Assembly (NCBI RefSeq): GCF_025060375.1
Contig: NZ_JANXCG010000042.1
Location: forward strand, 1-64,000
From: Meiothermus sp.
GTDB taxonomy: Bacteria > Deinococcota > Deinococci > Deinococcales > Thermaceae
Direction: 5' to 3'
Length of the DNA stretch: 64,000 bases
Positions 1-64,000 of this stretch are shown piece after piece. Made by a program: the position numbers and the translations under genes. The first letter of the stretch is position 1; each line of letters opens with the position of its first letter. Under the pieces are notes generated by a model. It did not search any database. It was given only the letters and a program-made list of their open reading frames with translations, and was not told where the DNA came from.

Positions 1-99
1 CGGGTAGGGCCTCGAGGCCAAAAAGACTGTTAGGTGCGAATCTGGGCGAGCACAGGGCCTAACTTACCCTCCAGACGGTATCCTGAGAAAGGATGGACG

Positions 100-340
100 G
101 GCCCGGCCCCAACCCACCCCGGCGGGTCGGCAAGGTGGACCGCCTGCTCCTCCTTTCCGCCCCGCGGGTGGCGGCCGAGGGGATGAGGGCCCGGCTTCGG
201 CGCGGATCCCATCAGAGATTTTCTGGGCCTGCTCGAGAGCTACCTGGGCGCCTGTACCGTACCAAGGTAGCTGTATCGCCATCCGCCCGGCCTGGGGCGG
301 CGAGGCCGGGCTCCTGGGGGCCACCCCCGGCGCACCTTGA
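100..340 (+). pseudogene. Decayed 3' end of a possible ROK-family sugar kinase
   Basis: No intact gene fits the stretch before prpC. Two forward frames carry short protein-like pieces. One reads DPIRDFLGLLESYL and hits a stop at 268-270. The other contains GGEAGLLGA and stops at 338-340. ROK kinases typically end in a GxxAGLLGAA-like helix, and an upstream piece reading RVAAEG could match their GGGVA loop. The frame changes suggest a frameshifted remnant. The match rests on a few motifs, so the family call is weak. Bases 1-99 show nothing I can assign. Confidence 0.3.
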
Positions 341-366
341 CGGGCCTAGGGAGGCGCAGGTAGGCT
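337..366 (+). promoter_or_regulatory. prp operon promoter (leaderless)
   Basis: TTGACG at 337-342 and TAGGCT at 361-366 are separated by 18 bases. The TAGGCT box is followed by only 7 bases before the prpC ATG, so transcription should begin at or next to the start codon. The -35 box overlaps the final stop codon of the upstream gene remnant. No Shine-Dalgarno sequence is needed or seen in the 7-base gap. Confidence 0.7.
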
Positions 367-373
367 TCGGGGG

Positions 374-1474
374 ATGAAAAGCGTAGAATACCAGCCCGGC
401 CTCGAGGGCGTCGTGGCGGCGGAGACGGAGATCTCCTATCTGGACGTGGAAGCGGAGGAGATCGTCGTCCGAGGCTACGACCTCCTGGACCTAGCCCAGA
501 AGCGCACCTATCCCGAGGTGGCCTTCCTCCTCCTTCACGGCCGCCTGCCTGGCCCTGAGGAAGCGGAGGCCTTTGCCCAGGGCCTCCTCCAGGCGCCGGT
601 GCCCGAGGCGGTCTTCGCCATCCTGGGCCTCCTTCCCCCAGAGATGCACCCCATGGACCGGCTCCGCACCCTCCTTTCGGCCCTGGGTGGCTTTGAGGAG
701 GCCGGCCAGAAGGCCGACGCCGAGGCGGACCTCCGGGCCGGCCCCAGGCTCATCGGTCAGGCCGCCATCCTGGTGGCCAACCTCCTCAGAACCCAGCCCC
801 GCCGGCCTAAGCCAGAGCTGGGCTTCGCGGGGGCCTTCCTGGAGATGATCACGGAAAAGGTGCCAGGGGAAGCCGAGGCGCGGGCCTTTGACCAGCTCCT
901 CATCGCCTACAGCGAACACGAGCTGCCCAACTCCACCTTCGCCGCCCGGGTAATCGCCTCCACCCTGGCTGACCTGTACGGGGCGGTGACGGGGGCGGTG
1001 GCCTCGCTCAAGGGTCCCCTCCACGGGGGGGCCAACGAGGCAGTGATGGAGATGTTTCTGGAAGCGGAGACCCCGGAGGGCTTGGAGCGCCTAGTGCGCG
1101 AGCGCCTGGCGCGGAAGGAGCGGATCATGGGCTTCGGCCACCGGGTCTACATGCGCCGGATGGACCCCCGGGCCGCCCTGATGAAGGAGGTGCTGCGGGA
1201 GATGGCCCCAGGGAACCCCAGGGCCGCCCGCTACCTGGAGGTGGCCGAGCGGGGGGAGCGGGTGATGCGGGAGGAGAAGGGGCTTTACCCCAACCTGGAC
1301 TACTACGCCGCCCCGGTGCTCTATGCCCTGGGGGTGCCCGTGCCCCTCTACACCCCCATCTTCCTTGCCGCCCGCACCGCTGGTCTGGTGGCCCATGTGG
1401 TCGAGCAGCACGCCCACAACCGCCTCTTCCGCCCTCGGGTCCTCTACAAGGGGCCGCGGGGCCTAAAGGCCTAG
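374..1474 (+). CDS. prpC: 2-methylcitrate synthase / citrate synthase family
   Basis: Protein of 366 residues in the citrate synthase family; with its neighbours it most likely condenses propionyl-CoA with oxaloacetate. Visible family signatures are the ELPNSTFAARV helix with its preceding SEH, the GPLHGGANEAV loop, GFGHRVY and the C-terminal NLDYYAAPVLY and RPRVLYKGP segments, which carry the catalytic His and Asp and the substrate Arg. Length matches the short bacterial 2-methylcitrate type. It is first in a prpC-prpD-prpB operon; prpD follows after 10 bases. The start is set by a TAGGCT box 7 bases upstream. Sequence alone cannot exclude citrate synthase activity as well; the neighbours decide the call. 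Confidence 0.88.
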   Translation: MKSVEYQPGLEGVVAAETEISYLDVEAEEIVVRGYDLLDLAQKRTYPEVAFLLLHGRLPGPEEAEAFAQGLLQAPVPEAVFAILGLLPPEMHPMDRLRTLLSALGGFEEAGQKADAEADLRAGPRLIGQAAILVANLLRTQPRRPKPELGFAGAFLEMITEKVPGEAEARAFDQLLIAYSEHELPNSTFAARVIASTLADLYGAVTGAVASLKGPLHGGANEAVMEMFLEAETPEGLERLVRERLARKERIMGFGHRVYMRRMDPRAALMKEVLREMAPGNPRAARYLEVAERGERVMREEKGLYPNLDYYAAPVLYALGVPVPLYTPIFLAARTAGLVAHVVEQHAHNRLFRPRVLYKGPRGLKA

Positions 1475-1484
1475 GGGGTGCCCT

Positions 1485-2924
1485 ATGGAGCGGGATAGGG
1501 TATTGCAAGAGCTCACGCGGTACCTGGTGGCGGGGGAGGTGGGCGGGGAGAAGGCCCTCTTCACCGCCCGGCTGGCCCTGGCGGACGCCCTGGGCTGCCT
1601 CTATGAGGCCCTTACCTACCCGGAGGCGGTCAAGCTCGTCGGGCCCCTGGTCCCCGGGACCCACACCCCCTTTGGCGCCCGGGTTCCCGGGACCCCCCAC
1701 GCCCTGGACCCCATGCGGGCCGCCTTCAGCCTCACTGCCCTCATCCGCTGGCTGGACTACAACGACACCTGGCTGGCCAAGGAGTGGGGCCACCCTTCGG
1801 ACAACCTGGGGGCCATCCTGGCCCTGGGGGACCACCTGAGCCGCCTGCGCCGGGCCCGGGGGGAGGCCCCTTACCGGGTGGGGGACCTCTTGGCCTTGGC
1901 CATCAAGGCCTACGAGATCCAGGGCGTGCTGGCCCTGGAGAACGCCCTGAACCGGGTAGGCCTGGACCACGTGCACTGGGTCAAGGTGGCCTCGGCGGGG
2001 GTAGCTGCCCTCCTCTACGGGGGAGGGGAGGAGGCGGTGTTCAGTGCCCTCTCCCACGCCTTCCTGGACGGGGCGGCCCTCCGGACCTACCGCCACTACC
2101 CCAACACCGGTCCCCGCAAGTCCTGGGCCGCGGCGGACGCCACTGCTCGAGGGGTGTTCCTGGCCTGGGCGGCCATGAAGGGGGAGCCGGGCTACGCCAC
2201 GGCCCTCAGCGCCCCCACCTGGGGGTTCGAGGCGGTGGTCCTCAAGGCCCCCGTGGTGCTGGCCCGTCCCCTGGGCAGCTACGTGATGGAGAACGTCCTC
2301 TTCAAGGTGGCCTACCCTGCGGAGTTCCACGGCCAGACCGCGGTGGAGGCAGCCTTGGCCCTGCATGGGGAGGCCAGGGCCCTCTTGGGAAGCCCCGAGC
2401 GGCTCTTGGAGGAGGCCGAGGAAATTCTCATTGAGACCCAGGAGGCGGGCAAGCGCATCATCGACAAGCCCGGGCCCTTCCAGAACCCGGCTGACCGCGA
2501 CCACTCCCTGCAGTACATGACCGCGGTGGCCCTGCTCCTGGGAGAGCTGCGCTACGAGCACTACCTCGAGCCCACCGCCTCCGACCCCCGGATTCCCGCC
2601 CTCATCGCCAAGATGCGGGTGGTGGAGAACCCCGAGTTCAGCCGGGCTTATCTGGACCCTGAACGCCGGGCCATCCCCAACCGGGTGCGGGTGCGGCTTC
2701 GGGATGGGCGGGTGCTGGAGCGGCTGGTGGAGTACCCCCTGGGCCACCCCAGGCGGCGGGAGGAGAGCCTGCCCTTCCTCCGGGCCAAGCTGGAGCGGGC
2801 CCTCCACCTGGCCCTGCCCAGGGCGCGCGCCCAGGAGCTGCTCTACCTCCTGCTGGACGACCCCGCCCTGCCGGAGATGCCCGTGGACCGCTTCCTGGCC
2901 GCCCTGGCCCCGGAGGCCCCCTGA
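1485..2924 (+). CDS. prpD: 2-methylcitrate dehydratase (MmgE/PrpD family)
   Basis: Protein of 479 residues, usual for PrpD. It dehydrates 2-methylcitrate to 2-methyl-cis-aconitate in propionate breakdown. Family landmarks are LDYNDTWLAKEWGHPSDN near residues 90-110, AADATARGVFLAW near residue 215, and the YPAEFHGQTAVEAAL stretch. The MmgE/PrpD fold carries no iron-sulfur cluster. It sits 10 bases after prpC, and its TGA overlaps the ATG of prpB (TGATG), so the two are translationally coupled. No PrpE, AcnD or PrpF gene adjoins; an acyl-CoA synthetase further along the window could supply propionyl-CoA, but this is speculative. Confidence 0.9.
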   Translation: MERDRVLQELTRYLVAGEVGGEKALFTARLALADALGCLYEALTYPEAVKLVGPLVPGTHTPFGARVPGTPHALDPMRAAFSLTALIRWLDYNDTWLAKEWGHPSDNLGAILALGDHLSRLRRARGEAPYRVGDLLALAIKAYEIQGVLALENALNRVGLDHVHWVKVASAGVAALLYGGGEEAVFSALSHAFLDGAALRTYRHYPNTGPRKSWAAADATARGVFLAWAAMKGEPGYATALSAPTWGFEAVVLKAPVVLARPLGSYVMENVLFKVAYPAEFHGQTAVEAALALHGEARALLGSPERLLEEAEEILIETQEAGKRIIDKPGPFQNPADRDHSLQYMTAVALLLGELRYEHYLEPTASDPRIPALIAKMRVVENPEFSRAYLDPERRAIPNRVRVRLRDGRVLERLVEYPLGHPRRREESLPFLRAKLERALHLALPRARAQELLYLLLDDPALPEMPVDRFLAALAPEAP

Positions 2925-3829
2925 TGGCCTGGTTGCGCACGCCCCCGAGGTCCTCCCAGGAGCTGGCCGCGCTCCTCAGGGAGCGGCTCAGGGAGCCCCT
3001 GGTCCTCCCCGGGGTGTACGACCCCCTTTCGGCCCTCCTGGCCAAAGGGGCGGGGTTCACTGCCCTCTACCTTTCCGGAGCCGCCCTCACGGCGAGCCGG
3101 GGCCTGCCCGACTTGGGCCTCCTCGAGGCAGGGGAGGTGGCGGAGCGCGCCCGGGAGATCGTCTGGGCTACCGGCCTGCCCCTCATCGTGGACGCGGACA
3201 CGGGCTACGGCGGCCCCCTGAACGCGGCCCAGGCGGCGCGGCGCTTCCTGGCGGCGGGGGTGGCGGGGGTGCAGCTCGAGGACCAGCTCCACCCCAAGAA
3301 GTGCGGCCACCTGAGCCGCAAGCTCTTAGCACCCCCGGAGGACCTGGAGGCCAAGCTCCGCGCGGTGAAGGAGGCCGCCCCGGAACTTTTCCTCATCGCC
3401 CGCACGGACGCCTACGAGGCCGAGGGGCTGGAGGGCGTGGTGGCCCGGGCTAGGCGCTACCTGGAGGCTGGGGCCGAGGCCATCTTCCCCGAGGCCCTGC
3501 CCTCGCGGGAAGCCTTCCAGGCGGTGGCCGAGGCCCTGGAAGGGGCGGTTCTCCTGGCCAACCTGACGGAGTTCGGCCGCAGCCCCTCCCTGAGCGCAGC
3601 CGAGGTCTTCGCCCTGGGCTACCGCATCGCCCTCTTCCCGGTTTCCGCCCTCCGCGTGGCCGCCAAGGCTATGGAGGGCCTGTACCAGACCCTCATGGCC
3701 CAGGGCACCTCCAGGGGCTTCCTCCCCCAGATGCAGACCCGGGCTGAGCTCTACAGGCTGTTGGACTACTTCGCCTACGAGGAGTTTGATGCCCGGCTCA
3801 TGCCCTCCGAGCTGCCGGGGGAGGCCTGA
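2924..3829 (+). CDS. prpB: 2-methylisocitrate lyase
   Basis: Protein of 301 residues in the isocitrate lyase/PEP mutase superfamily; it cleaves 2-methylisocitrate to pyruvate and succinate. The signature KKCGH active-site loop is present (HPKKCGHLSRK, about residue 124), as are the metal-binding DADTGYG and the LIARTDAYE strand. The ATG overlaps the prpD stop codon. With prpC and prpD it completes the carbon steps of the 2-methylcitrate cycle. After the stop there is no clear terminator; a decayed gene fragment follows instead. Confidence 0.92.
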   Translation: MAWLRTPPRSSQELAALLRERLREPLVLPGVYDPLSALLAKGAGFTALYLSGAALTASRGLPDLGLLEAGEVAERAREIVWATGLPLIVDADTGYGGPLNAAQAARRFLAAGVAGVQLEDQLHPKKCGHLSRKLLAPPEDLEAKLRAVKEAAPELFLIARTDAYEAEGLEGVVARARRYLEAGAEAIFPEALPSREAFQAVAEALEGAVLLANLTEFGRSPSLSAAEVFALGYRIALFPVSALRVAAKAMEGLYQTLMAQGTSRGFLPQMQTRAELYRLLDYFAYEEFDARLMPSELPGEA

Positions 3830-3838
3830 TCTGCTGTC

Positions 3839-4023
3839 CGCGGCCTTCTCCTGAGCTGGTGGGTCCTGGGTGCGTTGGGGGCGCCGAGCGGTCCTGGCCC
3901 CATCTACATCACCTCCAGCCCCTGCGGGAGGTCGGCCAGTATGTGGCTGCCCGGGTCATCCGCCAGGCCCTCCAGGAGGCCGGCTTTTCCCAAAATCGGC
4001 TGCAGGTTTTCGTATACTCTTAG
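3839..4023 (+). pseudogene. Gene fragment resembling a malic enzyme C-terminus
   Basis: One forward frame reads LREVGQYVAARVIRQALQEA and stops at 4021-4023, with no plausible start codon of its own and a poor upstream sequence. The pattern, an Arg-Glu-Val followed by a VAxxVxxxAxxxG helix, resembles the last helix of NAD(P)-malic enzymes. I read it as a remnant, not a gene. The resemblance is short and could be accidental. Its stop codon lies inside the promoter palindrome of the next gene. Confidence 0.25.
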
Positions 4024-4026
4024 TAT
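4013..4026 (+). promoter_or_regulatory. -10 box inside a palindrome, tandem HspR gene
   Basis: TATACT at 4013-4018 is a strong -10 match. It lies inside the perfect inverted repeat ATACT-ctt-AGTAT (4014-4026), 25 bases upstream of the regulator ATG. A repressor bound here would cover the -10 box, which fits autoregulation. The site does not match the CTTGAGT-N7-ACTCAAG HspR operator known from actinobacteria. A small hairpin GGGC-gttta-GCCC (4030-4042) follows in the leader. No convincing -35 box is visible. Confidence 0.5.
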
Positions 4027-4050
4027 CAAGGGCGTTTAGCCCCTGGGTGT

Positions 4051-4767
4051 ATGGACAAGGACCGCCCTGTCTACATCATCTCGGTGGCCGCCGAACTGGT
4101 GGACATGCATCCCCAGACCCTGAGGCTCTACGAGCGCAAGGGCCTCATCAAGCCCAAGCGCTCCGGCGGCAAGACCCGGCTCTACTCTGAACGGGACGTG
4201 GAGAAGCTGCGGGAGATCCGCCGGCTTACGCAGGAGCTGGGGGTCAACCTGGCCGGGGTGGAGGAGATCATGCGGCTGCGGGATGAGCTTTGGGCCTTGG
4301 AGAAGCGCTTTCACGAGGAGGTGGAGCGGCTCAAGGCCGAGCTGGGGGAGAGGCTCGCTGCCCTCAAGACTCCCCCGGCCCTGCCTGCCCCGGGTGAGCG
4401 CCCCCGCCGGAACGAGACCGATAAGGACCGCCCCGTCTACATCATCTCGGTGGCCGCCGAGTTGGTGGGGATGCACCCCCAAACCCTAAGGCTCTACGAG
4501 CGCGAGGGTCTGGTGACCCCCCGCCGCACCGCTGGCAAGACCCGGCTCTACTCTGAACGGGACGTGGAGAAGCTGCGGGAGATCCGCCGGCTTACGCAGG
4601 AGCTGGGGGTCAACCTGGCCGGGGTGGAGGAGATCATGCGGCTGCGGGATGAGCTTGACGCCCAGCAAAGCCGGCTCGAGGCGGAGATTGCCCGGCTGCG
4701 CTTGGCCCTGCTGCAAAGGCTGGGGTCTAAAAAGGACCAGGAGCAGATGGAGCCCCAGGCCGGTTGA
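4051..4767 (+). CDS. Tandem-duplicated HspR-type MerR-family regulator
   Basis: Protein of 238 residues made of two head-to-tail copies of one unit, offset by 122 residues. Each copy starts [14 protein letters not shown] and carries the MerR winged helix with [10 protein letters not shown] and YSERDVEKL, then [15 protein letters not shown]. ISVAAxLxxxHPQTLRxY and the INLAGxxxI motif are typical of HspR heat-shock repressors. The copies differ mainly in the linkers: the first has a coiled coil and Pro-rich linker (about residues 80-120), the second a shorter coiled coil. HspR proteins normally carry one such domain. There is no dnaK or clp gene nearby. The ATG is preceded by a weak ribosome site. 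Confidence 0.85.
4168..4290 (+). repeat. Copy 1 of a 123-bp perfect direct repeat
   Basis: This part of the first HspR domain is identical base for base to 4534-4656. It begins at GGCAAGACCCGG and ends at GATGAGCTT, encoding [14 protein letters not shown] through RLRDEL. The offset is 366 bases, exactly 122 codons, so recombination between copies would keep the frame. Confidence 0.9.
4534..4656 (+). repeat. Copy 2 of the 123-bp perfect direct repeat
   Basis: This is identical to 4168-4290. Flanking parts of the two domains have diverged at synonymous and non-synonymous sites, so the perfect block points to recent duplication or gene conversion confined to this segment. Confidence 0.9.
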
Positions 4768-4804
4768 GCCTGTTGGGTCCTGGGGTGAGGGGTATACTGG
4801 AAAG

Positions 4805-5188
4805 GTGCGCACCCTTATCGTGCTGGCCCTGGTTGCGGCGGGGGTCTACCTCTATGCAGAGCGGTTTGGCCTGGCGGTGGGCTACGCGCCCTTCACGCCG
4901 GTTTTCTACTGGAACTACAGCGGAGAGGCGGTCTACCCTTTGCGGGCCACGGGGATTCGCCCGTTTATCAAGGTGATGGTGGCCGGAGAACTGCGCAAAG
5001 GGAGCCTGGAGGTGGAGATCCGCCGCAGCGGCCAGGCTACCGCTGGGCTGGTCAAGCGCTACCAGGGGCGCTTTTCCGATGAGGTTCGCTACCCGGTGGA
5101 ATCGAGCCTGTACGAGGTGGTCTTCCGCCTGAAGGGGGCTCGAGGCCAGGTGCGGATGGACTGGGTGGCGGCCCGAAACGAGTTCTGA
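4805..5188 (+). CDS. Small membrane-anchored or secreted protein, unknown
   Basis: Predicted 127 residues. The N-terminus (RTLIVLALVAAGVYLYAE) is a signal peptide or signal anchor; the rest is soluble, with Trp and Tyr residues and a basic, strand-rich C-terminal half. I recognise no family. The GTG start is chosen because TATACT at 4793-4798 lies 6 bases upstream, matching the leaderless promoter pattern seen throughout the window; no Shine-Dalgarno fits. It lies between the tandem HspR gene and the CoxL-like gene, in the same direction. The CoxL-like gene has its own TAGGAT box. Confidence 0.6.
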   Translation: MRTLIVLALVAAGVYLYAERFGLAVGYAPFTPVFYWNYSGEAVYPLRATGIRPFIKVMVAGELRKGSLEVEIRRSGQATAGLVKRYQGRFSDEVRYPVESSLYEVVFRLKGARGQVRMDWVAARNEF

Positions 5189-5230
5189 GAGGGATGTCGG
5201 GCGCCTCGTTTGCGGTAGGATGGGCGCCGT

Positions 5231-7501
5231 ATGGGCAACCGCTACATTGGCCAACCCCTCAAGCGTCGGGAAGATGGGAAGCTTGTGCGGGGTCGGGGGC
5301 AGTACCTGGCTGACCTCCCTTCTGGGGCTGCGCTTCACCTGGTCTTGGTGCGCAGCCCTTACGCCCATGCCCGCCTGGTTTCCATAAGCCTGGAGGAGGC
5401 GCTGCAGACCCCCGGGGTGGTGGCGGTCTACACCGCGGCCGACCTCCCAGAGCTGTACGCTCCGGCCTCTGGACCCCGGGAGGGCCGCCTGGCCCTGCAC
5501 CCCTTGCTGGCCCGTGAACAGGTGCGCTACGTGGGAGAACCGGTGGTGGCGGTGCTGGCGGAATCGAGGGCCGCCGCGGAGGATGCGGCTGGGCGGGTGC
5601 AGGTGGTCTATGATCCGCTGCCGGTCTGCGCCGACCCCCTGGAGGCCCTCACTGCTCCGCCCTTGCACCCCAGCCTTGGCACCAACCTGGCCCTGGAACG
5701 CACCGTGGTCTCGGGGGAGGTGGGAAGGGCCTTTGCGGAGGCGTACCGGGTGGTTGGGGCCCGGTTGGTGGAGCAGCGGGTAGCCCCCGCGCCGATGGAA
5801 CCCCGAGGGGTTCTGGCAACCTGGGATGGGGTGCGCGAGGCCCTTACGGTCTGGTCGAGCACCCAGATGCCTCACGACCTGAGGGGCGCGTTGGCCGAGC
5901 GGCTTTCGCTGGCGGAGAACCAGGTGCGGGTGGTGGCCCCGGATGTGGGGGGGGCCTTTGGGGCCAAGATCAACGTCTACCCTGAGGAGCTGCTGGTGGC
6001 CTACCTAGCGCGGCGGCTGGGGCGGCCTGTTCGTTGGGAGGAGGGGCGCAACGAGAGCTTCACCTCCACCATCCACGGGCGGGCCCAGGTGGCCGACCTG
6101 GAGATGGCTTTTGACGCAGAGGGTAGGGTTCTGGGCCTTCGAGGCCGGGTGGTGGCCGACCTGGGGGCCTACGCGCTCGAGACCACCTTGGGAAGTGCTC
6201 CTGGGACCCTTTTGATGCTGCAGGGGCCCTACGAAATCCCGGCCCTTGAGCTCAGGCTCCAGGCCGTCTATACCCATGCTACCCCCACTGGGGCCTACCG
6301 GGGGGCCGGCCGGCCCGAGGCCACCTACTACCTGGAGCGCCTGATGGACATGGGGGCCCGCGCCTTGGGCTTGGACCCGGCGGAGCTTCGCCGGCGGAAC
6401 TTTATCCGGGGGCCTTTTCCCTACAGGACCCGCACCGGGGCCAAGTACGACTCGGGGGCCTATGAGCAGGCTTTGGACAGGCTCCTCGAGGTAAGCCGCT
6501 ACGCCGAGTTGCGGGCCTGGCAGGCTGAGGCCCGCAAACAGGGGCGCCGGGTGGGCGTTGGGCTTTGCACCTACGTGGAAATCACCGGGTATGGCTGGGA
6601 GACGGGAGGGGTTCAGGTCAACCCCGATGGCAGCGTGCTGGTGTTCACGGGAACCTCGCCCCATGGCCAGGGCACTCAGAATGCTTTTGTCCAGATAGTG
6701 GCCGAACGGATTGGGATTCCCCCCGAGCGCATCCAGGTGGTGCAGGGGGATACCCTAGCGGTTCCCTACGGCATGGGCACCGCCGGGAGCCGCACCCTTT
6801 CGGTGGGAGGCTCGGCGGTTCTGCAGGCTGCGGAGCAGGTACGGGCGAAGATGACCCGGATTGCGGCCCACCTGTTGGAGGCCGCTCCGGAGGACCTGGA
6901 GCTGGGGGAGGAGGGGTTTAGGGTGCGGGGAACCGACCGAGGGGTGGCCCTGGAGGAGGTCATCGCTGCAGCCTTTAGCCCCCGCAAGCTCCCGCCAGGG
7001 CTGGAGCCGGGCCTCGAAGGGCGAGCGAGCTTTACCTTGAAGGAGGCCAACTACCCCTTTGGGGCCCACCTGGCGGTGGTGGAGGTTGATCCCGAAACAG
7101 GCCAGGTGCAGGTGCTTCGCTACATCGCGGTGGACGATTGTGGAACGGTGATCAACCCCTTGCTCTTTGAGGGGCAGCAGCACGGGGGGGTGGCCCAGGG
7201 CATCGGCCAGGCCCTTTACGAGGGGATTTTTTACGATGCGGAAGGGCAGAATCTGCAGGCCAGCCTGCTCGAGTACGCCCTGCCCAGGGCCGACCAGGTC
7301 CCTCATGTGGAAGCCCACCGCATGGAGACCCCCTCGCCCACCAACCCTCTGGGCGTGAAAGGGGTAGGGGAGGCTGGGGCCATCGCCGCAACCCCTGCGG
7401 TGGTCAACGCGGTGCTTGACGCTTTAGAGGTAGACCATCTGGACATGCCGCTTTCTCCTGAGAAGGTCTGGCGCTGCCTCAGGGAGAAAGCGGTCACCTG
7501 A
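5231..7501 (+). CDS. Xanthine dehydrogenase family molybdenum subunit (CoxL-like)
   Basis: Protein of 756 residues, full length for a CoxL/XdhB-type large subunit, which binds the molybdopterin cofactor and the substrate. Motifs in order: RREDGKLVRGRGQYLADL at the N-terminus, PDVGGAFGAK, the substrate loop AYRGAGRPEATY, PHGQGTQNAF, GTAGSRTLSVGG and GVGEAGAIAATPAVVNA, which holds the catalytic Glu. The loop AYRGAGR marks form II (CoxL-like, substrate unknown), not the AYxCSFR of true CO dehydrogenase. The usual partners, the iron-sulfur and FAD subunits, are absent on both sides. TAGGAT at 5216-5221 lies 9 bases before the ATG. Confidence 0.85.
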   Translation: MGNRYIGQPLKRREDGKLVRGRGQYLADLPSGAALHLVLVRSPYAHARLVSISLEEALQTPGVVAVYTAADLPELYAPASGPREGRLALHPLLAREQVRYVGEPVVAVLAESRAAAEDAAGRVQVVYDPLPVCADPLEALTAPPLHPSLGTNLALERTVVSGEVGRAFAEAYRVVGARLVEQRVAPAPMEPRGVLATWDGVREALTVWSSTQMPHDLRGALAERLSLAENQVRVVAPDVGGAFGAKINVYPEELLVAYLARRLGRPVRWEEGRNESFTSTIHGRAQVADLEMAFDAEGRVLGLRGRVVADLGAYALETTLGSAPGTLLMLQGPYEIPALELRLQAVYTHATPTGAYRGAGRPEATYYLERLMDMGARALGLDPAELRRRNFIRGPFPYRTRTGAKYDSGAYEQALDRLLEVSRYAELRAWQAEARKQGRRVGVGLCTYVEITGYGWETGGVQVNPDGSVLVFTGTSPHGQGTQNAFVQIVAERIGIPPERIQVVQGDTLAVPYGMGTAGSRTLSVGGSAVLQAAEQVRAKMTRIAAHLLEAAPEDLELGEEGFRVRGTDRGVALEEVIAAAFSPRKLPPGLEPGLEGRASFTLKEANYPFGAHLAVVEVDPETGQVQVLRYIAVDDCGTVINPLLFEGQQHGGVAQGIGQALYEGIFYDAEGQNLQASLLEYALPRADQVPHVEAHRMETPSPTNPLGVKGVGEAGAIAATPAVVNAVLDALEVDHLDMPLSPEKVWRCLREKAVT

Positions 7502-7550
7502 ACAGCCCGATGAGCCTGCTTTGGCTTTTGGTTTGAGCTGTGCGCTCCGC

Positions 7551-7579
7551 ACCGGAGGGTGGAGGAGGCCCTCTCCGGT
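7551..7579 (+). terminator. Possible terminator hairpin after the CoxL-like gene
   Basis: ACCGGAGGG (7551-7559) pairs with CCCTCTCCGGT (7569-7579), with a small bulge and a loop of about 9 bases. No good T tract follows, so its role as an intrinsic terminator is uncertain. It separates the CoxL-like gene from the promoter of the HemC-like gene. Confidence 0.4.
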
Positions 7580-7621
7580 TGGCCTATTCCAGCTTGGTCC
7601 ATCCGCTAATATATTGGCCTT

Positions 7622-8515
7622 ATGCGCGTTATCGTGATTGGCGCCAGGGCAAGCCTGCTTGCGCAAGCCCAGACCCGCTGGGTGATGGAGCGCCTCAAGG
7701 AGAACTGGCCCGAGACCGAGTTCAAAATACGCATGGTGCAGTCCAAAAACGCCTCTGAGGCGGCGGCCACAGAAGCCCTTAGGCAGGCCTTGCTGCGGCG
7801 CGAGGTGGACATTGCGGTCTACTCGCTCAAGCACCTGCCCACCCAGGAGCTGCCCGGGGTGCGGTTGGCGGCTGTGCCCAAGCGGGTTGAGCCCAGGGAG
7901 GCCCTGGTGGGGCGCAGCGCCAAACGGCTGGAGGACCTACCAGAAGGGGCGGTGGTGGGGGTCAACAGCCTAAGGCGCAGGGCCCAGCTCCTGGCCTATC
8001 GGCCTGACCTAACCCTGCGGGACTTGGAGGGCGATGTGGACGAGCGGCTGACCGCCTTAGGGGCTGGGGAATACGATGCCCTAATCATTGGGGCAGCCAG
8101 CTTGCTCAGGCTCGAGCTGCCCAACCGTATAGACCAGCTCATTGACCCAGAGGTGATGTTGCCTGCGGCCGGCCAGGGAGCGCTGGGCCTGGAGGTGCGC
8201 CAGGGCGACGACTGGGCCGAGGAGCTGGCCTACAGCCTGAACCACCGCCCCTCCTTTGCCCGGGTCACGGCGGAGCGGGCCTTTGTGCGGGCGCTGGGGG
8301 CTGGCGACCACTGCGCCGCTGCGGCGCTGGCTATGTTGGAGGACGACGGGGTCCTTGTGCTGGAGGGGTTGGTGGCCTCGCCCGATGGCCGCGAGCTGAT
8401 TCGGGCTGAGATTGAGGGTGAGGCTGAGGAGGCCGCTGAGCTGGGCGAAGAGCTAGCCCACGACTTGCTGGCCGAGGGGGCTCGGGAGCTTCTGGAGGCG
8501 ATCCGCGCTCACTAA
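7622..8515 (+). CDS. HemC-like protein (porphobilinogen deaminase family), altered active site
   Basis: Protein of 297 residues with the overall HemC pattern: GARASLLAQAQ at the N-terminus, VYSLKHLPT, NSLRRRAQLL, LEGDVDERL, PAAGQGALGLE and a C-terminal domain. Key residues differ from functional enzymes. The catalytic Asp after the conserved Lys (E. coli Asp84) is His71. The Arg in the LRGNV motif (E. coli Arg149) is Glu136. The GGC cofactor loop reads AGDHC, with Cys231 displaced by two residues, and the GGKGLFxKE loop is missing. The fold is probably kept; normal catalysis is doubtful. TATATT lies 6 bases before the ATG. No other heme gene is adjacent. Confidence 0.75.
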   Translation: MRVIVIGARASLLAQAQTRWVMERLKENWPETEFKIRMVQSKNASEAAATEALRQALLRREVDIAVYSLKHLPTQELPGVRLAAVPKRVEPREALVGRSAKRLEDLPEGAVVGVNSLRRRAQLLAYRPDLTLRDLEGDVDERLTALGAGEYDALIIGAASLLRLELPNRIDQLIDPEVMLPAAGQGALGLEVRQGDDWAEELAYSLNHRPSFARVTAERAFVRALGAGDHCAAAALAMLEDDGVLVLEGLVASPDGRELIRAEIEGEAEEAAELGEELAHDLLAEGARELLEAIRAH

Positions 8516-8517
8516 CC

Positions 8518-10311
8518 TCAAAGAGGGAGCCGAAACCGCGCTGCCAGCGCCTGCTGGGCCTGGCGGATGCGCAGGAAGACATGCCGCAACATCTGCTGCT
8601 CGCGGGGGCTGAGGGCTTCCCGGGCCACCCGGTTGGAGGGGGGCTGGTCCCGCTCCAGGGCACCCAGCTGGTGCTTCAGGCGCAGGTGGGAGAGGAACAA
8701 AAAAGCCTCGCTCAGGTCTTCGGCTTCTTCCTTGGGGATGAGCCGGGCCAGGGCAGCGGCCCGCAGGCGCTCCAGGGTGGGGCGGGCCAGGCTGCCGGCC
8801 TCGAGGCCATACACCCGCGCCAGGGCCACGATGGCGGCAATCCCCCCTTTTTTCAGGTTGACCTGCCCCTCCTCCCAGTGAATGCGCCCCAAAAACCCCA
8901 GCGGCGGGGTGAAGGCCAGGGCCGAGCGGGCCAGGGCGGTCAGGAAGGGCCGGTTGTTCGCAGCCCGGCGCAGGAAGCCGTGCAGGGGTTCCAAAGCCAG
9001 CCCCCCGGCCACCGCGCGGAAGTCCAGGAAAATCTGGGCCTCCAGCAGGGCCTCGCCCTCGGGGGCCTCCAGCCAGGCCCGGAACCGGGCCGCCCACTCC
9101 GGAAGCGCATAGCTCCAGCGGTCGGCCATGTGGCCCCCCGGGCAGGGGGGAAACCCGGCCTGGGATAGCCCCTCCAGCACCCGCCGGGCCAGCGCCTGGA
9201 AATAGGGGCGGGCCTGGGGCTCCTGGTAGGCCAGGGCGTTGTCCTGGTCGGTGAGGAGGGCCTGCTCGGTGCGGCCCTCGGAGCCCAGCACCAGCCAGGC
9301 GTAGGGGCAGGGGGGCGGGCCCAGGCGGGCCTCGGCCCGGCGCAGGAGGCTACGGGTCAGGGCGTCGTTCAGCAGGCTCACCTGGCGGGTGATGGCCGGC
9401 ACACTGAAGCCCGCGGCCACCATCTGCCGCACGATGGCGTAAAGCTGCTCGCGGTACTCGCTAGGGTCGCCCTGGCCCTGCTCCAGGCGGCGCAGCAGGG
9501 CCAGCGGGGTCTGCAACCAGCGCCGCAGAAAGAGCCGGTCGGTGAGGAGGCCCACCACCTTGTCCCCCTCCAGCAGGGGCAGGTGGTGGATGCCCTGCGC
9601 CTCCATGAAGGCCAGGGCCTCGTAGAGGGGGGTGCGGGCGGGCAGGGTGCGGGCCGGGGCGCTGGCCACCGCAAGGGCCGGGGTGTCTGGGGGAAGTTCC
9701 TCGGCCAGCACCCGGTTGCGCAGGTCGCGGTCGGTGAGGATGGCCAGGCCCAAAGGGGTTTGCAAGAGGAGGGCGCTCACCCCTGCGTCGCGCATGCGCC
9801 GGGCGGCCTGGGCCACGGTAGCGCCGGCCTCGAGCCAGACCACCCCCAAGGCCACCTCCCCCGCGGCCTGGCCCAGGTCGGGCAGGCTCAGGGCGGCAGG
9901 CTGCAAGAGCCTTAGCCGCTCGGCCAGCCGGGCGCTGAAAAAGAGGGCCAGGGCGGGCTTTTCCAGCAGGCGGCGGAAGGCCTCCTTGCTCAAAAGCAAG
10001 CACTCGGCCTCGCCCTCGGCCCGCGCGGTCAGGCTGGGGGGCTGCTGGCCCAGAAGGGAAGGGTAGCCGAAGCTCTCGCCGGGCTCGAGCCAGGCCACCC
10101 CCTGCCCGTCCTGCTCGAGGCGCACCGTTCCCCGGTAGACCACAAAAAGCCCCTCGGCCTCGGGCTGAACCGGGGAAAGGATGACCTCGCCCGGCGCAAA
10201 GCGCACCCGGCGCAAAGCCCCCTCGAGGCCCGCCCAGTCGGCCTCCGCGAGCGCGTCAAAGGGCGGGTACTGGCTCAGGAAGGCCCGGTAGCGAGGAAAT
10301 TCCGGATCCAG
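8518..10311 (-). CDS. cNMP-binding, CBS-pair and DUF294 nucleotidyltransferase-like protein
   Basis: Predicted 597 residues: a cyclic-nucleotide-binding-type domain (about 15-120), two CBS domains (about 150-265), a DUF294 nucleotidyltransferase-like domain with GSEGRTEQALLTDQDNA (about 343-359) and a DUF294 C-terminal helical domain. Such proteins are presumed signal-transduction or metabolic regulators. The reading frame has no ATG, GTG or TTG near the expected N-terminus; the CTG at 10311 gives LDPEFPRYRAFLSQYPPF, the usual beginning of this family, and overlaps the upstream amidotransferase gene by 37 bases. It is the last gene of the seven-gene minus-strand operon and converges on the HemC-like gene with 2 bases between them. 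Confidence 0.8.
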   Translation of the reverse strand: MDPEFPRYRAFLSQYPPFDALAEADWAGLEGALRRVRFAPGEVILSPVQPEAEGLFVVYRGTVRLEQDGQGVAWLEPGESFGYPSLLGQQPPSLTARAEGEAECLLLSKEAFRRLLEKPALALFFSARLAERLRLLQPAALSLPDLGQAAGEVALGVVWLEAGATVAQAARRMRDAGVSALLLQTPLGLAILTDRDLRNRVLAEELPPDTPALAVASAPARTLPARTPLYEALAFMEAQGIHHLPLLEGDKVVGLLTDRLFLRRWLQTPLALLRRLEQGQGDPSEYREQLYAIVRQMVAAGFSVPAITRQVSLLNDALTRSLLRRAEARLGPPPCPYAWLVLGSEGRTEQALLTDQDNALAYQEPQARPYFQALARRVLEGLSQAGFPPCPGGHMADRWSYALPEWAARFRAWLEAPEGEALLEAQIFLDFRAVAGGLALEPLHGFLRRAANNRPFLTALARSALAFTPPLGFLGRIHWEEGQVNLKKGGIAAIVALARVYGLEAGSLARPTLERLRAAALARLIPKEEAEDLSEAFLFLSHLRLKHQLGALERDQPPSNRVAREALSPREQQMLRHVFLRIRQAQQALAARFRLPL

Positions 10312-10970
10312 CCCCCCACCTCCTTCGCGCTGGGCTCCAGGGCAAAGCTGGCCCTGGCCTCGGCGTAGCGGGCCTCGCCCACCCGCTCGCGCCGCTGCTC
10401 CAGCAGGGCCTCGGCGAAGGCTCTGGGAAACTCCGGGTGGGGCTGCATCCCGAGCACGTTGGCCCCCACCTGGATAAAGGCATAGGGGCTGAACTCGCTC
10501 CCCCCCAGCACCTCCGCCCCTGGGGGGAGCCGGGTAATCTGGTCCTGGCAGGAGAGGATGAGCCGGACTTCCTCCAGGGGCGGCGCCATCCAGGGCCTCT
10601 GCTGGGCGAGCGAAAACCGGTGCACCCCTACCCCCCAGCCCAGGGGCCAGCGCTCCACCTTTCCTCCCAAAGCCTGCCCGATTATCTGGTGCCCGAAGCA
10701 GACCCCCACCAGCCGGCTCTGCGAGGCCGCCACCGCCCGCACGAAGTCTTCCAGCGGGGGTATCCAGGGCAGGGGGTCGTAGACCGAGGCGCGGGAGCCC
10801 GTAATCAGGTAGCCCGAGAAGTCTTCCACCCGTGCCGGGTAGGCTCCCTTGCGCACGTCGAAGGGGGTGAGGGGGAGGCCCAGAAGCCGCTCGAACATGG
10901 CGGGGTAGTCGCCCGCAATGCTCTCCAGCCCCGGCGGGGGTTCGTCGCAGACCAAAACCGCCAGCCTCAT
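10275..10970 (-). CDS. Class I glutamine amidotransferase-like gamma-glutamyl hydrolase
   Basis: Protein of 231 residues with a class I amidotransferase fold. The nucleophile elbow is GVCFGHQ and the His-Glu pair is in QPHPEF. It resembles free-standing GMP-synthase-like amidotransferases; the plant member GGP1 hydrolyses gamma-glutamyl bonds of peptides, not glutamine. There is no synthetase partner here. In an operon with a glutamine-synthetase-like ligase and two dehydrogenases, a role in removing the glutamyl group from the oxidised product is likely, comparable to PuuD in putrescine breakdown. PuuD belongs to a different branch (peptidase C26). The ATG is 9 bases after the aldehyde dehydrogenase stop. 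Confidence 0.8.
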   Translation of the reverse strand: MRLAVLVCDEPPPGLESIAGDYPAMFERLLGLPLTPFDVRKGAYPARVEDFSGYLITGSRASVYDPLPWIPPLEDFVRAVAASQSRLVGVCFGHQIIGQALGGKVERWPLGWGVGVHRFSLAQQRPWMAPPLEEVRLILSCQDQITRLPPGAEVLGGSEFSPYAFIQVGANVLGMQPHPEFPRAFAEALLEQRRERVGEARYAEARASFALEPSAKEVGGWIRNFLATGPS

Positions 10971-10979
10971 AAGGCTTCC

Positions 10980-12368
10980 TCAAACCTTACGCAGATGATA
11001 CGACTTGGGCCGGGTAAGCTGCTCGTAGCCCAGAACGGAGAGCGAGCAGCCCCGTCCGGACTCCTTGACCCCCGTCCAGGCCAGGGCGGGGTCTAGGTAG
11101 TCGCAGCGGTTGAGGAAGACCGTGCCGGTCTCCAGGCCCGCCCCCAGCTCCAGCGCGGCCCCTTCGTCTTTGCTCCAGATGGAGGCGGTGAGGCCGTAGG
11201 GGGAGTCGTTCATGAGGGCCAGGGCCTCCGCGTCGCTTTTGACCTTCATGATGCCCACCACCGGGCCAAAGCTCTCCTCCACCATCACCCGCATCCCGTG
11301 GTGCACGTCCACCAGCACCTGGGGGGCCAGGTAGGGGGTGCCGGGGGCGTCGGCGGGGAAGTGGCGGGGGTCGATGAGGGCCCGGGCTCCCTGGGAGAGG
11401 GCCTCGGCAATCTGACCCCGCACGAACTCGGCGGCCTCGGTGCGCACCATGGGGCCCAGGGTGGTCTCGGGGTCCAGGGGGTTGCCCAGCTTGAGCTTGA
11501 GGGTTTCGGCCACAAAGGCCTCCACGAAGGGCTCGTAGATGGCCTCGTGGACGTAGATGCGCTCCACCCCGCAGCAGGACTGGCCCGAGTTGAACATGGC
11601 CCCGTCCACCAGGTTCACCGCGCTGAACTCGAGGTCGGCGTCAGGGCGCACGTAGGCCGGGTCCTTGCCGCCAAGCTCCAGGGCCACCCCCTTGAAGTGC
11701 CCCGCCGCGGCCCGCTCCACCGCCCGCCCCCCGGCCACCGAGCCGGTAAAGGCCACGAAGGCAACCCGTGGGTCGGCGATGGCCCGGGCCACCAGTTCAT
11801 GGTCCATGTGCAGGTACTGAAAAACCCCCTCGGGCAGCCCGGCCTCCTGGAAGGCCCAGGCGTAGCGCTCGGCCACCAAGGGGGTCTGGGCGGAGTGCTT
11901 CAGGAGCACCGCGTTCCCGGCCAGCAGGGCCGGCACAATGGTGTTGACCGAGGTCAGGTAGGGGTAGTTCCAGGGGGCCAGCACCAGCACCACGCCCAAA
12001 GGCTCCCGCCGGATGAAGCGGGTGAAGCCCGGAAGCTCCTCTGCCGGGATGTCCCGCAGGGCGGCTGGGGCAATGCGGGCCATGTAGCGGGCCCGCTCGG
12101 CAAAGCCCCCCGTAATCTCCTTGGGGCTGTAGCGGATGGGCCGGCCCATCTGCCAGGTGAGCTCCAGGGCTACCGGCTCCACCGCCCCCAGCATCACCTC
12201 CACCATGCGCTCCACGATGGCGAGCCGCTCCTCTAGGGGGGTTCGGGCCCAGGCCCGCTGGGCCTGCACAGCACGGGTGAGGGCCTGCTCGAGCGCCTCG
12301 GGTCCGGCCAGCTCGCGCTCCACGTACACACGCCCATCCACCGGGCTGATGGTTCTTTGTATCTGCAT
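10980..12368 (-). CDS. NAD(P)-dependent aldehyde dehydrogenase
   Basis: Predicted 462 residues. Typical family motifs: APWNYPY (about 131), FTGSVAGG (about 207), the general base Glu in LELGGKDP (about 231), the nucleophile Cys in FNSGQSCCG (about 265) and EESFGPVVG near the C-terminus. In the proposed pathway it would oxidise the gamma-glutamyl amino aldehyde to the acid, like PuuC in putrescine degradation. The ATG at 12368 is chosen because the longer frame upstream lies inside the dehydrogenase gene; the two genes are 5 bases apart and the amidotransferase follows after 9 bases. Substrate cannot be read from sequence. Confidence 0.88.
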   Translation of the reverse strand: MQIQRTISPVDGRVYVERELAGPEALEQALTRAVQAQRAWARTPLEERLAIVERMVEVMLGAVEPVALELTWQMGRPIRYSPKEITGGFAERARYMARIAPAALRDIPAEELPGFTRFIRREPLGVVLVLAPWNYPYLTSVNTIVPALLAGNAVLLKHSAQTPLVAERYAWAFQEAGLPEGVFQYLHMDHELVARAIADPRVAFVAFTGSVAGGRAVERAAAGHFKGVALELGGKDPAYVRPDADLEFSAVNLVDGAMFNSGQSCCGVERIYVHEAIYEPFVEAFVAETLKLKLGNPLDPETTLGPMVRTEAAEFVRGQIAEALSQGARALIDPRHFPADAPGTPYLAPQVLVDVHHGMRVMVEESFGPVVGIMKVKSDAEALALMNDSPYGLTASIWSKDEGAALELGAGLETGTVFLNRCDYLDPALAWTGVKESGRGCSLSVLGYEQLTRPKSYHLRKV

Positions 12369-12373
12369 AGCCT

Positions 12374-13144
12374 TCACTCCGGGGTGACGTAGGCCGCGGT
12401 GATGCCCCCATCCACCAGCATGGCCGCCCCGGTCATGAAGGAGGAGGCCGGGCTGGCCAGGAACAAAGCGGCCTGGGCTATTTCGCTGGCCTGGCCGAAG
12501 CGGCCCATGGGGATGTGCACCAGGCGGCGCTGGCGCTTTTCCGGGGTGTCCAGGTACTTCATCAGGAGTTCGGTCTGCAAGGGCCCGGGGCAGAGGGCGT
12601 TGACCCGGATGTTCTCGCGGGCGTGGATCACCGCCAGCTCGCGGGTCATGGAGAGCACCGCCCCCTTGCTCGCGGTGTAGGCCAGCTGCGGCGTGGCCGC
12701 CCCCAGGAAGGCCACAAAGGAGGCGGTGTTGATGACCACCCCACCCCCGGCCCGGCGCAGGGCCGGGATGCCGTACTTGCAGCCCAGAAAGACCCCCTTC
12801 ACGTTCACCGCAAAGGTGAGGTCCCACACCGCCTCGCTGGTGTGGATGGCGTCATCGTCCTCGGCGTGGGAGATGCCGGCGTTGTTGAAGAGGATGTCGA
12901 GCCGGCCAAAGGCCCGCTCGGCCTCCTGCACCATCCGCTCGGCGTCGGCGGCCTTGGAAACATCGGCCCGCACGAAGTGGGCCTGGCCCCCTGCGGCCCG
13001 GATGCGCTCGGCGGTCTCCTGGCCTTTTTCCGAGATATCCACGGCCACCACCCTGGCCCCCTCGCGGGCAAAGAGCAGGGCCGCCTCGAGGCCAATCCCG
13101 CTCGCGGCGCCGGTGATGAGGGCCACCTTATCAGCTAGTTGCAT
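12374..13144 (-). CDS. Short-chain dehydrogenase/reductase (SDR)
   Basis: Predicted 256 residues, a classical SDR: cofactor loop TGAASGIG, NNAG, catalytic Ser in NTASF, YTASK, and PGPLQTELL after the catalytic site. An acidic residue after the second strand (VAVDIS) favours NAD. In this operon it is the likely alcohol dehydrogenase step, oxidising the hydroxyl of the gamma-glutamylated amino alcohol to the aldehyde. That role is inference from position. The ATG at 13144 is preferred over an upstream TTG because GGAGG sits 5 bases before it. Confidence 0.85.
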   Translation of the reverse strand: MQLADKVALITGAASGIGLEAALLFAREGARVVAVDISEKGQETAERIRAAGGQAHFVRADVSKAADAERMVQEAERAFGRLDILFNNAGISHAEDDDAIHTSEAVWDLTFAVNVKGVFLGCKYGIPALRRAGGGVVINTASFVAFLGAATPQLAYTASKGAVLSMTRELAVIHARENIRVNALCPGPLQTELLMKYLDTPEKRQRRLVHIPMGRFGQASEIAQAALFLASPASSFMTGAAMLVDGGITAAYVTPE

Positions 13145-13212
13145 GCACACCTCCAAAAGTTGTCACAGGACGCAGGTCGGCCAACAATCGCTCGCCTGGT
13201 GCAACCCGTGGC

Positions 13213-14589
13213 TCATATCCGCTCGAAGTACCGTTTGCGCTCCCAGTCGGTTACGGCCCGGCAAAAGGCCTGCCACTCGGTGCGGTAGAAGTGGGTGTAG
13301 TGCTCGTGGGCGGCCTCGCCCAGGGCTTTCTTGGCAAAGGCGCTATGTGCGAAGCCCTCCACCGCCTCGCCCAGGGTGTAGGGCACCCGGGGCAGGTGGC
13401 GGGCCTGGTAGATGTCGCCCTGGAAGATGGGGGGCGGGGTGAGGTCTTGCTCGAGGCCATCGAGCCCCGAGGCCAGGGCTGCGGCCAGGGCCAGGTAGGG
13501 GTTCAGGTCGGCCCCGCCGATGCGGCACTCAATGCGCAGCGAAGGGCCGTGCCCCACCACGCGGAACCCGGCGGTGCGGTTGTCGTAGCTCCAGGCCAGC
13601 CGGGTGGGGGCCCAGGAGCCGTCCTCGTAGCGCTTGTAGGCGTTCACCGTGGGGGCGTACAGGGGCATCAGGTCGGGTGTGTGGGCGATCCAGCCCGCCA
13701 GAAACTGCCCGAAGACCTTAGAGCCCTTCACCGGCCCATAGCTTTCCTCGCCGGCAAAGGCATTCTGCCCATCCTTCCAGAGCGAGAGGTGGATGTGGCA
13801 GGAGGAGCCGGCCTGGCCGTGGTGGGGCTTGGCCATGAAGGTTACCGAAAGGCCCATGCTGTCGGCAATTTCCTTGAGGCACTGCTTGAAGACCGCATGC
13901 CGGTCGGCCATCTCTAGGGCCTCGGCGTAGCGCAGGTTGACCTCGTGCTGGCCCAGGCCCCACTCGCCCTTGGAGTTTTCCACCGGAATCCCCGAGGCCT
14001 TGAGGTGCCGCCGCACCGCCGCGGTAAAGGGCTCCTCGCGGGTGCCCTGGAGCAGGTGGTAGTCCTCCAGGTAGTAGCCAGCAGGCTCGAGCCCGGCGTA
14101 GCCCTGCCGGTGGGCTTCCCGGTAGGCTACCCGGTAGAGGTAGTACTCCAGCTCCGAGGCCGCCATCACCGTGTAGCCCAAGGCCCGGGCCCGCTCGAGC
14201 TGCCGCTTCAAAAGCGTGCGGGGGGCCACCTCCACCAGGGTGTGGGTGCGCTCGTCTTCCAGGTCGCAGAGCACCAGGGCGCTTTTCTCGAGCCAGCTTG
14301 CAGGCCGCAGGGTGGAAAGGTCGGGCACCAGGTGGAAGTCGCCGTAGCCCAGCTCCCAGTTGGCAAAGCGGTAGCCCTGCACCGGCTCCATCTCCATATC
14401 GGTGGTGAGCAGGTAGTTGCAGCCGTGGGTGCCGTGCTCGGCCACGTGCTCCACAAAAAACTCGGCCTCGAAGCGCTTGCCCATAAGCCGCCCGTAGTGG
14501 TCGGGAAAGGCCACCAGCACGGTCTCAATCCTGCCCGCATTGACCTCCTGGGATAGCCAGCTTAGCTTTCTCGCAGCGTCCTCGTTCAT
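13213..14589 (-). CDS. Glutamine synthetase-like gamma-glutamyl-amine ligase
   Basis: Protein of 458 residues in the GlnA superfamily, closest in style to gamma-glutamylpolyamine and gamma-glutamylethanolamide synthetases (PuuA, Streptomyces GlnA4). Motifs: FPDHYGRLMGKR, ASELEYYLY for the metal-binding Glu residues, GEWGLGQHEVNLRY, GSSCHIHLSLW, VNAYKRYEDGSWAPTR and RIECRIGGADLNPYLALAAA. It would couple glutamate to an amine using ATP. The permease directly upstream in the operon is of the ethanolamine type, which suggests ethanolamine as the amine. A Shine-Dalgarno-like AAGGGG precedes the ATG. Ordinary glutamine synthetase function is less likely in this setting. Confidence 0.85.
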   Translation of the reverse strand: MNEDAARKLSWLSQEVNAGRIETVLVAFPDHYGRLMGKRFEAEFFVEHVAEHGTHGCNYLLTTDMEMEPVQGYRFANWELGYGDFHLVPDLSTLRPASWLEKSALVLCDLEDERTHTLVEVAPRTLLKRQLERARALGYTVMAASELEYYLYRVAYREAHRQGYAGLEPAGYYLEDYHLLQGTREEPFTAAVRRHLKASGIPVENSKGEWGLGQHEVNLRYAEALEMADRHAVFKQCLKEIADSMGLSVTFMAKPHHGQAGSSCHIHLSLWKDGQNAFAGEESYGPVKGSKVFGQFLAGWIAHTPDLMPLYAPTVNAYKRYEDGSWAPTRLAWSYDNRTAGFRVVGHGPSLRIECRIGGADLNPYLALAAALASGLDGLEQDLTPPPIFQGDIYQARHLPRVPYTLGEAVEGFAHSAFAKKALGEAAHEHYTHFYRTEWQAFCRAVTDWERKRYFERI

Positions 14590-14664
14590 TCAAACCCCTT
14601 GTCTCATTCCCAAGCCATGCTCAGAACCCCGCCTCGTTACTTCACCGCCATCGGGCTGGTTACC

Positions 14665-16122
14665 TCAGCGAATCTCCCGCTGGGCCTCGGCGATGAGGGC
14701 GGCCTCCTCCTCGGGGGCCTGGGCCACCAGGCGGAAGCGGCTGTAGAACCAGTAGTAGGCCATCATCAGCACCACAAAGACCGCTGTGCCCACCACCCCA
14801 GGCCGGTAGCTCTCCACCGCGAAGGTGGCGGCCAGGCAGACCAGGGCCAGAATTGCGCCCACCCAGGCCCCCGGCACGCCCAGCGGGCTCTTGTAGGGGC
14901 GGGGCAGGTCGGGGCGGGTGCGGGCCAAGCGGATGTAGGCAAACATCACCATGGCGTAGGAGATCACCGCGCCAAAAACCGCCATGTTGAGCAGGGCCGC
15001 CCCCACGCTATCCGAGAAGGTGCTGATCAGCACGCACATCAAGAAGCCCACCACCGCGCCCAGGATGAGGGCGTAGTGCGGGGTGTGGTAGCGGCTCACG
15101 ATGGAAAGTCCGGTGGGCAGGTAGCCGGCCCGCGAAAGGGCGAAGATGAGCCGCCCGTAGGCGTAGATGATGGCGTGGAAGCTGGCCACCAGGCCGGTGA
15201 TGGCAATCAGGGTCAGGATGGTGCTGGTGGCCGCGTCGCCAAAGACTGCCTTGAAGCCCAGCTCCAGGGGGGCATTGGACTCGCCCACCTCCTTGGCCCC
15301 GGCCACCCCGGTATTCAGGATGAGGGTCAGCACCGAGAGCACCAGCAGGGTGATAATGCCCAGGATGAGCGCTTTGGGCATGTCCCGCACCACGTCGTGC
15401 GACTCCTCGGCGGCCAGGGGGAGCTGCTCGATGGCCAGATAAAACCAAATGGCAAAGGGCAGGGCAGCGAAAACCCCGTACCAGCCGAAGGGTAGGAAGC
15501 TCGAGCCCCCCTCCGTGGGCGGGATGTTGAAGACCTTCTCCCAGCTAAAGGCCCCAGAAAACACCGCCGCTACGTAGAAAACCACCAGCACCGCCAGCGC
15601 CAACAGGGTCACGATGAGCGAAACCCTGAGCGTCAGGGCCGTGCCGCGGATATTGATGCCCACGAAGATGGCGTAGAAGGCCGCCCACCAGACCCAGGCC
15701 GGCACCCCCGGAATCAGGGCGTTCATGTAGCCCGCAATCCCCACCACAATCACCGCCGGGGTGATTACGTACTCAATCAGGTCGGTGACCCCGTTGAGGA
15801 AAGCCCAGTTGGGGCCAAAGGCGTTGCGGGTGAAGGAGTAGAAGCCTCCCGCATGGGGCAGGGCGGTGGAGAGCTCGGCGATGGAAAGCACCATGGTTAC
15901 GTACAACACCGCCACCACCAAAGTGGCCAGCAAAAGCCCCCCAAAGCCCCCAGCGGAGAGCCCAAAGTTCCAGCCGAAGAAGTCGCCCGAGATGACCGCG
16001 CCGACCCCCAGGCCCCACAAGAGCACCCAGCCCGCGCTCTTGCGCAGGCGCCGTTTTTCCAGATAGGTGTTGTCTACATCTACGTAGTGCGCCCCGCGCA
16101 CCTGCTTGGGTCTATTTTCCAT
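14665..16122 (-). CDS. APC-family permease, ethanolamine permease-like
   Basis: Protein of 485 residues with about 12 hydrophobic segments in the amino acid-polyamine-organocation superfamily. The N-terminal LRKSAGWVLLWGLGVGAVIS, the following DFFGWNFGLSAGGFGG, and SIAELSTALPHAGGFYSFTR are characteristic of the ethanolamine permease group (TIGR00908 type). It lies 26 bases after the MocR-type regulator and 75 bases before the ligase gene, in one operon. A GGAGG site 8-10 bases upstream supports the ATG. Substrate assignment rests on memory of the family motif; another amine is possible. Confidence 0.85.
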   Translation of the reverse strand: MENRPKQVRGAHYVDVDNTYLEKRRLRKSAGWVLLWGLGVGAVISGDFFGWNFGLSAGGFGGLLLATLVVAVLYVTMVLSIAELSTALPHAGGFYSFTRNAFGPNWAFLNGVTDLIEYVITPAVIVVGIAGYMNALIPGVPAWVWWAAFYAIFVGINIRGTALTLRVSLIVTLLALAVLVVFYVAAVFSGAFSWEKVFNIPPTEGGSSFLPFGWYGVFAALPFAIWFYLAIEQLPLAAEESHDVVRDMPKALILGIITLLVLSVLTLILNTGVAGAKEVGESNAPLELGFKAVFGDAATSTILTLIAITGLVASFHAIIYAYGRLIFALSRAGYLPTGLSIVSRYHTPHYALILGAVVGFLMCVLISTFSDSVGAALLNMAVFGAVISYAMVMFAYIRLARTRPDLPRPYKSPLGVPGAWVGAILALVCLAATFAVESYRPGVVGTAVFVVLMMAYYWFYSRFRLVAQAPEEEAALIAEAQREIR

Positions 16123-16148
16123 TTCCTAAACCTCCAGGCTTTTTTGCC

Positions 16149-17597
16149 CTAAGCCGATGAAAACCGTGCTTTGATCAGTTGAGCCAGCCTTTTCACCCCC
16201 TCTTCCAGCCCCTCGCCTCGCTCGGTCCCAAAGCACAGCCGGAAGCGCATGGTTTCGTCGGCCTGCACCAGGAAAGCCTCCCCAGGGGTGAGGGCCACCC
16301 CCTGGGCCAGGGCCTGGTGGTACAGTTCCAGGGTGGAGAAGAGCCGGGGCAGGCTCACCCAGCAGGAGAACCCCCCTTCGGGATGGCTCCAGCGCACCCC
16401 TTCGGGCATGTGGCGCTTTAGGGCTCCTAGGAGCACGTCCCGGCGGTGCCGGTAAATCGGTAGTACCTGGCGGAGGTGCTGTTTGAGGCCACCCTGGCGG
16501 ATGAACTGGGCTGTGGCCCGCTGCAACAGGGGCGGGGGACCGGTGATGTCGGAGACGTTGTGTAGGGCAGTAAGCCGATCGAGCAGGGCTTTGGGCGCCA
16601 CCAGGTAGCCGATGCGCAGCCCCGGCATCAGCACCTTGGAGAGGCTGGCCAGGTGCACCACCTGAGCTTCTGCACCAAGCTGCTGGGCCAGGACGTAAAG
16701 CGGGGTGGGCGGTTTTTGCTCGTAGCTCAGGAAGCCCAGGGTGTCGTCCTCCACCAGGGCAAACCCGTAGGTCTGGGCCAGCACCAGAAGTCGCCACAGC
16801 CGTTCCTCCCGGAAGCGCAGCCCGGTGGGGTTGTGGTAGCTGGGGATGGTGTAGTAGAAGCGCGGGCGGTGGTGTTTCAGAAGGGCCTCGAGCACTTCCA
16901 GCCGGGGGCCTTCCTCGTCCAGCGGTACCGGCAGGGGCTTCAGGCGAAATTGCTTGAGGATGCCCAGCAGGCCCAGGTAGGTGGGCTCCTCCAACAGCAC
17001 TTCCTCGCCCGGCTCGGCCAGGGCCCGGCAGACCAGGGCCAGCCCCTGCAGTCCCCCCACCGTGACCAGCACCTCGGCGGGGTCGGCGCGCACGCCGCGT
17101 TGTTCTAAAAGTTCGCTGAGGGCCACCCTGAGCTCGGGCTCACCCATCACCGAACCGTAGCCGAAGACCTCCCGGGCCTGGGGGCGCAGGCTCTCCAGGC
17201 AGGCCCAGAAGGCCTCGTAAGGGAAGAGCTCGGGGTCGCCGGTGGCCAGGGCCAGGTTGTGGGGTACCCGGGCGTTTTGCAGCCGGTGCAGGTCGGAGAG
17301 CACCAGGTCGGGCTCGAGCCGCTCCCCAAAGCTGGGCTGGGCGGTGGGCCGAGCCTGCTGGCTCACGAAGGTGCCCCGCCCCACCACCGACTCAATCAAC
17401 CCGTCGGCCTGTAGCTCGCGGTAGGCGTTGTGGATGGTGAGCCGGGTGGTGCCCACCTCGCGGGCCAGAGCCCGCACCGTGGGCAAGCGGGTGCCGGGGG
17501 GCAGCTCGCCGGTGGCGATGCGGGTGCGGAACTCCTCGGCGATGTGGCGATACAAAGCCATATGTTTGCCCTGCCGCAGCCTGACCCGCACGCCCAC
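16149..17597 (-). CDS. MocR-type regulator (GntR DNA-binding plus aminotransferase-like domain)
   Basis: Protein of 482 residues. An N-terminal GntR winged helix (LPPGTRLPTVRALAREVGTT, then ELQADGLIESVVGRGTFV, to about residue 80) is joined to a class I aminotransferase-fold domain (about 110-475) with GYGSVMGEPELR, SYHNPTG and the PLP-binding Lys in LASLSKVLMPGLRIGY. MocR proteins sense amines or amino acids through PLP, as GabR does for GABA. It heads the ligase-dehydrogenase operon, so it probably controls it as well as itself. The GTG start is fixed by AAGGAGG 5 bases upstream. Confidence 0.9.
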   Translation of the reverse strand: MGVRVRLRQGKHMALYRHIAEEFRTRIATGELPPGTRLPTVRALAREVGTTRLTIHNAYRELQADGLIESVVGRGTFVSQQARPTAQPSFGERLEPDLVLSDLHRLQNARVPHNLALATGDPELFPYEAFWACLESLRPQAREVFGYGSVMGEPELRVALSELLEQRGVRADPAEVLVTVGGLQGLALVCRALAEPGEEVLLEEPTYLGLLGILKQFRLKPLPVPLDEEGPRLEVLEALLKHHRPRFYYTIPSYHNPTGLRFREERLWRLLVLAQTYGFALVEDDTLGFLSYEQKPPTPLYVLAQQLGAEAQVVHLASLSKVLMPGLRIGYLVAPKALLDRLTALHNVSDITGPPPLLQRATAQFIRQGGLKQHLRQVLPIYRHRRDVLLGALKRHMPEGVRWSHPEGGFSCWVSLPRLFSTLELYHQALAQGVALTPGEAFLVQADETMRFRLCFGTERGEGLEEGVKRLAQLIKARFSSA

Positions 17598-17600
17598 AAC

Positions 17601-17627
17601 GCCCTCCTTTGGATGGAGGGCATTATA
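17601..17627 (-). promoter_or_regulatory. TATAAT promoter and start-site palindrome of the MocR operon
   Basis: On the minus strand, TATAAT lies at 17627-17622. Directly downstream a perfect inverted repeat, GCCCTCC-tttggat-GGAGGGC (17601-17621, forward reading), spans the expected start site and contains the Shine-Dalgarno sequence AAGGAGG (17609-17603). If transcription began further upstream, the same repeat would form an RNA hairpin hiding the ribosome site. No convincing -35 box is visible, which suits an activated promoter. Confidence 0.65.
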
Positions 17628-17654
17628 TGCGCGGAGTTAAGGCGGGCGGAAGGT

Positions 17655-17682
17655 ACAATTTGGGGGATTGTGCTAGGACAAT
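17655..17682. promoter_or_regulatory. Putative MocR operator: alternating ACAAT half-sites
   Basis: ACAAT (17655-17659), ATTGT (17667-17671) and ACAAT (17678-17682) alternate in orientation. The last two form GATTGT-gctagg-ACAATC, a perfect 6-base inverted repeat. They lie about 30-60 bases upstream of the TATAAT box, a typical place for activator binding. The link to the MocR protein is inference. Confidence 0.45.
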
Positions 17683-17753
17683 CAGGGCGCACCGTGGCGC
17701 CGGTCCCGCCGCGTCTTCCCCTGCCTGTTTTTGGGAGGGTTTTCACCACGTGT

Positions 17754-19640
17754 TTAGGCCAGGCCCTCGAGCCTCTCAGCCACCTCGGTCCACCGGTTGT
17801 AGGCTTGCTCGAGCGCTGCTTCGAGCCGGATTTGCTCCTGGGCGATCTGGGCGTACTCGCTGTGGTGCAGGCCCGGCTGATTGGCCTTTGCCAGGACCGC
17901 CTGGACTTGGGCCTCGAGCCGAGCAATCTCGGCCTCCAGCTGCTCTTTCTCGCGCTCCAAGTGCCAGCGCCCCTTGGCCCTGGGGGGCTTCGGGTTCTGG
18001 GTTTCGGCCCTGCTCCGTGGGTACTCTGGCTGTCTAGGCCCCACCTCGGCCTTGCGGCGCCCCAGGTACTCGCCAGGCGGGCCTGGGTAGTCGGCGAACT
18101 GCCCTCCGGAGAGATGCCAGGTGCGGGTGGCCAACCCATCGAGGAAAGCAAGGTCGTGCGAGACCAGCAGCAGGGTACCGGGGTAGCCCAGAAGGGCCCC
18201 CTCGAGGGCTTCCACCGTTTCCAGGTCCAGGTGGTTGGTGGGTTCGTCCAGCACCAGGAGACTGGCCTGCTGCAAGGAGAGCGAAAGCAGGGCCAGCCGG
18301 GCTCGCTCGCCCCCTGAGAGTTGCCGGACCTGCTTGAACTGCGCCTCGTAGGGAAACATCCAGGCCCCCAGCGCGGCGTGGGCCCCCTCGCCCAGCATTC
18401 GGTAGAGGGTCTCGTACAGGGTGAGTTCGGGGTTGAAGCCCGATAGCTTCTGGTCGTAGTAGCCTATCCGCACCCCTGGGCCCACCCTGACCCGCCCCGC
18501 CGGGTGGTCGGAGGGCAGGAGGCCCAGGAGCACCCGGAGCAGGGTGGTCTTGCCGGCCCCGTTGGGGCCAATCAGGGCGATGCGCTCGCCTCGCCGTACC
18601 AGAAGGTGGGGGATGTGAAAGAGTCTGCGCCCACCGAGATTCTTCTGTAGCTCCCAGCCCTCCAGTACCCGCTCGGCTGTAGCTGGTTTCTCCAGTGGAA
18701 AGCGCATCTGTACGGCTTCGTCCAGCTCGGGAGCCTCCACCGCTTCCTGCATGAGCCGATCCATACGGGCTTCCAGGCTGTGGAGCCGCCTGGCGTGCTT
18801 GGCGCTGCTGTGGGCCCAGCGCTGGGCCTGCTCTAGGATGCCCTCCAGCCGCTCCTTCTCCTTCAGCCAGCTTCCGTGCTCACGCGCCTCCTGCGCCTCC
18901 TGCAAGGCCCGTTGCTTGCGGAAGGCCGTGTAGTTGCCCTCGTAGAGCCTAAGCCGCCCTCTGCGCAGCCAGGCCACACGCTCGGTTACCCGGTCGAGAA
19001 AGCGCCGGTCGTGTGAGACCACCACCACCGCTCCCCCGTAGGACTGCAAAAAATCCACCAGCCACTCCACCATCTCGAGGTCCAGGTGGTTGGTGGGCTC
19101 GTCCATCAGCAAGGCGTCGGCCCCCGAGAGGAGCAGCGCCCCCAGGGCCAGCCGCCGGGCCTCCCCTCCGGAGAGCAGGCTGGCCTTTTCCCCTTCCCGC
19201 CCCTCAAAGCGAAGCCCCTTGAGCACCGCCTCGTAGCGGGCGCGCTGCTGATAGCCGCCAACAGCCTGGTAGCGCTCCTGCAGCGCCTCCCAGCGCTGGT
19301 AGGCCACGGGGTCGGCTAGGTGGGCCTCCAGCCGGGCCAGCTCGGCTTCCATGGCCTGGATTCGGGCAAAGCCACGCTCGAGCACGCGCTTTACGGTATC
19401 GTCGGGGCCGTACTGAGGGTCTTGGGGTAGTAGTTCGAGGTGCACCCCCTCCGTGCGGTGGATGCGGCCTCCGGTGGGTTCCAGCTCCCCGGCCAGGAGC
19501 CGCAGTAGGCTGGTCTTGCCCGAACCATTGGCGCCCACCAAGGCCAGCCGGTCCTGACGGCGGAGCTCCAGCCTGACCCCGCGCAGGAGCTCGCGCCCGC
19601 CCAGGGTGAGCTCGAGGTTCTCTGCCAGGACTATTCGCAT
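17754..19640 (-). CDS. ABC-F family ATPase, Uup-like
   Basis: Predicted 628 residues with two ABC domains: Walker A GANGSGKTS and GPNGAGKTT, signatures LSGGEARR and LSGGERAR, and DEPTNHLD in both. There are no membrane segments. A C-terminal coiled coil ([20 protein letters not shown] and onward) follows a basic linker, the arrangement of Uup. ABC-F proteins act on the ribosome. The ATG at 19640 is chosen because TAGACT (19653-19648) lies 7 bases upstream, a leaderless start; longer frames run into the plsY-like gene, whose stop is only 25 bases away. Confidence 0.88.
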   Translation of the reverse strand: MRIVLAENLELTLGGRELLRGVRLELRRQDRLALVGANGSGKTSLLRLLAGELEPTGGRIHRTEGVHLELLPQDPQYGPDDTVKRVLERGFARIQAMEAELARLEAHLADPVAYQRWEALQERYQAVGGYQQRARYEAVLKGLRFEGREGEKASLLSGGEARRLALGALLLSGADALLMDEPTNHLDLEMVEWLVDFLQSYGGAVVVVSHDRRFLDRVTERVAWLRRGRLRLYEGNYTAFRKQRALQEAQEAREHGSWLKEKERLEGILEQAQRWAHSSAKHARRLHSLEARMDRLMQEAVEAPELDEAVQMRFPLEKPATAERVLEGWELQKNLGGRRLFHIPHLLVRRGERIALIGPNGAGKTTLLRVLLGLLPSDHPAGRVRVGPGVRIGYYDQKLSGFNPELTLYETLYRMLGEGAHAALGAWMFPYEAQFKQVRQLSGGERARLALLSLSLQQASLLVLDEPTNHLDLETVEALEGALLGYPGTLLLVSHDLAFLDGLATRTWHLSGGQFADYPGPPGEYLGRRKAEVGPRQPEYPRSRAETQNPKPPRAKGRWHLEREKEQLEAEIARLEAQVQAVLAKANQPGLHHSEYAQIAQEQIRLEAALEQAYNRWTEVAERLEGLA

Positions 19641-19665
19641 GAGGGCCAGTCTAACCCAAGGAACT

Positions 19666-20232
19666 TCAGAGCTTTCGAGCAATGCGCAGCCCCCGGACGG
19701 CCACCAGCAAGGTGACCAGCAGAAGGGCCCAGAAGCCCGCTCCAGTGGGCCAAAGAGCCCACAGGGCGTACAGGTAGCCCGCCATTGCCCCCACCGGGAT
19801 GGGGTACCAGCTCTGGGGGTGGTTCCGCCAGTACAGGAGCCAGTACAGGCCTGCCACCCCCAGCCCCAGGCCCACCGCCGGCAGGACCAGGGCGGGGTAC
19901 AAAAAGACGAAGAAGCCCAGCGTGGGGGCAATGCCACCTCCGCCGCGAAAGCCGAAGAAGACCGGCCAGTTGTGGCCTGCCACCACCGCTGCCCCCACCA
20001 GGGGTAGCCCCCAGGAGGCCTGGGTGAAGGTGCTCATGTAGGCCGCCAGGGCACCTTTCAGGATATCCCCTAGGGCCACCGCTAGCCCCCAGCCTGCCCC
20101 AAGCTGGCGGAAGGCTCCGCTGGCCCCGGGCGTGTCGCGCTCGGCCAGGTCGACCCCCCTGAGCCGTCCCACTACCTGCCCGAAGGAAAGCGCGCCCAAC
20201 AGGTAGGCTCCTAACACCCAGAGCCCGTCCAT
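19666..20232 (-). CDS. PlsY-like membrane protein lacking catalytic motifs
   Basis: Predicted 188 residues with about five to six membrane segments. The layout is that of the glycerol-3-phosphate acyltransferase PlsY, including GAYLLGALSFG, DILKG and GHNWPVFFGFRGG. The conserved motifs are changed: GSGNIGATN is replaced by DTPGASGAF, GGKGVAT by GGGGIAP, and the C-terminal RHxxNIxRL motif is absent. It is therefore probably a paralog with another role or a regulatory form. The ATG at 20232 is favoured over one 9 bases upstream because TACCAT (20245-20240) sits 7 bases before it. Confidence 0.75.
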   Translation of the reverse strand: MDGLWVLGAYLLGALSFGQVVGRLRGVDLAERDTPGASGAFRQLGAGWGLAVALGDILKGALAAYMSTFTQASWGLPLVGAAVVAGHNWPVFFGFRGGGGIAPTLGFFVFLYPALVLPAVGLGLGVAGLYWLLYWRNHPQSWYPIPVGAMAGYLYALWALWPTGAGFWALLLVTLLVAVRGLRIARKL

Positions 20233-20299
20233 ACCTGCCATGGTATCCCAAGTAGCCGGTATGTGTTCGGCTGACCCGCCGGTCAGGTAAAGTGAAGGG

Positions 20300-22153
20300 G
20301 TGAAGACTGCTCTGCTCTACCAGCTTCGCTTTCTATCCGAGTTGACCGAAGGCCCTGCTGGGCAGCCCCTTTTTGTCTACACCGACATTGAGCGCCCTGA
20401 AAAGGAGCCGCCCCGCTACCGGGCCCGGCTGGCCGTCTGGGCAGAAGGGGTGCGCTTTCTCACCCAGGGCGAGGCCAAAAGCCCTTTCTGGAAGGGGGAA
20501 TACATCTATTTCACCCGCAAGGTGGACCGGCTCCAGCAGCTTTTCCGCCTGCCCCTCTTTGGCGGTGAGCCAGAGCAGATCACCGCGCTCAAGGGGGGGG
20601 TAGAGGGCTACCGGGTGAGCCCCGATGGCCGGAGGATTGCCCTTCTTACCCGGGGTAGCTTTGAGCCCCCCAGGCCCGACGAGCCTCGAGTCTACGAGAC
20701 CTGGCCGGTGAAGTTTGACGCTCGGGGGCTTTTGCCCAGCGTGCCGAGGGCGCTTTGGCTGTGGGAAGAGGGAGAGGTGCGGCCCTTGGTGGAGCTTCCT
20801 CAGGACATCGAGGAGGTGGTCTGGAACCTGGACGGCAATGGGCTCTACTTCACCTCCTACGCCTCGGCGGAGGAGCGGTGGACCTGGAAGCAGCGGCTTT
20901 ACACCGCAGGGCTTTCGGGGGAGGTGAGGGAGGTTTTTGGGGGGGTAGGACCCATTCTGGGCTTGGAGCCCACCCCGGAAGGGGGTCTGCTCTACCTGGC
21001 CCACGCCTGGGAACACCGAGGGGGTACCGAGCACAAACTTTACTACCGCACGCCGGAGGGCGAGGTGCGCCTTCTGGCCGAGGGATCGTTCCTCAACACC
21101 CTCAACGCCGATGTGCGGATGGGGACAGGGGTGCAAACCCCCAGGCTGGGGCCGGACGGCCGGGTGTACGTGGTGGTAACCCAACAGGCCACGGCCCGGC
21201 TCCTGGCGGTAGGGCTGGACGGGAAGCAGGAGTACGTAACCCCGCCCGAGCAGAGTGTTTTGGGGTACGCGTTTTGTGGCGGTGCGCTTTACACCTTGGC
21301 CGAGGACTTCACCCATGGGGCCCGGCTCTTCCGCCAAGGGGAGATGGTCTACGACCCCAACGCCGGGGTACTGCCCGAGCTGCCCCCTCCGGTCCGGGTG
21401 ACCTACCCTGCCCCAGAGGGGCATACGGTGGAGGGCTTTGTGCTGCTCCCTGAGGAGCCGGGCCCCCATCCGCTGGTCCTCTACATCCACGGCGGTCCCC
21501 ACACTGCCTTTGGCAACGCCCTGATGCTGCAGCTTCAGTTTTTCCGGGCCCACGGCTTTGCGGTGGCCTACTGCAATCCCCGGGGTTCCACCGGGTATGG
21601 CCAGGCCTACGCGGCCCTGGAGGGGCGCTGGGGCGAGGTGGACGAGGCCGACCTGATGGGTTTTTTGGACCACGTGCTGGCCCAATTTCCCCTGGACGCC
21701 AGCCGGGTGGCGGTGGCAGGGGGGTCGTACGGGGGGTATATGACCAACTGGCTTACCGCGCGCCACCCTGAGCGGTTTAGGGCTGCGGTGACCGACCGCG
21801 GCATCTGCAACTGGCTGAGCTTTTATGGGGCCTCGGACATCGGGCCGCGCTTCACCCATCTGGAGCTGGGGGCCAGCCCCTGGGAGAACCCCCAGGTGTT
21901 GTGGCAGAAAAGCCCACTTTCCCTGGTGCACCAGGTGAGGACGCCAACCCTGGTGGTCCACTCCGAACAGGACCACCGCTGCCCTATAGATCAGGGGGAA
22001 ACCTGGTACACCCTGCTCCTGCACAGAGGGGTGCGCACCCGGTTCTTCCGAGTTCCAGAGGAAGGGCACGAACTCAGCCGCTCGGGGCGTCCTGACCGCC
22101 GGGTGGCCCGGATAGAGGCCTACCTCGAGTGGTTCCGCGAGCACCTCGCCTAG
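20300..22153 (+). CDS. Prolyl oligopeptidase family (S9) serine peptidase
   Basis: Protein of 617 residues: a beta-propeller-like N-terminal part (to about 360) and an alpha/beta hydrolase domain. The nucleophile motif is GGSYGGYM, the acid lies in HSEQDHRCP and the His in PEEGHELSRSG; YIHGGPH and NPRGSTGYG form the oxyanion region. This is the pattern of acylaminoacyl-peptidase or oligopeptidase types of family S9. No signal peptide is seen, so it is cytoplasmic. The GTG start is supported by TAAAGT (20288-20293) 6 bases upstream. It converges on galE with a 4-base overlap. Confidence 0.88.
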   Translation: MKTALLYQLRFLSELTEGPAGQPLFVYTDIERPEKEPPRYRARLAVWAEGVRFLTQGEAKSPFWKGEYIYFTRKVDRLQQLFRLPLFGGEPEQITALKGGVEGYRVSPDGRRIALLTRGSFEPPRPDEPRVYETWPVKFDARGLLPSVPRALWLWEEGEVRPLVELPQDIEEVVWNLDGNGLYFTSYASAEERWTWKQRLYTAGLSGEVREVFGGVGPILGLEPTPEGGLLYLAHAWEHRGGTEHKLYYRTPEGEVRLLAEGSFLNTLNADVRMGTGVQTPRLGPDGRVYVVVTQQATARLLAVGLDGKQEYVTPPEQSVLGYAFCGGALYTLAEDFTHGARLFRQGEMVYDPNAGVLPELPPPVRVTYPAPEGHTVEGFVLLPEEPGPHPLVLYIHGGPHTAFGNALMLQLQFFRAHGFAVAYCNPRGSTGYGQAYAALEGRWGEVDEADLMGFLDHVLAQFPLDASRVAVAGGSYGGYMTNWLTARHPERFRAAVTDRGICNWLSFYGASDIGPRFTHLELGASPWENPQVLWQKSPLSLVHQVRTPTLVVHSEQDHRCPIDQGETWYTLLLHRGVRTRFFRVPEEGHELSRSGRPDRRVARIEAYLEWFREHLA

Positions 22154-23154
22154 GGGTAGCCCAGAACCTCCCTACGCTTCTGGCCCCAGGCGAGGGCGCT
22201 GGCGATGCCCTCCTCGATGGGGCGCTCGGCCCGCCAGCCCAGCAGCTCCCAGGCGCGTTCGGCGCTGGCGTAGGCCCCCGCCACGTCCCCTGGGCGGGGT
22301 GGGGCCTCGCGTTTGGGGATGGGCCGCCCGTAAACCCGCTCGAAGGCTGCGAGCAGTTCCTTGACCGTAACCCCACGGCCCGTGCCCAGGTTGATGGGCA
22401 CGTAGGGCCGGCCGACCCTTGCCAGCACCTCGTCAAAACGCTCTACTGCCCGCAGATGGGCCAGCGCCAGGTCCCAGACGTGGATGTAGTCGCGAAGGCC
22501 TGAGCCGTCGCGGGTAGGCCAGTTCACACCCGTGATGACGAACTCCCTTTGCTTTCCCAGCGCCACGTCCACCATTCTCCCAAGGACATGGCTGGGTTCG
22601 CGCACGTGGATGCCAGTGCGCAGCATAGGGTCGGCCCCGATGGGGTTGAAGTAGCGCAGGGCAATGGCGCGGAGCTTCGTGGCTCGGCTCAGGTCTTCCA
22701 GGACTTGCTCCATCATGTGCTTGGTGCGGGCATAAGGGGAGCTGGGCGCCAGGGGGGAGTCCTCGGTAACCCTGAAGCCCGGGACCGCTGCGTAGATGGA
22801 GGCCGAAGAGCTGAAGACCACCCGGGGATAGCCCAGCTCCTCCAGGCTTTTGAACAGCTCGAGGCTTTTGCAGACGTTTTCTCGGTAGTAGAGGTAGGGC
22901 TTCTCCACCGACTCGGGCACCACCACCAGGGCCGCGCAGTGGATGGTGCTGTGGATGTCGGGATGCTCGTGGAAGATGCGCTCCAGCAAGCTTCGGTCGG
23001 CGATATCCCCCTCGTAGAAGACCTTTCCTTGGGTAAAGGCTCGAGGCCCGCTGACCAAAGAGTCCAGCAGGATGGGGGTGTGGCCGTGGTCAAGCAAGGC
23101 GTTGGCAATGGTGCTGCCGATGTAGCCAGCCCCACCCGTAATGAGCACCTTCAT
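22150..23154 (-). CDS. galE: UDP-glucose 4-epimerase
   Basis: Protein of 334 residues, an extended SDR: NAD-binding TGGAGYIG at the N-terminus, SSSASIYA with the catalytic Ser region, SPYARTKHMMEQ with the YxxxK pair, and YFNPIGAD. It interconverts UDP-glucose and UDP-galactose and could also act on N-acetylated sugars; it may feed the polysaccharide genes further along. TAGAAT at 23167-23162 stands 7 bases before the ATG, so the mRNA is probably leaderless. The gene diverges from the CoA-transferase gene with only 29 bases between starts. Confidence 0.9.
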   Translation of the reverse strand: MKVLITGGAGYIGSTIANALLDHGHTPILLDSLVSGPRAFTQGKVFYEGDIADRSLLERIFHEHPDIHSTIHCAALVVVPESVEKPYLYYRENVCKSLELFKSLEELGYPRVVFSSSASIYAAVPGFRVTEDSPLAPSSPYARTKHMMEQVLEDLSRATKLRAIALRYFNPIGADPMLRTGIHVREPSHVLGRMVDVALGKQREFVITGVNWPTRDGSGLRDYIHVWDLALAHLRAVERFDEVLARVGRPYVPINLGTGRGVTVKELLAAFERVYGRPIPKREAPPRPGDVAGAYASAERAWELLGWRAERPIEEGIASALAWGQKRREVLGYP

Positions 23155-23161
23155 GGGCCTG

Positions 23162-23176
23162 ATTCTAAGGTAGTAT
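23162..23176. promoter_or_regulatory. Back-to-back -10 boxes of galE and the CoA-transferase gene
   Basis: ATTCTA (23162-23167; TAGAAT on the minus strand) serves galE and TAGTAT (23171-23176) serves the plus-strand gene. Each is 7 bases from its ATG and only 3 bases separate the boxes. Each promoter's -35 region lies inside the other coding sequence, so simultaneous occupation by two polymerases looks impossible. Confidence 0.65.
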
Positions 23177-23183
23177 CGGGTGG

Positions 23184-24419
23184 ATGGGCGCGTTGAAAGG
23201 GCTGAGGGTTCTCGACCTTTCCCGTGTGCTGGCCGGGCCTTTCTGTACCCAGACGCTGGCCGACCTGGGTGCCGAGGTCTGGAAGGTAGAGCCGCCCAGG
23301 GGGGACGATACCCGGGCCTGGGGGCCGCCCTTTTTGGGGGAGGGAGGGGTAGCTGCCCAGGGCGAGAGTGCCTATTACCTCTCCTGCAACCGCGGCAAGA
23401 AGAGCCTGGTGGTGAACCTCAAGGACCCAAGGGGTCAGGAAATCGTGCGGGAGCTGGCCCGGAGGGCCGATGTGCTGGTGGAGAACTTCAAGACCGGTGA
23501 CCTGGCCCGCTACGGCCTGGACTACCCCCGCTTGGCCCAGCTCAACCCGGGGCTGGTCTACCTCTCCATTACCGGCTACGGGCATACCGGCCCTCGGGCG
23601 GCCGAGCCCGGCTACGATGTGGCGGTGCAGGGCCTTTGCGGCATCATGTCGGTAACGGGGGACCCGGAGGGGCCCCCCATGCGGGTACCGGTGGCCTGGG
23701 TGGACCTGATGACCGGGATGCAGGGGGCCATCGCGGTTTTGGCAGCGCTGCAGGAGCGTGCACGGAGCGGGCGGGGCCAGCACATTGATCTGGCCCTGTT
23801 TGACGTGGGCCTTGCGGCTATGGTTAACCTGGCGCAGAGCTACCTCGCGACGGGTGAGCTGCCGCCGCGCCTGGGCAACGCCCACCCGCAGATTGTGCCC
23901 TATGGGGCCTTTGAGGCTGCGGACGGCTGGTTCATGCTGACCATTGGCAACGACGAGCAGTACCGGCGAGCCTGCCAGGCGGTGGGGCAGGAGGAGCTTT
24001 GGGAGGACCCTCGCTTCCAGACCAATGCGGGTCGGGTGCAGCACCGGGCGGAGCTGTTGCCTAGGCTAGAGGCCCTCTTCCGCACCCGCCCCAGGCGGGT
24101 GTGGCTCGAGCGCTTCAAGGAGGCCGGAGTCCCGGCCACCCCGGTTAACAACCTGGCCGAAGCCCTGGCTGAACCCCAGGTGGCCGTTCGCGGGATGGTG
24201 CAGCGGGTGCGCCATCCCCGGCTGGGTTCCCTCTCCTTGCTGGGTTCGCCCCTGGCCCACTTTTCGCGCACCCCAGCCCGGGTGCGCGCGCATCCCCCTA
24301 TGCTCGGGGAGCACACCGAGGAGGTGCTCTGCGGGGTGCTTGGGATGAGCAGAGGGGAGCTTGAGGCCCTCGAGGCCGCAGGGGTCGTTGCCACCCTGCG
24401 CTCGGCTGCTGAGCTGTGA
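23184..24419 (+). CDS. Class III CoA-transferase (CaiB/BaiF family)
   Basis: Protein of 411 residues. Typical start GLRVLDLSRVLAGPFCTQTL, then GAEVWKVEPPRGDDTR, NRGKKSLVVNLK, ENFKTGDLARYGL, SITGYGHTGP and VDLMTGMQGAIAVLAALQER. Members move CoA between organic acids. The substrate is not evident. The leaderless start follows TAGTAT by 7 bases. An amidohydrolase gene starts 8 bases after its stop, which suggests joint transcription and a shared catabolic pathway. Confidence 0.87.
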   Translation: MGALKGLRVLDLSRVLAGPFCTQTLADLGAEVWKVEPPRGDDTRAWGPPFLGEGGVAAQGESAYYLSCNRGKKSLVVNLKDPRGQEIVRELARRADVLVENFKTGDLARYGLDYPRLAQLNPGLVYLSITGYGHTGPRAAEPGYDVAVQGLCGIMSVTGDPEGPPMRVPVAWVDLMTGMQGAIAVLAALQERARSGRGQHIDLALFDVGLAAMVNLAQSYLATGELPPRLGNAHPQIVPYGAFEAADGWFMLTIGNDEQYRRACQAVGQEELWEDPRFQTNAGRVQHRAELLPRLEALFRTRPRRVWLERFKEAGVPATPVNNLAEALAEPQVAVRGMVQRVRHPRLGSLSLLGSPLAHFSRTPARVRAHPPMLGEHTEEVLCGVLGMSRGELEALEAAGVVATLRSAAEL

Positions 24420-24427
24420 GGAGGAGT

Positions 24428-25261
24428 ATGGTTGTAGACGCCCATCAGCACTTTCTCTTTCCCAGCCGCGTCCACTACCCCTGGATGGCCGACCCCGCGC
24501 TGGCCCCTCTGCGCCGCGACTTTACCCCAGACGACCTGCGGCCCTGGCTCGAGGCCTGCGGGGTGGAGCGCACCATCCTGGTTCAGGCTCGCAGCAGCCT
24601 GGAGGAGACCCGTGAGCTGCTGCGCATTGCTGCCGAGGTGGGGTTTGTGGCAGGGGTGGTGGGCTGGGTGGACCTGCGCGACCCGGGGTTGGAACGGGTG
24701 CTGGATGAGCTTATGGCCCTGCCGGAGGGCCGTTACCTGGTGGGCCTCCGTCACCAGGTCCACGATGAGCCCGACCCAAACTGGCTGCTCCTCCCCGAAG
24801 TCCAGCGCGGCCTGGCGGTGGTGGCGGAGCGGGGGCTGGTCTATGACCTTTTGGTGCGAACCCGGGAGCTACCCGCCGCTTTGGCAGCGGTGCGGCGCTT
24901 TCCCGACCTTAGATTCGTGCTGGACCACCTGGCTAAGCCCAACATCGCCCAAAAGCAGTGGGACGGCTGGATTGATCGGCTGGAGCCCCTGGCCGATCAA
25001 CCCAACCTCTGGGCTAAGCTCTCCGGTTTGGTTACCGAGGCTGACTGGGGGCGCTGGAGGCCCGAGGACCTGGCCCCCTACATCCACAAGGCGCTGGAAC
25101 TGTTCGGTTCGGAGCGCTGCATGTTCGGCAGCGACTGGCCGGTCTGCACCCTGGCAGCGGACTACCGGCAGGTAAAGGAGGCGCTGGAGCTGGCCCTTTC
25201 CGAACCCAATCCGGCGGTTATGGGGGAGAACGCGGCCCGGGTTTATCGCCTTCCTACCTGA
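24428..25261 (+). CDS. Amidohydrolase-2 family hydrolase (sugar lactonase-like)
   Basis: Predicted 277 residues. The first metal-binding motif DAHQHF stands at the N-terminus, followed by LDHLAKPNI and the final metal Asp in FGSDWPV, the pattern of COG3618 proteins such as L-fuconolactonase and L-rhamnonolactonase. ATG 24428 is chosen because AGGAGG precedes it and because the DAHQH motif should lie within the first few residues; an upstream GTG overlaps the preceding stop. It converges on the TauE-like gene with one base between the stops. Substrate unknown. Confidence 0.82.
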   Translation: MVVDAHQHFLFPSRVHYPWMADPALAPLRRDFTPDDLRPWLEACGVERTILVQARSSLEETRELLRIAAEVGFVAGVVGWVDLRDPGLERVLDELMALPEGRYLVGLRHQVHDEPDPNWLLLPEVQRGLAVVAERGLVYDLLVRTRELPAALAAVRRFPDLRFVLDHLAKPNIAQKQWDGWIDRLEPLADQPNLWAKLSGLVTEADWGRWRPEDLAPYIHKALELFGSERCMFGSDWPVCTLAADYRQVKEALELALSEPNPAVMGENAARVYRLPT

Positions 25262-25262
25262 A

Positions 25263-26027
25263 TCAGCCGTGCAGGGCTTTGGGCAGGTTTTGCCATAGTA
25301 TGAAGACGCCCATCGCCACCAGGAATCCTGCGAACCCCCGCCGCAGGGTGAGCTGGGGAATGGAAGCGGCTAGGCGGCCACCAAAAAGGCTGCCCAGTAT
25401 TCCCAACGCCGAGAAGAGCAGGACGATGTCCCAGTGGATGGTGTACCCCTGCTCGGGGAGCAGGTGCAGGTACTTGTAGAAGCCGCTGGCCGACTTCATC
25501 GCTACGATAAGGAGGCTGGTGCCCACCGCCAGGTGCATGGGCAGCCCACCCAGCAGGACCAGGGCCGGGACTATCAGAAACCCGCCGCCCACCCCCACCA
25601 GGCCGGTAAGGGCCCCTACCACTAGCCCGTCCAACAGTATCTTGAGAGGAGCGCGCTTCTGGGGGTTGGCCTCGAGCCGGGGCGGGCGGAACATCATGTA
25701 GGCTGCCAGCAGCATCACCAGGGCGAAGAGCCCAAGTTGCCAGACCCCCGGCACCCACTTGGACAGGTAGGCCCCCAGGTAGGTTCCCGCCATTCCCGGA
25801 AGGCCAAACCAGACCACATTCCGCCAGTCGACCAGTCCTTTGCGGGCGTAGGGAATCGCGCCTGCCAGCGCAATTAGGCCCACGATGGCCAGCGACTCGG
25901 CGATGGCCAGCTTGTCGGGTTCGCCCACCAAGTAGACCAGGATGGGCACGGTGAGGATGGAACCCCCTGAGCCCAGCATGCCCAGGGCCAGCCCGATCAG
26001 AACTGCGCCGGTGAGGGCTAGGAACAC
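25263..26027 (-). CDS. TauE/SafE-family sulfur-compound exporter
   Basis: Protein of 254 residues with about seven to eight hydrophobic segments and the two family repeats, visible as LGMLGSGGSILTVPILVYL and LTGLVGVGGGFLIVPALVLL. The family exports sulfite, sulfoacetate and related anions. As the last gene of a rhodanese cluster it probably removes sulfite or thiosulfate formed during sulfide oxidation. The GTG start has AAGGAGG 4-5 bases upstream and lies 10 bases inside the preceding rhodanese gene. Confidence 0.87.
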   Translation of the reverse strand: MFLALTGAVLIGLALGMLGSGGSILTVPILVYLVGEPDKLAIAESLAIVGLIALAGAIPYARKGLVDWRNVVWFGLPGMAGTYLGAYLSKWVPGVWQLGLFALVMLLAAYMMFRPPRLEANPQKRAPLKILLDGLVVGALTGLVGVGGGFLIVPALVLLGGLPMHLAVGTSLLIVAMKSASGFYKYLHLLPEQGYTIHWDIVLLFSALGILGSLFGGRLAASIPQLTLRRGFAGFLVAMGVFILWQNLPKALHG

Positions 26028-26344
26028 TGGGCCTCCTTGCCACAGGTTCGCTCGAGGGGGTACCCCTGAGCGGTGTAGCCCTGGACGCCCCCCATCAGCC
26101 GGCCTACCTCAAACCCTTCGTAGGCCAGCACCTCGGCAGCCAGGCTTGCCCGGCTTCCTGTGGCGCAGATGGTCACGATGGGGCTTTTTAGCTCACCTAG
26201 GTGCTCGAGAAGGCGCTCCAGGGGCAGGTTGCGCGAGCCTGGGATATGCCCCAGGGCGTACTCTTCGGGTGAGCGCACATCCAGGAGCAAGGCGCCCCGC
26301 TTCTGCCAGAGGGAGAGCTCGGTAGGGAAGATGTCCTGCATCAT
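26018..26344 (-). CDS. Single-domain rhodanese (sulfurtransferase)
   Basis: Predicted 108 residues, one rhodanese domain: LLLDVRSPEEYALGHIPGS near the N-terminus, active-site loop CATGSRA (Cys about residue 64), and GGVQGY near the end. The C-terminus holds two further Cys (TCGKEAQCS), which is unusual and could relay persulfide sulfur. The ATG overlaps the stop of the upstream rhodanese gene (ATGA). Second to last in the sulfur operon. Confidence 0.85.
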   Translation of the reverse strand: MMQDIFPTELSLWQKRGALLLDVRSPEEYALGHIPGSRNLPLERLLEHLGELKSPIVTICATGSRASLAAEVLAYEGFEVGRLMGGVQGYTAQGYPLERTCGKEAQCS

Positions 26345-26679
26345 TTCACCGGTAGCTTTGCCCGTTTCCAAGCTTCCAGGCCGCCTGCCAGGTTGTACAC
26401 GCGGTAGCCCTTCTCGGCCAAAAAGCGGGCGGCCTGGGCGCTGCGGGCCCCGCTGCGGCACTGGCAGATGATTTCCTTATCCTTGGGGAGCTGCGCCCAC
26501 TCGGTGGGTAGCCGGTCCAGCGGAAGGCTCAAGGAGCCCGGAATCTTTTCCTCCTTGCGTTCCAGGGGGGTGCGCACGTCTAGGATGATGGCCCCCGCCT
26601 TGGCCTTCTGGTGAGCCTCCTCTGGACTTAGGCGGGCCACCCGGCTAGCCCCAAGCAGGTTTTTGAACCAGCCAATCAA
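26341..26679 (-). CDS. Single-domain rhodanese with N-terminal hydrophobic stretch
   Basis: Protein of 112 residues: LSPEEAHQK and LDVRTPLERKEEKIPGSLSLP, active-site loop CRSGARSA (Cys about residue 75), and NLAGGLEAWK. The first 16 residues (MIGWFKNLLGASRVAR) are amphipathic and may touch the membrane. It is coupled to genes on both sides by ATGA overlaps. Sulfur acceptor unknown. Confidence 0.86.
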   Translation of the reverse strand: MIGWFKNLLGASRVARLSPEEAHQKAKAGAIILDVRTPLERKEEKIPGSLSLPLDRLPTEWAQLPKDKEIICQCRSGARSAQAARFLAEKGYRVYNLAGGLEAWKRAKLPVK

Positions 26680-27338
26680 CGCTCCACCTCGAGCCCCGCG
26701 GCCATCCAGCCGTAGGTACCGCCTTCAAGGTTCCCCACCAGACTTCCCTCGAAACCCTGCCCCACCAGGTACTCCGCCGCCTGGGAAGAGCGGTTGCCCG
26801 AAGCGCAGACCAGCAGCAACTTGCGGTCTTTGGGTAGTCTGCCCACCTCGGCGGCAAGGCGGCCTAGGGGGATGTTCACCGCTCCGGGGACGTGCCCCAT
26901 GGCGTACTCGTATGGCTCCCGCACATCCACCACGTAGGCCCCTTCCTGGATCCAGGCCTGAGCTTCCTGAGGGGTAAGCTCGGTGAAGGCGGTGCTGGAG
27001 CGAACGGCCTCCTGGGGCTCGGTGTCCAGCGGCAGCCCGGCCTGGTACCAGGCCAGGATGCCCCCATCCAGGTTTAGGATATTCGGGTAGCCTTTTGCGG
27101 AGAGCCAGGCCGCGGCCTGGGCGCTGCGGGCCCCGCTTCGGCAGTAGAGCACCACGGGCTCATCCTTGGGAATCTCCTGGTGCCGCGCGGCGAATTCCGA
27201 AAGGGGTATGAGGCGGGCGCCCTCGATTCGTGCCTGGGCAAACTCCTCGGGCTCGCGCACGTCTACGAAAAGGGTGTTCTGCTCCTGCAGCTTACGGGCT
27301 TCGGTGGGGCTGATGTCCTTGTATGGAACGGTGAGCAT
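26676..27338 (-). CDS. Double-domain rhodanese with two intact active sites
   Basis: Predicted 220 residues, two complete rhodanese domains. Domain 1 has FVDVREPEEFAQARIEGAR and YCRSGARSAQAA; domain 2 has VVDVREPYEYAMGHVPGA and VCASGNRSSQAA. In typical two-domain thiosulfate sulfurtransferases only the second domain keeps the Cys; here both do. GGAGG about 7 bases before the ATG fixes the start. Between a single-domain rhodanese (11 bases upstream) and another that it overlaps. Confidence 0.87.
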   Translation of the reverse strand: MLTVPYKDISPTEARKLQEQNTLFVDVREPEEFAQARIEGARLIPLSEFAARHQEIPKDEPVVLYCRSGARSAQAAAWLSAKGYPNILNLDGGILAWYQAGLPLDTEPQEAVRSSTAFTELTPQEAQAWIQEGAYVVDVREPYEYAMGHVPGAVNIPLGRLAAEVGRLPKDRKLLLVCASGNRSSQAAEYLVGQGFEGSLVGNLEGGTYGWMAAGLEVER

Positions 27339-27349
27339 ACGATTCCTCC

Positions 27350-27658
27350 CTAAATTGGGCTTGCACAGGGAATCCCGGCCTCGCGCCAGGCTTTTATCCC
27401 TCCCTCGAGCTGCCAGACCCTCCTGTAGCCCAACCGCTGTAGGGTCTTTAGCGCTTCTTGTGAGCGGTTGCCGCTGCGGCAGTAGAGCAGGGTGGGCGCC
27501 TCGCGCTCGAGGTAAAGGGGAGCCAGCTGCTCCAGCTTGGATAGGGGCAGCCGAAGGGCCCCAGGTAGGAGGCCTTCGGCCCACTCGTGGGGTTCACGGA
27601 CATCCACCACCTGGTAGCGCTCTAGGGTTTGATAGGCAGTGCGAACGTCAAGGTTCAC
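27350..27658 (-). CDS. Single-domain rhodanese
   Basis: Predicted 102 residues: VVDVREPHEWAEGLLPGALR, active-site loop YCRSGNRSQEAL and QLEGGIKAWREAG, with a Cys near the end (GIPCASP). The GTG at 27658 is chosen because AGGAGG lies 5 bases before it; another GTG two codons upstream fits the spacing less well. A gap of 102 bases separates it from the persulfide dioxygenase gene. That gap holds the GC palindrome GTCGCGGCGCGAC, without a T tract. Confidence 0.85.
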   Translation of the reverse strand: MNLDVRTAYQTLERYQVVDVREPHEWAEGLLPGALRLPLSKLEQLAPLYLEREAPTLLYCRSGNRSQEALKTLQRLGYRRVWQLEGGIKAWREAGIPCASPI

Positions 27659-27760
27659 GCACACCTCCTCTGGTTGCTTGGACTGCCTGCATCTAGCACT
27701 TAGCTTACCTGGTCCGGTCAGGGATTGGGACAGCCGGTAGCTTCGTCGCGGCGCGACAGC

Positions 27761-29203
27761 CTAGACCGCTGCCGGTACGCGGCCTGGGCCCTTTTCCACA
27801 GGAAATCCCTCCTGCTGCCAAGCCCGGATGCCCCCGGTCAGGTTTATCAGGTTGGTGAAACCAGCTGCCATCAGGGCGCTTATGGCCGTAGAGGAGCGGT
27901 CGCCTCCCAGGCAGTGCACCACCACCGGACGGTCCTTGGGTATCTGGCTGAGCTGCCTCATTACCCGGCCCGCATGGATGTTCAAGGCTCCCGGGATGTG
28001 GCCAGCTTGGTACTCGTCGGCCCCACGCACGTCAAGCACAAAGAGTTCACCCTTCTCCCAGCGGGCTTTGGCTTCTGCGGCGGTAATCTGGGGTACGACC
28101 TCCAGCTCGCCTTGGGCGTAGTTCTCTAGCCCCGGAATGAAGCCAACCACCCGGTCCAGCCCGATGCGGATGAGCTGCTTGACCAGTTCTGGCACCCGCT
28201 CGGGAGCGGCGAGCAGGATCAGATCGCGCTCGTAGGGCAGAAGCCAACCTGCCCAGGTGGAGAAGTTTTTGTTTGCGGGGATGTTGATGGCACCCTTGAT
28301 GTGGCCTCCGGCAAAGGCTAGCTTGTCGCGGGTATCCACCAGCAGGGCTCCTGCCGCCAGCTGTTGGCGGAAGGCTTCTGGGGTGAGCTGGGGAGGCTCA
28401 GGAAGCCTTCCTAGGATGGGCATTCCATCGCGGTTGAGCCGCTTCATCTGTGCGAAGTAGTAGGGGGCCTCCGGCTGGCCCGAGAGCAGGGCTCTGACGA
28501 AGCCTTCCTCGTCGTTCCTGCGGAGGTAGTCGGCCCACCAGGCGAAGCGCCGCTCATACCCCACAGTGGTGCTTGCCACCGCTCCTAAGCCCTTGCCGCA
28601 GGCGCTGCCGGCTCCATGTCCGGGCCAGACCTGCACGTAGTCAGGAAGGGAGAGGAACTTTTCCCTGAGGCTTCGGAACATCCGACGGGCTCCCGGTTCG
28701 GCTGTGCCCTGAATGCCTGCTGCCTCCTCCAGCAGGTCGGGACGGCCCACATCCCCTACGAAGACAAAGTCGCCGGTTAGGAAAAACCCGGGTTCGCTGG
28801 CCGTAGCCCCGTCCTGGACGAGGAAGCTTAGGTGCTCAGGTGTGTGCCCGGGGGTGTGCACTGCGGTAAGGGTGATGTTGCCAACTTTGATCTGGTCCCC
28901 GTCTTTGAGGAGTTGGTACTCAAATCCCTCCAGACCCCTGTACTTCCAGTTTTCGTCCCCTTCGTCGCTCAAATAAAGCTTAGCCCCGGTGGCCTTGGCT
29001 AGCTCGCGGGCCCCAGAGAGGTAGTCTGCGTGGATGTGGGTCTCGGTAACGGCCACGATCTTCATACCGTTCTTCTGGGCTTCTTCCAGGTAAACCTGGA
29101 TGTCCCGCCGAGGGTCCACCACCACAGCCAGCCCGGCCGCCTGGCAACCGATGAAGTAGCTACCCTGGGCTAAGCCTTCCTCGTAAATGTGCTTGAAGAG
29201 CAT
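27761..29203 (-). CDS. Persulfide dioxygenase-rhodanese fusion (CstB/ETHE1-like)
   Basis: Protein of 480 residues. The metallo-beta-lactamase domain (about 1-245) has THIHADYLSG in place of the usual HxHxDH, VHTPGHTPEH and LTGDFVFVGDVGRPDL, which supply the iron ligands of persulfide dioxygenases. The first rhodanese domain (about 270-360) has lost the Cys (LLAAPERVPE). The second (about 375-475) keeps it in VVHCLGGDRSST. CstB-type proteins turn persulfides into sulfite and thiosulfate. GGAGGAGG precedes the ATG by about 7 bases. The promoter just upstream is flanked by two palindromes. Confidence 0.9.
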   Translation of the reverse strand: MLFKHIYEEGLAQGSYFIGCQAAGLAVVVDPRRDIQVYLEEAQKNGMKIVAVTETHIHADYLSGARELAKATGAKLYLSDEGDENWKYRGLEGFEYQLLKDGDQIKVGNITLTAVHTPGHTPEHLSFLVQDGATASEPGFFLTGDFVFVGDVGRPDLLEEAAGIQGTAEPGARRMFRSLREKFLSLPDYVQVWPGHGAGSACGKGLGAVASTTVGYERRFAWWADYLRRNDEEGFVRALLSGQPEAPYYFAQMKRLNRDGMPILGRLPEPPQLTPEAFRQQLAAGALLVDTRDKLAFAGGHIKGAINIPANKNFSTWAGWLLPYERDLILLAAPERVPELVKQLIRIGLDRVVGFIPGLENYAQGELEVVPQITAAEAKARWEKGELFVLDVRGADEYQAGHIPGALNIHAGRVMRQLSQIPKDRPVVVHCLGGDRSSTAISALMAAGFTNLINLTGGIRAWQQEGFPVEKGPGRVPAAV

Positions 29204-29228
29204 CGGCGAACCTCCTCCCCCATACCAT

Positions 29229-29270
29229 ATATCCCTATGGGGTATCTTGTCAAATACCCCCAGGGGATAT
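29229..29270 (-). promoter_or_regulatory. CsoR/CstR-like operator pair around a TTGACA promoter
   Basis: Two 17-base near-palindromes, ATATCCCTATGGGGTAT (29229-29245) and ATACCCCCAGGGGATAT (29254-29270), are inverted copies of one another, identical in all but the central 3 bases, with centres 25 bases apart. On the minus strand a perfect TTGACA (29253-29248) lies between them, and the first palindrome occupies the spacer to TATGGT. ATACCCC..GGGGTAT is the type of site bound by CsoR-family repressors such as the persulfide sensor CstR. The second palindrome touches the stop codon of the SQR gene. Confidence 0.75.
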
Positions 29271-30544
29271 TAAGCCCGCCCTCTGAGCATCAGGTGCCAG
29301 TACATGAGGGGTAGGCCGTACTTTTTCAGGAGCCACATGTCGTAGCGCTCCTTTTGGGTGTTTATGGGCAGCGTGGGGTGCCAGCGGTTGTCGTAGAGAA
29401 ACTCTGCCAGGAACATCTTCCCGTAGGCGGTGACCAAGGGGCAGGAGGTGTAGCCATCGTACCGCTTCTGGGGCTCTTTGCCCTTCATCACTGCAAGGAG
29501 GTTTTCCACCAACACCGGGGCCTGCTTGCGGATAGCAGCGCCTGTTTTTGAGGTGGGTAGGCTGCTGGCGTCTCCTAGGCTGAAGACATTGGGGTAGCGC
29601 ACGTGCTGGAGCGTGTGCTTGTCCACCTGAACCCAGCCCAAGGGGTTGCTGGGGTCCGCTAAGGGGCTTTGCTTGAGGAAATCGGGAGCGCTTTGGGGTG
29701 GGACAACGTGCAAGAAGTCGAAGGGCAGGGTTACGCGGGGCCTCGGTGCCTGAGGGTTGGCCGCTACCTGTGGGTGGTTGGGGGTGAACTCAAAGGTGGC
29801 CTCCTTCTTCTCCCCGTCTACCGCCACCAGCTCGTGGTGGAATTCGGTCCTTATGCCATAGCGAGCTACCACCCGGTCCAGCACCGCCTTGACCTCAGGG
29901 ACACCGAAAATGGTGGTGCCGGCTGAGCCGAAGATAATCTGGGTATCCTTAGCAAAGCCCTTTCGGCGCAGGTAGTCGGCGGCTAGGTACATGATTTTCT
30001 GAGGGGCACCACCGCACTTGATGGGGGTACCGGGTGCTGTGAAGAGGGCCACCCCGCCTTTCAAGCCTTGGAGGAACGTCCAGGTTTTGGGGGCGAGGTC
30101 GTAGCGGTAGTTGCTGGTCACCCCATTTCGGCCCAAGGTTGCCTCCAGACCTTCAACCTTGTGCCAATCAAGCTGGATGCCGGCGGCGACCACCAGGAAG
30201 TCGTAGCGGATTTCCCTTCCGCCTTGGGTACGCACGATCTGCCGGTCGGGGTCTACCTCTGCTGCGGCGTCGCGGAGCCAGCTGACCCCTGCAGGGATGT
30301 AGTTCTTCGTAGGCCGTACAGTGGCCTCCGCGGGGTAAACCCCTCCCCCGACCAGCGTCCAGGCGGGCTGGTAGTAGTGTTGTTCGGAGGGCTCGAGTAC
30401 CCCTACGCCTTCCACCCCTCTGCGGCGAAGTTGGGCCGCAACTGTGAGCCCCGCAGTGCCTCCACCTACGATTAGAATCCGCTGGTGAACCCGCTCTTTG
30501 GGCGTTGCCTTTGTTTCCTGTGTGCCTTTTTCGCGCAGGACCAT
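29270..30544 (-). CDS. sqr: Sulfide:quinone oxidoreductase
   Basis: Predicted 424 residues. FAD-binding ILIVGGGTAGLTVAAQLRR lies near residue 23. The redox Cys residues are in PIKCGGAPQKIMYL (about 177) and TSCPLVTAYGK (C-terminal part), the pattern of type II enzymes like mitochondrial SQOR. The C-terminal region (YDMWLLKKYGLPLMYWHLML) is amphipathic and suits membrane attachment. It oxidises sulfide to persulfide and passes electrons to quinone. The ATG at 30544 has GGAGGT 4-5 bases upstream. It diverges from a LysR gene and precedes the persulfide dioxygenase. Confidence 0.9.
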   Translation of the reverse strand: MVLREKGTQETKATPKERVHQRILIVGGGTAGLTVAAQLRRRGVEGVGVLEPSEQHYYQPAWTLVGGGVYPAEATVRPTKNYIPAGVSWLRDAAAEVDPDRQIVRTQGGREIRYDFLVVAAGIQLDWHKVEGLEATLGRNGVTSNYRYDLAPKTWTFLQGLKGGVALFTAPGTPIKCGGAPQKIMYLAADYLRRKGFAKDTQIIFGSAGTTIFGVPEVKAVLDRVVARYGIRTEFHHELVAVDGEKKEATFEFTPNHPQVAANPQAPRPRVTLPFDFLHVVPPQSAPDFLKQSPLADPSNPLGWVQVDKHTLQHVRYPNVFSLGDASSLPTSKTGAAIRKQAPVLVENLLAVMKGKEPQKRYDGYTSCPLVTAYGKMFLAEFLYDNRWHPTLPINTQKERYDMWLLKKYGLPLMYWHLMLRGRA

Positions 30545-30568
30545 GCTGACCTCCTGTTCTGTCACCCG

Positions 30569-30641
30569 TACCCCAAGGTTAGGCATAACCTTTTTTCTGA
30601 GCAAATAGCGAAAGGTTATGCACTTGTTCACGTTTGGGGTA
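30569..30641. promoter_or_regulatory. Nested palindromes between sqr and lysR
   Basis: An 11-base perfect inverted repeat, GCATAACCTTT (30583-30593) and AAAGGTTATGC (30611-30621), is nested within TACCCCAA (30569-30576) and TTGGGGTA (30634-30641). The inner repeat suits a LysR dimer or tetramer site. The outer arms resemble the ATACCCC half-sites before the dioxygenase gene. TATGAT at 30640-30645, overlapping the outer arm, is the likely -10 box of the lysR gene. Confidence 0.6.
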
Positions 30642-30659
30642 TGATGGTGGTGCTCGAGT

Positions 30660-31586
30660 ATGCGCCTTAACCCCCGCTACCTGGTGGTCTTCTGCGTGGT
30701 GGCCGAGCTGCGCAGCCTGAGTCGGGCTGCTGAGGTCTTGAACCTCAGCCAGCCCGCGGTGAGCAAGACCCTCAAGGCGCTGGAGAACGTGCTGCGGCAG
30801 TCCCTTTACGAGCGCACCCCCCAGGGCATCGTCCTTACCGAAGCGGGTAAAGCCCTTTTGCCTTACGCCTGTGCGGTCAACCGCAGTCTGGCCCATGCCA
30901 CTCGGTTCATCCAGGAGCGGCGCTACCGGCGCATTCCTAGGTTGGAGGTGGGCCTGGCCTGGAGCCTTATCCCTCGCTATCAAAACACGGTTCTCCTTTG
31001 GGCTAGGGCGCACCTGGGCCAGTGCGAGCTTCACCTGACCAATGGCACAACGTTGGAGCTTGTGGAGAGGATCTACCAGCGCGACCTGGATGCGGGGCTG
31101 GTCTTGGGGGGTACGGATGACCTGCCCGAACCCCTGTTGGCCCGTCGCCTTACCTCTGATGAGGTGGTGCTGGTGGTGGCCCCAGGCCACCCCTGGGCGG
31201 ATTTAGGGGGGGTTGCGCTGGGGCAGCTCGAGGGCGCGGTTCTCCTGGTGCCCCAGCGGAACTCCCGCCTGCGCTTGCGCCTGGAGCAGTTTTTGGAGCG
31301 GCACGGGATTGTACCGAAACAGGTGCTGGAGTGCGGCAGCCTTTACGGGGTCAAGGCCGCGGCCGCAGCTGGGTTGGGCATAGGGTTGGCCAGCCGTTCG
31401 TTTGTGGAGCCGGAGGTCGCAGCCGGTACACTACGGACCTTGCTCATCGAGGACGCGGGATTCTCCCTGGGGGTGCACTGGGTGGCTTACCCCGAGTCCT
31501 CGGTTGACCTGGCGGCTCGAGAGCTGCTCGAGGACCTGCGGGGTTACTTGGAGGCCCCTGCCCAACCTTTGGCCTCCCAGCCGTAG
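30660..31586 (+). CDS. LysR-family transcriptional regulator
   Basis: Protein of 308 residues. The N-terminal winged helix (SLSRAAEVLNLSQPAVSKTL, about 20-40) is followed by LYERTPQGIVLTEAGKALLP and a periplasmic-binding-like effector domain (about 95-295). It is transcribed away from sqr with a nested palindrome between them, the usual arrangement for control of the divergent gene. The effector is unknown; a sulfur compound is likely from context. Its 3' end overlaps the convergent trmL by 43 bases. Confidence 0.9.
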   Translation: MRLNPRYLVVFCVVAELRSLSRAAEVLNLSQPAVSKTLKALENVLRQSLYERTPQGIVLTEAGKALLPYACAVNRSLAHATRFIQERRYRRIPRLEVGLAWSLIPRYQNTVLLWARAHLGQCELHLTNGTTLELVERIYQRDLDAGLVLGGTDDLPEPLLARRLTSDEVVLVVAPGHPWADLGGVALGQLEGAVLLVPQRNSRLRLRLEQFLERHGIVPKQVLECGSLYGVKAAAAAGLGIGLASRSFVEPEVAAGTLRTLLIEDAGFSLGVHWVAYPESSVDLAARELLEDLRGYLEAPAQPLASQP

Positions 31587-32026
31587 ATCTGTCGCAGGGC
31601 CTCGTAGACCCCTACACCCACCGCCACCGCCAGGTTGAGCGAACGGGCCCCTCTACCCGGCATGGGGATGCTCACTGCGGGAAACCTCTCCAGCACCTCT
31701 TGGGGAAGCCCTCGGCTCTCTGGGCCGAACAGGAGGTAGTCGTTGGGGCGGTAGCGGGCGGCGGTGTAGGGAAGAGGGGCTTTGCTGCTGAAGGCCCAAA
31801 GCCGGGCGTCTGGAGGCAAGGAGTGCAGAAAAGCCTCCCAGGAGTCGTGCAGAACGGCGAGTACCTCCGGCCAGTAGTCTAGACCGGCCCGTTTGAGCCT
31901 GGAGCTTCCCCAGCGGAAGCCAAGGGGGCGGATTAGGTGCAGCTCTGCTCCGGTAACCGCGCAGGTGCGGGCGATGTTGCCGGTGTTTTGGGGGATTTCG
32001 GGTTGGTAGAGCACGACCTTTACCAC
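31544..32026 (-). CDS. trmL: tRNA (cytidine(34)-2'-O)-methyltransferase
   Basis: Protein of 160 residues, a minimal SPOUT methyltransferase: VVLYQPEIPQNTGNIARTCA at the N-terminus, LLFGPESRGLP and MPGRGARSLNLAVAVGVGVYEALRQ at the knotted C-terminus. It methylates the wobble ribose of tRNA-Leu species. It lies 5 bases after the DUF190 gene, last in a crcB-DUF190-trmL run. Confidence 0.9.
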   Translation of the reverse strand: MVKVVLYQPEIPQNTGNIARTCAVTGAELHLIRPLGFRWGSSRLKRAGLDYWPEVLAVLHDSWEAFLHSLPPDARLWAFSSKAPLPYTAARYRPNDYLLFGPESRGLPQEVLERFPAVSIPMPGRGARSLNLAVAVGVGVYEALRQIYGWEAKGWAGASK

Positions 32027-32031
32027 GGCAA

Positions 32032-32367
32032 CTAGTCGCGAGAGCGGTATTGAATGACCTCTACCTTCTCCATGGTAACGAGGCCTTCCCGTACCATCCG
32101 CTCGAGGGTGGGGAGGAAGGACTGAATTTTCTCCTCAGTGTCCACGATTTCAACGCAAACCGGTAGGTCTTCGGAGAGCTGCAGAATTTTGGCGGTGCGG
32201 ATGCGGGAGTGGGCCCCAAACCCCATAAAGCCCCTCAGGACGGTGGCCCCTGCCAAGCCGGCCCTCCTGGCCTCTAGGACGATGGCCTCGTAGAGGGGCT
32301 GTCCCTGCCATTTGTCGGACTCCCCTAGAAAAATCCGCACCAGCTTGGCTTCCCCTTGGAGTTTCAC
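32032..32367 (-). CDS. DUF190 (PII-like) protein
   Basis: Predicted 111 residues: LVRIFLGESDKWQGQPLYEA at the start, GLAGATVLRGFMGFG, then LPVCVEIVDTEEKIQSFLP, the DUF190 pattern with a ferredoxin-like fold related to PII proteins. It is commonly paired with CrcB, and here its GTG overlaps the crcB stop (GTGA), so the two products are made together. Role in fluoride handling is unproven; a regulator of the channel is a reasonable guess. Confidence 0.85.
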   Translation of the reverse strand: MKLQGEAKLVRIFLGESDKWQGQPLYEAIVLEARRAGLAGATVLRGFMGFGAHSRIRTAKILQLSEDLPVCVEIVDTEEKIQSFLPTLERMVREGLVTMEKVEVIQYRSRD

Positions 32368-32738
32368 AGCAACCTCCCAGCCAGGTGATAGGCGAGCAGG
32401 ACCAGCAGGAGCCCCAGGACCACACTGCCCAGCACATACAAGGAGGCTTTGAGCCATTCCCCCTGTTGCGCTAGCGTGAGGGTTTCCCAGCTGAAGGTGG
32501 AGAAGGTGGTGTATCCCCCAAGCACCCCTACTGCCAGAAACAGCCTCCACTCGGGGCTGAGGGCGCCTTCAAGACTGAGCCGTAGCACAATACCAATCAG
32601 AAAGCTACCACTGACGTTGATTAAAAACGTGCTCCAGGGAAACCCAGGTCCGCCAAGGGCCTGCACCCAGGCTCCCAGTCCGTAGCGCAGAAGCGCCCCA
32701 ATGGCCCCCCCCAGCGCTACCAACAAATATCGCTCCAT
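32364..32738 (-). CDS. crcB: Fluoride channel (Fluc/CrcB)
   Basis: Predicted 124 residues with four hydrophobic segments. GGAIGALLRYGLG, WSTFLINVSGSFLIG and GGYTTFSTFSWE carry the family's pore Asn and Phe residues and central Na+ site. It exports fluoride as a dual-topology dimer. AATACT lies 7 bases before the ATG. I looked for a fluoride riboswitch upstream and did not find a convincing one. Confidence 0.9.
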   Translation of the reverse strand: MERYLLVALGGAIGALLRYGLGAWVQALGGPGFPWSTFLINVSGSFLIGIVLRLSLEGALSPEWRLFLAVGVLGGYTTFSTFSWETLTLAQQGEWLKASLYVLGSVVLGLLLVLLAYHLAGRLL

Positions 32739-32813
32739 GCGGATCAGTATTCCCCCTAAAGCCATCCTTAATCCAGGCCCCCTGTCCGTGAAGAGCTAGG
32801 CTAGACTTTGGGG

Positions 32814-33313
32814 ATGAGATTTCTGGGCCTTTTCTTGCTCCTTCTGGTGGGCTGCGCACCCCAGCTTGGGTTCGGCGAGAAGGAGCGGCGCGAGTGGGGC
32901 TTGCACTCCGTCATCGGGGGTTTTGCACCTGACCGGGGTGAGGGGGCCAAGTATAGGTTGCGCGAGCGGGTATTTTTCAACTTTACCCTAAGCCAGCCGG
33001 GCTACGTCACCTTGGTTACCATGGACTCTGACGGAACCACGGTGGTGCTCGAGCGCAATGTGCAACTGCCCCCGGGGAAGCACACTTTTCCCTTGGCTAC
33101 CGACCGCACCGCTCAGGGCCAGGCCACCTACCTGGTGGTGCCTCCCTTGGGGCCTTCCCGCTTTAGGCTTATCTACACCAGTACCCCGGCCTCCAACCGT
33201 GAGCTGTTCCGGGGTAGGCTGAGCTACGAGGAGTTCAACCGCCATACCCAGGCCTACCTGAGCGAGGCCATGGTGCGCGATGTGGCCGAGACCTGGATGG
33301 AGGCGGTGCCTTG

Positions 33314-33314
<1 letters not shown>
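32814..33314 (+). CDS. Lipoprotein with DUF4384-like domain
   Basis: Predicted 166 residues. The N-terminus MRFLGLFLLLLVGC is a lipoprotein signal with Cys14 as the lipidated residue. The body (LRERVFFNFTLSQPGYVTLVTMD and onward, VQLPPGKHTFPL) follows the DUF4384 pattern of a beta-sandwich on the cell surface. TAGACT (32802-32807) lies 6 bases before the ATG. The stop overlaps the start of a second lipoprotein gene, so the pair are coupled. Confidence 0.75.
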
Positions 33315-35679
<2,365 letters not shown>

Positions 35680-35802
35680 GGACCCCAAGGGCCCCATCAG
35701 GCTCAGACCTTCGCAGGAGGCACTTGGTGAGGGGTTTCGTCGGGCGGGTGGAAAGCCCAGGATGCGAGGTTCTCCGGGGGTGCTCGGAAGCTCCTGGGCC
35801 TG

Positions 35803-36231
35803 CTATGGGCTTCCTCCTCCGATGAGCAGCCGCAGGTAAGCCCCTCCTCCGGAGAAGCCCAGTGGAACTGCGTATCCTGCCCCAAGGCCCACCGCCCACC
35901 CGGCGCCAGAGGGGAAGAGGAAAGCCCTGAGGCCCACGTCCAGGAGGAAGCCCCTGTTGCCTCCCCGCTCTTCCCCGCCTAAACCCACCGCTGGGAGCAA
36001 GAAGATTTGCTGGAAGGGGATCAGGGGACCTGTGAGGAAAACTCCGCCGCTCTGGCCCGCTCCCCCGTAGCTCTCTCCACCGAAAGCCCAAGAAACCTCT
36101 CCGAAGGTGGCTGTGCCAAAACCGCCACCTCCCCCCTGGAATCCGCCCTGGTAGCCCAGGAAACCGTAGCCCAAACCCCCCGCTAGCGCAGAAGAGATCA
36201 GGAGACTTCCCAGGAAGCCGAGCCCGCGCAT
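35803..36231 (-). CDS. Glycine-rich secreted or outer-membrane protein, unknown
   Basis: Predicted 142 residues. A signal peptide (MRGLGFLGSLLISSALAGG) is followed by a Gly-rich, aromatic sequence with alternating pattern (GYQGGFQGGGGGFGTATFGE, then VGLGAGYAVPLGFSGGGAYL), resembling strands of an outer-membrane barrel. I recognise no family. The start is uncertain: CATAAT lies directly against the ATG. It is bounded by tgt (convergent, 123 bases) and the tRNA genes. Confidence 0.5.
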   Translation of the reverse strand: MRGLGFLGSLLISSALAGGLGYGFLGYQGGFQGGGGGFGTATFGEVSWAFGGESYGGAGQSGGVFLTGPLIPFQQIFLLPAVGLGGEERGGNRGFLLDVGLRAFLFPSGAGWAVGLGAGYAVPLGFSGGGAYLRLLIGGGSP

Positions 36232-36358
36232 ATTATGCGACCCCCGCAAATAGCTTGGGCTTCGATTGAGCGGTGGAGTGTAGCCAAACCAACAAAAATT
36301 TGCCCCCACGCCTAAGCTGAAAGCCCCGCCAGGGCGGTAATTCTGTTTGTTTCATGCG

Positions 36359-36434
36359 TGGTGGGCGACGAGGGACTCGAACCCCCGACTTCATCCTTGT
36401 AAGGGATGCACTCTACCAGCTGAGTTAGTCGCCC
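36359..36434 (-). tRNA. tRNA-Val (anticodon UAC)
   Basis: The minus strand folds as a 76-base tRNA: acceptor GGGCGAC with GTCGCCC, D-arm CTCAGCTGGTAGAG, anticodon stem CATCC/GGATG with loop CTTACAA (anticodon TAC), and T-arm GGGGGTTCGAGTCCCTC. The 3' CCA is encoded (36361-36359). Confidence 0.95.
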
Positions 36435-36437
36435 GTC

Positions 36438-36513
36438 TGGTGACCCCAAGGGGATTCGAACCCCTGTTACCGCCGTGAGAGGGCGGCGTCCTAGGCCGCT
36501 AGACGATGGGGCC
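36438..36513 (-). tRNA. tRNA-Glu (anticodon CUC)
   Basis: A 76-base cloverleaf on the minus strand: acceptor GGCCCCA with TGGGGTC, anticodon stem CCGCC/GGCGG with loop CTCTCAC (anticodon CTC), and T-arm AGGGGTTCGAATCCCCT. CCA is encoded. Three bases separate it from the tRNA-Val gene, so they are probably one transcript. Confidence 0.95.
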
Positions 36514-36706
36514 TCGTCTGGCTGGGCAGGTCCACCTGCTCAAGCCGCCCATTAGCTTAGCATAGAGGCTTTGGTTCGTAAAGGCTCGTAAACCCCGTGG
36601 CCGGCACAGGTGCAACCGAATGGTGGGGTCGGCGGGTCCCAAGCAGGCCTAGGGGGCTCGCTTGGTGCTTTTGTTTTCGAGCTGTCCCGGGCCTTCGGGT
36701 TTGTGG

Positions 36707-36746
36707 TAGACTTGGAAGGCTTGTGTTTTAACCGCAGGCCGCGGTT
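36707..36746 (+). promoter_or_regulatory. rplY promoter -10 box and leader hairpin
   Basis: TAGACT at 36707-36712 is the likely -10 box. The leader then holds a perfect 6-base hairpin, AACCGC-aggcc-GCGGTT (36730-36746), ending just before AAGGAGG (36751-36757). Further upstream, 36514-36706 holds an imperfect inverted repeat, CCAAGC and GCTTGG, followed by a T-rich run, but no gene that I can support. Confidence 0.45.
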
Positions 36747-36768
36747 GACCAAGGAGGCTAGGGAGACG

Positions 36769-37389
36769 ATGGAATACCGTATTAAGGCTCAGACCCGTGG
36801 AAACGAGAGGCCAGAAGCCTTGCGCAACGCAGGTAAGCTGCCCGGCGTGGTCTACAACCGCCATGAGAACTACAAGGTGGCGGTGGACCTCAAGGAGTTC
36901 AATAAGGTTTTCCTCTCGGCCGGCATTCACCACGTGATTACCCTCGAGTTTGAGGGGGGCAAGAAGGTGGACACCCTGGTGCGCCAGGTCAACCTGGACA
37001 AGCGCCGCCGCCGCCCAGAGCACGTGGACTTTTACGCCCTTTCCGACGAGCCGGTGCAGATGTGGGTGCCGGTCAAGGTGGTGGGTACTGCCCAAGGGGT
37101 GCGGGAAGGGGGGGTGCTCCAGCTTGTCAACAGCGATATCCAGGTGCGCGTCTCCCCCAAGGCAATCCCCGAGTTCATCGAGGTGGATGTGAGCCACCTG
37201 CGTATTGGCGACAGCATCCATGCCGATGAGGTGAGCCTGCCCCCGGGGGTGAAGCTGGCCATGAATCCCCGCGACACCATTGTGGCCATCGTGCCACCTG
37301 AGGATGCCGAGAAGCTGGCCGCGGAGGCCGCGGAGGCCCCCACCGAGGTGGAGGTCATCAAGAAGGGCAAGGCAGAAGAGGAGAAATAG
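36769..37389 (+). CDS. rplY: 50S ribosomal protein L25, CTC family (TL5-like)
   Basis: Protein of 206 residues, the same length as TL5 of Thermus. The N-terminal domain (EYRIKAQTRGNERPEALRNA, GKLPGVVYNR, about 1-90) binds 5S rRNA; the C-terminal CTC domain (about 91-206) ends in a charged tail. QVNLDKRRRRPEHVDFYAL joins the two. The ATG is preceded by GGGAG and a more distant AAGGAGG. pth follows 62 bases later, a common pairing; a 6-base hairpin, AGCAGC-ttgc-GCTGCT (37388-37403), spans the stop codon. Confidence 0.93.
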   Translation: MEYRIKAQTRGNERPEALRNAGKLPGVVYNRHENYKVAVDLKEFNKVFLSAGIHHVITLEFEGGKKVDTLVRQVNLDKRRRRPEHVDFYALSDEPVQMWVPVKVVGTAQGVREGGVLQLVNSDIQVRVSPKAIPEFIEVDVSHLRIGDSIHADEVSLPPGVKLAMNPRDTIVAIVPPEDAEKLAAEAAEAPTEVEVIKKGKAEEEK

Positions 37390-37451
37390 CAGCTTGCGCT
37401 GCTGGGGTCGGAGAGGGCGGTGCGCCAGCGCTCGGCCCTGGTCTTTTGGCC

Positions 37452-38024
37452 ATGTTTCTGATTGTGGGGTTGGGCAACCCGGGTCCGCGGTATGCCCACA
37501 CCAAACACAACGTGGGGTTTTGGGTGCTTGACCTGCTGGGCTTTAGCTTCCGCCTGCAGGACAGAGCCTGGGTTGCCGAGGCGGAGTTCGGGTCTGGGAC
37601 GGGCTCACCGCTCCGGGGGCTCTTGGTCAAGCCTGCCACCTTTTACAACGCTAGCGGCGAAGCAGTGGCCCCTCTGGCCCGTTTGCACGGGGTTCCACCC
37701 GAGCGTATTTTGGTGGTTCACGACGAGCTGGACCTCCCCCCGGGTCGCCTCCGGTTCAAAGCTGGCGGGAGTGCTGCGGGAAACTACGGTGTGGCGTCCA
37801 TCGCCCAGCACCTGGGTAGCCCCGAATTTCACCGCCTGCGCATCGGTATTGGGAAGCCTCCTAGCCCTGAGGAGGGAGCCGACTGGGTTCTTTCGGGCTT
37901 TCCCCTTGAGCTGCGCCCGCTTATGGAGCGGGTGGTGCGGGTAGCCGCTGAGGCCGCCCGGACCTGGGCCGCCGAGGGCCTCGAGGTCTGCCAGAAGCGC
38001 TACAACGGCCTTCGGGTGGTCTAG
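37452..38024 (+). CDS. pth: Peptidyl-tRNA hydrolase
   Basis: Predicted 190 residues. It frees tRNA from prematurely released peptidyl-tRNA. VGLGNPGPRYAHTKHNVGF has the family Asn and catalytic His, and HDELDLPPGRLRFKAGG the Asp. The third loop reads GSAAGNYGVAS in place of GHNGLKS, keeping Asn but not His, a variation at a substrate-binding position. No Shine-Dalgarno is evident before the ATG. Probably cotranscribed with rplY; its 3' end overlaps the convergent acylase gene by 4 bases. Confidence 0.9.
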   Translation: MFLIVGLGNPGPRYAHTKHNVGFWVLDLLGFSFRLQDRAWVAEAEFGSGTGSPLRGLLVKPATFYNASGEAVAPLARLHGVPPERILVVHDELDLPPGRLRFKAGGSAAGNYGVASIAQHLGSPEFHRLRIGIGKPPSPEEGADWVLSGFPLELRPLMERVVRVAAEAARTWAAEGLEVCQKRYNGLRVV

Positions 38025-40354
38025 GGGGCGGGCTCCAAGGTTTGCCGGGTGGTGAATCGGGTTTCCCCCATCCGCATTGGTAGATAACCGCCTCGGGCCC
38101 ACGGGGCCAGGAGGTTGTCGTAGTGGGCGGAGAGAGGGTGGCCCGACTGGCCCATGGGGTGGATGAAGAGGGAGCGCTCCAGCTCAGCGAAGTCCAGAAC
38201 CTGCCGGTAGCTGCTGCCTGTGGTCATGCGGAAGGTGGCGGGGTCGTAGGCGCCGTAATTTAGGGTGTAGCGGTCCCCTCCATGGGGTACGCTGCGGTCG
38301 GCGAGGCGCTTGAGCAGGGGAACGTTGGTCAGAACGGCGTGGGCAAATGTGGCCCGGTGGACCTGGCCCCAGGGGGGTGGGTTGCCGCCCCAGCGGTCCA
38401 GGGCCCTGTCCAGGGCTAGCGCGGCGTACTCGGAGCAGGTTCGCGTATCGGCCGTACGGCAGGCGGGGTCATCCCCCTTCATGGCCGCAAGCAGGTAGCG
38501 GGGCTCCTCCCAGAAAGGCTGCCCCACCTCCTGGCTGGGGAGCCGGCTGAGCTCGGTGTACCAGGTTTGGAAAAGGGTGGGCTCGGCCTGCTCCGCACGC
38601 ATAACCCCGTCCCAGGCCAAAAGCCGCGCCTTCCATCGGCTGGCGTTTTCCGAAAGGGGGTTGAGCGCCTCCAGCACTGGCCTGAAATCCCGATAGAGCA
38701 GGCTCTTTACATCCTGCTGCATAGCCACCATGTCCTCCAGGGTGAGCTTGTCCTTCCTCAGGATGAGCTCACGGATGCGCTCCGCCCGGTAAGGCTCCTC
38801 CCACTCCAGGGAGATGGTGTGGGGGTAGCCTGGGGCGGTGACCTTGTTGTTGGCGGTGACGATGAAGCCCTCCTTGGGGTTGTAGACCTGGGGCCATTCC
38901 TCCTGGGGTAGATAGCCCTGCCAGTCCCAGTTTCCGTCGCCAGGCACCGGCATCAGCCCGCTGTGGCCCGGCCTGCGGATGGGGAAGCGGGCTGGGGCCA
39001 TATAGCCAATGTTGCCGTCCACATCTGCGTAGACGAAATTCTGGCTGGGGGCGTTGTAGAGGGAGAGGGCTGCTTTGAATTCCTCCCAGTTGCGGGCTCG
39101 AGCGATGCCCAGAAAGGCTTCCAGGGTACGGTCGGTAGGGTCCAGGCTGGTCCAGCGCAGGGCCAGGGGACGGGCCCCGGGGTTGTTCACCACGTCGTTA
39201 ATGACCGGTCCGTAGCGGCTTTCCCGAACCCGTAGGGTCACCTCGGGTTCGCCCTTGACCCGTATGACCTCGGTGCGGATGCGCCAGGGTTCCACCCGGC
39301 CTCTATACCGGTAGCCGCCCGGGGCCTCTTCCAGGATGTAGAGGTCCTGCACGTCCGCTCCCACGGTGGTCACCCCCCAGCCAATGCGCTCGTTGCGGCC
39401 GATAACCACCGCCGGAAGCCCCGGGAGGCTGCTTCCGATGGCCTTGTAGCCAGGGGCCTCCATGTGCACCAGGTACCAGATGGAGGGGGCCCCAAGCCCC
39501 AGGTGGGGATCGTTGGCCAGCAGGGGTTTGCCGGTGGCGCTTCGGCTGGGGCCGATGACCCAGTTGTTGGAGGCCCCGGTCTGCCCCGGTGGGCGCAGGG
39601 CTTTGGGCAGGCTGTCCGCCAGGCTCAGCAGCCTGCGGGCCGACTCACCATCGGGCCTGGGGGGAGGGGGCCGGTACAGGTCCTCGGACTGCAGCACGGT
39701 GGGGGCGTCCTCGGGGTAGGGGGGCCTAAGCTGGCGCATCCGCTCCGGGCTCATGCCCTTGGCCGCCCACTGCAGCCGCTCGAGCTCACTGCGCCAGTTG
39801 TCCGAGAGGTCGTAGGCCATCATCTTGGCCCAGACCAACACGTCGGCGGGCTTCCAGGGTTCTGGTTGAAAGCCCAGCAGGTGGAACTCCGGAGGCAGGG
39901 GCGGCCGGGTAGAGAGGTAGGCGTTGATGCCCGCCACGTACGCATCCACCACCGCTTTTCCCTCGGGCGAGAGGCTGAGGTAGGCCTGCTCGGCGGCGCG
40001 GTAGAAGCCCCAGGTGCGCAGGAAGCGGTCTTGGTCCAGGGTGGCCCGGCCCAGCACCTCGGACAGCCGGCCGGCCCCGATGCGCCGCTGAAACTCCATC
40101 TGCCACAGCCGGTCCTGGGCGTGAGCTACCCCCAGGGCGAAAAAAACGTCGTGGTCGGTTTGAGCCTTGATGTAGAGCACCCCTGCGGAGGTTCGGTACA
40201 TCTCCACCGGGGCCAGGAGTCCCCTTAGGGCCAGCCGTCCCCCATACTGGGGAAGGGTGGCACCCCTGAGCCAGAGGAAACCCACCACCCCAACCACCAG
40301 CCCAAGCCCCGCTAAGACCAGCACCAGCTTTGCTAGAAAGCCCAGAAGACGCAT
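38021..40354 (-). CDS. Penicillin-acylase family Ntn hydrolase
   Basis: Protein of 777 residues with an N-terminal membrane anchor or signal (residues 5-30). The alpha-chain region is followed by the self-cleavage site in QTGASNNWVIG, where Ser becomes the N-terminal nucleophile of the beta chain. GKPLLANDPHLGL and DVQDLYILEE follow. Relatives hydrolyse acylated beta-lactams or acyl-homoserine lactones; the substrate here is unknown and the site is extracytoplasmic. AAGGAGG lies 4 bases before the ATG. The VOC gene lies 14 bases upstream in the same direction. Confidence 0.88.
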   Translation of the reverse strand: MRLLGFLAKLVLVLAGLGLVVGVVGFLWLRGATLPQYGGRLALRGLLAPVEMYRTSAGVLYIKAQTDHDVFFALGVAHAQDRLWQMEFQRRIGAGRLSEVLGRATLDQDRFLRTWGFYRAAEQAYLSLSPEGKAVVDAYVAGINAYLSTRPPLPPEFHLLGFQPEPWKPADVLVWAKMMAYDLSDNWRSELERLQWAAKGMSPERMRQLRPPYPEDAPTVLQSEDLYRPPPPRPDGESARRLLSLADSLPKALRPPGQTGASNNWVIGPSRSATGKPLLANDPHLGLGAPSIWYLVHMEAPGYKAIGSSLPGLPAVVIGRNERIGWGVTTVGADVQDLYILEEAPGGYRYRGRVEPWRIRTEVIRVKGEPEVTLRVRESRYGPVINDVVNNPGARPLALRWTSLDPTDRTLEAFLGIARARNWEEFKAALSLYNAPSQNFVYADVDGNIGYMAPARFPIRRPGHSGLMPVPGDGNWDWQGYLPQEEWPQVYNPKEGFIVTANNKVTAPGYPHTISLEWEEPYRAERIRELILRKDKLTLEDMVAMQQDVKSLLYRDFRPVLEALNPLSENASRWKARLLAWDGVMRAEQAEPTLFQTWYTELSRLPSQEVGQPFWEEPRYLLAAMKGDDPACRTADTRTCSEYAALALDRALDRWGGNPPPWGQVHRATFAHAVLTNVPLLKRLADRSVPHGGDRYTLNYGAYDPATFRMTTGSSYRQVLDFAELERSLFIHPMGQSGHPLSAHYDNLLAPWARGGYLPMRMGETRFTTRQTLEPAP

Positions 40355-40368
40355 TTTCCCTCCTTGGA

Positions 40369-40773
40369 CTACTTCTCTACCGCACGGCTCTCCCCCCGCC
40401 AGAAGTCCCGCCCTCCGGCCTGGCGCCGGTCCAAGAAGAGCTCGATGGCGTTGCCGTCGGGGTCCTTCAAGCAGAGCACCTGGGCAACGCCCCGGTCCTC
40501 CTTGCGGAAGGGTACCCCCTCGAGCAGGAGGAACTCCTGGGCGGCCTGGAAGTCCGCTTCGCTGGCCGCTGCGAAACCCAGGGCCACGGGCCCGGAGGGC
40601 TCCCCTTGGCTCAGGGCCAGCTCAAAGTGGGCCTGGTTCTCCGAGGAGACCAAAAGGGAGGTCTGGCCAAACCGCTCGACCACCTGTAGGTCGAGGAAGC
40701 GCGTGTAGAAGGTTACGGAGGCCTCGAGGTGCCGCACGTACAGGTGCACATAGGTAAGGCGGGTGGTGTACAT
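40369..40773 (-). CDS. VOC-superfamily protein (glyoxalase/extradiol dioxygenase fold)
   Basis: Protein of 134 residues with one pair of VOC beta-alpha-beta units: YVHLYVRHLEASVTFYTRFL at the N-terminus and CLKDPDGNAIELF at the end, the latter with the usual metal Glu. An N-terminal His (YVHLYV) and the central HFELAL His are further ligand candidates. The small size fits a dimeric glyoxalase or lyase-like enzyme. Precise reaction unknown. First of a two-gene unit with the acylase. Confidence 0.8.
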   Translation of the reverse strand: MYTTRLTYVHLYVRHLEASVTFYTRFLDLQVVERFGQTSLLVSSENQAHFELALSQGEPSGPVALGFAAASEADFQAAQEFLLLEGVPFRKEDRGVAQVLCLKDPDGNAIELFLDRRQAGGRDFWRGESRAVEK

Positions 40774-40842
40774 CTAGGGGTATTCTCCGCTGGAGGGGGC
40801 CAAAGGTCAAAGCCCTGGGGGTTTTCGGGTAAACTCGGGGGT

Positions 40843-41055
40843 ATGAGGATTGAGTTCAGGGAAAACGGTTCCATTGGCATCGAAACCGGGGGCAGGCTCG
40901 TCTTGCGCCAGGGTGATCAGGAACAGGTTATTGAAAAGCCGCGGGTTTCCCTCTGCCGCTGTGGCCACTCCAGCAACAAGCCCTTCTGCGATGGCACGCA
41001 CAAAGCGGTGGGCTTCACCGCTCCGGCGGCGGTGATTGAGCTGGGAGAGCGCTAA
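40843..41055 (+). CDS. CDGSH iron-sulfur domain protein
   Basis: Predicted 70 residues. The motif CRCGHSSNKPFCDGTHK (about 44-60) provides three Cys and one His for a 2Fe-2S cluster, as in mitoNEET-type proteins. There is no membrane anchor. Function is probably electron or cluster transfer. TAAACT (40830-40835) is 7 bases before the ATG. The gene diverges from the VOC gene and precedes an aldo/keto reductase. Confidence 0.9.
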   Translation: MRIEFRENGSIGIETGGRLVLRQGDQEQVIEKPRVSLCRCGHSSNKPFCDGTHKAVGFTAPAAVIELGER

Positions 41056-41113
41056 GGGAGAAAAGCCACATTGTGCTGGCCCGGAGGCAATAAGATGGCG
41101 TGCGGAGGAAATT

Positions 41114-42079
41114 ATGCCGATGCGCTATCGCAAGCTGGGCCAGTGGGGCCTCAAGGTCTCTGAGATATCCCTGGGTGCTTGGGTTACCTACGGCGATGCG
41201 GTCAAGGACCTGGAGCGGGTCAAGGAGATCACCCGGATTGCCTACGAGGGGGGCGTAAACTTCTTTGACAACGCGGATGTGTACGCCAAGGGGCTGGCTG
41301 AGGAACTGATGACCAAGGCCCTCCTGGAGCAGTTTCCCCGCCATGAGCTGGTCCTCTCGAGCAAGGTCTTCTGGCCCACCAGCGACGATGCCAACGGCCG
41401 GGGGCTTTCCCGGAAGCATGTGCGGGAGAGCCTCGAGCGTAGCCTCAAGCGGATGGGTACCGACTACCTGGACCTTTACTTCTGCCACCGATACGACCCC
41501 GAGGTGCCCATGGAGGAGATCGTGACCACCATGAGCAACCTGGTGGATCGCGGCCTGGTGCTCTACTGGGGCACCTCCGAGTGGCCGGCGGCCCGCATTG
41601 TGGAGGCGGTGCAGTTTGCCCGGGCCAATGGCCTGCACCCCCCGGCGGTAGAGCAGCCCCAGTACTCCATGCTCTACCGGGAGCGGGTGGAGAAGGAGAT
41701 CCTGCCCGAAACGGAGCGGTTTGGCCTGGGGGTGGTGGTCTGGAGCCCCTTGGCCATGGGGATGCTCACCGGTCGCTACGATGAGGGTGTCCCTAAGGAC
41801 AGCCGATTCGAACGCTACCCCCAGTTTGGCGAGCGCTTCCTCACCGAGGAGAATGTTAGGAAGGTCAGAGAGCTCAAAGAGGTGGCCGAGGAGGTGGGTT
41901 TGACCCGCGCTCAGCTGGCTTTGGCCTGGGTCCTGCGCCAGAAGGGGGTTACGAGCGCCATCACCGGGGCTACTCGGCCCGAACAGATTAGGGAGAGCCT
42001 GGGGGCGGCGGGCGTGGACCTGCCCCCGGAGGTCGTGGAGCGCATAGACCAGATACTGGGTGGGGGGTCTAGAGCTTGA
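41114..42079 (+). CDS. Aldo/keto reductase, potassium channel beta-subunit type
   Basis: Predicted 321 residues. The catalytic tetrad is visible: Asp in NFFDNADVYAKG, Tyr in the same segment, Lys in LSSKVFW and His in DLYFCHRYDPEVP. WGTSEW, VWSPLAMGMLTGRY and ITGATRPEQI bind NADP. This resembles the YghZ and Kv-beta branch. GGAGG lies 5 bases before the ATG. The 3' end overlaps the convergent glycosyltransferase gene by 11 bases. Substrate unknown. Confidence 0.88.
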   Translation: MPMRYRKLGQWGLKVSEISLGAWVTYGDAVKDLERVKEITRIAYEGGVNFFDNADVYAKGLAEELMTKALLEQFPRHELVLSSKVFWPTSDDANGRGLSRKHVRESLERSLKRMGTDYLDLYFCHRYDPEVPMEEIVTTMSNLVDRGLVLYWGTSEWPAARIVEAVQFARANGLHPPAVEQPQYSMLYRERVEKEILPETERFGLGVVVWSPLAMGMLTGRYDEGVPKDSRFERYPQFGERFLTEENVRKVRELKEVAEEVGLTRAQLALAWVLRQKGVTSAITGATRPEQIRESLGAAGVDLPPEVVERIDQILGGGSRA

Positions 42080-43166
42080 GGATGTACTCGGCTAGCCGAA
42101 CGATTTCGTTTTTGAGTTCCAGACCTCTTCGCTCCGGTGGGCGGGACTTCAGCTCCACGATCTTGGCGGCGATCCTCTTGGGGTGGCGGATGTAGTAGCC
42201 TAGCCTTTCGTGGCGGATTAGTTCCACATTGCCGTGTTCCTGCGGCCACACGTAATCGCAGACGATCAGGTCTTTGCGCAGCGAGAGCACCTCGGCGATG
42301 GTGGCTGGGCCGGCTTTGGAGACCACCACGTCGGCTAGGTTGATAAGCTCGTACATCTGGTGGGTAAAGCCGAAGAGCACCAGGTTTTTCAACCCCTGCC
42401 TCTCCTTGAGGCCCAAGAGCTGGCGGTAAAGCCGCTGGTTGTAGCCGCAGACCACCACCACATTGATGCCGGGGATTCGGATCAGTTCCTGCACCAGCCT
42501 GAAGCTGATCTTCAGCCCTGCGCCACCCCCGGTCACCAGTACCGTGTAGGCCTCCTCCAGGCCCCACTCCCTACGCAGCCGCTCGGCCTCGCTTTGCGGT
42601 AGGGGTTGGTTAAACCGGGGGTCTATGAGGGTTTGGAAGTAGTGGAGGTTTTCCGGGGGTACCCGGTGCCGCCGGGCGATGCTGTAGGCCTCAGGGCTGG
42701 CCACCACGTACTGGTCTTTGGGGTCTACGAACCAGTAGAGGTGTGGGCTGAAGATGTCGGTGACCACGGTGAGGGTTTTCGGGTTGCGCCTGCGCACGTA
42801 GGGCAGCCGGCGGAAGCCATGGTTTACCGGGTAGCAGTAGATGATTTTGTCGGGCTGAAAGGCCTCTAAGTACTCGTTGATGGCGGGAGCCAGGCGCATG
42901 CCCAGTACGCGAGCGAAGGTTTGGATGGCCGGGCGGGTTTGGTAAAAGGCCTGAAAAACGGTAAAGAGCCAGCGCTGCTTGTTCACGGCGAAGTTGTAGC
43001 CGTCCTGAATGGCTTGGGCAATCCAGCGGGGCCCCACATCGAAGAAGTTGAAGAGGCGTACCTCAGCCTCGGGCTCGAGCTCCTTGAGGAGCTTGTACAG
43101 GGTCTGTGCCATGGCGTAGTGGCCGCCTCCGGCTTTGGTGTAGACCAGAAGGATGCGTTGAGGCAT
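42069..43166 (-). CDS. GT28-like glycosyltransferase (MGDG synthase/UgtP type)
   Basis: Protein of 365 residues with a GT-B fold. The N-terminal KAGGGHYAMAQTLYK matches the GGGH signature of MGDG synthases and diacylglycerol glucosyltransferases. DIFSPHLYWFVDP, VTGGGAGLKISFRLVQEL and SKAGPATIAEVLSL follow. Thermus relatives carry much glycolipid, so a membrane glycolipid product is likely. The leader contains a perfect hairpin, GCAGCC-gccttg-GGCTGC (43172-43189), ending 5 bases before the ATG, and no Shine-Dalgarno is visible. Confidence 0.83.
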   Translation of the reverse strand: MPQRILLVYTKAGGGHYAMAQTLYKLLKELEPEAEVRLFNFFDVGPRWIAQAIQDGYNFAVNKQRWLFTVFQAFYQTRPAIQTFARVLGMRLAPAINEYLEAFQPDKIIYCYPVNHGFRRLPYVRRRNPKTLTVVTDIFSPHLYWFVDPKDQYVVASPEAYSIARRHRVPPENLHYFQTLIDPRFNQPLPQSEAERLRREWGLEEAYTVLVTGGGAGLKISFRLVQELIRIPGINVVVVCGYNQRLYRQLLGLKERQGLKNLVLFGFTHQMYELINLADVVVSKAGPATIAEVLSLRKDLIVCDYVWPQEHGNVELIRHERLGYYIRHPKRIAAKIVELKSRPPERRGLELKNEIVRLAEYILKL

Positions 43167-43268
43167 AGGAGGCAGCCGCCTTGGGCTGCACCCTTAGCCT
43201 AAGCGGCTGCTCGTCAATCTTCCACATCCGGGGGATTGCCCCTGCCTCCCCCATTGGTCTGGGGCCCC

Positions 43269-43670
43269 TCAGCCCACAAGCGGCTGGTGGCAGAGCCAGA
43301 CCTCACTGCGCGCCCGCCAGCCCTCCGGCAGCTCAACGGCTTTACTGGGTGGGGGGACGGCCAGCACCTTGTGCCCTACGATGCTAAACTCAATGGCGGT
43401 GAAGAGCCGGTCCAGCGCCCGGGCCAGGATGCGGGTTTCCAAGGGGCTGAAGCGCAGGCGGGGTAGCCTGGCCTCCAGGCTTTTGCAGCCCGCATAGGGC
43501 AACAGTTCAGCGGGGTCACGCCAACGGCGCGGCGGGCCGATAAGCAGCTCGGCCAGCACCAAAGAAAGCCCGGGGTGGCGCTTTGAGAACGCCTCTGGAT
43601 CGAACTCCAGCGAGAGCTCCAGGTTGACCTCCACGTCCTGCCAGACTTCCTTCTTCATGGCGGTTGCCAT
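43269..43670 (-). CDS. Hypothetical protein
   Basis: Predicted 133 residues, soluble and with mixed charge. I recognise no family. The N-terminal half (VNLELSLEFDPEAFSKRHPG) looks like a beta hairpin and helix; the C-terminal half has LEARLPRLRFSPLETRILARALDRLF, an amphipathic helix. The ATG at 43670 is 5 bases after a weak CAACCT box with TTGACC 17 bases before that; an in-frame ATG at 43658 is the alternative start. Confidence 0.5.
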   Translation of the reverse strand: MATAMKKEVWQDVEVNLELSLEFDPEAFSKRHPGLSLVLAELLIGPPRRWRDPAELLPYAGCKSLEARLPRLRFSPLETRILARALDRLFTAIEFSIVGHKVLAVPPPSKAVELPEGWRARSEVWLCHQPLVG

Positions 43671-43715
43671 ACCTCAGGTTGCAATAAAGGGCCCTTTGGG
43701 TCAAGCGCAAACAAC

Positions 43716-43737
43716 CCGTTTGGGACGGGAAAAACGG
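43716..43737 (-). terminator. Possible terminator of the polysaccharide/DUF72 operon
   Basis: CCGTTT (43716-43721) pairs with AAACGG (43732-43737) around a 10-base loop, just downstream of the DUF72 stop on the minus strand. It is followed there by GTTGTTTG, a partial T tract. The stem is short. Confidence 0.4.
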
Positions 43738-43771
43738 ACGTTTTTGGGGTGACGCTCGAGGGCGGTGGCTG

Positions 43772-44575
43772 TCAGAACCCCGCCTCCTCCAGGAGTGCCC
43801 TGAGGGTTGTGAGGTTGACCAGGGCATGGCCTTTGGTGGTGTTGTTGAAGATGAACCAAACCTGAGCGATGGAGACCTGCTCAACGGCGGTTTGCAAGGC
43901 GCGCACCCAAAAGCGCAGCTCTTCCTCGCTGTAGCGGTAGTCGTGCCGCTCGGACTGGTCTTTTCCTTCGTACCACTTGGTCCTGTTGCGCCCCGAAAGG
44001 CGGATGTACGCGGTTTCGGAGGTGATGTGGAGGGCGCTTTTGGGCAGCCCGGGCAGAGCTGGGTAGTCTGGGCTTACCCAGATGAGTCCGCTTTGCCGGA
44101 AGGCCTGCCGTACCGCCTCGGTGTCCCATGAGGCGTGGCGGAACTCCACCGCCAGGCCGCCCGGGGCTAGCGCCGGGTCTGCGAAGCGCTGGGCCAGGCC
44201 GGCCAGGTACTTGCGGTTTTCGGGGGTGCGGTGGAAGCTTTGGGGGAACTGGGCTAAGAAGGGTCCCAGCACCCCAGCCTCCCGCAGGGGGGCTACCGAC
44301 TCGAAAAGCCGCTGATAGTCAGCCTCGGTGGCGTTGCGCTGGTGGGTCATGCTCTGGTGGAGCTTGACAGCCCAGCGCACCCGTCCTTGGCTGCGACGGA
44401 GCATGCCGGCGAAGGCCTTGACCCCGGGAATGTGGTAGAACGAGGCGTTTAGCTCCACCGCGTTGTGGTGCTGGGCGTAGATGGAGAGCCAGTCCTCTTT
44501 TTTTGCATCTGGGGGGTAGAGAAGGCCCACCCAGTCCTCATGGGTGTAGCCCCCGGTGCCCAGGTAGAGTTCCAT
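43772..44575 (-). CDS. DUF72 family protein
   Basis: Protein of 267 residues: LYLGTGGYTHEDWVGLLYPP at the N-terminus, VELNASFYHIPG, FLAQFPQSFHRTPENR, LAVEFRHASWD, and AYIRLSGRNRTKWY, the DUF72 TIM-barrel pattern. Reaction unknown. Its ATG directly abuts the stop codon of the WecA-like gene (TAG then ATG), so it is the last member of the polysaccharide operon by position, though its link to that pathway is unclear. Confidence 0.88.
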   Translation of the reverse strand: MELYLGTGGYTHEDWVGLLYPPDAKKEDWLSIYAQHHNAVELNASFYHIPGVKAFAGMLRRSQGRVRWAVKLHQSMTHQRNATEADYQRLFESVAPLREAGVLGPFLAQFPQSFHRTPENRKYLAGLAQRFADPALAPGGLAVEFRHASWDTEAVRQAFRQSGLIWVSPDYPALPGLPKSALHITSETAYIRLSGRNRTKWYEGKDQSERHDYRYSEEELRFWVRALQTAVEQVSIAQVWFIFNNTTKGHALVNLTTLRALLEEAGF

Positions 44576-45514
44576 CTAGAGAGAGCCTAGCCGATGGGCC
44601 CCCCAGAACAGAAGCGCTAGGGACAGGCACAAGCCGGCCAGGCCCAAGGGGAGGGGGCTTTGGTTGATCCACAGGCCAAGCAGCACCAGCAGCCCGCTGA
44701 GCAGCCAGACCGCCAGGACAGTCTTGGGGGGGTTTTGGATGTAAAGCTGGTCCAAGCGGTCGTAGGTATGGTCCCGGTCCCCGTCAAAAATAGGCCTGCC
44801 CCGCCGCCAGCGGCGGATGATGCCAGCCAGGGTGTCGTAGAGGGGAAAGGCCATCATAGCCCCTGCTGCCAGAAAGCTCTGCCCACCATAGGCGGCGGCC
44901 GCTATCCAGAGCATTGCCAGTACGTATCCGGTGGAGAGGCTGCCGACATCCCCCATGAAGGTTTTGGCCCTGGGGTAGTTCCAGACTAGAAAGCCCAGAA
45001 GGCTGGCCGCGGCCAGCAGGGCCAGCGCGGCCTGCGGGGTTCCCCAGAGGAGGGTGGCAACCCCCAGAGCGGAGATTGCAGCGTTGCCCGAGGCCAAGCC
45101 GTTCATGCCGTCTATCAGGTTGACCGCGTTGGTCATGGTAGGCACCAGCACGACCCCCAGCAGCAGCCCCATCCCACCCAGCTCCGGCCAGAAGTGGAGC
45201 CCCAGGGCTGTGCCGGCCACCAGCTCGGCGGCCAAGCGTACCCTGGGGGTTAGTCCATAGCGGTCGTCCAGGGCGCCCGTGAGGGCAATGATGAGCAGAC
45301 CCAGCAGGGCCCCTCCGCCCACCAGGCCGGTCTGCCAGCCCCAAAGCCCGAAGGCCGCTACGATGCCTATCCCGCCAAAACGGGGGGTGGGTAGGGTGTG
45401 GATTTTGATGGCACCGGGCCGGTCCACGATACCCAGGGCTCTGGCCAGCGGGATGGACAAGCCCACCGCGACGGTGGCGGTCAGAAAGGTGAGGGTCAAC
45501 AGCAGTCCGTCCAT
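44576..45514 (-). CDS. Undecaprenyl-phosphate sugar-1-phosphate transferase (WecA/TagO type)
   Basis: Protein of 312 residues with about ten membrane segments, MraY/WecA superfamily. Active-site motifs: GALDDRYGL (DD pair), NAVNLIDGMNGLASG, FMGDVGSLSTGY and RRGRPIFDGDRDHTYDRL. It starts the lipid-linked repeat unit by placing a sugar phosphate, often GlcNAc-1-P, on undecaprenyl phosphate. It lies 11 bases after a glycosyltransferase gene in the same operon. Confidence 0.9.
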   Translation of the reverse strand: MDGLLLTLTFLTATVAVGLSIPLARALGIVDRPGAIKIHTLPTPRFGGIGIVAAFGLWGWQTGLVGGGALLGLLIIALTGALDDRYGLTPRVRLAAELVAGTALGLHFWPELGGMGLLLGVVLVPTMTNAVNLIDGMNGLASGNAAISALGVATLLWGTPQAALALLAAASLLGFLVWNYPRAKTFMGDVGSLSTGYVLAMLWIAAAAYGGQSFLAAGAMMAFPLYDTLAGIIRRWRRGRPIFDGDRDHTYDRLDQLYIQNPPKTVLAVWLLSGLLVLLGLWINQSPLPLGLAGLCLSLALLFWGAHRLGSL

Positions 45515-45525
45515 CGTGGTCTCCC

Positions 45526-46677
45526 TCAGGTTCTTTGGGGAATGGGCCTGGAGCGCAAAGCGCTTTGGTAGAGTTCCTCGTGCAGGCGCAGGATGTTGCG
45601 CAGGTCGTAGGCCCTGACCCGTTCCCGGCCCACCTGGCCCATCCGTTGGGTTTCCTCGGGGTGTTCTAGCACGAACTGCATGGCCCGGGCCAGGGCCCGC
45701 ACGTCCCCTACCGGATGCAGCAGTCCGGCCCCATCCCGAAGCAGCTCGTGAATGCCCCGCACATCGGCCCCAATGGCCGGAACCCCCAGGCAGAAGGACT
45801 CCATGATGGCCCTGGGCAGGCCCTCCTGTTCGGAGGGGAGCAGGGTAGCCACTGCCCCTTGGATGAGGGTGGGAATGTCTCGGCGGAAGCCCAGGAAGTG
45901 CACCCGCTTGGAGAGGCCCAGCCGAGCCGCCAAGGCCTTCATCTCCTCCAACAAGGGGCCTTGACCCGCAAAAACCAGGTGGGCCTTGGGGCTGGGCAGC
46001 AGGCTGAAGGCCGCAAGGGCGTCGCGGTGCCGTTTGCGCGGGATGAACTCGGCGATCATCAGGAAATAGGGCTGCTCAGGCCCCAGCCCCAAGGAAGCCC
46101 TGAGTTGGGCCACTGCCTCAGCGGGCGCGGGGCGGCCGTAGAAGTCCAGGTCCACTCCGATGCCGGGCATGTAGACAGTACGGGATGGTCCTACCAGCCT
46201 TTCCGCCGCCCGGCGGTCGGTCTCGTTCATCACCACCAGGTAGTCGGTGAAGGGGCTTGCCAGCCGCTCGAGCGTGTAGAACAGAGCGTTCTTGACTGGG
46301 TGGCCTCGAGGGTGAAAGTGGAAGCCGTGGGCTGTGTAGATAATGCGGCCTTGCCCCTTGGTCTGCCAGGTGCTCAGGGCCATCCGGGTCACGAAGGCCG
46401 CGATGGGGGTATGTACGTGGACGATGTCGTAGCCCTCCCGCTCTACCAAGGTCCTGAGCGCGCGCATACCCATGGGCAGGTTGCGGGGGTCTAGGGGGTT
46501 GCGGGACATGGGCACGTGGAAGAGCTGGTCGAAGACCGCCCGGGCCTCCTCGCAGTCGGGGGCTCCTGCAGCGGCCCCATCCACCCTCCAGCCCAGCCGC
46601 CGGAAGTGGGCGGCGTAGGGCAGCAGGAACTCAACAAAGAACAAGGCGGTGGTGGCTACGATGAGCAGCTTGGGCAT
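45526..46677 (-). CDS. GT4-family glycosyltransferase
   Basis: Protein of 383 residues, GT-B fold. VHTPIAAFVTRMALS and YTAHGFHFHPRGHP mark the acceptor domain; the donor domain has IAEFIPRKRHRDALAAF and SEQEGLPRAIMESFCLGVP with the family's E-x7-E-like Glu pair. The HxHTP plus AHGFHFH combination resembles CapM/EpsD-type enzymes. It overlaps the preceding glycosyltransferase by an ATGA junction. Confidence 0.87.
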   Translation of the reverse strand: MPKLLIVATTALFFVEFLLPYAAHFRRLGWRVDGAAAGAPDCEEARAVFDQLFHVPMSRNPLDPRNLPMGMRALRTLVEREGYDIVHVHTPIAAFVTRMALSTWQTKGQGRIIYTAHGFHFHPRGHPVKNALFYTLERLASPFTDYLVVMNETDRRAAERLVGPSRTVYMPGIGVDLDFYGRPAPAEAVAQLRASLGLGPEQPYFLMIAEFIPRKRHRDALAAFSLLPSPKAHLVFAGQGPLLEEMKALAARLGLSKRVHFLGFRRDIPTLIQGAVATLLPSEQEGLPRAIMESFCLGVPAIGADVRGIHELLRDGAGLLHPVGDVRALARAMQFVLEHPEETQRMGQVGRERVRAYDLRNILRLHEELYQSALRSRPIPQRT

Positions 46678-47816
46678 CAGCGTTCTCCTACGGGTTTTAG
46701 GGTTTTTCGCCTGAGCAGCTCTTGGTACAGGGCGTCCCAGCGCTGGACGATGCGCTGAAGGTCATAGCGCTGCAGGACCAAAGCCCGGCCGGCCTGGCCC
46801 ATTTGGGTCCGTTCCGCGGCTGGCCTCTCCATGAGCGCGCGCATGGCCATAGCCAGCCCTTGGCTGTCCTTTGGGGGTACCAGGAGGCCGTTTTTCCCTT
46901 GCTCAACCACCTCTCGGTTGCCCCCCACGTCGGTGGCCACGATGGGCAGCCCCACCGCCGCGGCTTCCAGCAGCACCATGGGCATTCCCTCCCAGGCGGA
47001 AGACATCACGTAGGCATCGGCGGCGTTCATGAGGCTGGGCACGTCCCCGCGGGCCCCCAGGAAGCGGACCTTTTCCTCTAGTCCAAAGGAGCCGACCAGC
47101 TCCTTCATAGGCTCGAGCAGCGGCCCCTGGCCCACCAGCCAGAGCCGAGCCTCGGGGTGGGCCTGCACCACCCCAGCAAAGGCCCGCAGGAGGTTGGGAT
47201 AGTCCTTGGCCTCGACAAAACGGCCCACTGCCAGCCAGACGAACTCCCCATCCTGAGCCCCTAGCCTTTGGCGTAGGGGTTGACGGACCGCTGGGTCGGG
47301 CGCAAAGCGCTTGGGATCCACCCCGTTGGGTATATACAGGCCTCGCCTTGGAGGGATGGCTCCTACCCTTAGATAGCGTTCCAGACCCGCCTCGCTTACC
47401 TGTGTGGTGAGGTCGCACAGAGAGTCCGTCAGGCGATAGGCCAGCTCGCGCCAGCGGCCCCCCTCGATGATGTTGTGGGCGGTGCAGAGCACGACCGGCA
47501 CCCGAACGAACGGGCGCACCAACCGGGCCAGCAGGTTGGCGTGAACCATGTGGGCGTGCAGCACCTGGGGCTGGAATTTGCGCACCAGCCGCACCATACG
47601 GGCAAAGCCCTTCAGGCTGGGGCGCCCCGGTTGCATCTCCAGGGAGTCCACCGGAATTCCTGCCTGGGCCAGGTCTTGGGCCTTGGGGCCCGGGGGGACC
47701 ATGCAGACCACCCGCACTGCCCAGCCTAGCTGGGCCAGCCCACGGCCCAGCTCCACCACCTGGGTCTCTGCCCCGCCGTGACCAAGAGAGGTGACCAGGA
47801 GGAGAACTCGCTTCAT
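46677..47816 (-). CDS. GT4-family glycosyltransferase
   Basis: Predicted 379 residues. SLGHGGAETQVVELGRGLAQ at the N-terminus, LHAHMVHANLLARLV, IPNGVDPKRFAP, VGRFVEAKDYPNLLRAF and SSAWEGMPMVLLEAAAVGLP. The ATG at 47816 is chosen because it opens the family N-terminus (KRVLLLVTSLGHGG) and overlaps the polymerase stop by 4 bases; longer frames run inside the polymerase gene. Confidence 0.87.
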   Translation of the reverse strand: MKRVLLLVTSLGHGGAETQVVELGRGLAQLGWAVRVVCMVPPGPKAQDLAQAGIPVDSLEMQPGRPSLKGFARMVRLVRKFQPQVLHAHMVHANLLARLVRPFVRVPVVLCTAHNIIEGGRWRELAYRLTDSLCDLTTQVSEAGLERYLRVGAIPPRRGLYIPNGVDPKRFAPDPAVRQPLRQRLGAQDGEFVWLAVGRFVEAKDYPNLLRAFAGVVQAHPEARLWLVGQGPLLEPMKELVGSFGLEEKVRFLGARGDVPSLMNAADAYVMSSAWEGMPMVLLEAAAVGLPIVATDVGGNREVVEQGKNGLLVPPKDSQGLAMAMRALMERPAAERTQMGQAGRALVLQRYDLQRIVQRWDALYQELLRRKTLKPVGER

Positions 47817-48988
47817 ATCGGCCTCCTTAGCGGGCTGCTCGAGGGGCAGGGCCTTAGCGCGCTGTAGTGGGCCAGGACCATGCCCAACACGAACCAGGTT
47901 TGCTTGCGCCACTCCCAGTTTTGGGCCATGCAAGCCAGCATCAGAATGAGAAAAGCCGAGCCCCACAGGAGCCGCTCGAGGGGAGGCATAGAGAGGAAGC
48001 AGGCCACCACCCCTCCCAGGAGCAGGAGCAGTCCAGCCAGCCCCACCACCCCCATTTCGGCGGCAATGGCCACGAAGAGGTTGTGTGGGGCCACCCATTG
48101 ACGGAACCAGGGATGGGATTCCAGGGTAGCCCCAAAGGTGCCGGCCCCAGTGCCTAGGACGGGGCGTTCCCCAAAGACTTGCCAGCCAGCTGCCCAGATG
48201 TTGGTGCGGTCGTTGAGGGTTCCACTGCTGACCTCGTCGAAGAGGGTGGCCAGCCGGGAGAAGCTCTCGGGGGGGATAAGGGTGGGGATTAGGCTCAGGG
48301 CCAGCGCAGCCAGCACCCCCACCAGCGCCTTGAGTTTCCAGGAGGCTCGGGGAAAGGTCAGCACCACGAAAAGCAGCCCCACGGCTACCCCCAGAAGCCC
48401 GGCTCGAGCCGCGGTGAGGAAGACGGTTCCCAGGGCCAGCAGGGGGTAGAGGCGGTAAAGCCAGACCAGAGGGTCTTTTTCGTCCCGCAGGGCCAGGTAC
48501 CAGGCCAAGGGGATGCCTATGGACAGCACGAAGGAGAGGTCGCCGGGGTCAAAGTTGGCCGCGGCATAGCGTTGGTAGACCACCTCGCTTCCAGTGAGGA
48601 AGTTGTAGATGGTGTTGCCAGCGGCCACATAGGCCCCGAGCACGTAAGCGCCCAGGATTCGCCGCACCGCCGTGTCGTCTTCCAGCACCACAAAAAGAGC
48701 CCAGAAGAACATCCACAGGAGGCCGTACTGGAGGATGCGTTCCAGGGTGTCCTGGGGCGCGATGCTCCAGAAGTAGCTCATCGCTGCTAGCAGCACGAAC
48801 CCCAGTCCGCTCAGGTGCACCCAGTGCAGCCGGAGGCGACCGGAGGTTAGCACGTAGGCTACGGTTGCCAGGGCCGCCAGAATGCCCACATAGCGGCTCA
48901 GGGTGCCCAACCCAGGGATGAGCAGTACGTTTTCCCAAGGGAGGGTGAAAACGTACAGCCAGAGCAGGCCGTAGGCCAGCTGCGCCAT
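47813..48988 (-). CDS. O-antigen polymerase/ligase-like membrane protein (Wzy/WaaL)
   Basis: Protein of 391 residues with about ten to eleven membrane segments. The large central loop contains LNDRTNIWAAGWQVFGERPVLGTGAGTFG and PHNLFVAIAAEMGVVGL, the usual Wzy_C (O-antigen ligase) region. In a cluster with a flippase and an initiating transferase it most likely polymerises lipid-linked repeat units outside the inner membrane; ligation to another carrier is the alternative. Coupled by overlap to the following glycosyltransferase. Confidence 0.87.
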   Translation of the reverse strand: MAQLAYGLLWLYVFTLPWENVLLIPGLGTLSRYVGILAALATVAYVLTSGRLRLHWVHLSGLGFVLLAAMSYFWSIAPQDTLERILQYGLLWMFFWALFVVLEDDTAVRRILGAYVLGAYVAAGNTIYNFLTGSEVVYQRYAAANFDPGDLSFVLSIGIPLAWYLALRDEKDPLVWLYRLYPLLALGTVFLTAARAGLLGVAVGLLFVVLTFPRASWKLKALVGVLAALALSLIPTLIPPESFSRLATLFDEVSSGTLNDRTNIWAAGWQVFGERPVLGTGAGTFGATLESHPWFRQWVAPHNLFVAIAAEMGVVGLAGLLLLLGGVVACFLSMPPLERLLWGSAFLILMLACMAQNWEWRKQTWFVLGMVLAHYSALRPCPSSSPLRRPI

Positions 48989-48989
48989 G

Positions 48990-50087
48990 TCACACCCCCT
49001 CCAGGAGTTCCAGGTACCTCCGGACCACCTCGGCCTGGGTGTAGGGTCGGTAGGCCTCCTCCGGGATGGCTGGCCGAGCCTCGGCCAGGGTGGCCTCGAG
49101 GGCCTGGGCCAGGGCCGCGGGGTTGTTCACTGGGACCAGGCGTCCCCAACGTCCGCCCTGGAGGATTTCTCGCGGGCCGCTGGGGCAGTCGGTGGCCACC
49201 ACCGGTGTGCCCAGGGCCAGGGCCTCGATGAGCACCGTGGGTAGCCCCTCCCAGTCCGAGGACAAGACGAATACCCCTGCCCTTTTCATGTAGGCGTAGG
49301 GGTTTTGCACGAACCCCGGCAGCTCCACCTCGCCCTCCAGGCCGAGGGAGCGCACCAGGCCTTCCAGGGAGGCGCGCTCCTCTCCTTCCCCCAGGATGAC
49401 CAGACGCGCTGGTCGGCGTTTGCGCACCTCGGCAAAGGCCCGGATCAGGTTGGGGAAGTTTTTCTGCCGGGTCAGGCGGCCTACCCCCAGTAGCACCGGG
49501 GGCTCTTGGGGCTGGAACCAGGGGTGCTCGAGGGGTTCCTCGGCCCGCTGGAGGAGTTCGGGGGTAACCACCGGGTTGTGGATGACCCGCACCCTTTGGC
49601 GGATGCCGGTGAGGCGGACAAAATCGTCCACCACCCCCTGCGAAACGCCCACGATGCCGTCTGCCCAGGGGTAGAAAAGCCGCATGGCCAGCGGCAGTAG
49701 CCGACCCCTCAGGGAAGAGGCGTGCCGGGCATCTTGGCTGGGGGTGTTTTGCATGCAGACTGCAACCCGGGTAGGCACCTTGGCCAGGCGGCGGGCCCAC
49801 AGGGCCACCACGTTGGCGTGGTCAAGCGCTGAGACCAGCCCCAAGGGTCTTGTCTGGCGCAGGTAGCTCGTTAGGGCTGGGAGGCTCCGGAGCACGCGGC
49901 GGGCCTTGAGGTCTACCAACCGCACCTCGGGTGGAACCATCGATAGGTAGGGGCCTGTGGCTTCGGCCAGCACCAGATCCACGGGGAGGCCTTGACGGGC
50001 CATGCCAACGGCCAGGTTGAGCATGGAACGCTCGGCCCCGCCCCCCAGCAGGGAGGGTAGGTAGATGGCGATTCGTCCCTCGGGCAT
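48990..50087 (-). CDS. GT4-family glycosyltransferase
   Basis: Protein of 365 residues: YLPSLLGGGAERSMLNLAVG, VIHNPVVTPELL, VGRLTRQKNFPNLIRAF, GFVQNPYAYMKRAGVFVLSS and WEGLPTVLIEALALGTPVVA. The loop SGPREIL after the donor domain recalls GalNAc or PglJ-type transferases. It lies 1 base before the polymerase start and 8 bases after the next glycosyltransferase gene, so all are one transcript. Confidence 0.87.
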   Translation of the reverse strand: MPEGRIAIYLPSLLGGGAERSMLNLAVGMARQGLPVDLVLAEATGPYLSMVPPEVRLVDLKARRVLRSLPALTSYLRQTRPLGLVSALDHANVVALWARRLAKVPTRVAVCMQNTPSQDARHASSLRGRLLPLAMRLFYPWADGIVGVSQGVVDDFVRLTGIRQRVRVIHNPVVTPELLQRAEEPLEHPWFQPQEPPVLLGVGRLTRQKNFPNLIRAFAEVRKRRPARLVILGEGEERASLEGLVRSLGLEGEVELPGFVQNPYAYMKRAGVFVLSSDWEGLPTVLIEALALGTPVVATDCPSGPREILQGGRWGRLVPVNNPAALAQALEATLAEARPAIPEEAYRPYTQAEVVRRYLELLEGV

Positions 50088-50095
50088 GCTTCCCC

Positions 50096-51244
50096 CTAAG
50101 CACCTTCCAGCAGCTCTTCAAACAGCAAAGCATAGTTTCGTACCGCTTGCTCAACGGAGAAGCGGGCCTGCGCCTTGGCGCGGGCCTGGATGCCCAGGCG
50201 CCTTTGCAACGCCGGGTCTTGCAGCACCCGCACCAGGCTTTGGGCTAGGGCCTCAGGGTTGCCGACCTCCACCAACAGCCCGTTCTGCTCTGGGTCCACG
50301 AACTCTGAGGCGGTGGCGAAGCGGGTCAGGACCACCGGTTTGCCCAGGTACATGGCCTCGCTCAACACCATGGGCGAGGCCTCTCCGTAGGCTGAGGACA
50401 GGGCGAAGACCGTGGCCCGGGCCATGTACCGGTAGGGGTTGGGATCGAAACCGGGCATCCAAATTTTGTCCTGCAGGCCCAGCTTATCCGCCAGGACCTC
50501 GAGCTCCCTTCTCAACACGCCGTCCCCCAGGATGACCAGCCGGGCCTCGGGCACCTGCGAGAGCACCAGTCGGAAAGCCTGCAGCAGGGTAGGAAAGTCC
50601 TTCATGGCCTCCAGCCGACCCACCGAGAGCACCACCGGTGTCTGACCTTGGAACCATGGGTGGGTTATAGGCTCCTGGGCCTTCCGCTCGAGCTCCGGGG
50701 TAATGGCGGGGTTGTAGATGACCCGGAAGCGGGCCTTGGGGTAGATGGCCCCGGAGAGCTGGGCCACCTTCTGCGAGACCGCCACGTGGGCGTCGGCCTG
50801 GTGGGTCCAGCGCTGGAGCAGCCGAGCCTTGAGCGCCGCCCGCCACCCCTTTCCCAGGTAGCCTTGGATCTCGTTGTGCTCGGTGAGCACCCAGCGGGGC
50901 CGTTGGGGGCTGGGCAGGAGCCGGTAGGCCAGGCCCACGGTGAGGTGGACCCGCGGCCAGGCCGAGACCAGGAGGTGGGGCCGGTGGCGCCGGATAATCC
51001 CAATCAGCCGCAAGGCCTGGGCGGGGATGGCCCGGTGTTGCATCGCCGAGCGCCGAGCGGGCGCAGGCAGAAGGGTTACATTTGGGGGTAGGGGGGTTTG
51101 GGCCAGGAGGTGGTCGGACTCGGCGCCCTGGCCGGTGATGATGATGTCGTACTGGCTGGCCAAGCCTTGGGCCAGGTGCTGGGTGACTCGCTCCACCCCG
51201 CCGTAGCCCAGAACGGGAAGGTAGAAGAGGATCCGCCGCTTCAT
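50096..51244 (-). CDS. GT4-family glycosyltransferase
   Basis: Protein of 382 residues, similar in plan to the adjacent enzyme: YLPVLGYGGVERVTQHLAQG, VIYNPAITPELER, VGRLEAMKDFPTLLQAF, GFDPNPYRYMARATVFALSS. The donor-site segment reads AYGEASPMVLSEAMYLGKP, slightly different from the WEGxP of its neighbours. The two genes look like diverged duplicates. ATGA overlap with the flippase gene. Confidence 0.86.
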   Translation of the reverse strand: MKRRILFYLPVLGYGGVERVTQHLAQGLASQYDIIITGQGAESDHLLAQTPLPPNVTLLPAPARRSAMQHRAIPAQALRLIGIIRRHRPHLLVSAWPRVHLTVGLAYRLLPSPQRPRWVLTEHNEIQGYLGKGWRAALKARLLQRWTHQADAHVAVSQKVAQLSGAIYPKARFRVIYNPAITPELERKAQEPITHPWFQGQTPVVLSVGRLEAMKDFPTLLQAFRLVLSQVPEARLVILGDGVLRRELEVLADKLGLQDKIWMPGFDPNPYRYMARATVFALSSAYGEASPMVLSEAMYLGKPVVLTRFATASEFVDPEQNGLLVEVGNPEALAQSLVRVLQDPALQRRLGIQARAKAQARFSVEQAVRNYALLFEELLEGA

Positions 51245-52494
51245 AGAACCCCCCTCAGCTTGAGCACGGAGAAGCGGAACAGGGCCGCCCAGGCCTCCGC
51301 CGAGACCACCGCGATGGCCATGCCCAAAGCCCCCATACGGGGGGCCAGCAGCACAGCCAGCAACAGGTTGAGCAGGCCTGCGCTTGCCACCGAGTACATC
51401 ACCTCCCGGTCCATCTGCCGGGGGAACATGTACTGCATGGAGAGGGAGTAGCCAAAGGCCACTACGGGCAGAAGCAACGCCAGCACCTGGAGAACCCGCA
51501 CAGAGGCCTCATAGGCTTCGCCGAAGAGGAGCCCGACCAGAAAAGGCGCTGCCAGGGCCAGAAGCGTTCCCCCCACCAGACCGATGCCCAGTGTGGCCCA
51601 AAGGGCGAGCCGGCCCAGCCGCATGGCGGCCTCGGCATCCCGTCGCATCAGGTGGTTGATGCGGGGGTAGATGGCCTGGGCCAGGGGCCAGAGGATGGAG
51701 AGCCCAGGCCGGACCAGGCGGTTGCCCGTTTCGAAGATGCCCACCTGCAAGGGTGTGCTGAGGAGGCCCAGGATTAGCCCATTCGCCGAGGTGTAAAGAC
51801 TGTCCGAGGCGCGGGAGAGGAAGAGGCTCCAGCTTACCCGCAGGGCTACCCAGCTCAGGGGCAGGCTGGGGAGCCTCAGGGGAACCTCGCGGTACATCAG
51901 GTAAAGCTCGAGCCCCGCCACTACCCCTGTGGCGATGGCCTGGGCGGCCAGGGCTACCCACGCGTCCTGGGGGCCGCGCACGAAGGCGAAGATGCCCACC
52001 AGGTGCCCCACCCGAATCAGGCCCTCCATTAGCGCTACCACCCAGGCCCGCTCCACCGCCTGGAAGTACCAGGTGGGCCTCAAGGCGATGGAAACAGCCA
52101 CCAGTAAGGCCCAAAGGGCTAGGTCGGCGTGGTTGCGAAAGGTTTCGATGAGGAGTACCGTTCCGAGGGTGATGGCCGCCATGCCCAAGACCAGCAGCAG
52201 CTTGGCCCCCATGACCGAGGCCACGATGCCGCCTACCGCGTCGGTGCGCTCGCGCTGGCGGGCCAAGGAGCGGGTGGCCGAGTAGTTGAAGCCGTACTCC
52301 CCCACCACCGCCAGCCAGTTGGCGAAGCTCTGGGCAAAGGCCACCAGGCCGAAGTGGTGCGGCTCGAGCGTCCGCGCCAGGTAGGGTAGGGAGATGAGGG
52401 GCAGCAGGTAGGCCAGGAACTGCACCGCGTACAGCGCAGCCGCGTTTTGGGCGACCCGACTTTTGAGCACCTGGAAGACCCTCGCTTGCGCCAT
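51241..52494 (-). CDS. Oligosaccharide flippase (Wzx type)
   Basis: Protein of 417 residues with about twelve membrane segments. NAAALYAVQFLAYLLPLISL, PYLARTLEPHHFGLVAFAQS and FNYSATRSLARQR are typical of the polysaccharide biosynthesis (MOP/Wzx) family. It moves undecaprenyl-linked repeats across the inner membrane. It is the promoter-proximal gene of the polysaccharide operon, with a leader of about 120 bases upstream. Confidence 0.9.
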   Translation of the reverse strand: MAQARVFQVLKSRVAQNAAALYAVQFLAYLLPLISLPYLARTLEPHHFGLVAFAQSFANWLAVVGEYGFNYSATRSLARQRERTDAVGGIVASVMGAKLLLVLGMAAITLGTVLLIETFRNHADLALWALLVAVSIALRPTWYFQAVERAWVVALMEGLIRVGHLVGIFAFVRGPQDAWVALAAQAIATGVVAGLELYLMYREVPLRLPSLPLSWVALRVSWSLFLSRASDSLYTSANGLILGLLSTPLQVGIFETGNRLVRPGLSILWPLAQAIYPRINHLMRRDAEAAMRLGRLALWATLGIGLVGGTLLALAAPFLVGLLFGEAYEASVRVLQVLALLLPVVAFGYSLSMQYMFPRQMDREVMYSVASAGLLNLLLAVLLAPRMGALGMAIAVVSAEAWAALFRFSVLKLRGVL

Positions 52495-52615
52495 AGAACC
52501 TGGTAGCTGCCGTGCTCCGGCACCTGTCGCTCGATTCCAAGGGTAAGGGTTATTTGGGAGCCGGTCGCGCCTTTAACGCCCCGAACGTTCAGATAACGTT
52601 TGGGATGTCGGCCCG
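52495..52615 (-). promoter_or_regulatory. Leader/promoter region of the polysaccharide operon
   Basis: This gap holds two AACGTT palindromes (52584-52589 and 52595-52600), 11 bases apart centre to centre, about one helical turn, which suits a dimeric regulator. Nearer the flippase ATG, TGCCG-gagca-CGGCA on the minus strand forms a short leader hairpin. I could not place a confident -10 or -35 box. Confidence 0.35.
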
Positions 52616-53722
52616 CTAGGGGCGGCGAGGGGACGCTGGGGTCTGGGGCACACCGCCTGCCCCGGCCAGTCGGGCGAATTCCTTCGGGTCTATTGCTCGC
52701 GAGAGGCCCGTTTCGTAGTTGATCAGCTTGCGCCTGTAGAGGTCAGCCAGGCAGGCATCCATGGTGATCATCTCGTGCTGACCGCCGGTTTGGATTGCGC
52801 TCATGAGCTGATGGCTTTTGCCCTCCCGGATGAGGGCCCGCACCGCGGGGGTTGCTATCATCAGCTCGTAGGCCAGCACCCGCCCTCCGCCGAAGGCCTT
52901 AGGCAGGAGCTGTTGGGTGAGCACCGCAACCAGGTTGTTGGAGAGCTGCACCCGCACCTGTTCCTGCTGGGCTTCCGGGAAGACGTCAATGATGCGGTCT
53001 ATCGTCTCGGGGGCGCTGTTGGTGTGCAGGGTGCCCATCACCAGGTGGCCGGTTTCAGCAGCGGTGATGGCCGCTGCGATGGTTTCGTAGTCGCGCATCT
53101 CGCCCACAAGGATTACGTCGGGGGCCTGGCGCAGCACCGCCCGCAGGGCTTTAGCAAAGCTGTGGGTGTCGGAGCCGATCTCCCGCTGGTTGATGATGGC
53201 CCGCTTGTGGCGGTGGAAGAACTCGATGGGGTCCTCGATGGTCACGATGTGGACGGGCCTGCGCTCGTTGATGTAGTCAATCATGGAGGCCAAGGTGGTG
53301 GACTTGCCCGATCCGGTGGGGCCCGTCACCAGCACCAGCCCGCGGGGGCTCAGCGCGATTTCAGCGACCTTTCTGGGTAGCCCCAGCTCCTCGAAGCCCT
53401 TGACGTGGGAGGGCACCACCCGCAAGACCGCCCCCACGCTGCCCCGCTGGAGAAAGACGTTGACCCGGAAGCGCCCTTTGCCCGGAAGGCTGAAGGAGAA
53501 GTCGAGTTCCTTCTCCTCCTCAAACACCCGCTGTTGCTTCTCGTCCATGAGCGCGTAGGTCAGACGGCGGGTTTCCTGGGGGGTGAGCGGCTCGTACTCG
53601 GTGCGGTGAAACTCCCCGTCCAGCTTGATCATGGGGGGAAGGCCGACCGTGATGACCAGGTCGCTGGCGCCCCTTTCTACGGCCAGGTTGAGCAGGTCTA
53701 CGATGTCCAGAGCTTTGCTCAT
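52616..53722 (-). CDS. pilT: Type IV pilus retraction ATPase
   Basis: Predicted 368 residues. The N-terminal PAS-like part (LLNLAVERGASDLVITVGLPP) precedes the RecA-like ATPase: Walker A GPTGSGKSTT, the Asp box EDPIEF, Walker B APDVILVGEMRD, His box TGHLVMGTLHTN and AIRNLIRE-like AVRALIREGK at the C-terminus. It powers pilus retraction, twitching and DNA uptake. ATG 53722 has GGAG about 7 bases upstream; an upstream GTG is unlikely. No pilB or pilC gene adjoins. Confidence 0.92.
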   Translation of the reverse strand: MSKALDIVDLLNLAVERGASDLVITVGLPPMIKLDGEFHRTEYEPLTPQETRRLTYALMDEKQQRVFEEEKELDFSFSLPGKGRFRVNVFLQRGSVGAVLRVVPSHVKGFEELGLPRKVAEIALSPRGLVLVTGPTGSGKSTTLASMIDYINERRPVHIVTIEDPIEFFHRHKRAIINQREIGSDTHSFAKALRAVLRQAPDVILVGEMRDYETIAAAITAAETGHLVMGTLHTNSAPETIDRIIDVFPEAQQEQVRVQLSNNLVAVLTQQLLPKAFGGGRVLAYELMIATPAVRALIREGKSHQLMSAIQTGGQHEMITMDACLADLYRRKLINYETGLSRAIDPKEFARLAGAGGVPQTPASPRRP

Positions 53723-53790
53723 GATCTCTCCAAGCCCTACACCCAAAGCATAAGCCAGAGGAAAGGCCTGCTTGGGTTATTTGGACAGAT

Positions 53791-54330
53791 CTAGGGGGCC
53801 CCCAGGTACCTGAAGTAGCGTTCGCGGGTGATCATGCCGTGGATTTCGTTGCCATCGGCCACAAAGACGATCTGGTGCTGGCGGAACAAGGAGCCCAGTT
53901 CGCCGGCCGCGATGTCGCCGGCTACCACCGGGGCCTCGTCCCAGGGCACCAATGAGTCGGCGATGCCAATGACCCCCACCGGCTGGCCCCCTTCTAGGAG
54001 CACGGCGATGTTCCCCTCAAAGGACTGCAGCGCGCTGATAACCGGCACAGGGCGCGCCAGTTTGCGGGCCGAGGTTGGGGCGAAAAGCCCGGCGGAGAGC
54101 AGGGTGGTGGTGCTCACCCGCACGGCCCGCTTGGCCAGCCATAGGGTGAGGGTGAAGACCAACAGGAAGGCCAGCCCCTCCAGGATGCCCAGGAAGTTGA
54201 AGCCCTCCCAGCCAAACTGCCCCCGCCCACCGAAGGCCAGGTGCAGCAGCCCCGATGCCATAAGCCCCGAGACCAAAGCGGCCAGGTAGGCGATCAGACC
54301 GGCCAAGCGCAACTCACGAACCGTTCGCAT
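53791..54330 (-). CDS. Membrane protein with a CBS-like cytoplasmic domain
   Basis: Protein of 179 residues. Two membrane segments (about 10-33 and 48-66) are followed by a soluble domain with FEGNIAVLLEGGQPVGVIGIA and HQIVFVADGNEIHGMITRERYF, which look like the two strands of a CBS pair. Similar CBS modules regulate proteases and channels; here no enzymatic part is present. TAGACT (54344-54339) lies 8 bases before the ATG and overlaps the stop of the upstream gene. Confidence 0.65.
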   Translation of the reverse strand: MRTVRELRLAGLIAYLAALVSGLMASGLLHLAFGGRGQFGWEGFNFLGILEGLAFLLVFTLTLWLAKRAVRVSTTTLLSAGLFAPTSARKLARPVPVISALQSFEGNIAVLLEGGQPVGVIGIADSLVPWDEAPVVAGDIAAGELGSLFRQHQIVFVADGNEIHGMITRERYFRYLGAP

Positions 54331-54336
54331 CCTGGT

Positions 54337-55050
54337 TTAGTCTACACCCAGCCAGCGCAGGTCCTCCTCCCTGTCGAGGTCCACCCCCACCTCGGCGTAG
54401 GGGGTGGGGAGGGCTCGAGCCGGCAGGCCCAGAATCTGGGAGACCCGCCGCTCGAGCTCTGGGATGCCGGCTTGGCCCAGGAGGACCCGCACCAGGGTCC
54501 CCAGGCCGACCATCCGGGCTAGGGCCAGAGGCCGCTTGCGCAGCGCTAAGGCCCGCTGGATAAGGGGTAGAGCCCTTCGGAAAAGGCTTTTGTCCAGCAA
54601 AGCGATGTTCCCTCCGGTGAAAACCCCCTCCCGCACCCGCGCATAGGTGCGCCGCATGCCGGGGAAGCGGGCTTCAATGGTAGAGCGGGCTACAATGGTG
54701 TAGACGAAACCTGCCTCGGGGGCGTTTTGCAGGACCCAGCGCACCGCCTCTGCGCTGAGAAAAGGCATGTCGCCAGTGGACACCAGCACCCTCTCTCCCT
54801 GAGCGGCCTGCAGGCCCGCCTCGAGGTTGGCCAGGAGGCCCCCCTGGTCGGCCAGGTGCGCTTTCGGAGAGGGGCACAAAGGGGCTGGGGGGCCCACCAG
54901 CACCACCTCTAAACCGGCCCGGTGAAGTGCCTGGAGAGTCTGCTCCACCAGCGGGCGGCCCCGGTAGGGCAGCAGGGCTTTGCTGGCCACGCCGAACCTT
55001 CTCGCTAGGGGGTCCTCTGGGCTGCCCCCTGCCAGCACAATGGCTTCCAC
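54337..55050 (-). CDS. Nucleotidyltransferase (MobA/GlmU-like NTP transferase)
   Basis: Protein of 237 residues with the NTP-transferase Rossmann start EAIVLAGG, GVASKALLPYRGRPLVEQTL and LVSTGDMPFLS with the metal-binding Asp, then GVDLDREEDL near the end. The pattern suits MobA or CofC-like enzymes; a CTP or GTP substrate cannot be told apart. The GTG start is supported by TAGACT (55062-55057) 6 bases upstream. If it is MobA, it would mature a molybdenum cofactor for the CoxL-like enzyme, but the bactopterin link is a guess. Confidence 0.72.
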   Translation of the reverse strand: MEAIVLAGGSPEDPLARRFGVASKALLPYRGRPLVEQTLQALHRAGLEVVLVGPPAPLCPSPKAHLADQGGLLANLEAGLQAAQGERVLVSTGDMPFLSAEAVRWVLQNAPEAGFVYTIVARSTIEARFPGMRRTYARVREGVFTGGNIALLDKSLFRRALPLIQRALALRKRPLALARMVGLGTLVRVLLGQAGIPELERRVSQILGLPARALPTPYAEVGVDLDREEDLRWLGVD

Positions 55051-55084
55051 GGGCCAAGTCTACCGCGACAGGTGCTCTTTACCC

Positions 55085-55106
55085 AGCCTACCTCTCCGGG
55101 TAGGCT
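55085..55106. promoter_or_regulatory. Palindrome between divergent genes, overlapping a -10 box
   Basis: AGCCTACC-tctccg-GGTAGGCT is a perfect 8-base inverted repeat. Its right arm contains TAGGCT (55101-55106), the -10 box of the small gene at 55113; TTTACC (55078-55083) lies 17 bases before that box. Because the flanking genes diverge, a terminator role is unlikely; an operator is more plausible. Confidence 0.5.
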
Positions 55107-55112
55107 TAGGGC

Positions 55113-55316
55113 ATGAACGACCTGCTCGAGCGGCTTGGCAACCATCTGGTCTGGCGCATCGGGAAGGCCGAGGGCGAAGAGGTGCTGGTGGTACGGGTGG
55201 GCCTGGCCTCGGCAACCCCGGAATTTGCCCGGCTTTCCCGCTTGCGCAACGTTACCGATGAGGAGATCGAGCGGCTGGCCCAGGCCGGGCAGGTGCGGGT
55301 GGAGTGGGTGAGCTGA
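55113..55316 (+). CDS. Small hypothetical protein
   Basis: Protein of 67 residues: a short N-terminal helix, a strand (EEVLVVRVGLA) and two further helices with RLSRLRNVTDEEIERLAQAG, ending in a strand. No family recognised. Leaderless start: TAGGCT is 6 bases before the ATG. A DUF3809 gene follows after 24 bases. Confidence 0.6.
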   Translation: MNDLLERLGNHLVWRIGKAEGEEVLVVRVGLASATPEFARLSRLRNVTDEEIERLAQAGQVRVEWVS

Positions 55317-55340
55317 GCGCCAATTTAGGATGGGTAGTGT

Positions 55341-55775
55341 ATGCTCCTGGAGAAATCCTTCCTTCTGCGCCTCGGTGGGCCTCCAGAAAACCTGTGGGCC
55401 CCCGAACGGGTGTTCGCGGGAAAGCCGCCCTTTGGGGCGTTGAGCCGTCGGGGAAGCCTGGTGGAGGGCTATTTGTTGGCTGAGGTCCCCTTGTTGGGCC
55501 AAATCCAGCTCCCTTTTCGCAGCCGTATAGAGGCCCAGGGGCCGGTGGCCCGCCTGGTGGCCCTGCCCTTACCGGAGCCGCTCCAATTCTGGGCCGAGCT
55601 CGCGGGGGAAGGCCAGGCGGTAGAGGACGGGCTGGTCTACCGGCTTGTCCTGCGCGTTCACGCCAAGCTGCCCGAGGGGGAGAAGTGGGGTGGGCGGGCC
55701 TTGCGCCGGATGGCCGAGGTGGCCTTTGACCGCAGTGTGGAGCGGGTGCTCCAGCGGCTGGCGGAGGGGGGGTAA
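55341..55775 (+). CDS. DUF3809 family protein
   Basis: Protein of 144 residues resembling a small family restricted to the Deinococcota: LLEKSFLLRLGGPPENLWAP at the start, GSLVEGYLLAEVPLLGQIQLPF in the middle, and MAEVAFDRSVERVLQRLAEG at the end. The single strand-rich domain with a final helix suggests an SRPBCC-like fold. Function unknown. TAGGAT lies 9 bases before the ATG. Confidence 0.7.
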   Translation: MLLEKSFLLRLGGPPENLWAPERVFAGKPPFGALSRRGSLVEGYLLAEVPLLGQIQLPFRSRIEAQGPVARLVALPLPEPLQFWAELAGEGQAVEDGLVYRLVLRVHAKLPEGEKWGGRALRRMAEVAFDRSVERVLQRLAEGG

Positions 55776-55826
55776 ACCCTTTTTGCGCGACGGGCCTATA
55801 CTGGGTAGGCGTCAGGAGGTGGCACT

Positions 55827-56501
55827 ATGCTCGAGGTTCAGTATCTGGGACACTCGGCGCTGCTCATCAGCGACGGCAGCACCCGCATCGTGGTAGACCC
55901 CTTCCTCACCGGAAACCCTAAGGCGGCCCTCGCCGCTGACCAGATAGAGGCCGATCTGATTGTCCTGACCCATGCCCACGGCGACCACTACGGGGACAGC
56001 GTGGCCATCAGCCAGCGTACCGGAGCCCCCATCGTCTCCAACTACGAGATCGTGGCCTACGCTGAACGGCAGGGGGCCAAGGGGGTAGGCATGAACCTGG
56101 GCGGTACCCATCGCTTTGCAGGGGGCTGGCTCAAGTGGGTGCCGGCCTGGCACTCCTCCTCCTTTCCCGATGGCACGTATGGGGGGCTGGCCCAAGGATG
56201 TGTGCTCGAGCTGGCCGGAAAGCGCCTGTACATCGCAGGCGACACGGCCTTGTTCGGCGACATGGCCCTGCTGTCCTCCTACGCCATCGACCTGGCCGTA
56301 CTCCCCATCGGGGACCACTTCACCATGGGCCCCGAGGATGCCCTAAAGGCTCTGGAGCTCGTTCGCGCGAAGCAGGTTTTGCCGGTTCACTACAACACCT
56401 TTCCCCCCATCGCACAGGACGGGACGGCCTTTGTGAACCGGGCGGGGGTTCTTGGAATCGGGGGAGCGGCCCTGCTGCCAGGGGAGCGCATGACCCTCTA
56501 G
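55827..56501 (+). CDS. UPF0173 metal-dependent hydrolase
   Basis: Protein of 224 residues, a compact metallo-beta-lactamase fold: EVQYLGHSALLI, VDPFLTGNP, THAHGDHYGD with the metal-binding HxHxDH, IAGDTALFGDM and VLPVHYNTFPPI. The family is widespread but its substrate is unknown. Both a TATACT box (55797-55802) and a GGAGGTGG site precede the ATG, so this gene has a normal leader of roughly 18 bases. Confidence 0.88.
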   Translation: MLEVQYLGHSALLISDGSTRIVVDPFLTGNPKAALAADQIEADLIVLTHAHGDHYGDSVAISQRTGAPIVSNYEIVAYAERQGAKGVGMNLGGTHRFAGGWLKWVPAWHSSSFPDGTYGGLAQGCVLELAGKRLYIAGDTALFGDMALLSSYAIDLAVLPIGDHFTMGPEDALKALELVRAKQVLPVHYNTFPPIAQDGTAFVNRAGVLGIGGAALLPGERMTL

Positions 56502-56522
56502 GGCTAGTTATTAGCGGACAGC

Positions 56523-57386
56523 ATGGACTACCGTCGCCTCACCCGTCAAGACTTCAGGCTGGAGATGTTGCTGGGCCTGGGCCGTTCCTCCCAGGTCTAC
56601 CTGGCCCGCGCGCCCGACGGCACCCAGGTGGCCCTGAAGGTGCCGCGCCGGGAGGTGCGCACGGACAAGGCCTTGACCGAGCGCTTTGCTCAAGAGGTGG
56701 CCCTCTCCCTCACCTTGAGCCACCCCAACCTGGTGCGGGGCCTCTCGGGCAGGCCCGAGGGGGAGGGGGCTTTTTTGGCGCTGGAGTACTTCCCCGACGG
56801 AACGCTGGAGGACCTTCTCAAGAAGGGCCCGCTGAGCCGTGAGATGGCCTTGGACTGCCTTACCCAGGTAGCCCAGGCCCTTTTGTACCTGCATGAACGG
56901 GGGATTGTGCACCAGGACGTGAAACCCTCCAACATCTTTGTGGATGGGACCCGTTTTAAGCTTGGCGACTTTGGGGTGGCCAAGACCCGGGAGAACCCTA
57001 AGCCCCTCGAGCGGGCGGGGAGCCCCTTCTACATGGCCCCCGAGCTGTTCTTGGGGGAGCCAGCTACCCCCGCTTCCGATGCCTACTCCTTTGGGGTGAT
57101 GGCCTTTGAACTCCTGGTGGGGAAAAGGCCTTTTTTGGGAGAGAGCCTAGAGGAGCTGACCTACGCCCACCTGCACAAGCTTCCTCCGCCGACCCACCTG
57201 CCGCCTCATCTGGACCGAATCTTGCGCAACCTGCTGGCCAAGGACCCGGCTATCCGGGCCACCCTGAAGGCCTTCTTGCAGACGGTTCAGTCTCCACCTG
57301 CACCTCCTGCTCAACCGAGCAAGGCTGAAAAAGGGGAGAAGCCCCAACGGAGCCGGGGAATTTTCCGATTGTTTCGTAAGCGCTGA
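56523..57386 (+). CDS. Hanks-type Ser/Thr protein kinase
   Basis: Protein of 287 residues, kinase domain only (about 10-255): Gly loop LGLGRSSQVYLA, VAIK-type Lys in VALKVPRR, catalytic loop HQDVKPSN, DFGVAKT and APE in MAPELFLGE. The HRD Arg is Gln, so this is a non-RD kinase that may not need activation-loop phosphorylation. The basic C-terminal tail (QRSRGIFRLFRKR) could contact membrane or nucleic acid; there is no transmembrane or PASTA part. Confidence 0.88.
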   Translation: MDYRRLTRQDFRLEMLLGLGRSSQVYLARAPDGTQVALKVPRREVRTDKALTERFAQEVALSLTLSHPNLVRGLSGRPEGEGAFLALEYFPDGTLEDLLKKGPLSREMALDCLTQVAQALLYLHERGIVHQDVKPSNIFVDGTRFKLGDFGVAKTRENPKPLERAGSPFYMAPELFLGEPATPASDAYSFGVMAFELLVGKRPFLGESLEELTYAHLHKLPPPTHLPPHLDRILRNLLAKDPAIRATLKAFLQTVQSPPAPPAQPSKAEKGEKPQRSRGIFRLFRKR

Positions 57387-57437
57387 GGCTGGGAGGCCTC
57401 GGGGTAAACTTAGCCTAAGCTGGACGCGAGGCCATCC

Positions 57438-59360
57438 ATGAGCAAGCCCATCTGGTTTCCCTCCGACGCCTACACAACTGGCAGTCACATCGAGGCCCTG
57501 TTGCAGCGCCTGGGCCTGGATAGCTACGAGGAGCTTTACCGGTTCAGCATCGAGGAGACAGAGCGGTTTTGGCAGGCCACTTTGGAGCTTTTGGGCCTGC
57601 GGTGGTCCATCCCCTACGAACGGGTGCTGGACCTTTCCCAGGGGCCTCAGTGGCCCCAGTGGTTTGTGGGGGGCAGGCTCAACCTAGCCCAAAACGCCCT
57701 GCGCCACGCTGAAGACCGCCCTGGCGAGCTGGCCCTTCTTTGGGAGGGTGAGGACGGCGAGGTACGGCAGCTCTCCTACGGGGAGCTGGAGGTGGCTGTG
57801 GCCCAGGCGTCCCATGCGCTCAGGGCTTTAGGGGTTGGGAAGGGGGATCGGGTGGGCCTCTTCCTGCCGATGCTTCCCGAGACCGCCATTGCGGCTTTGG
57901 CTGTAGCCCGGGTTGGCGCCATCTTCGTCCCTATCTTTTCGGGCTACGCCCCTGAGGCCGCCGCTACCCGCCTGCAGGATGCTGGGGCCAGGCTGCTCAT
58001 CACCGCGGATGGTTTTTACCGACGGGGCAGCCGGGTGCTCCTGTTGGAGAACGCTCGGGCTGCAGCCCGGCTCTCCCCAGGCGTGAAGCTGATGGTGGTA
58101 CGCCGGTTCGGCGATGTCCCTTTGGCCCCGGGCGAGGTGGCTTGGGATGAGCAGGTCCCCGCTCAACCCGAGGAAGCCCCCTACCTACCGGTGGAGAGCA
58201 TGGAGCCCTTCATGCTCATCTACACCTCCGGAACTACAGGGCGTCCTAAGGGGACCGTGCACTACCACGCGGGGTTCCCCCTGAAAGCAGCTCAGGACAT
58301 GGCCCACCTGTTCGATCTGCGGAAGGGGGAGACCCTCTTTTGGTTCACCGACATGGGCTGGATGATGGGCCCTTGGGCCATCCTGGGGGCCCTCACCCTG
58401 GGGGCCCGGGTGCTGCTATACGAAGGAGCTCCGGACTATCCCGATGCGGGCCGGCTTTGGGCGCTGTGCGCGCGCCACGGGGTAACCCACCTGGGCCTCT
58501 CGCCCACCTTGGTGCGAGCGTTGATGCCCTTGGGGGATGCCCCGGTGCAGGGGCACGATCTCTCCAGGCTACGGGTGTTGGGGTCCACTGGAGAGCCTTG
58601 GAACCTGGAGCCTTACCTATGGTTCTTCCACACCGTGGGCCGCGGCCGGCTGCCCATCATCAACTACTCCGGCGGAACAGAGATTGGGGGGGGTATCCTA
58701 GGCTGTACCGTTTGGCGGCCCATAAAGCCTATGGGCTTTAACACCGCAGTACCGGGAATTCACGCCGAGGTGTTGGACGCCTCAGGCCGTCCAGTGCGGG
58801 GTGAGGTGGGGGAGCTTGCGGTTCTAAAACCTTGGCCTGGGCAGACCAAGGGCTTTTGGAACGCCCCCGAGCGTTACCTGGACACCTACTGGCGCCGCTT
58901 TGAGAACGTCTGGGTGCACGGCGACTGGGCTTTGTTGGACGAGGAAGGTCACTGGTTCATCTACGGCCGCAGCGACGATACCCTAAAGGTGGCTGGGAAG
59001 CGAGTGGGCCCCGCGGAGTACGAGAGCGCCGCGGTGGAGCATCCGGCGGTGAAGGAAGCAGCGGCTATAGGTGTGCCTCACGAGGTGAAGGGAGAGGTAG
59101 CGGTGGTCTTCGTGGTGCTGCGCTCGGGGTATCAGGAGGGGCCGGAGCTGGCCCAGGCCATTGCCGACACTATTGCCGCTCGGCTGGGTAAAGCTCTGAG
59201 GCCAGAGCGGGTTTTGTTCGTGGACGACCTCCCCAAAACCCGCAACGCCAAGGTGATGCGGCGGGTGATCCGATCCGCTTACCTGGGGCAAAGTCCGGGC
59301 GACCTCTCGGCTCTAGAGAACCCCCAGGCGGTGGAGGCTATTCGGCGGGTGGGCCTATGA
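57438..59360 (+). CDS. AMP-forming acyl-CoA synthetase (acetyl-/acetoacetyl-CoA synthetase-like)
   Basis: Protein of 640 residues: YTSGTTGRPKGTVHYHAGFP (AMP-binding P-loop), STGEPWNLEPYLWF, YSGGTEIGGG, GDWALLDEEGHWFIYGRSDD and the C-terminal PKTRNAKVMRRVIR with the catalytic Lys. It activates a short carboxylic acid to its CoA thioester. The N-terminal ACS-type segment suits acetate, propionate or acetoacetate. If propionate, it could feed the prp cycle at the other end of the window. A GAGG site stands about 7 bases before the ATG. Its 3' end overlaps gltX by 6 bases. Confidence 0.87.
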   Translation: MSKPIWFPSDAYTTGSHIEALLQRLGLDSYEELYRFSIEETERFWQATLELLGLRWSIPYERVLDLSQGPQWPQWFVGGRLNLAQNALRHAEDRPGELALLWEGEDGEVRQLSYGELEVAVAQASHALRALGVGKGDRVGLFLPMLPETAIAALAVARVGAIFVPIFSGYAPEAAATRLQDAGARLLITADGFYRRGSRVLLLENARAAARLSPGVKLMVVRRFGDVPLAPGEVAWDEQVPAQPEEAPYLPVESMEPFMLIYTSGTTGRPKGTVHYHAGFPLKAAQDMAHLFDLRKGETLFWFTDMGWMMGPWAILGALTLGARVLLYEGAPDYPDAGRLWALCARHGVTHLGLSPTLVRALMPLGDAPVQGHDLSRLRVLGSTGEPWNLEPYLWFFHTVGRGRLPIINYSGGTEIGGGILGCTVWRPIKPMGFNTAVPGIHAEVLDASGRPVRGEVGELAVLKPWPGQTKGFWNAPERYLDTYWRRFENVWVHGDWALLDEEGHWFIYGRSDDTLKVAGKRVGPAEYESAAVEHPAVKEAAAIGVPHEVKGEVAVVFVVLRSGYQEGPELAQAIADTIAARLGKALRPERVLFVDDLPKTRNAKVMRRVIRSAYLGQSPGDLSALENPQAVEAIRRVGL

Positions 59361-60797
59361 GGCCCTAGTCCGCTCGATGGCCCGCTCGAGCCGCCGCAGC
59401 ACCCGTTCCTTCCCCAGGAGGAACAGCAGGTCGAACATTCCTGGGGTCTCCAGGGAGCCGGTTAGGGCCGCCCGCAGGGGCTGCATGACCTGGGCCGCTT
59501 TTATCCCTTTAGCCTCGGCGTAGCCCCTCAGGAGGGGCTCGGTGGTCTCAGGCAGCATGTTTGGGGCCTTTTGGAGCCGCTCGTGTAGCTCCGGCAAGAG
59601 CTGAGCCCCTTCCCTCAGCTTGGCCAGGGCTTTTTCCTGCATGGGGTAGGCCTCGCTAAAGAAGTACATGGACTTGTCCACAAACTCCTGCAGGGTTTCG
59701 AAGCGGGCCCGCATAACCTCAACCACCTGCTTCAGGTAGTCTTCGGAGGGGTAGGTGAGCCCGGCCCTCTCCAGGAAGGGTTTGACCCGCTCGGCGAGGT
59801 CGTCCAGGCTTAGCACCTCGCGGATGTACTTCCCGTTCATCCAGCGGAGCTTCTCCAGGTCAAAGACTGGGGCTCCCAGCCGGATGCGCTCCAACCGGAA
59901 GTGGACCAGCATCTCCTCAAGGCTGAAGATTTCCCGGCCGTCAGGCATGCTCCAGGCCATGGTGCCGAGGTAGTTGAGCAGGGCCTCAGGTAGGATGCCC
60001 TGGGCCCGATAGCTGTCTACGCTGGTGTCCATCTTGCGCTTGGAGAGCTTGGACTTGTCCGGGTTGCGCAGGAGGGGGGTGTGGCACCAGACGGGCTCTT
60101 TCCAGCCAAAAGCCCGCAGGATGTGGATGTGAAAGGGCGTGCTGGTGAGCCACTCCTCGGCCCGGATTACGTGGGTCACGCCCATCAGGTGGTCGTCCAC
60201 CATAGCCGCTAGATGGTAGGTGGGGTACCCATCGGCCTTCAGGATGACCTTGTCGTCTAGGGTGGCGTTGTCAAACTCCACCGGTCCCCGCAAGAGGTCG
60301 TGCACGATGGTTTTTCCCTCCAGCGGTACCTTGAGCCGCACCACGTGGGGTTCCCCAGCAGCGGCCCTCCGCTCGGCCTCCTCGGGGGGGTAGTCGCGGT
60401 AGCGCCGGTTGTAGCCCATCTCCTGCTTCCCCGCTCGCAGGGCCTCCTCGCGAGCCCTGGCCAGCTCCTCCGGGGTGTCGAAGGCCCGGTAGGCCGCGCC
60501 TTTTTCCAGCAGAATCCGCACGTGCTGATGGTAAATGGGCAGACGTTGGGACTGCACATAGGGGCCGTTGGGCCCTCCTTTGAGGGGAGACTCGTCGGGG
60601 GAGAGGCCCAGCCACTCCAGCATCTCCAGGATGCGCCGCTCGGAGGTAGGGTTGTAACGGGAGCGGTCGGTGTCCTCTATCCGGACAATAAACTTCCCGC
60701 CGTGCTGCTTGGCGAAGACGTAGTTGAACAGCGCCTGATAGGCGGTGCCCACGTGGGGGTCGCCTGTAGGGCTGGGTGCGATGCGGGTCACGACCAT
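59355..60797 (-). CDS. gltX: Glutamyl-tRNA synthetase
   Basis: Predicted 480 residues. Class I signatures: the HIGH-like DPHVGTAY in TRIAPSPTGDPHVGTAY, IEDTDRSRY, and the KMSKS-like KLSKRKMDTSV. The anticodon-binding domain follows. The ATG at 60797 is preferred over an upstream TTG because TATCCT (60810-60805) stands 7 bases before it and the protein then begins VVTRIAPSPTG as in relatives. The tRNA-Glu gene in the window is a natural substrate. Confidence 0.94.
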   Translation of the reverse strand: MVVTRIAPSPTGDPHVGTAYQALFNYVFAKQHGGKFIVRIEDTDRSRYNPTSERRILEMLEWLGLSPDESPLKGGPNGPYVQSQRLPIYHQHVRILLEKGAAYRAFDTPEELARAREEALRAGKQEMGYNRRYRDYPPEEAERRAAAGEPHVVRLKVPLEGKTIVHDLLRGPVEFDNATLDDKVILKADGYPTYHLAAMVDDHLMGVTHVIRAEEWLTSTPFHIHILRAFGWKEPVWCHTPLLRNPDKSKLSKRKMDTSVDSYRAQGILPEALLNYLGTMAWSMPDGREIFSLEEMLVHFRLERIRLGAPVFDLEKLRWMNGKYIREVLSLDDLAERVKPFLERAGLTYPSEDYLKQVVEVMRARFETLQEFVDKSMYFFSEAYPMQEKALAKLREGAQLLPELHERLQKAPNMLPETTEPLLRGYAEAKGIKAAQVMQPLRAALTGSLETPGMFDLLFLLGKERVLRRLERAIERTRAS

Positions 60798-60894
60798 AGG
60801 CAAAAGGATAGCAGGCTTCGGGGCTGGGGAGGAACCAAGTTTTGGGTCAGACCTCTCACAGCCGGCTTAGGCGGAGATGCTACCTTGAAGATGG

Positions 60895-61662
60895 ATGGAA
60901 GCGGTAGTACCAGCAGCCTCCAACAGACCCTCCTCCGTTACCCGTCTGGAGGCCAGCGGCCTGATCAAACGCTATGGTCGGCGGGAGGTGGTGCGGGGGG
61001 TAAGCTTGGAGCTTACCCGGGGTGAGATTGTGGCCCTTTTTGGCCCCAATGGAGCCGGAAAAACCACTACTTTTTACATGCTGGTGGGGTTTATAGAGCC
61101 CAACGCAGGCCAAATTCGCCTGGGTGGGCGCGATGTGACCCGTCTTCCCATGTACAAGCGGGCCCGGCTGGGCCTGGGGTACCTGCCTCAGGAACCCTCG
61201 GCCTTTCGGCGTATGACCGCTTTGGAGAACCTTCTTGCAGTGCTGGAGTTTCAGCCGCTGGCCAGGAAGGAGCGCCTCGAGCGGGCTATGGCCCTCCTGG
61301 AGGAACTGGGCATTGCCCACCTCAAGGACAAATACGCCTACACCCTCTCGGGTGGGGAGCGGCGGCGGTTGGAGATTGCCCGGGCGCTTTGCACCAACCC
61401 CGATTTCATCCTTTTGGATGAACCTTTTACCGGCGTAGACCCCAAGAATGTTCGCGATATTCAGAAGCTCATCTCCGAGTTGCGTGAGCGGCGGGGGGTA
61501 GGCATCTTCATCACCGACCACGCCGTGCGGGAGACCCTGGCCATTGCCGACCGCATCTACCTCATGTACGACGGCCGAATGGCCTTCCACGGAACCCCAG
61601 AGGCCTTTGCCCGCGACTCGGGGGTGCGCACCCACTACCTGGGCGACGAGTACGAGCTGTAA
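60895..61662 (+). CDS. lptB: LptB-type ABC transporter ATPase
   Basis: Predicted 255 residues. Walker [12 protein letters not shown]-loop YLPQEPSAF, signature LSGGERRR, Walker [14 protein letters not shown] and switch His in [29 protein letters not shown] opens it. In Gram-negative bacteria LptB drives lipopolysaccharide transport; in Deinococcota the cargo is probably another envelope lipid. TACCTT is 8 bases before the ATG; an out-of-frame ATG four bases upstream is not the start. The DUF3084 gene follows. Confidence 0.87.
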
Positions 61663-61678
61663 GCCCCATTTGGGGCTT
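61661..61678 (+). terminator. Hairpin spanning the lptB stop codon
   Basis: AAGCCCC-attt-GGGGCTT is a perfect 7-base stem that begins within the TAA stop codon. Without a T tract it is a weak terminator at best; it may be a processing or attenuation site. The DUF3084 gene starts 22 bases later without a Shine-Dalgarno sequence. Confidence 0.45.
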
Positions 61679-61700
61679 GGTCTTGCGACCGCGAAGCGCT

Positions 61701-63176
61701 ATGACCTTCTGGGCCATTCTGATTCTGCTGGTGTTGGTGGCGGGCTTGGTGGCCTATGTGGGCGACCTGGTAGCCAAGCGAGTCGGCAAGCGCCACTGGC
61801 GTTTCCTGGGCTTGCGGCCCCGCACCACGGCCACTTTGGTGGCGGTGGTCACTGGGGTGCTCATTGCCTTGGGCGCTTTCGGGGCTTTCTTCCTGGTGGT
61901 GCGGGAGGCCCGGGAGACCATCCTTCAGGCGGAGGCTGTGCGCCAGGAGCGCGACCGGCTGCGCGCCGAGGTGGGGCGGCTGGAAAGCCGGGCGGCCGCC
62001 ATCTTTGCCCAGTACGAGCAGCTCAAGGCTGAGCGCGACGAGTTTGAGCGGAGCCTTACCCTTCTGGCCCGGCAGCTTAGCCAGAACGTAGAGCTACAGC
62101 GCCAGACCCGCCAAGACCTTGAAGAGGTGCTTGTGGAGCGCGAGAGGCTCCGCCAGGAGCTGGAGAGGTTGCAGGCCGAGGGCCAGGCCCAGCGGGTGGC
62201 TCTGGAAGAGCTGAAGCAGGCTCGAGCCAACCTTCTGCGGGAGCGGGAGCGCTTGGAGAGGGAGAAGGCCTCCCTGCAGGCCGAGAACAGCCGTCTCCTG
62301 TCAGACCGGGAGACGCTCAGGGCCCAGGCTCAGCGGGCTGAGCAGCAGCTTCGCCGGTTTGAGCTGGCCCGACAGGAGGCTCAGAAGCGGCTTGGGGAGC
62401 TTCGCCGCTGGACCCAGGCGCTCGAGACCCGGCTGCGCGAGCTGGAGCAGGAGAAGCGCAACCTGGAGGGGGATATCGCGGTGCTGGGAAGGGTCCCGGT
62501 AGCCCCAGCGCCGGACGAGAGCCTGGGGCGCCAGCTCGAGAGCCTTCAGCGGGAGAATGCGGACCTGCGGGCCAGGCTTCTGGAGGCCCAGCGGGATGCG
62601 CAGCAGGCAAAGGAGCGTAACCGGGTTATCGCTGCCGGGCTGGAAAAGGCCTTGCGGATGAACCTGCTGGCGGAGGAGCCGGTGCTGCCGGGAAGGGAAC
62701 AGGCGGCCTTGCTCGAGGTAGCCCGGCGGGCTGAGAACCGCGTACGCCTGCTCGGGCTTCGAGGTATGGAGGTGGCGGAGGTGCCTGAGCTGGTCAACCC
62801 AGGGCCGGGGCTGCTTCTCGCCAGGGTGCGCGGTGTGGACCCGGAGGGCCGGGTGCTGGTGGCAATTGAGTACCGGGCCCGGGAACAGGTCTTCGCCGAG
62901 GGCGAGGTGCTGGCCTCCACCATCTTGCTGCTCCCGGCCAGCTCAGGGGAGCTCCGGCGGAAGTTCAACGTCCTGAGCCAGGTGGTTGAGAACCGCCTGA
63001 GTGGGGCCGGGTGGATTCCCGAAAAGCTGGCCCAAGGGGGGATTCCCTTGGAGGAGTTCGCCAACTTGGCCGCTCAGCTCAGCGGCCGGCGTGGGGGGAC
63101 CCGGGTGGGGGTGGTGGCCCTGAAGGACCTTTACCCTACCGAACCGCCCCGCCTGGGCCTGCGCATTCTCCCCTAG
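61701..63176 (+). CDS. DUF3084 membrane-anchored coiled-coil protein
   Basis: Predicted 491 residues. Two N-terminal membrane segments (about 3-22 and 45-70) precede a long coiled coil (about 80-280) rich in Glu, Arg and Gln. The C-terminal DUF3084 domain (about 290-491) includes RNRVIAAGLEKALR. The protein recalls envelope or cell-division scaffolds such as EzrA-like proteins, though the function is unknown. ATG 61701 gives MTFWAILILL, a proper membrane start; longer frames add an unlikely basic extension. Confidence 0.83.
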   Translation: MTFWAILILLVLVAGLVAYVGDLVAKRVGKRHWRFLGLRPRTTATLVAVVTGVLIALGAFGAFFLVVREARETILQAEAVRQERDRLRAEVGRLESRAAAIFAQYEQLKAERDEFERSLTLLARQLSQNVELQRQTRQDLEEVLVERERLRQELERLQAEGQAQRVALEELKQARANLLRERERLEREKASLQAENSRLLSDRETLRAQAQRAEQQLRRFELARQEAQKRLGELRRWTQALETRLRELEQEKRNLEGDIAVLGRVPVAPAPDESLGRQLESLQRENADLRARLLEAQRDAQQAKERNRVIAAGLEKALRMNLLAEEPVLPGREQAALLEVARRAENRVRLLGLRGMEVAEVPELVNPGPGLLLARVRGVDPEGRVLVAIEYRAREQVFAEGEVLASTILLLPASSGELRRKFNVLSQVVENRLSGAGWIPEKLAQGGIPLEEFANLAAQLSGRRGGTRVGVVALKDLYPTEPPRLGLRILP

Positions 63177-63180
63177 GCCC

Positions 63181-64000
63181 TTACGCTGGGACCCGATAGC
63201 CGTAGTGCTCGAGCCGCCCCCTCAGCTCAGCGTCTACCGGGGGGCGGGCGCCGAAGCGGGCGATAACCCAGCCTGCGACTTGCACCGCGAGCTGCCCTGC
63301 GGCCAGGGGGTCGCGGGAGCGCAGGTAGTGGCCCAGGAAGGCCCCGCAGAAGGAGTCTCCAGCGCCAGTAGCGTCCACCGGTTGGTCTTGGGTGGCTTCC
63401 AGCCGGATGAGCCGCTCCCCATCCAGGATAAGGGCCCCCCTGGCGGCCAGCTTGAGCAGGAGCATAGCCTCTGGATAGAGCCCGCGCAGGGATTCCAGAA
63501 CCTCCTCGGGTCTACGGGCCCCGGTTAGGGCCTGCCCCTCCTCGAGGTTGGGAAAGACAAAGTCCGGCTGAAGGCCCCGGGTTATGCGGCGAAACTCCTC
63601 CCGGCCAATCTCCCGGATCATCTGGAACGAGGCTGGATCAAAGGAGACGCTGAGCCCAGCCTCCCGTGCCATCTCCACCGCTCTCAGGGCTGCCTGACGG
63701 GGCGGGTTGGTGAAGAGCGACCAGGCCGTTATGTGCAGGTGCTCGGCCTGTTGGATGACCTCTACGGGCAGTTCCTCTGGCCGCAGCTCAAAGTCGGCCC
63801 CCTGAGAGGTGAGCATGGAGCGTTGGCCGGCCGCGTCAATCAGCACCAGGATCACCCCGGTAGGGGTATGGGGTTTCCAGACGATGTGGGGGGCTACCCC
63901 CTCGGCCTCCAGCTCCTGTACGGCGAACTCACCGAAGCGGTCGCGGCCCACCGCCCCTACAAAGGTGCTGGGGTAGCCCACCCGCGCCGCCCAGACCGCT
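63181..64000 (-). CDS. PfkB-family sugar kinase, cut by the window edge
   Basis: At least 273 residues; the true start lies beyond base 64000. AVWAARVGYPSTFVGAVGRD is the PfkB N-terminal region (dimer and substrate lid), VFPNLEEGQAL leads to the central part, KLAARGALI precedes the ATP site, and the C-terminal DATGAGDSFCGAFLG carries the catalytic Asp and anion hole. Ribokinase, fructokinase or KDG kinase are all possible. It converges on the DUF3084 gene with 4 bases between stops. Confidence 0.85.
   Translation of the reverse strand, partial: AVWAARVGYPSTFVGAVGRDRFGEFAVQELEAEGVAPHIVWKPHTPTGVILVLIDAAGQRSMLTSQGADFELRPEELPVEVIQQAEHLHITAWSLFTNPPRQAALRAVEMAREAGLSVSFDPASFQMIREIGREEFRRITRGLQPDFVFPNLEEGQALTGARRPEEVLESLRGLYPEAMLLLKLAARGALILDGERLIRLEATQDQPVDATGAGDSFCGAFLGHYLRSRDPLAAGQLAVQVAGWVIARFGARPPVDAELRGRLEHYGYRVPA

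Follow-up and report, generated by a model that had tools for sequence, protein, structure and literature searches.

Why does a Meiothermus gene encode two heat shock repressors in one polypeptide, and why do its two halves share a run of identical nucleotides set between flanks that differ? We followed up these questions for the gene at positions 4051-4767 of the window, by which we mean the whole 64,000-nucleotide stretch of Meiothermus sp. DNA that was analyzed. The answer to which we give a probability of about 0.8 is that this gene encodes the genome's sole HspR, a MerR-type repressor of chaperone operons that acts as a single-chain dimer, and that its halves come from an old duplication and have recurrently undergone conversion.

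The open reading frame lies on the plus strand, starts with ATG and encodes 238 amino acids. The model NF047377, "heat shock protein transcriptional repressor HspR, fused homodimer type" (cut-off, 300 bits), matches it over the full profile, 1-214 of 214, with 398.9 bits, and the HspR model NF047375 (cut-off, 105 bits) scores 241.8 bits on the protein in two stretches. Pfam MerR_1 matches the N half (67.8 bits) and the C half (68.0 bits) separately, and the closest solved folds of one half are the MerR-family structures GlnR/TnrA and CadR/CueR; each half is thus a MerR-type winged helix. Those proteins differ from the fused HspR in being separate chains that dimerize and in their signals. The preliminary description, which had seen two full HspR units 122 residues apart in one polypeptide, is borne out by these matches. 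The only other match to the fused HspR in the genome is weak (a 307-amino-acid frame elsewhere, E value of 3.6e-6, 36% identity), and 4051-4767 is therefore the sole HspR. The nearest named relative is Meiothermus luteus, at 94% identity. AlphaFold predicts for each half a winged helix and then a long helix, with a disordered linker between the halves; the pTM of 0.37 for the fused chain leaves their relative placement unfixed. The recognition role of the two helices so named below is that known for the MerR family. The features of the locus are as follows.

4013-4018, plus strand: probable -10 element TATACT of hspR, predicted, conserved in the upstream alignment of the genus.
4051-4767, plus strand: hspR, fused homodimer type, 238 amino acids (open reading frame and the two HspR profile matches given above).
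4075-4275, plus strand: N-half MerR-type winged-helix domain, amino acids 9-75 (Pfam MerR_1).
4111-4137, plus strand: N-half recognition helix, amino acids 21-29, outside the identical block (AlphaFold model helix).
4138-4167, plus strand: N-half wing segment, amino acids 30-39, ancestral-like (half-specific alignment).
4168-4290, plus strand: identical block, copy 1, amino acids 40-80 (repeat comparison, AlphaFold model).
4249-4368, plus strand: N-half long helix, amino acids 67-106, candidate dimerization helix (AlphaFold model).
4369-4422, plus strand: linker between halves, amino acids 107-124, predicted to be disordered (pLDDT below 50).
4441-4641, plus strand: C-half MerR-type winged-helix domain, amino acids 131-197 (Pfam MerR_1).
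4477-4503, plus strand: C-half recognition helix, amino acids 143-151 (AlphaFold model).
4504-4533, plus strand: C-half wing segment, amino acids 152-161, diverged from the N half (alignment of 18 genomes of the genus).
4534-4656, plus strand: identical block, copy 2, amino acids 162-202 (repeat comparison).
4615-4740, plus strand: C-half long helix, amino acids 189-230 (AlphaFold model).

The preliminary description implied that such a fusion is rare. On the contrary, members of this group normally have it, and the two-unit architecture is already catalogued under its own NCBIfam model. Of 50 Thermaceae genomes, 38 score above the NF047377 cut-off, among them every one of the 18 from the window's genus, and the fused type is present in all five Thermaceae genera searched. 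Within the wider class, we found fused genes in families f2, f3 and f4 and single-unit HspR in family f5, which is probably Trueperaceae. On the simplest reading of these sequences, there would have been one ancient duplication after f5 split off, and it would be common to most families of the order. The control Deinobacterium chartae also passes the fused-type cut-off. It falls in the same wider group as Deinococcus radiodurans, whose HspR (DR0934), compared here by its description only, is a chaperone-gene repressor of the same phylum that binds HAIR sites near chaperone promoters (PMC6888292). Our protein does not differ in architecture from the NF047377 type; the conversion mosaic and the half-specific wing described below are absent from that model's title, and no paper on fused HspR or its gene conversion turned up in the library searched. 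What we add is that the halves overwrite each other by conversion while the Meiothermus wings stay different.

We then considered where such a protein would bind. The Streptomyces HAIR consensus is CTTGAGT-N7-ACTCAAG (PMC6102357). An exact search for it gave no match in the genome, and with two mismatches allowed the number of matches equaled the control, one of them lying before hsp20. From the dnaK, clpB and hsp20 promoters of the window's genome we wrote the pattern TTGAYA-N7-ACTCAA. Exact scanning of the whole genome returned four sites, just upstream of groES-groEL, clpB, hsp20 and dnaK, and none before hspR itself; three of the four had served to write the pattern, and the independent evidence comes from groESL here and from other genomes. 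The 18 genomes of the genus together contain 65 such sites and a single match to the reversed pattern. At 25 of the 30 site loci that were read, dnaK, clpB, hsp20 or groES follows at a near-constant distance (96-121 nt for dnaK, 36-39 for clpB, 52 for hsp20 with 126 in one case, and 138-140 for groES). At hsp20 and clpB the site overlaps a TTGACA -35 box that lies 17 nt from a -10 box, a position that fits repression by blocking polymerase.

Each half of the protein matches single-domain HspR (Streptomyces, Mycobacterium, Helicobacter; NF047375), and the operator spacing is the same as in the published consensus (PMC6102357); the differences are the two units per chain and, in this genus, a left half-site that is TTGAYA instead of TTGAGT. 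Each operator is a single HAIR-like dyad spaced like a classical HspR site, and for this reason we prefer one chain per DNA site. Judging from sequence, the protein is most likely a covalent MerR-type dimer that represses chaperone operons. The flexible linker of about 18 residues would join the halves, the two long helices would most likely pair within one chain, and one polypeptide would occupy one dyad at the dnaK, clpB, hsp20 and groESL promoters. Bound HspR is predicted to block transcription until heat releases it. In Streptomyces, DnaK acts as a co-repressor of HspR.

The preliminary description had offered two binding modes, monomeric binding by a covalent dimer or the bridging of two operators. 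The first is plausible and is the one that the single dyads favor. The second found no support, given one exact site at each chaperone promoter in the genome. In its broader form, this alternative holds that the fused chain is bivalent and that halves of two chains pair, bridging two operators or spreading along DNA. The linker is flexible, the model leaves the arrangement of the halves unfixed, and Helicobacter pylori HspR covers about 70-80 bp and has been modeled as three cooperating dimers (PMC6102357). Against it stands the single exact site per chaperone promoter, even if the groESL promoter also carries further TTGACA-like repeats, which may or may not be HspR sites. We hold bivalent binding to be unlikely and keep to the single-chain dimer on a single dyad.

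Thermus chaperone genes showed no exact match to the pattern upstream, and the family therefore does not share one identical operator. We considered Thermus matches to TTGA-N9-ACTCAA as operators and rejected them: by eye, several genomes share one before a sulfite/nitrite reductase-like gene, and none lies before a chaperone gene. In several Meiothermus genomes (L126, L136, L139), TTGATATTGACACACTCAA recurs; it fits the HspR pattern and does not precede a chaperone gene. The copy in L126 is followed, after about 120 nt, by an Ffh-like (signal recognition particle) gene. The groESL leader of the window's genome (L120, G000:C16, 1431-1405, minus strand) carries TTGACACTC-N9-GACTGTCAA, which resembles a CIRCE element, the site of HrcA; at the equivalent place, Thermus has TTGACACTC-N9-GAGCGTCAA. 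By this resemblance, groESL may be under two repressors.

The repeat itself raises the second question. A direct repeat of 278 nt (4054-4331 and 4420-4697, spaced by 366 nt or 122 codons) is 85% identical, and its longest identical run is the 123 nt at 4168-4290 and 4534-4656, exactly as the preliminary description had placed it. In the 105 nt to the left of this block, the halves differ at 21 positions. According to the AlphaFold model, the block begins near the end of the wing, runs through alpha-3 and alpha-4 and stops in the first part of the long helix. The proposal that selection keeps the recognition region equal found no support in that form: both recognition helices are outside the block, and 16 of the 18 genomes of the genus have unlike halves in the wing adjoining these helices.

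On both sides of the block the halves carry fixed differences. In the wing just before the block, the C half departs from the N half by K26E and S34T in 16 of the 18 genomes and by I29V in all 18 (half numbering), so that KGLI.PKRS of the first half becomes EGLV.P.RT in the second. In the long helix just after the block, W77D, L79Q and E80Q separate the halves in 18 of 18. At most of these positions in the wing, the N half agrees with Thermus and f5. If the middle is converted, as we argue below, fixed differences on its flanks would be expected where conversion is frequent and selection protects some differences; chance placement of conversion tracts is another possible source of the same pattern. 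We tentatively suggest, as a possibility that we rate below even odds, that the Meiothermus repressor is an obligate covalent heterodimer, one chain reading the two half-sites of the operator differently, with selected differences in wing and helix and a middle homogenized by conversion. Co-evolution of the asymmetric operator TTGAYA/ACTCAA with the asymmetric halves was considered and rejected: no comparable operator set was found before Thermus chaperone genes, and the left half-site overlaps the -35 element.

Recent gene conversion, also proposed in the preliminary description, was supported. First, within 15 Thermus genomes, the N and C halves differ at only 12 of 698 fourfold sites (1.7%). 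Between Thermus species the figure is 26-27%, whether N is compared with N, C with C or N with C. Second, in a tree of all halves, every one of the 15 Thermus genomes has its own N and C halves as sisters; in Meiothermus (g1), the two kinds of half lie apart and the N halves form one clade, and when the tree is built from the block only, the N and C halves of one genome become sisters in 5 g1 genomes, including the window's. Third, we ran a GENECONV-like test with our own script on silent polymorphic codons only. The window's gene has 9 mismatches among 69 silent polymorphic sites and a run of 42 silent polymorphic codons without an N/C mismatch; about 0.1% of shuffles reach such a run, and so the identity of the block exceeds what protein conservation alone would give. 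Across the 22 genomes tested, the uncorrected p is about 0.001 in the window; G011 gives 0.003, and G002 and G004 each give 0.0001. The block is best explained, on these comparisons, by gene conversion. The C half of the window reads EEIMRL in the block as the N half does, and 16 of 18 g1 C halves read EEII, which suggests that conversion went from N to C.

Protein-level selection alone, holding the block identical with no conversion, would account for block amino acids that are near-identical in both halves across every genome of the genus. However, the silent positions are identical too, whereas most other genomes of the genus show 7 to 31 nt of difference between halves in this 123-nt stretch, and neither the low fourfold difference within Thermus genomes nor the regrouping in the block tree would follow from it; we consider this explanation highly improbable. 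Ectopic conversion between halves 366 bp apart most likely overwrites one half by the other repeatedly, reaching the whole unit in Thermus and only the middle in Meiothermus, where the 123-bp block is a recent tract. The gene is a natural case of a single-chain transcription factor dimer with halves that conversion keeps identical (Thermus) or that partly escape it (Meiothermus), and a comparison of close relatives can thus show what asymmetry does to a homodimer.

An assembly artefact as the source of the duplication or of the block deserves almost no credence, even though Thermus assemblies do break or shrink at the hspR repeat: the block is short, the fused gene occurs in every genome of the genus searched (17 besides the window's, most of the genus having diverged halves) and in two sister genera (two genomes of each), where the halves have identical stretches of their own or have diverged, it is present in assemblies that consist of one contig or a few, and an assembly error would be expected to lose a copy, not to make a half-specific wing beside an identical block. 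Fully identical halves likewise occur in Thermus genomes of one to a few contigs. The 12 Thermaceae genomes below the fused cut-off are all Thermus. In six, the pieces run out where the contig does; four carry a continuous single-unit gene; one gave no clear piece; and in one, which is poorly assembled, the reading frame changes between the two halves. The loci concerned are:

L037-L040: single-unit Thermus hspR, N start joined to C tail.
L041-L050 and L052: the six Thermus assemblies that break at the hspR repeat.

In the four single-unit genes, the start of the N half is joined to the tail of the C half, a form that either recombination between identical halves or their collapse during assembly would produce. 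For the single-unit genes both collapse and real loss are possible, and collapse may also lie behind the broken genes; that hspR breaks or shrinks in short-read Thermus assemblies is a warning.

Several observations concern the surroundings of hspR. A short hairpin, GGGC-GTTTA-GCCC, lies at 4026-4046, between the -10 box and the start codon. Sixteen of the 18 genomes of the genus share it; the remaining two (AGGCG...CGCCT) and Calidithermus have changed stem letters on both sides, and pairing seems to be kept. In the window alone, its fold is no stronger than those of shuffled sequences (z of 0.03 and -1.27). A gene remnant suspected at about 3897-4020 was dismissed, having no Pfam match over the cut-off, and the 127-amino-acid protein just downstream of hspR (4805-5188) likewise has no Pfam match over the cut-off. 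Elsewhere in the window, tRNA-Val and tRNA-Glu genes lie 3 nt apart on the minus strand at 36359-36513. Directly upstream of hspR, at 374-3829, genes of the citrate synthase, PrpD and PEP mutase/ICL families stand in a row that looks like a methylcitrate cycle (prpC-prpD-prpB) operon.
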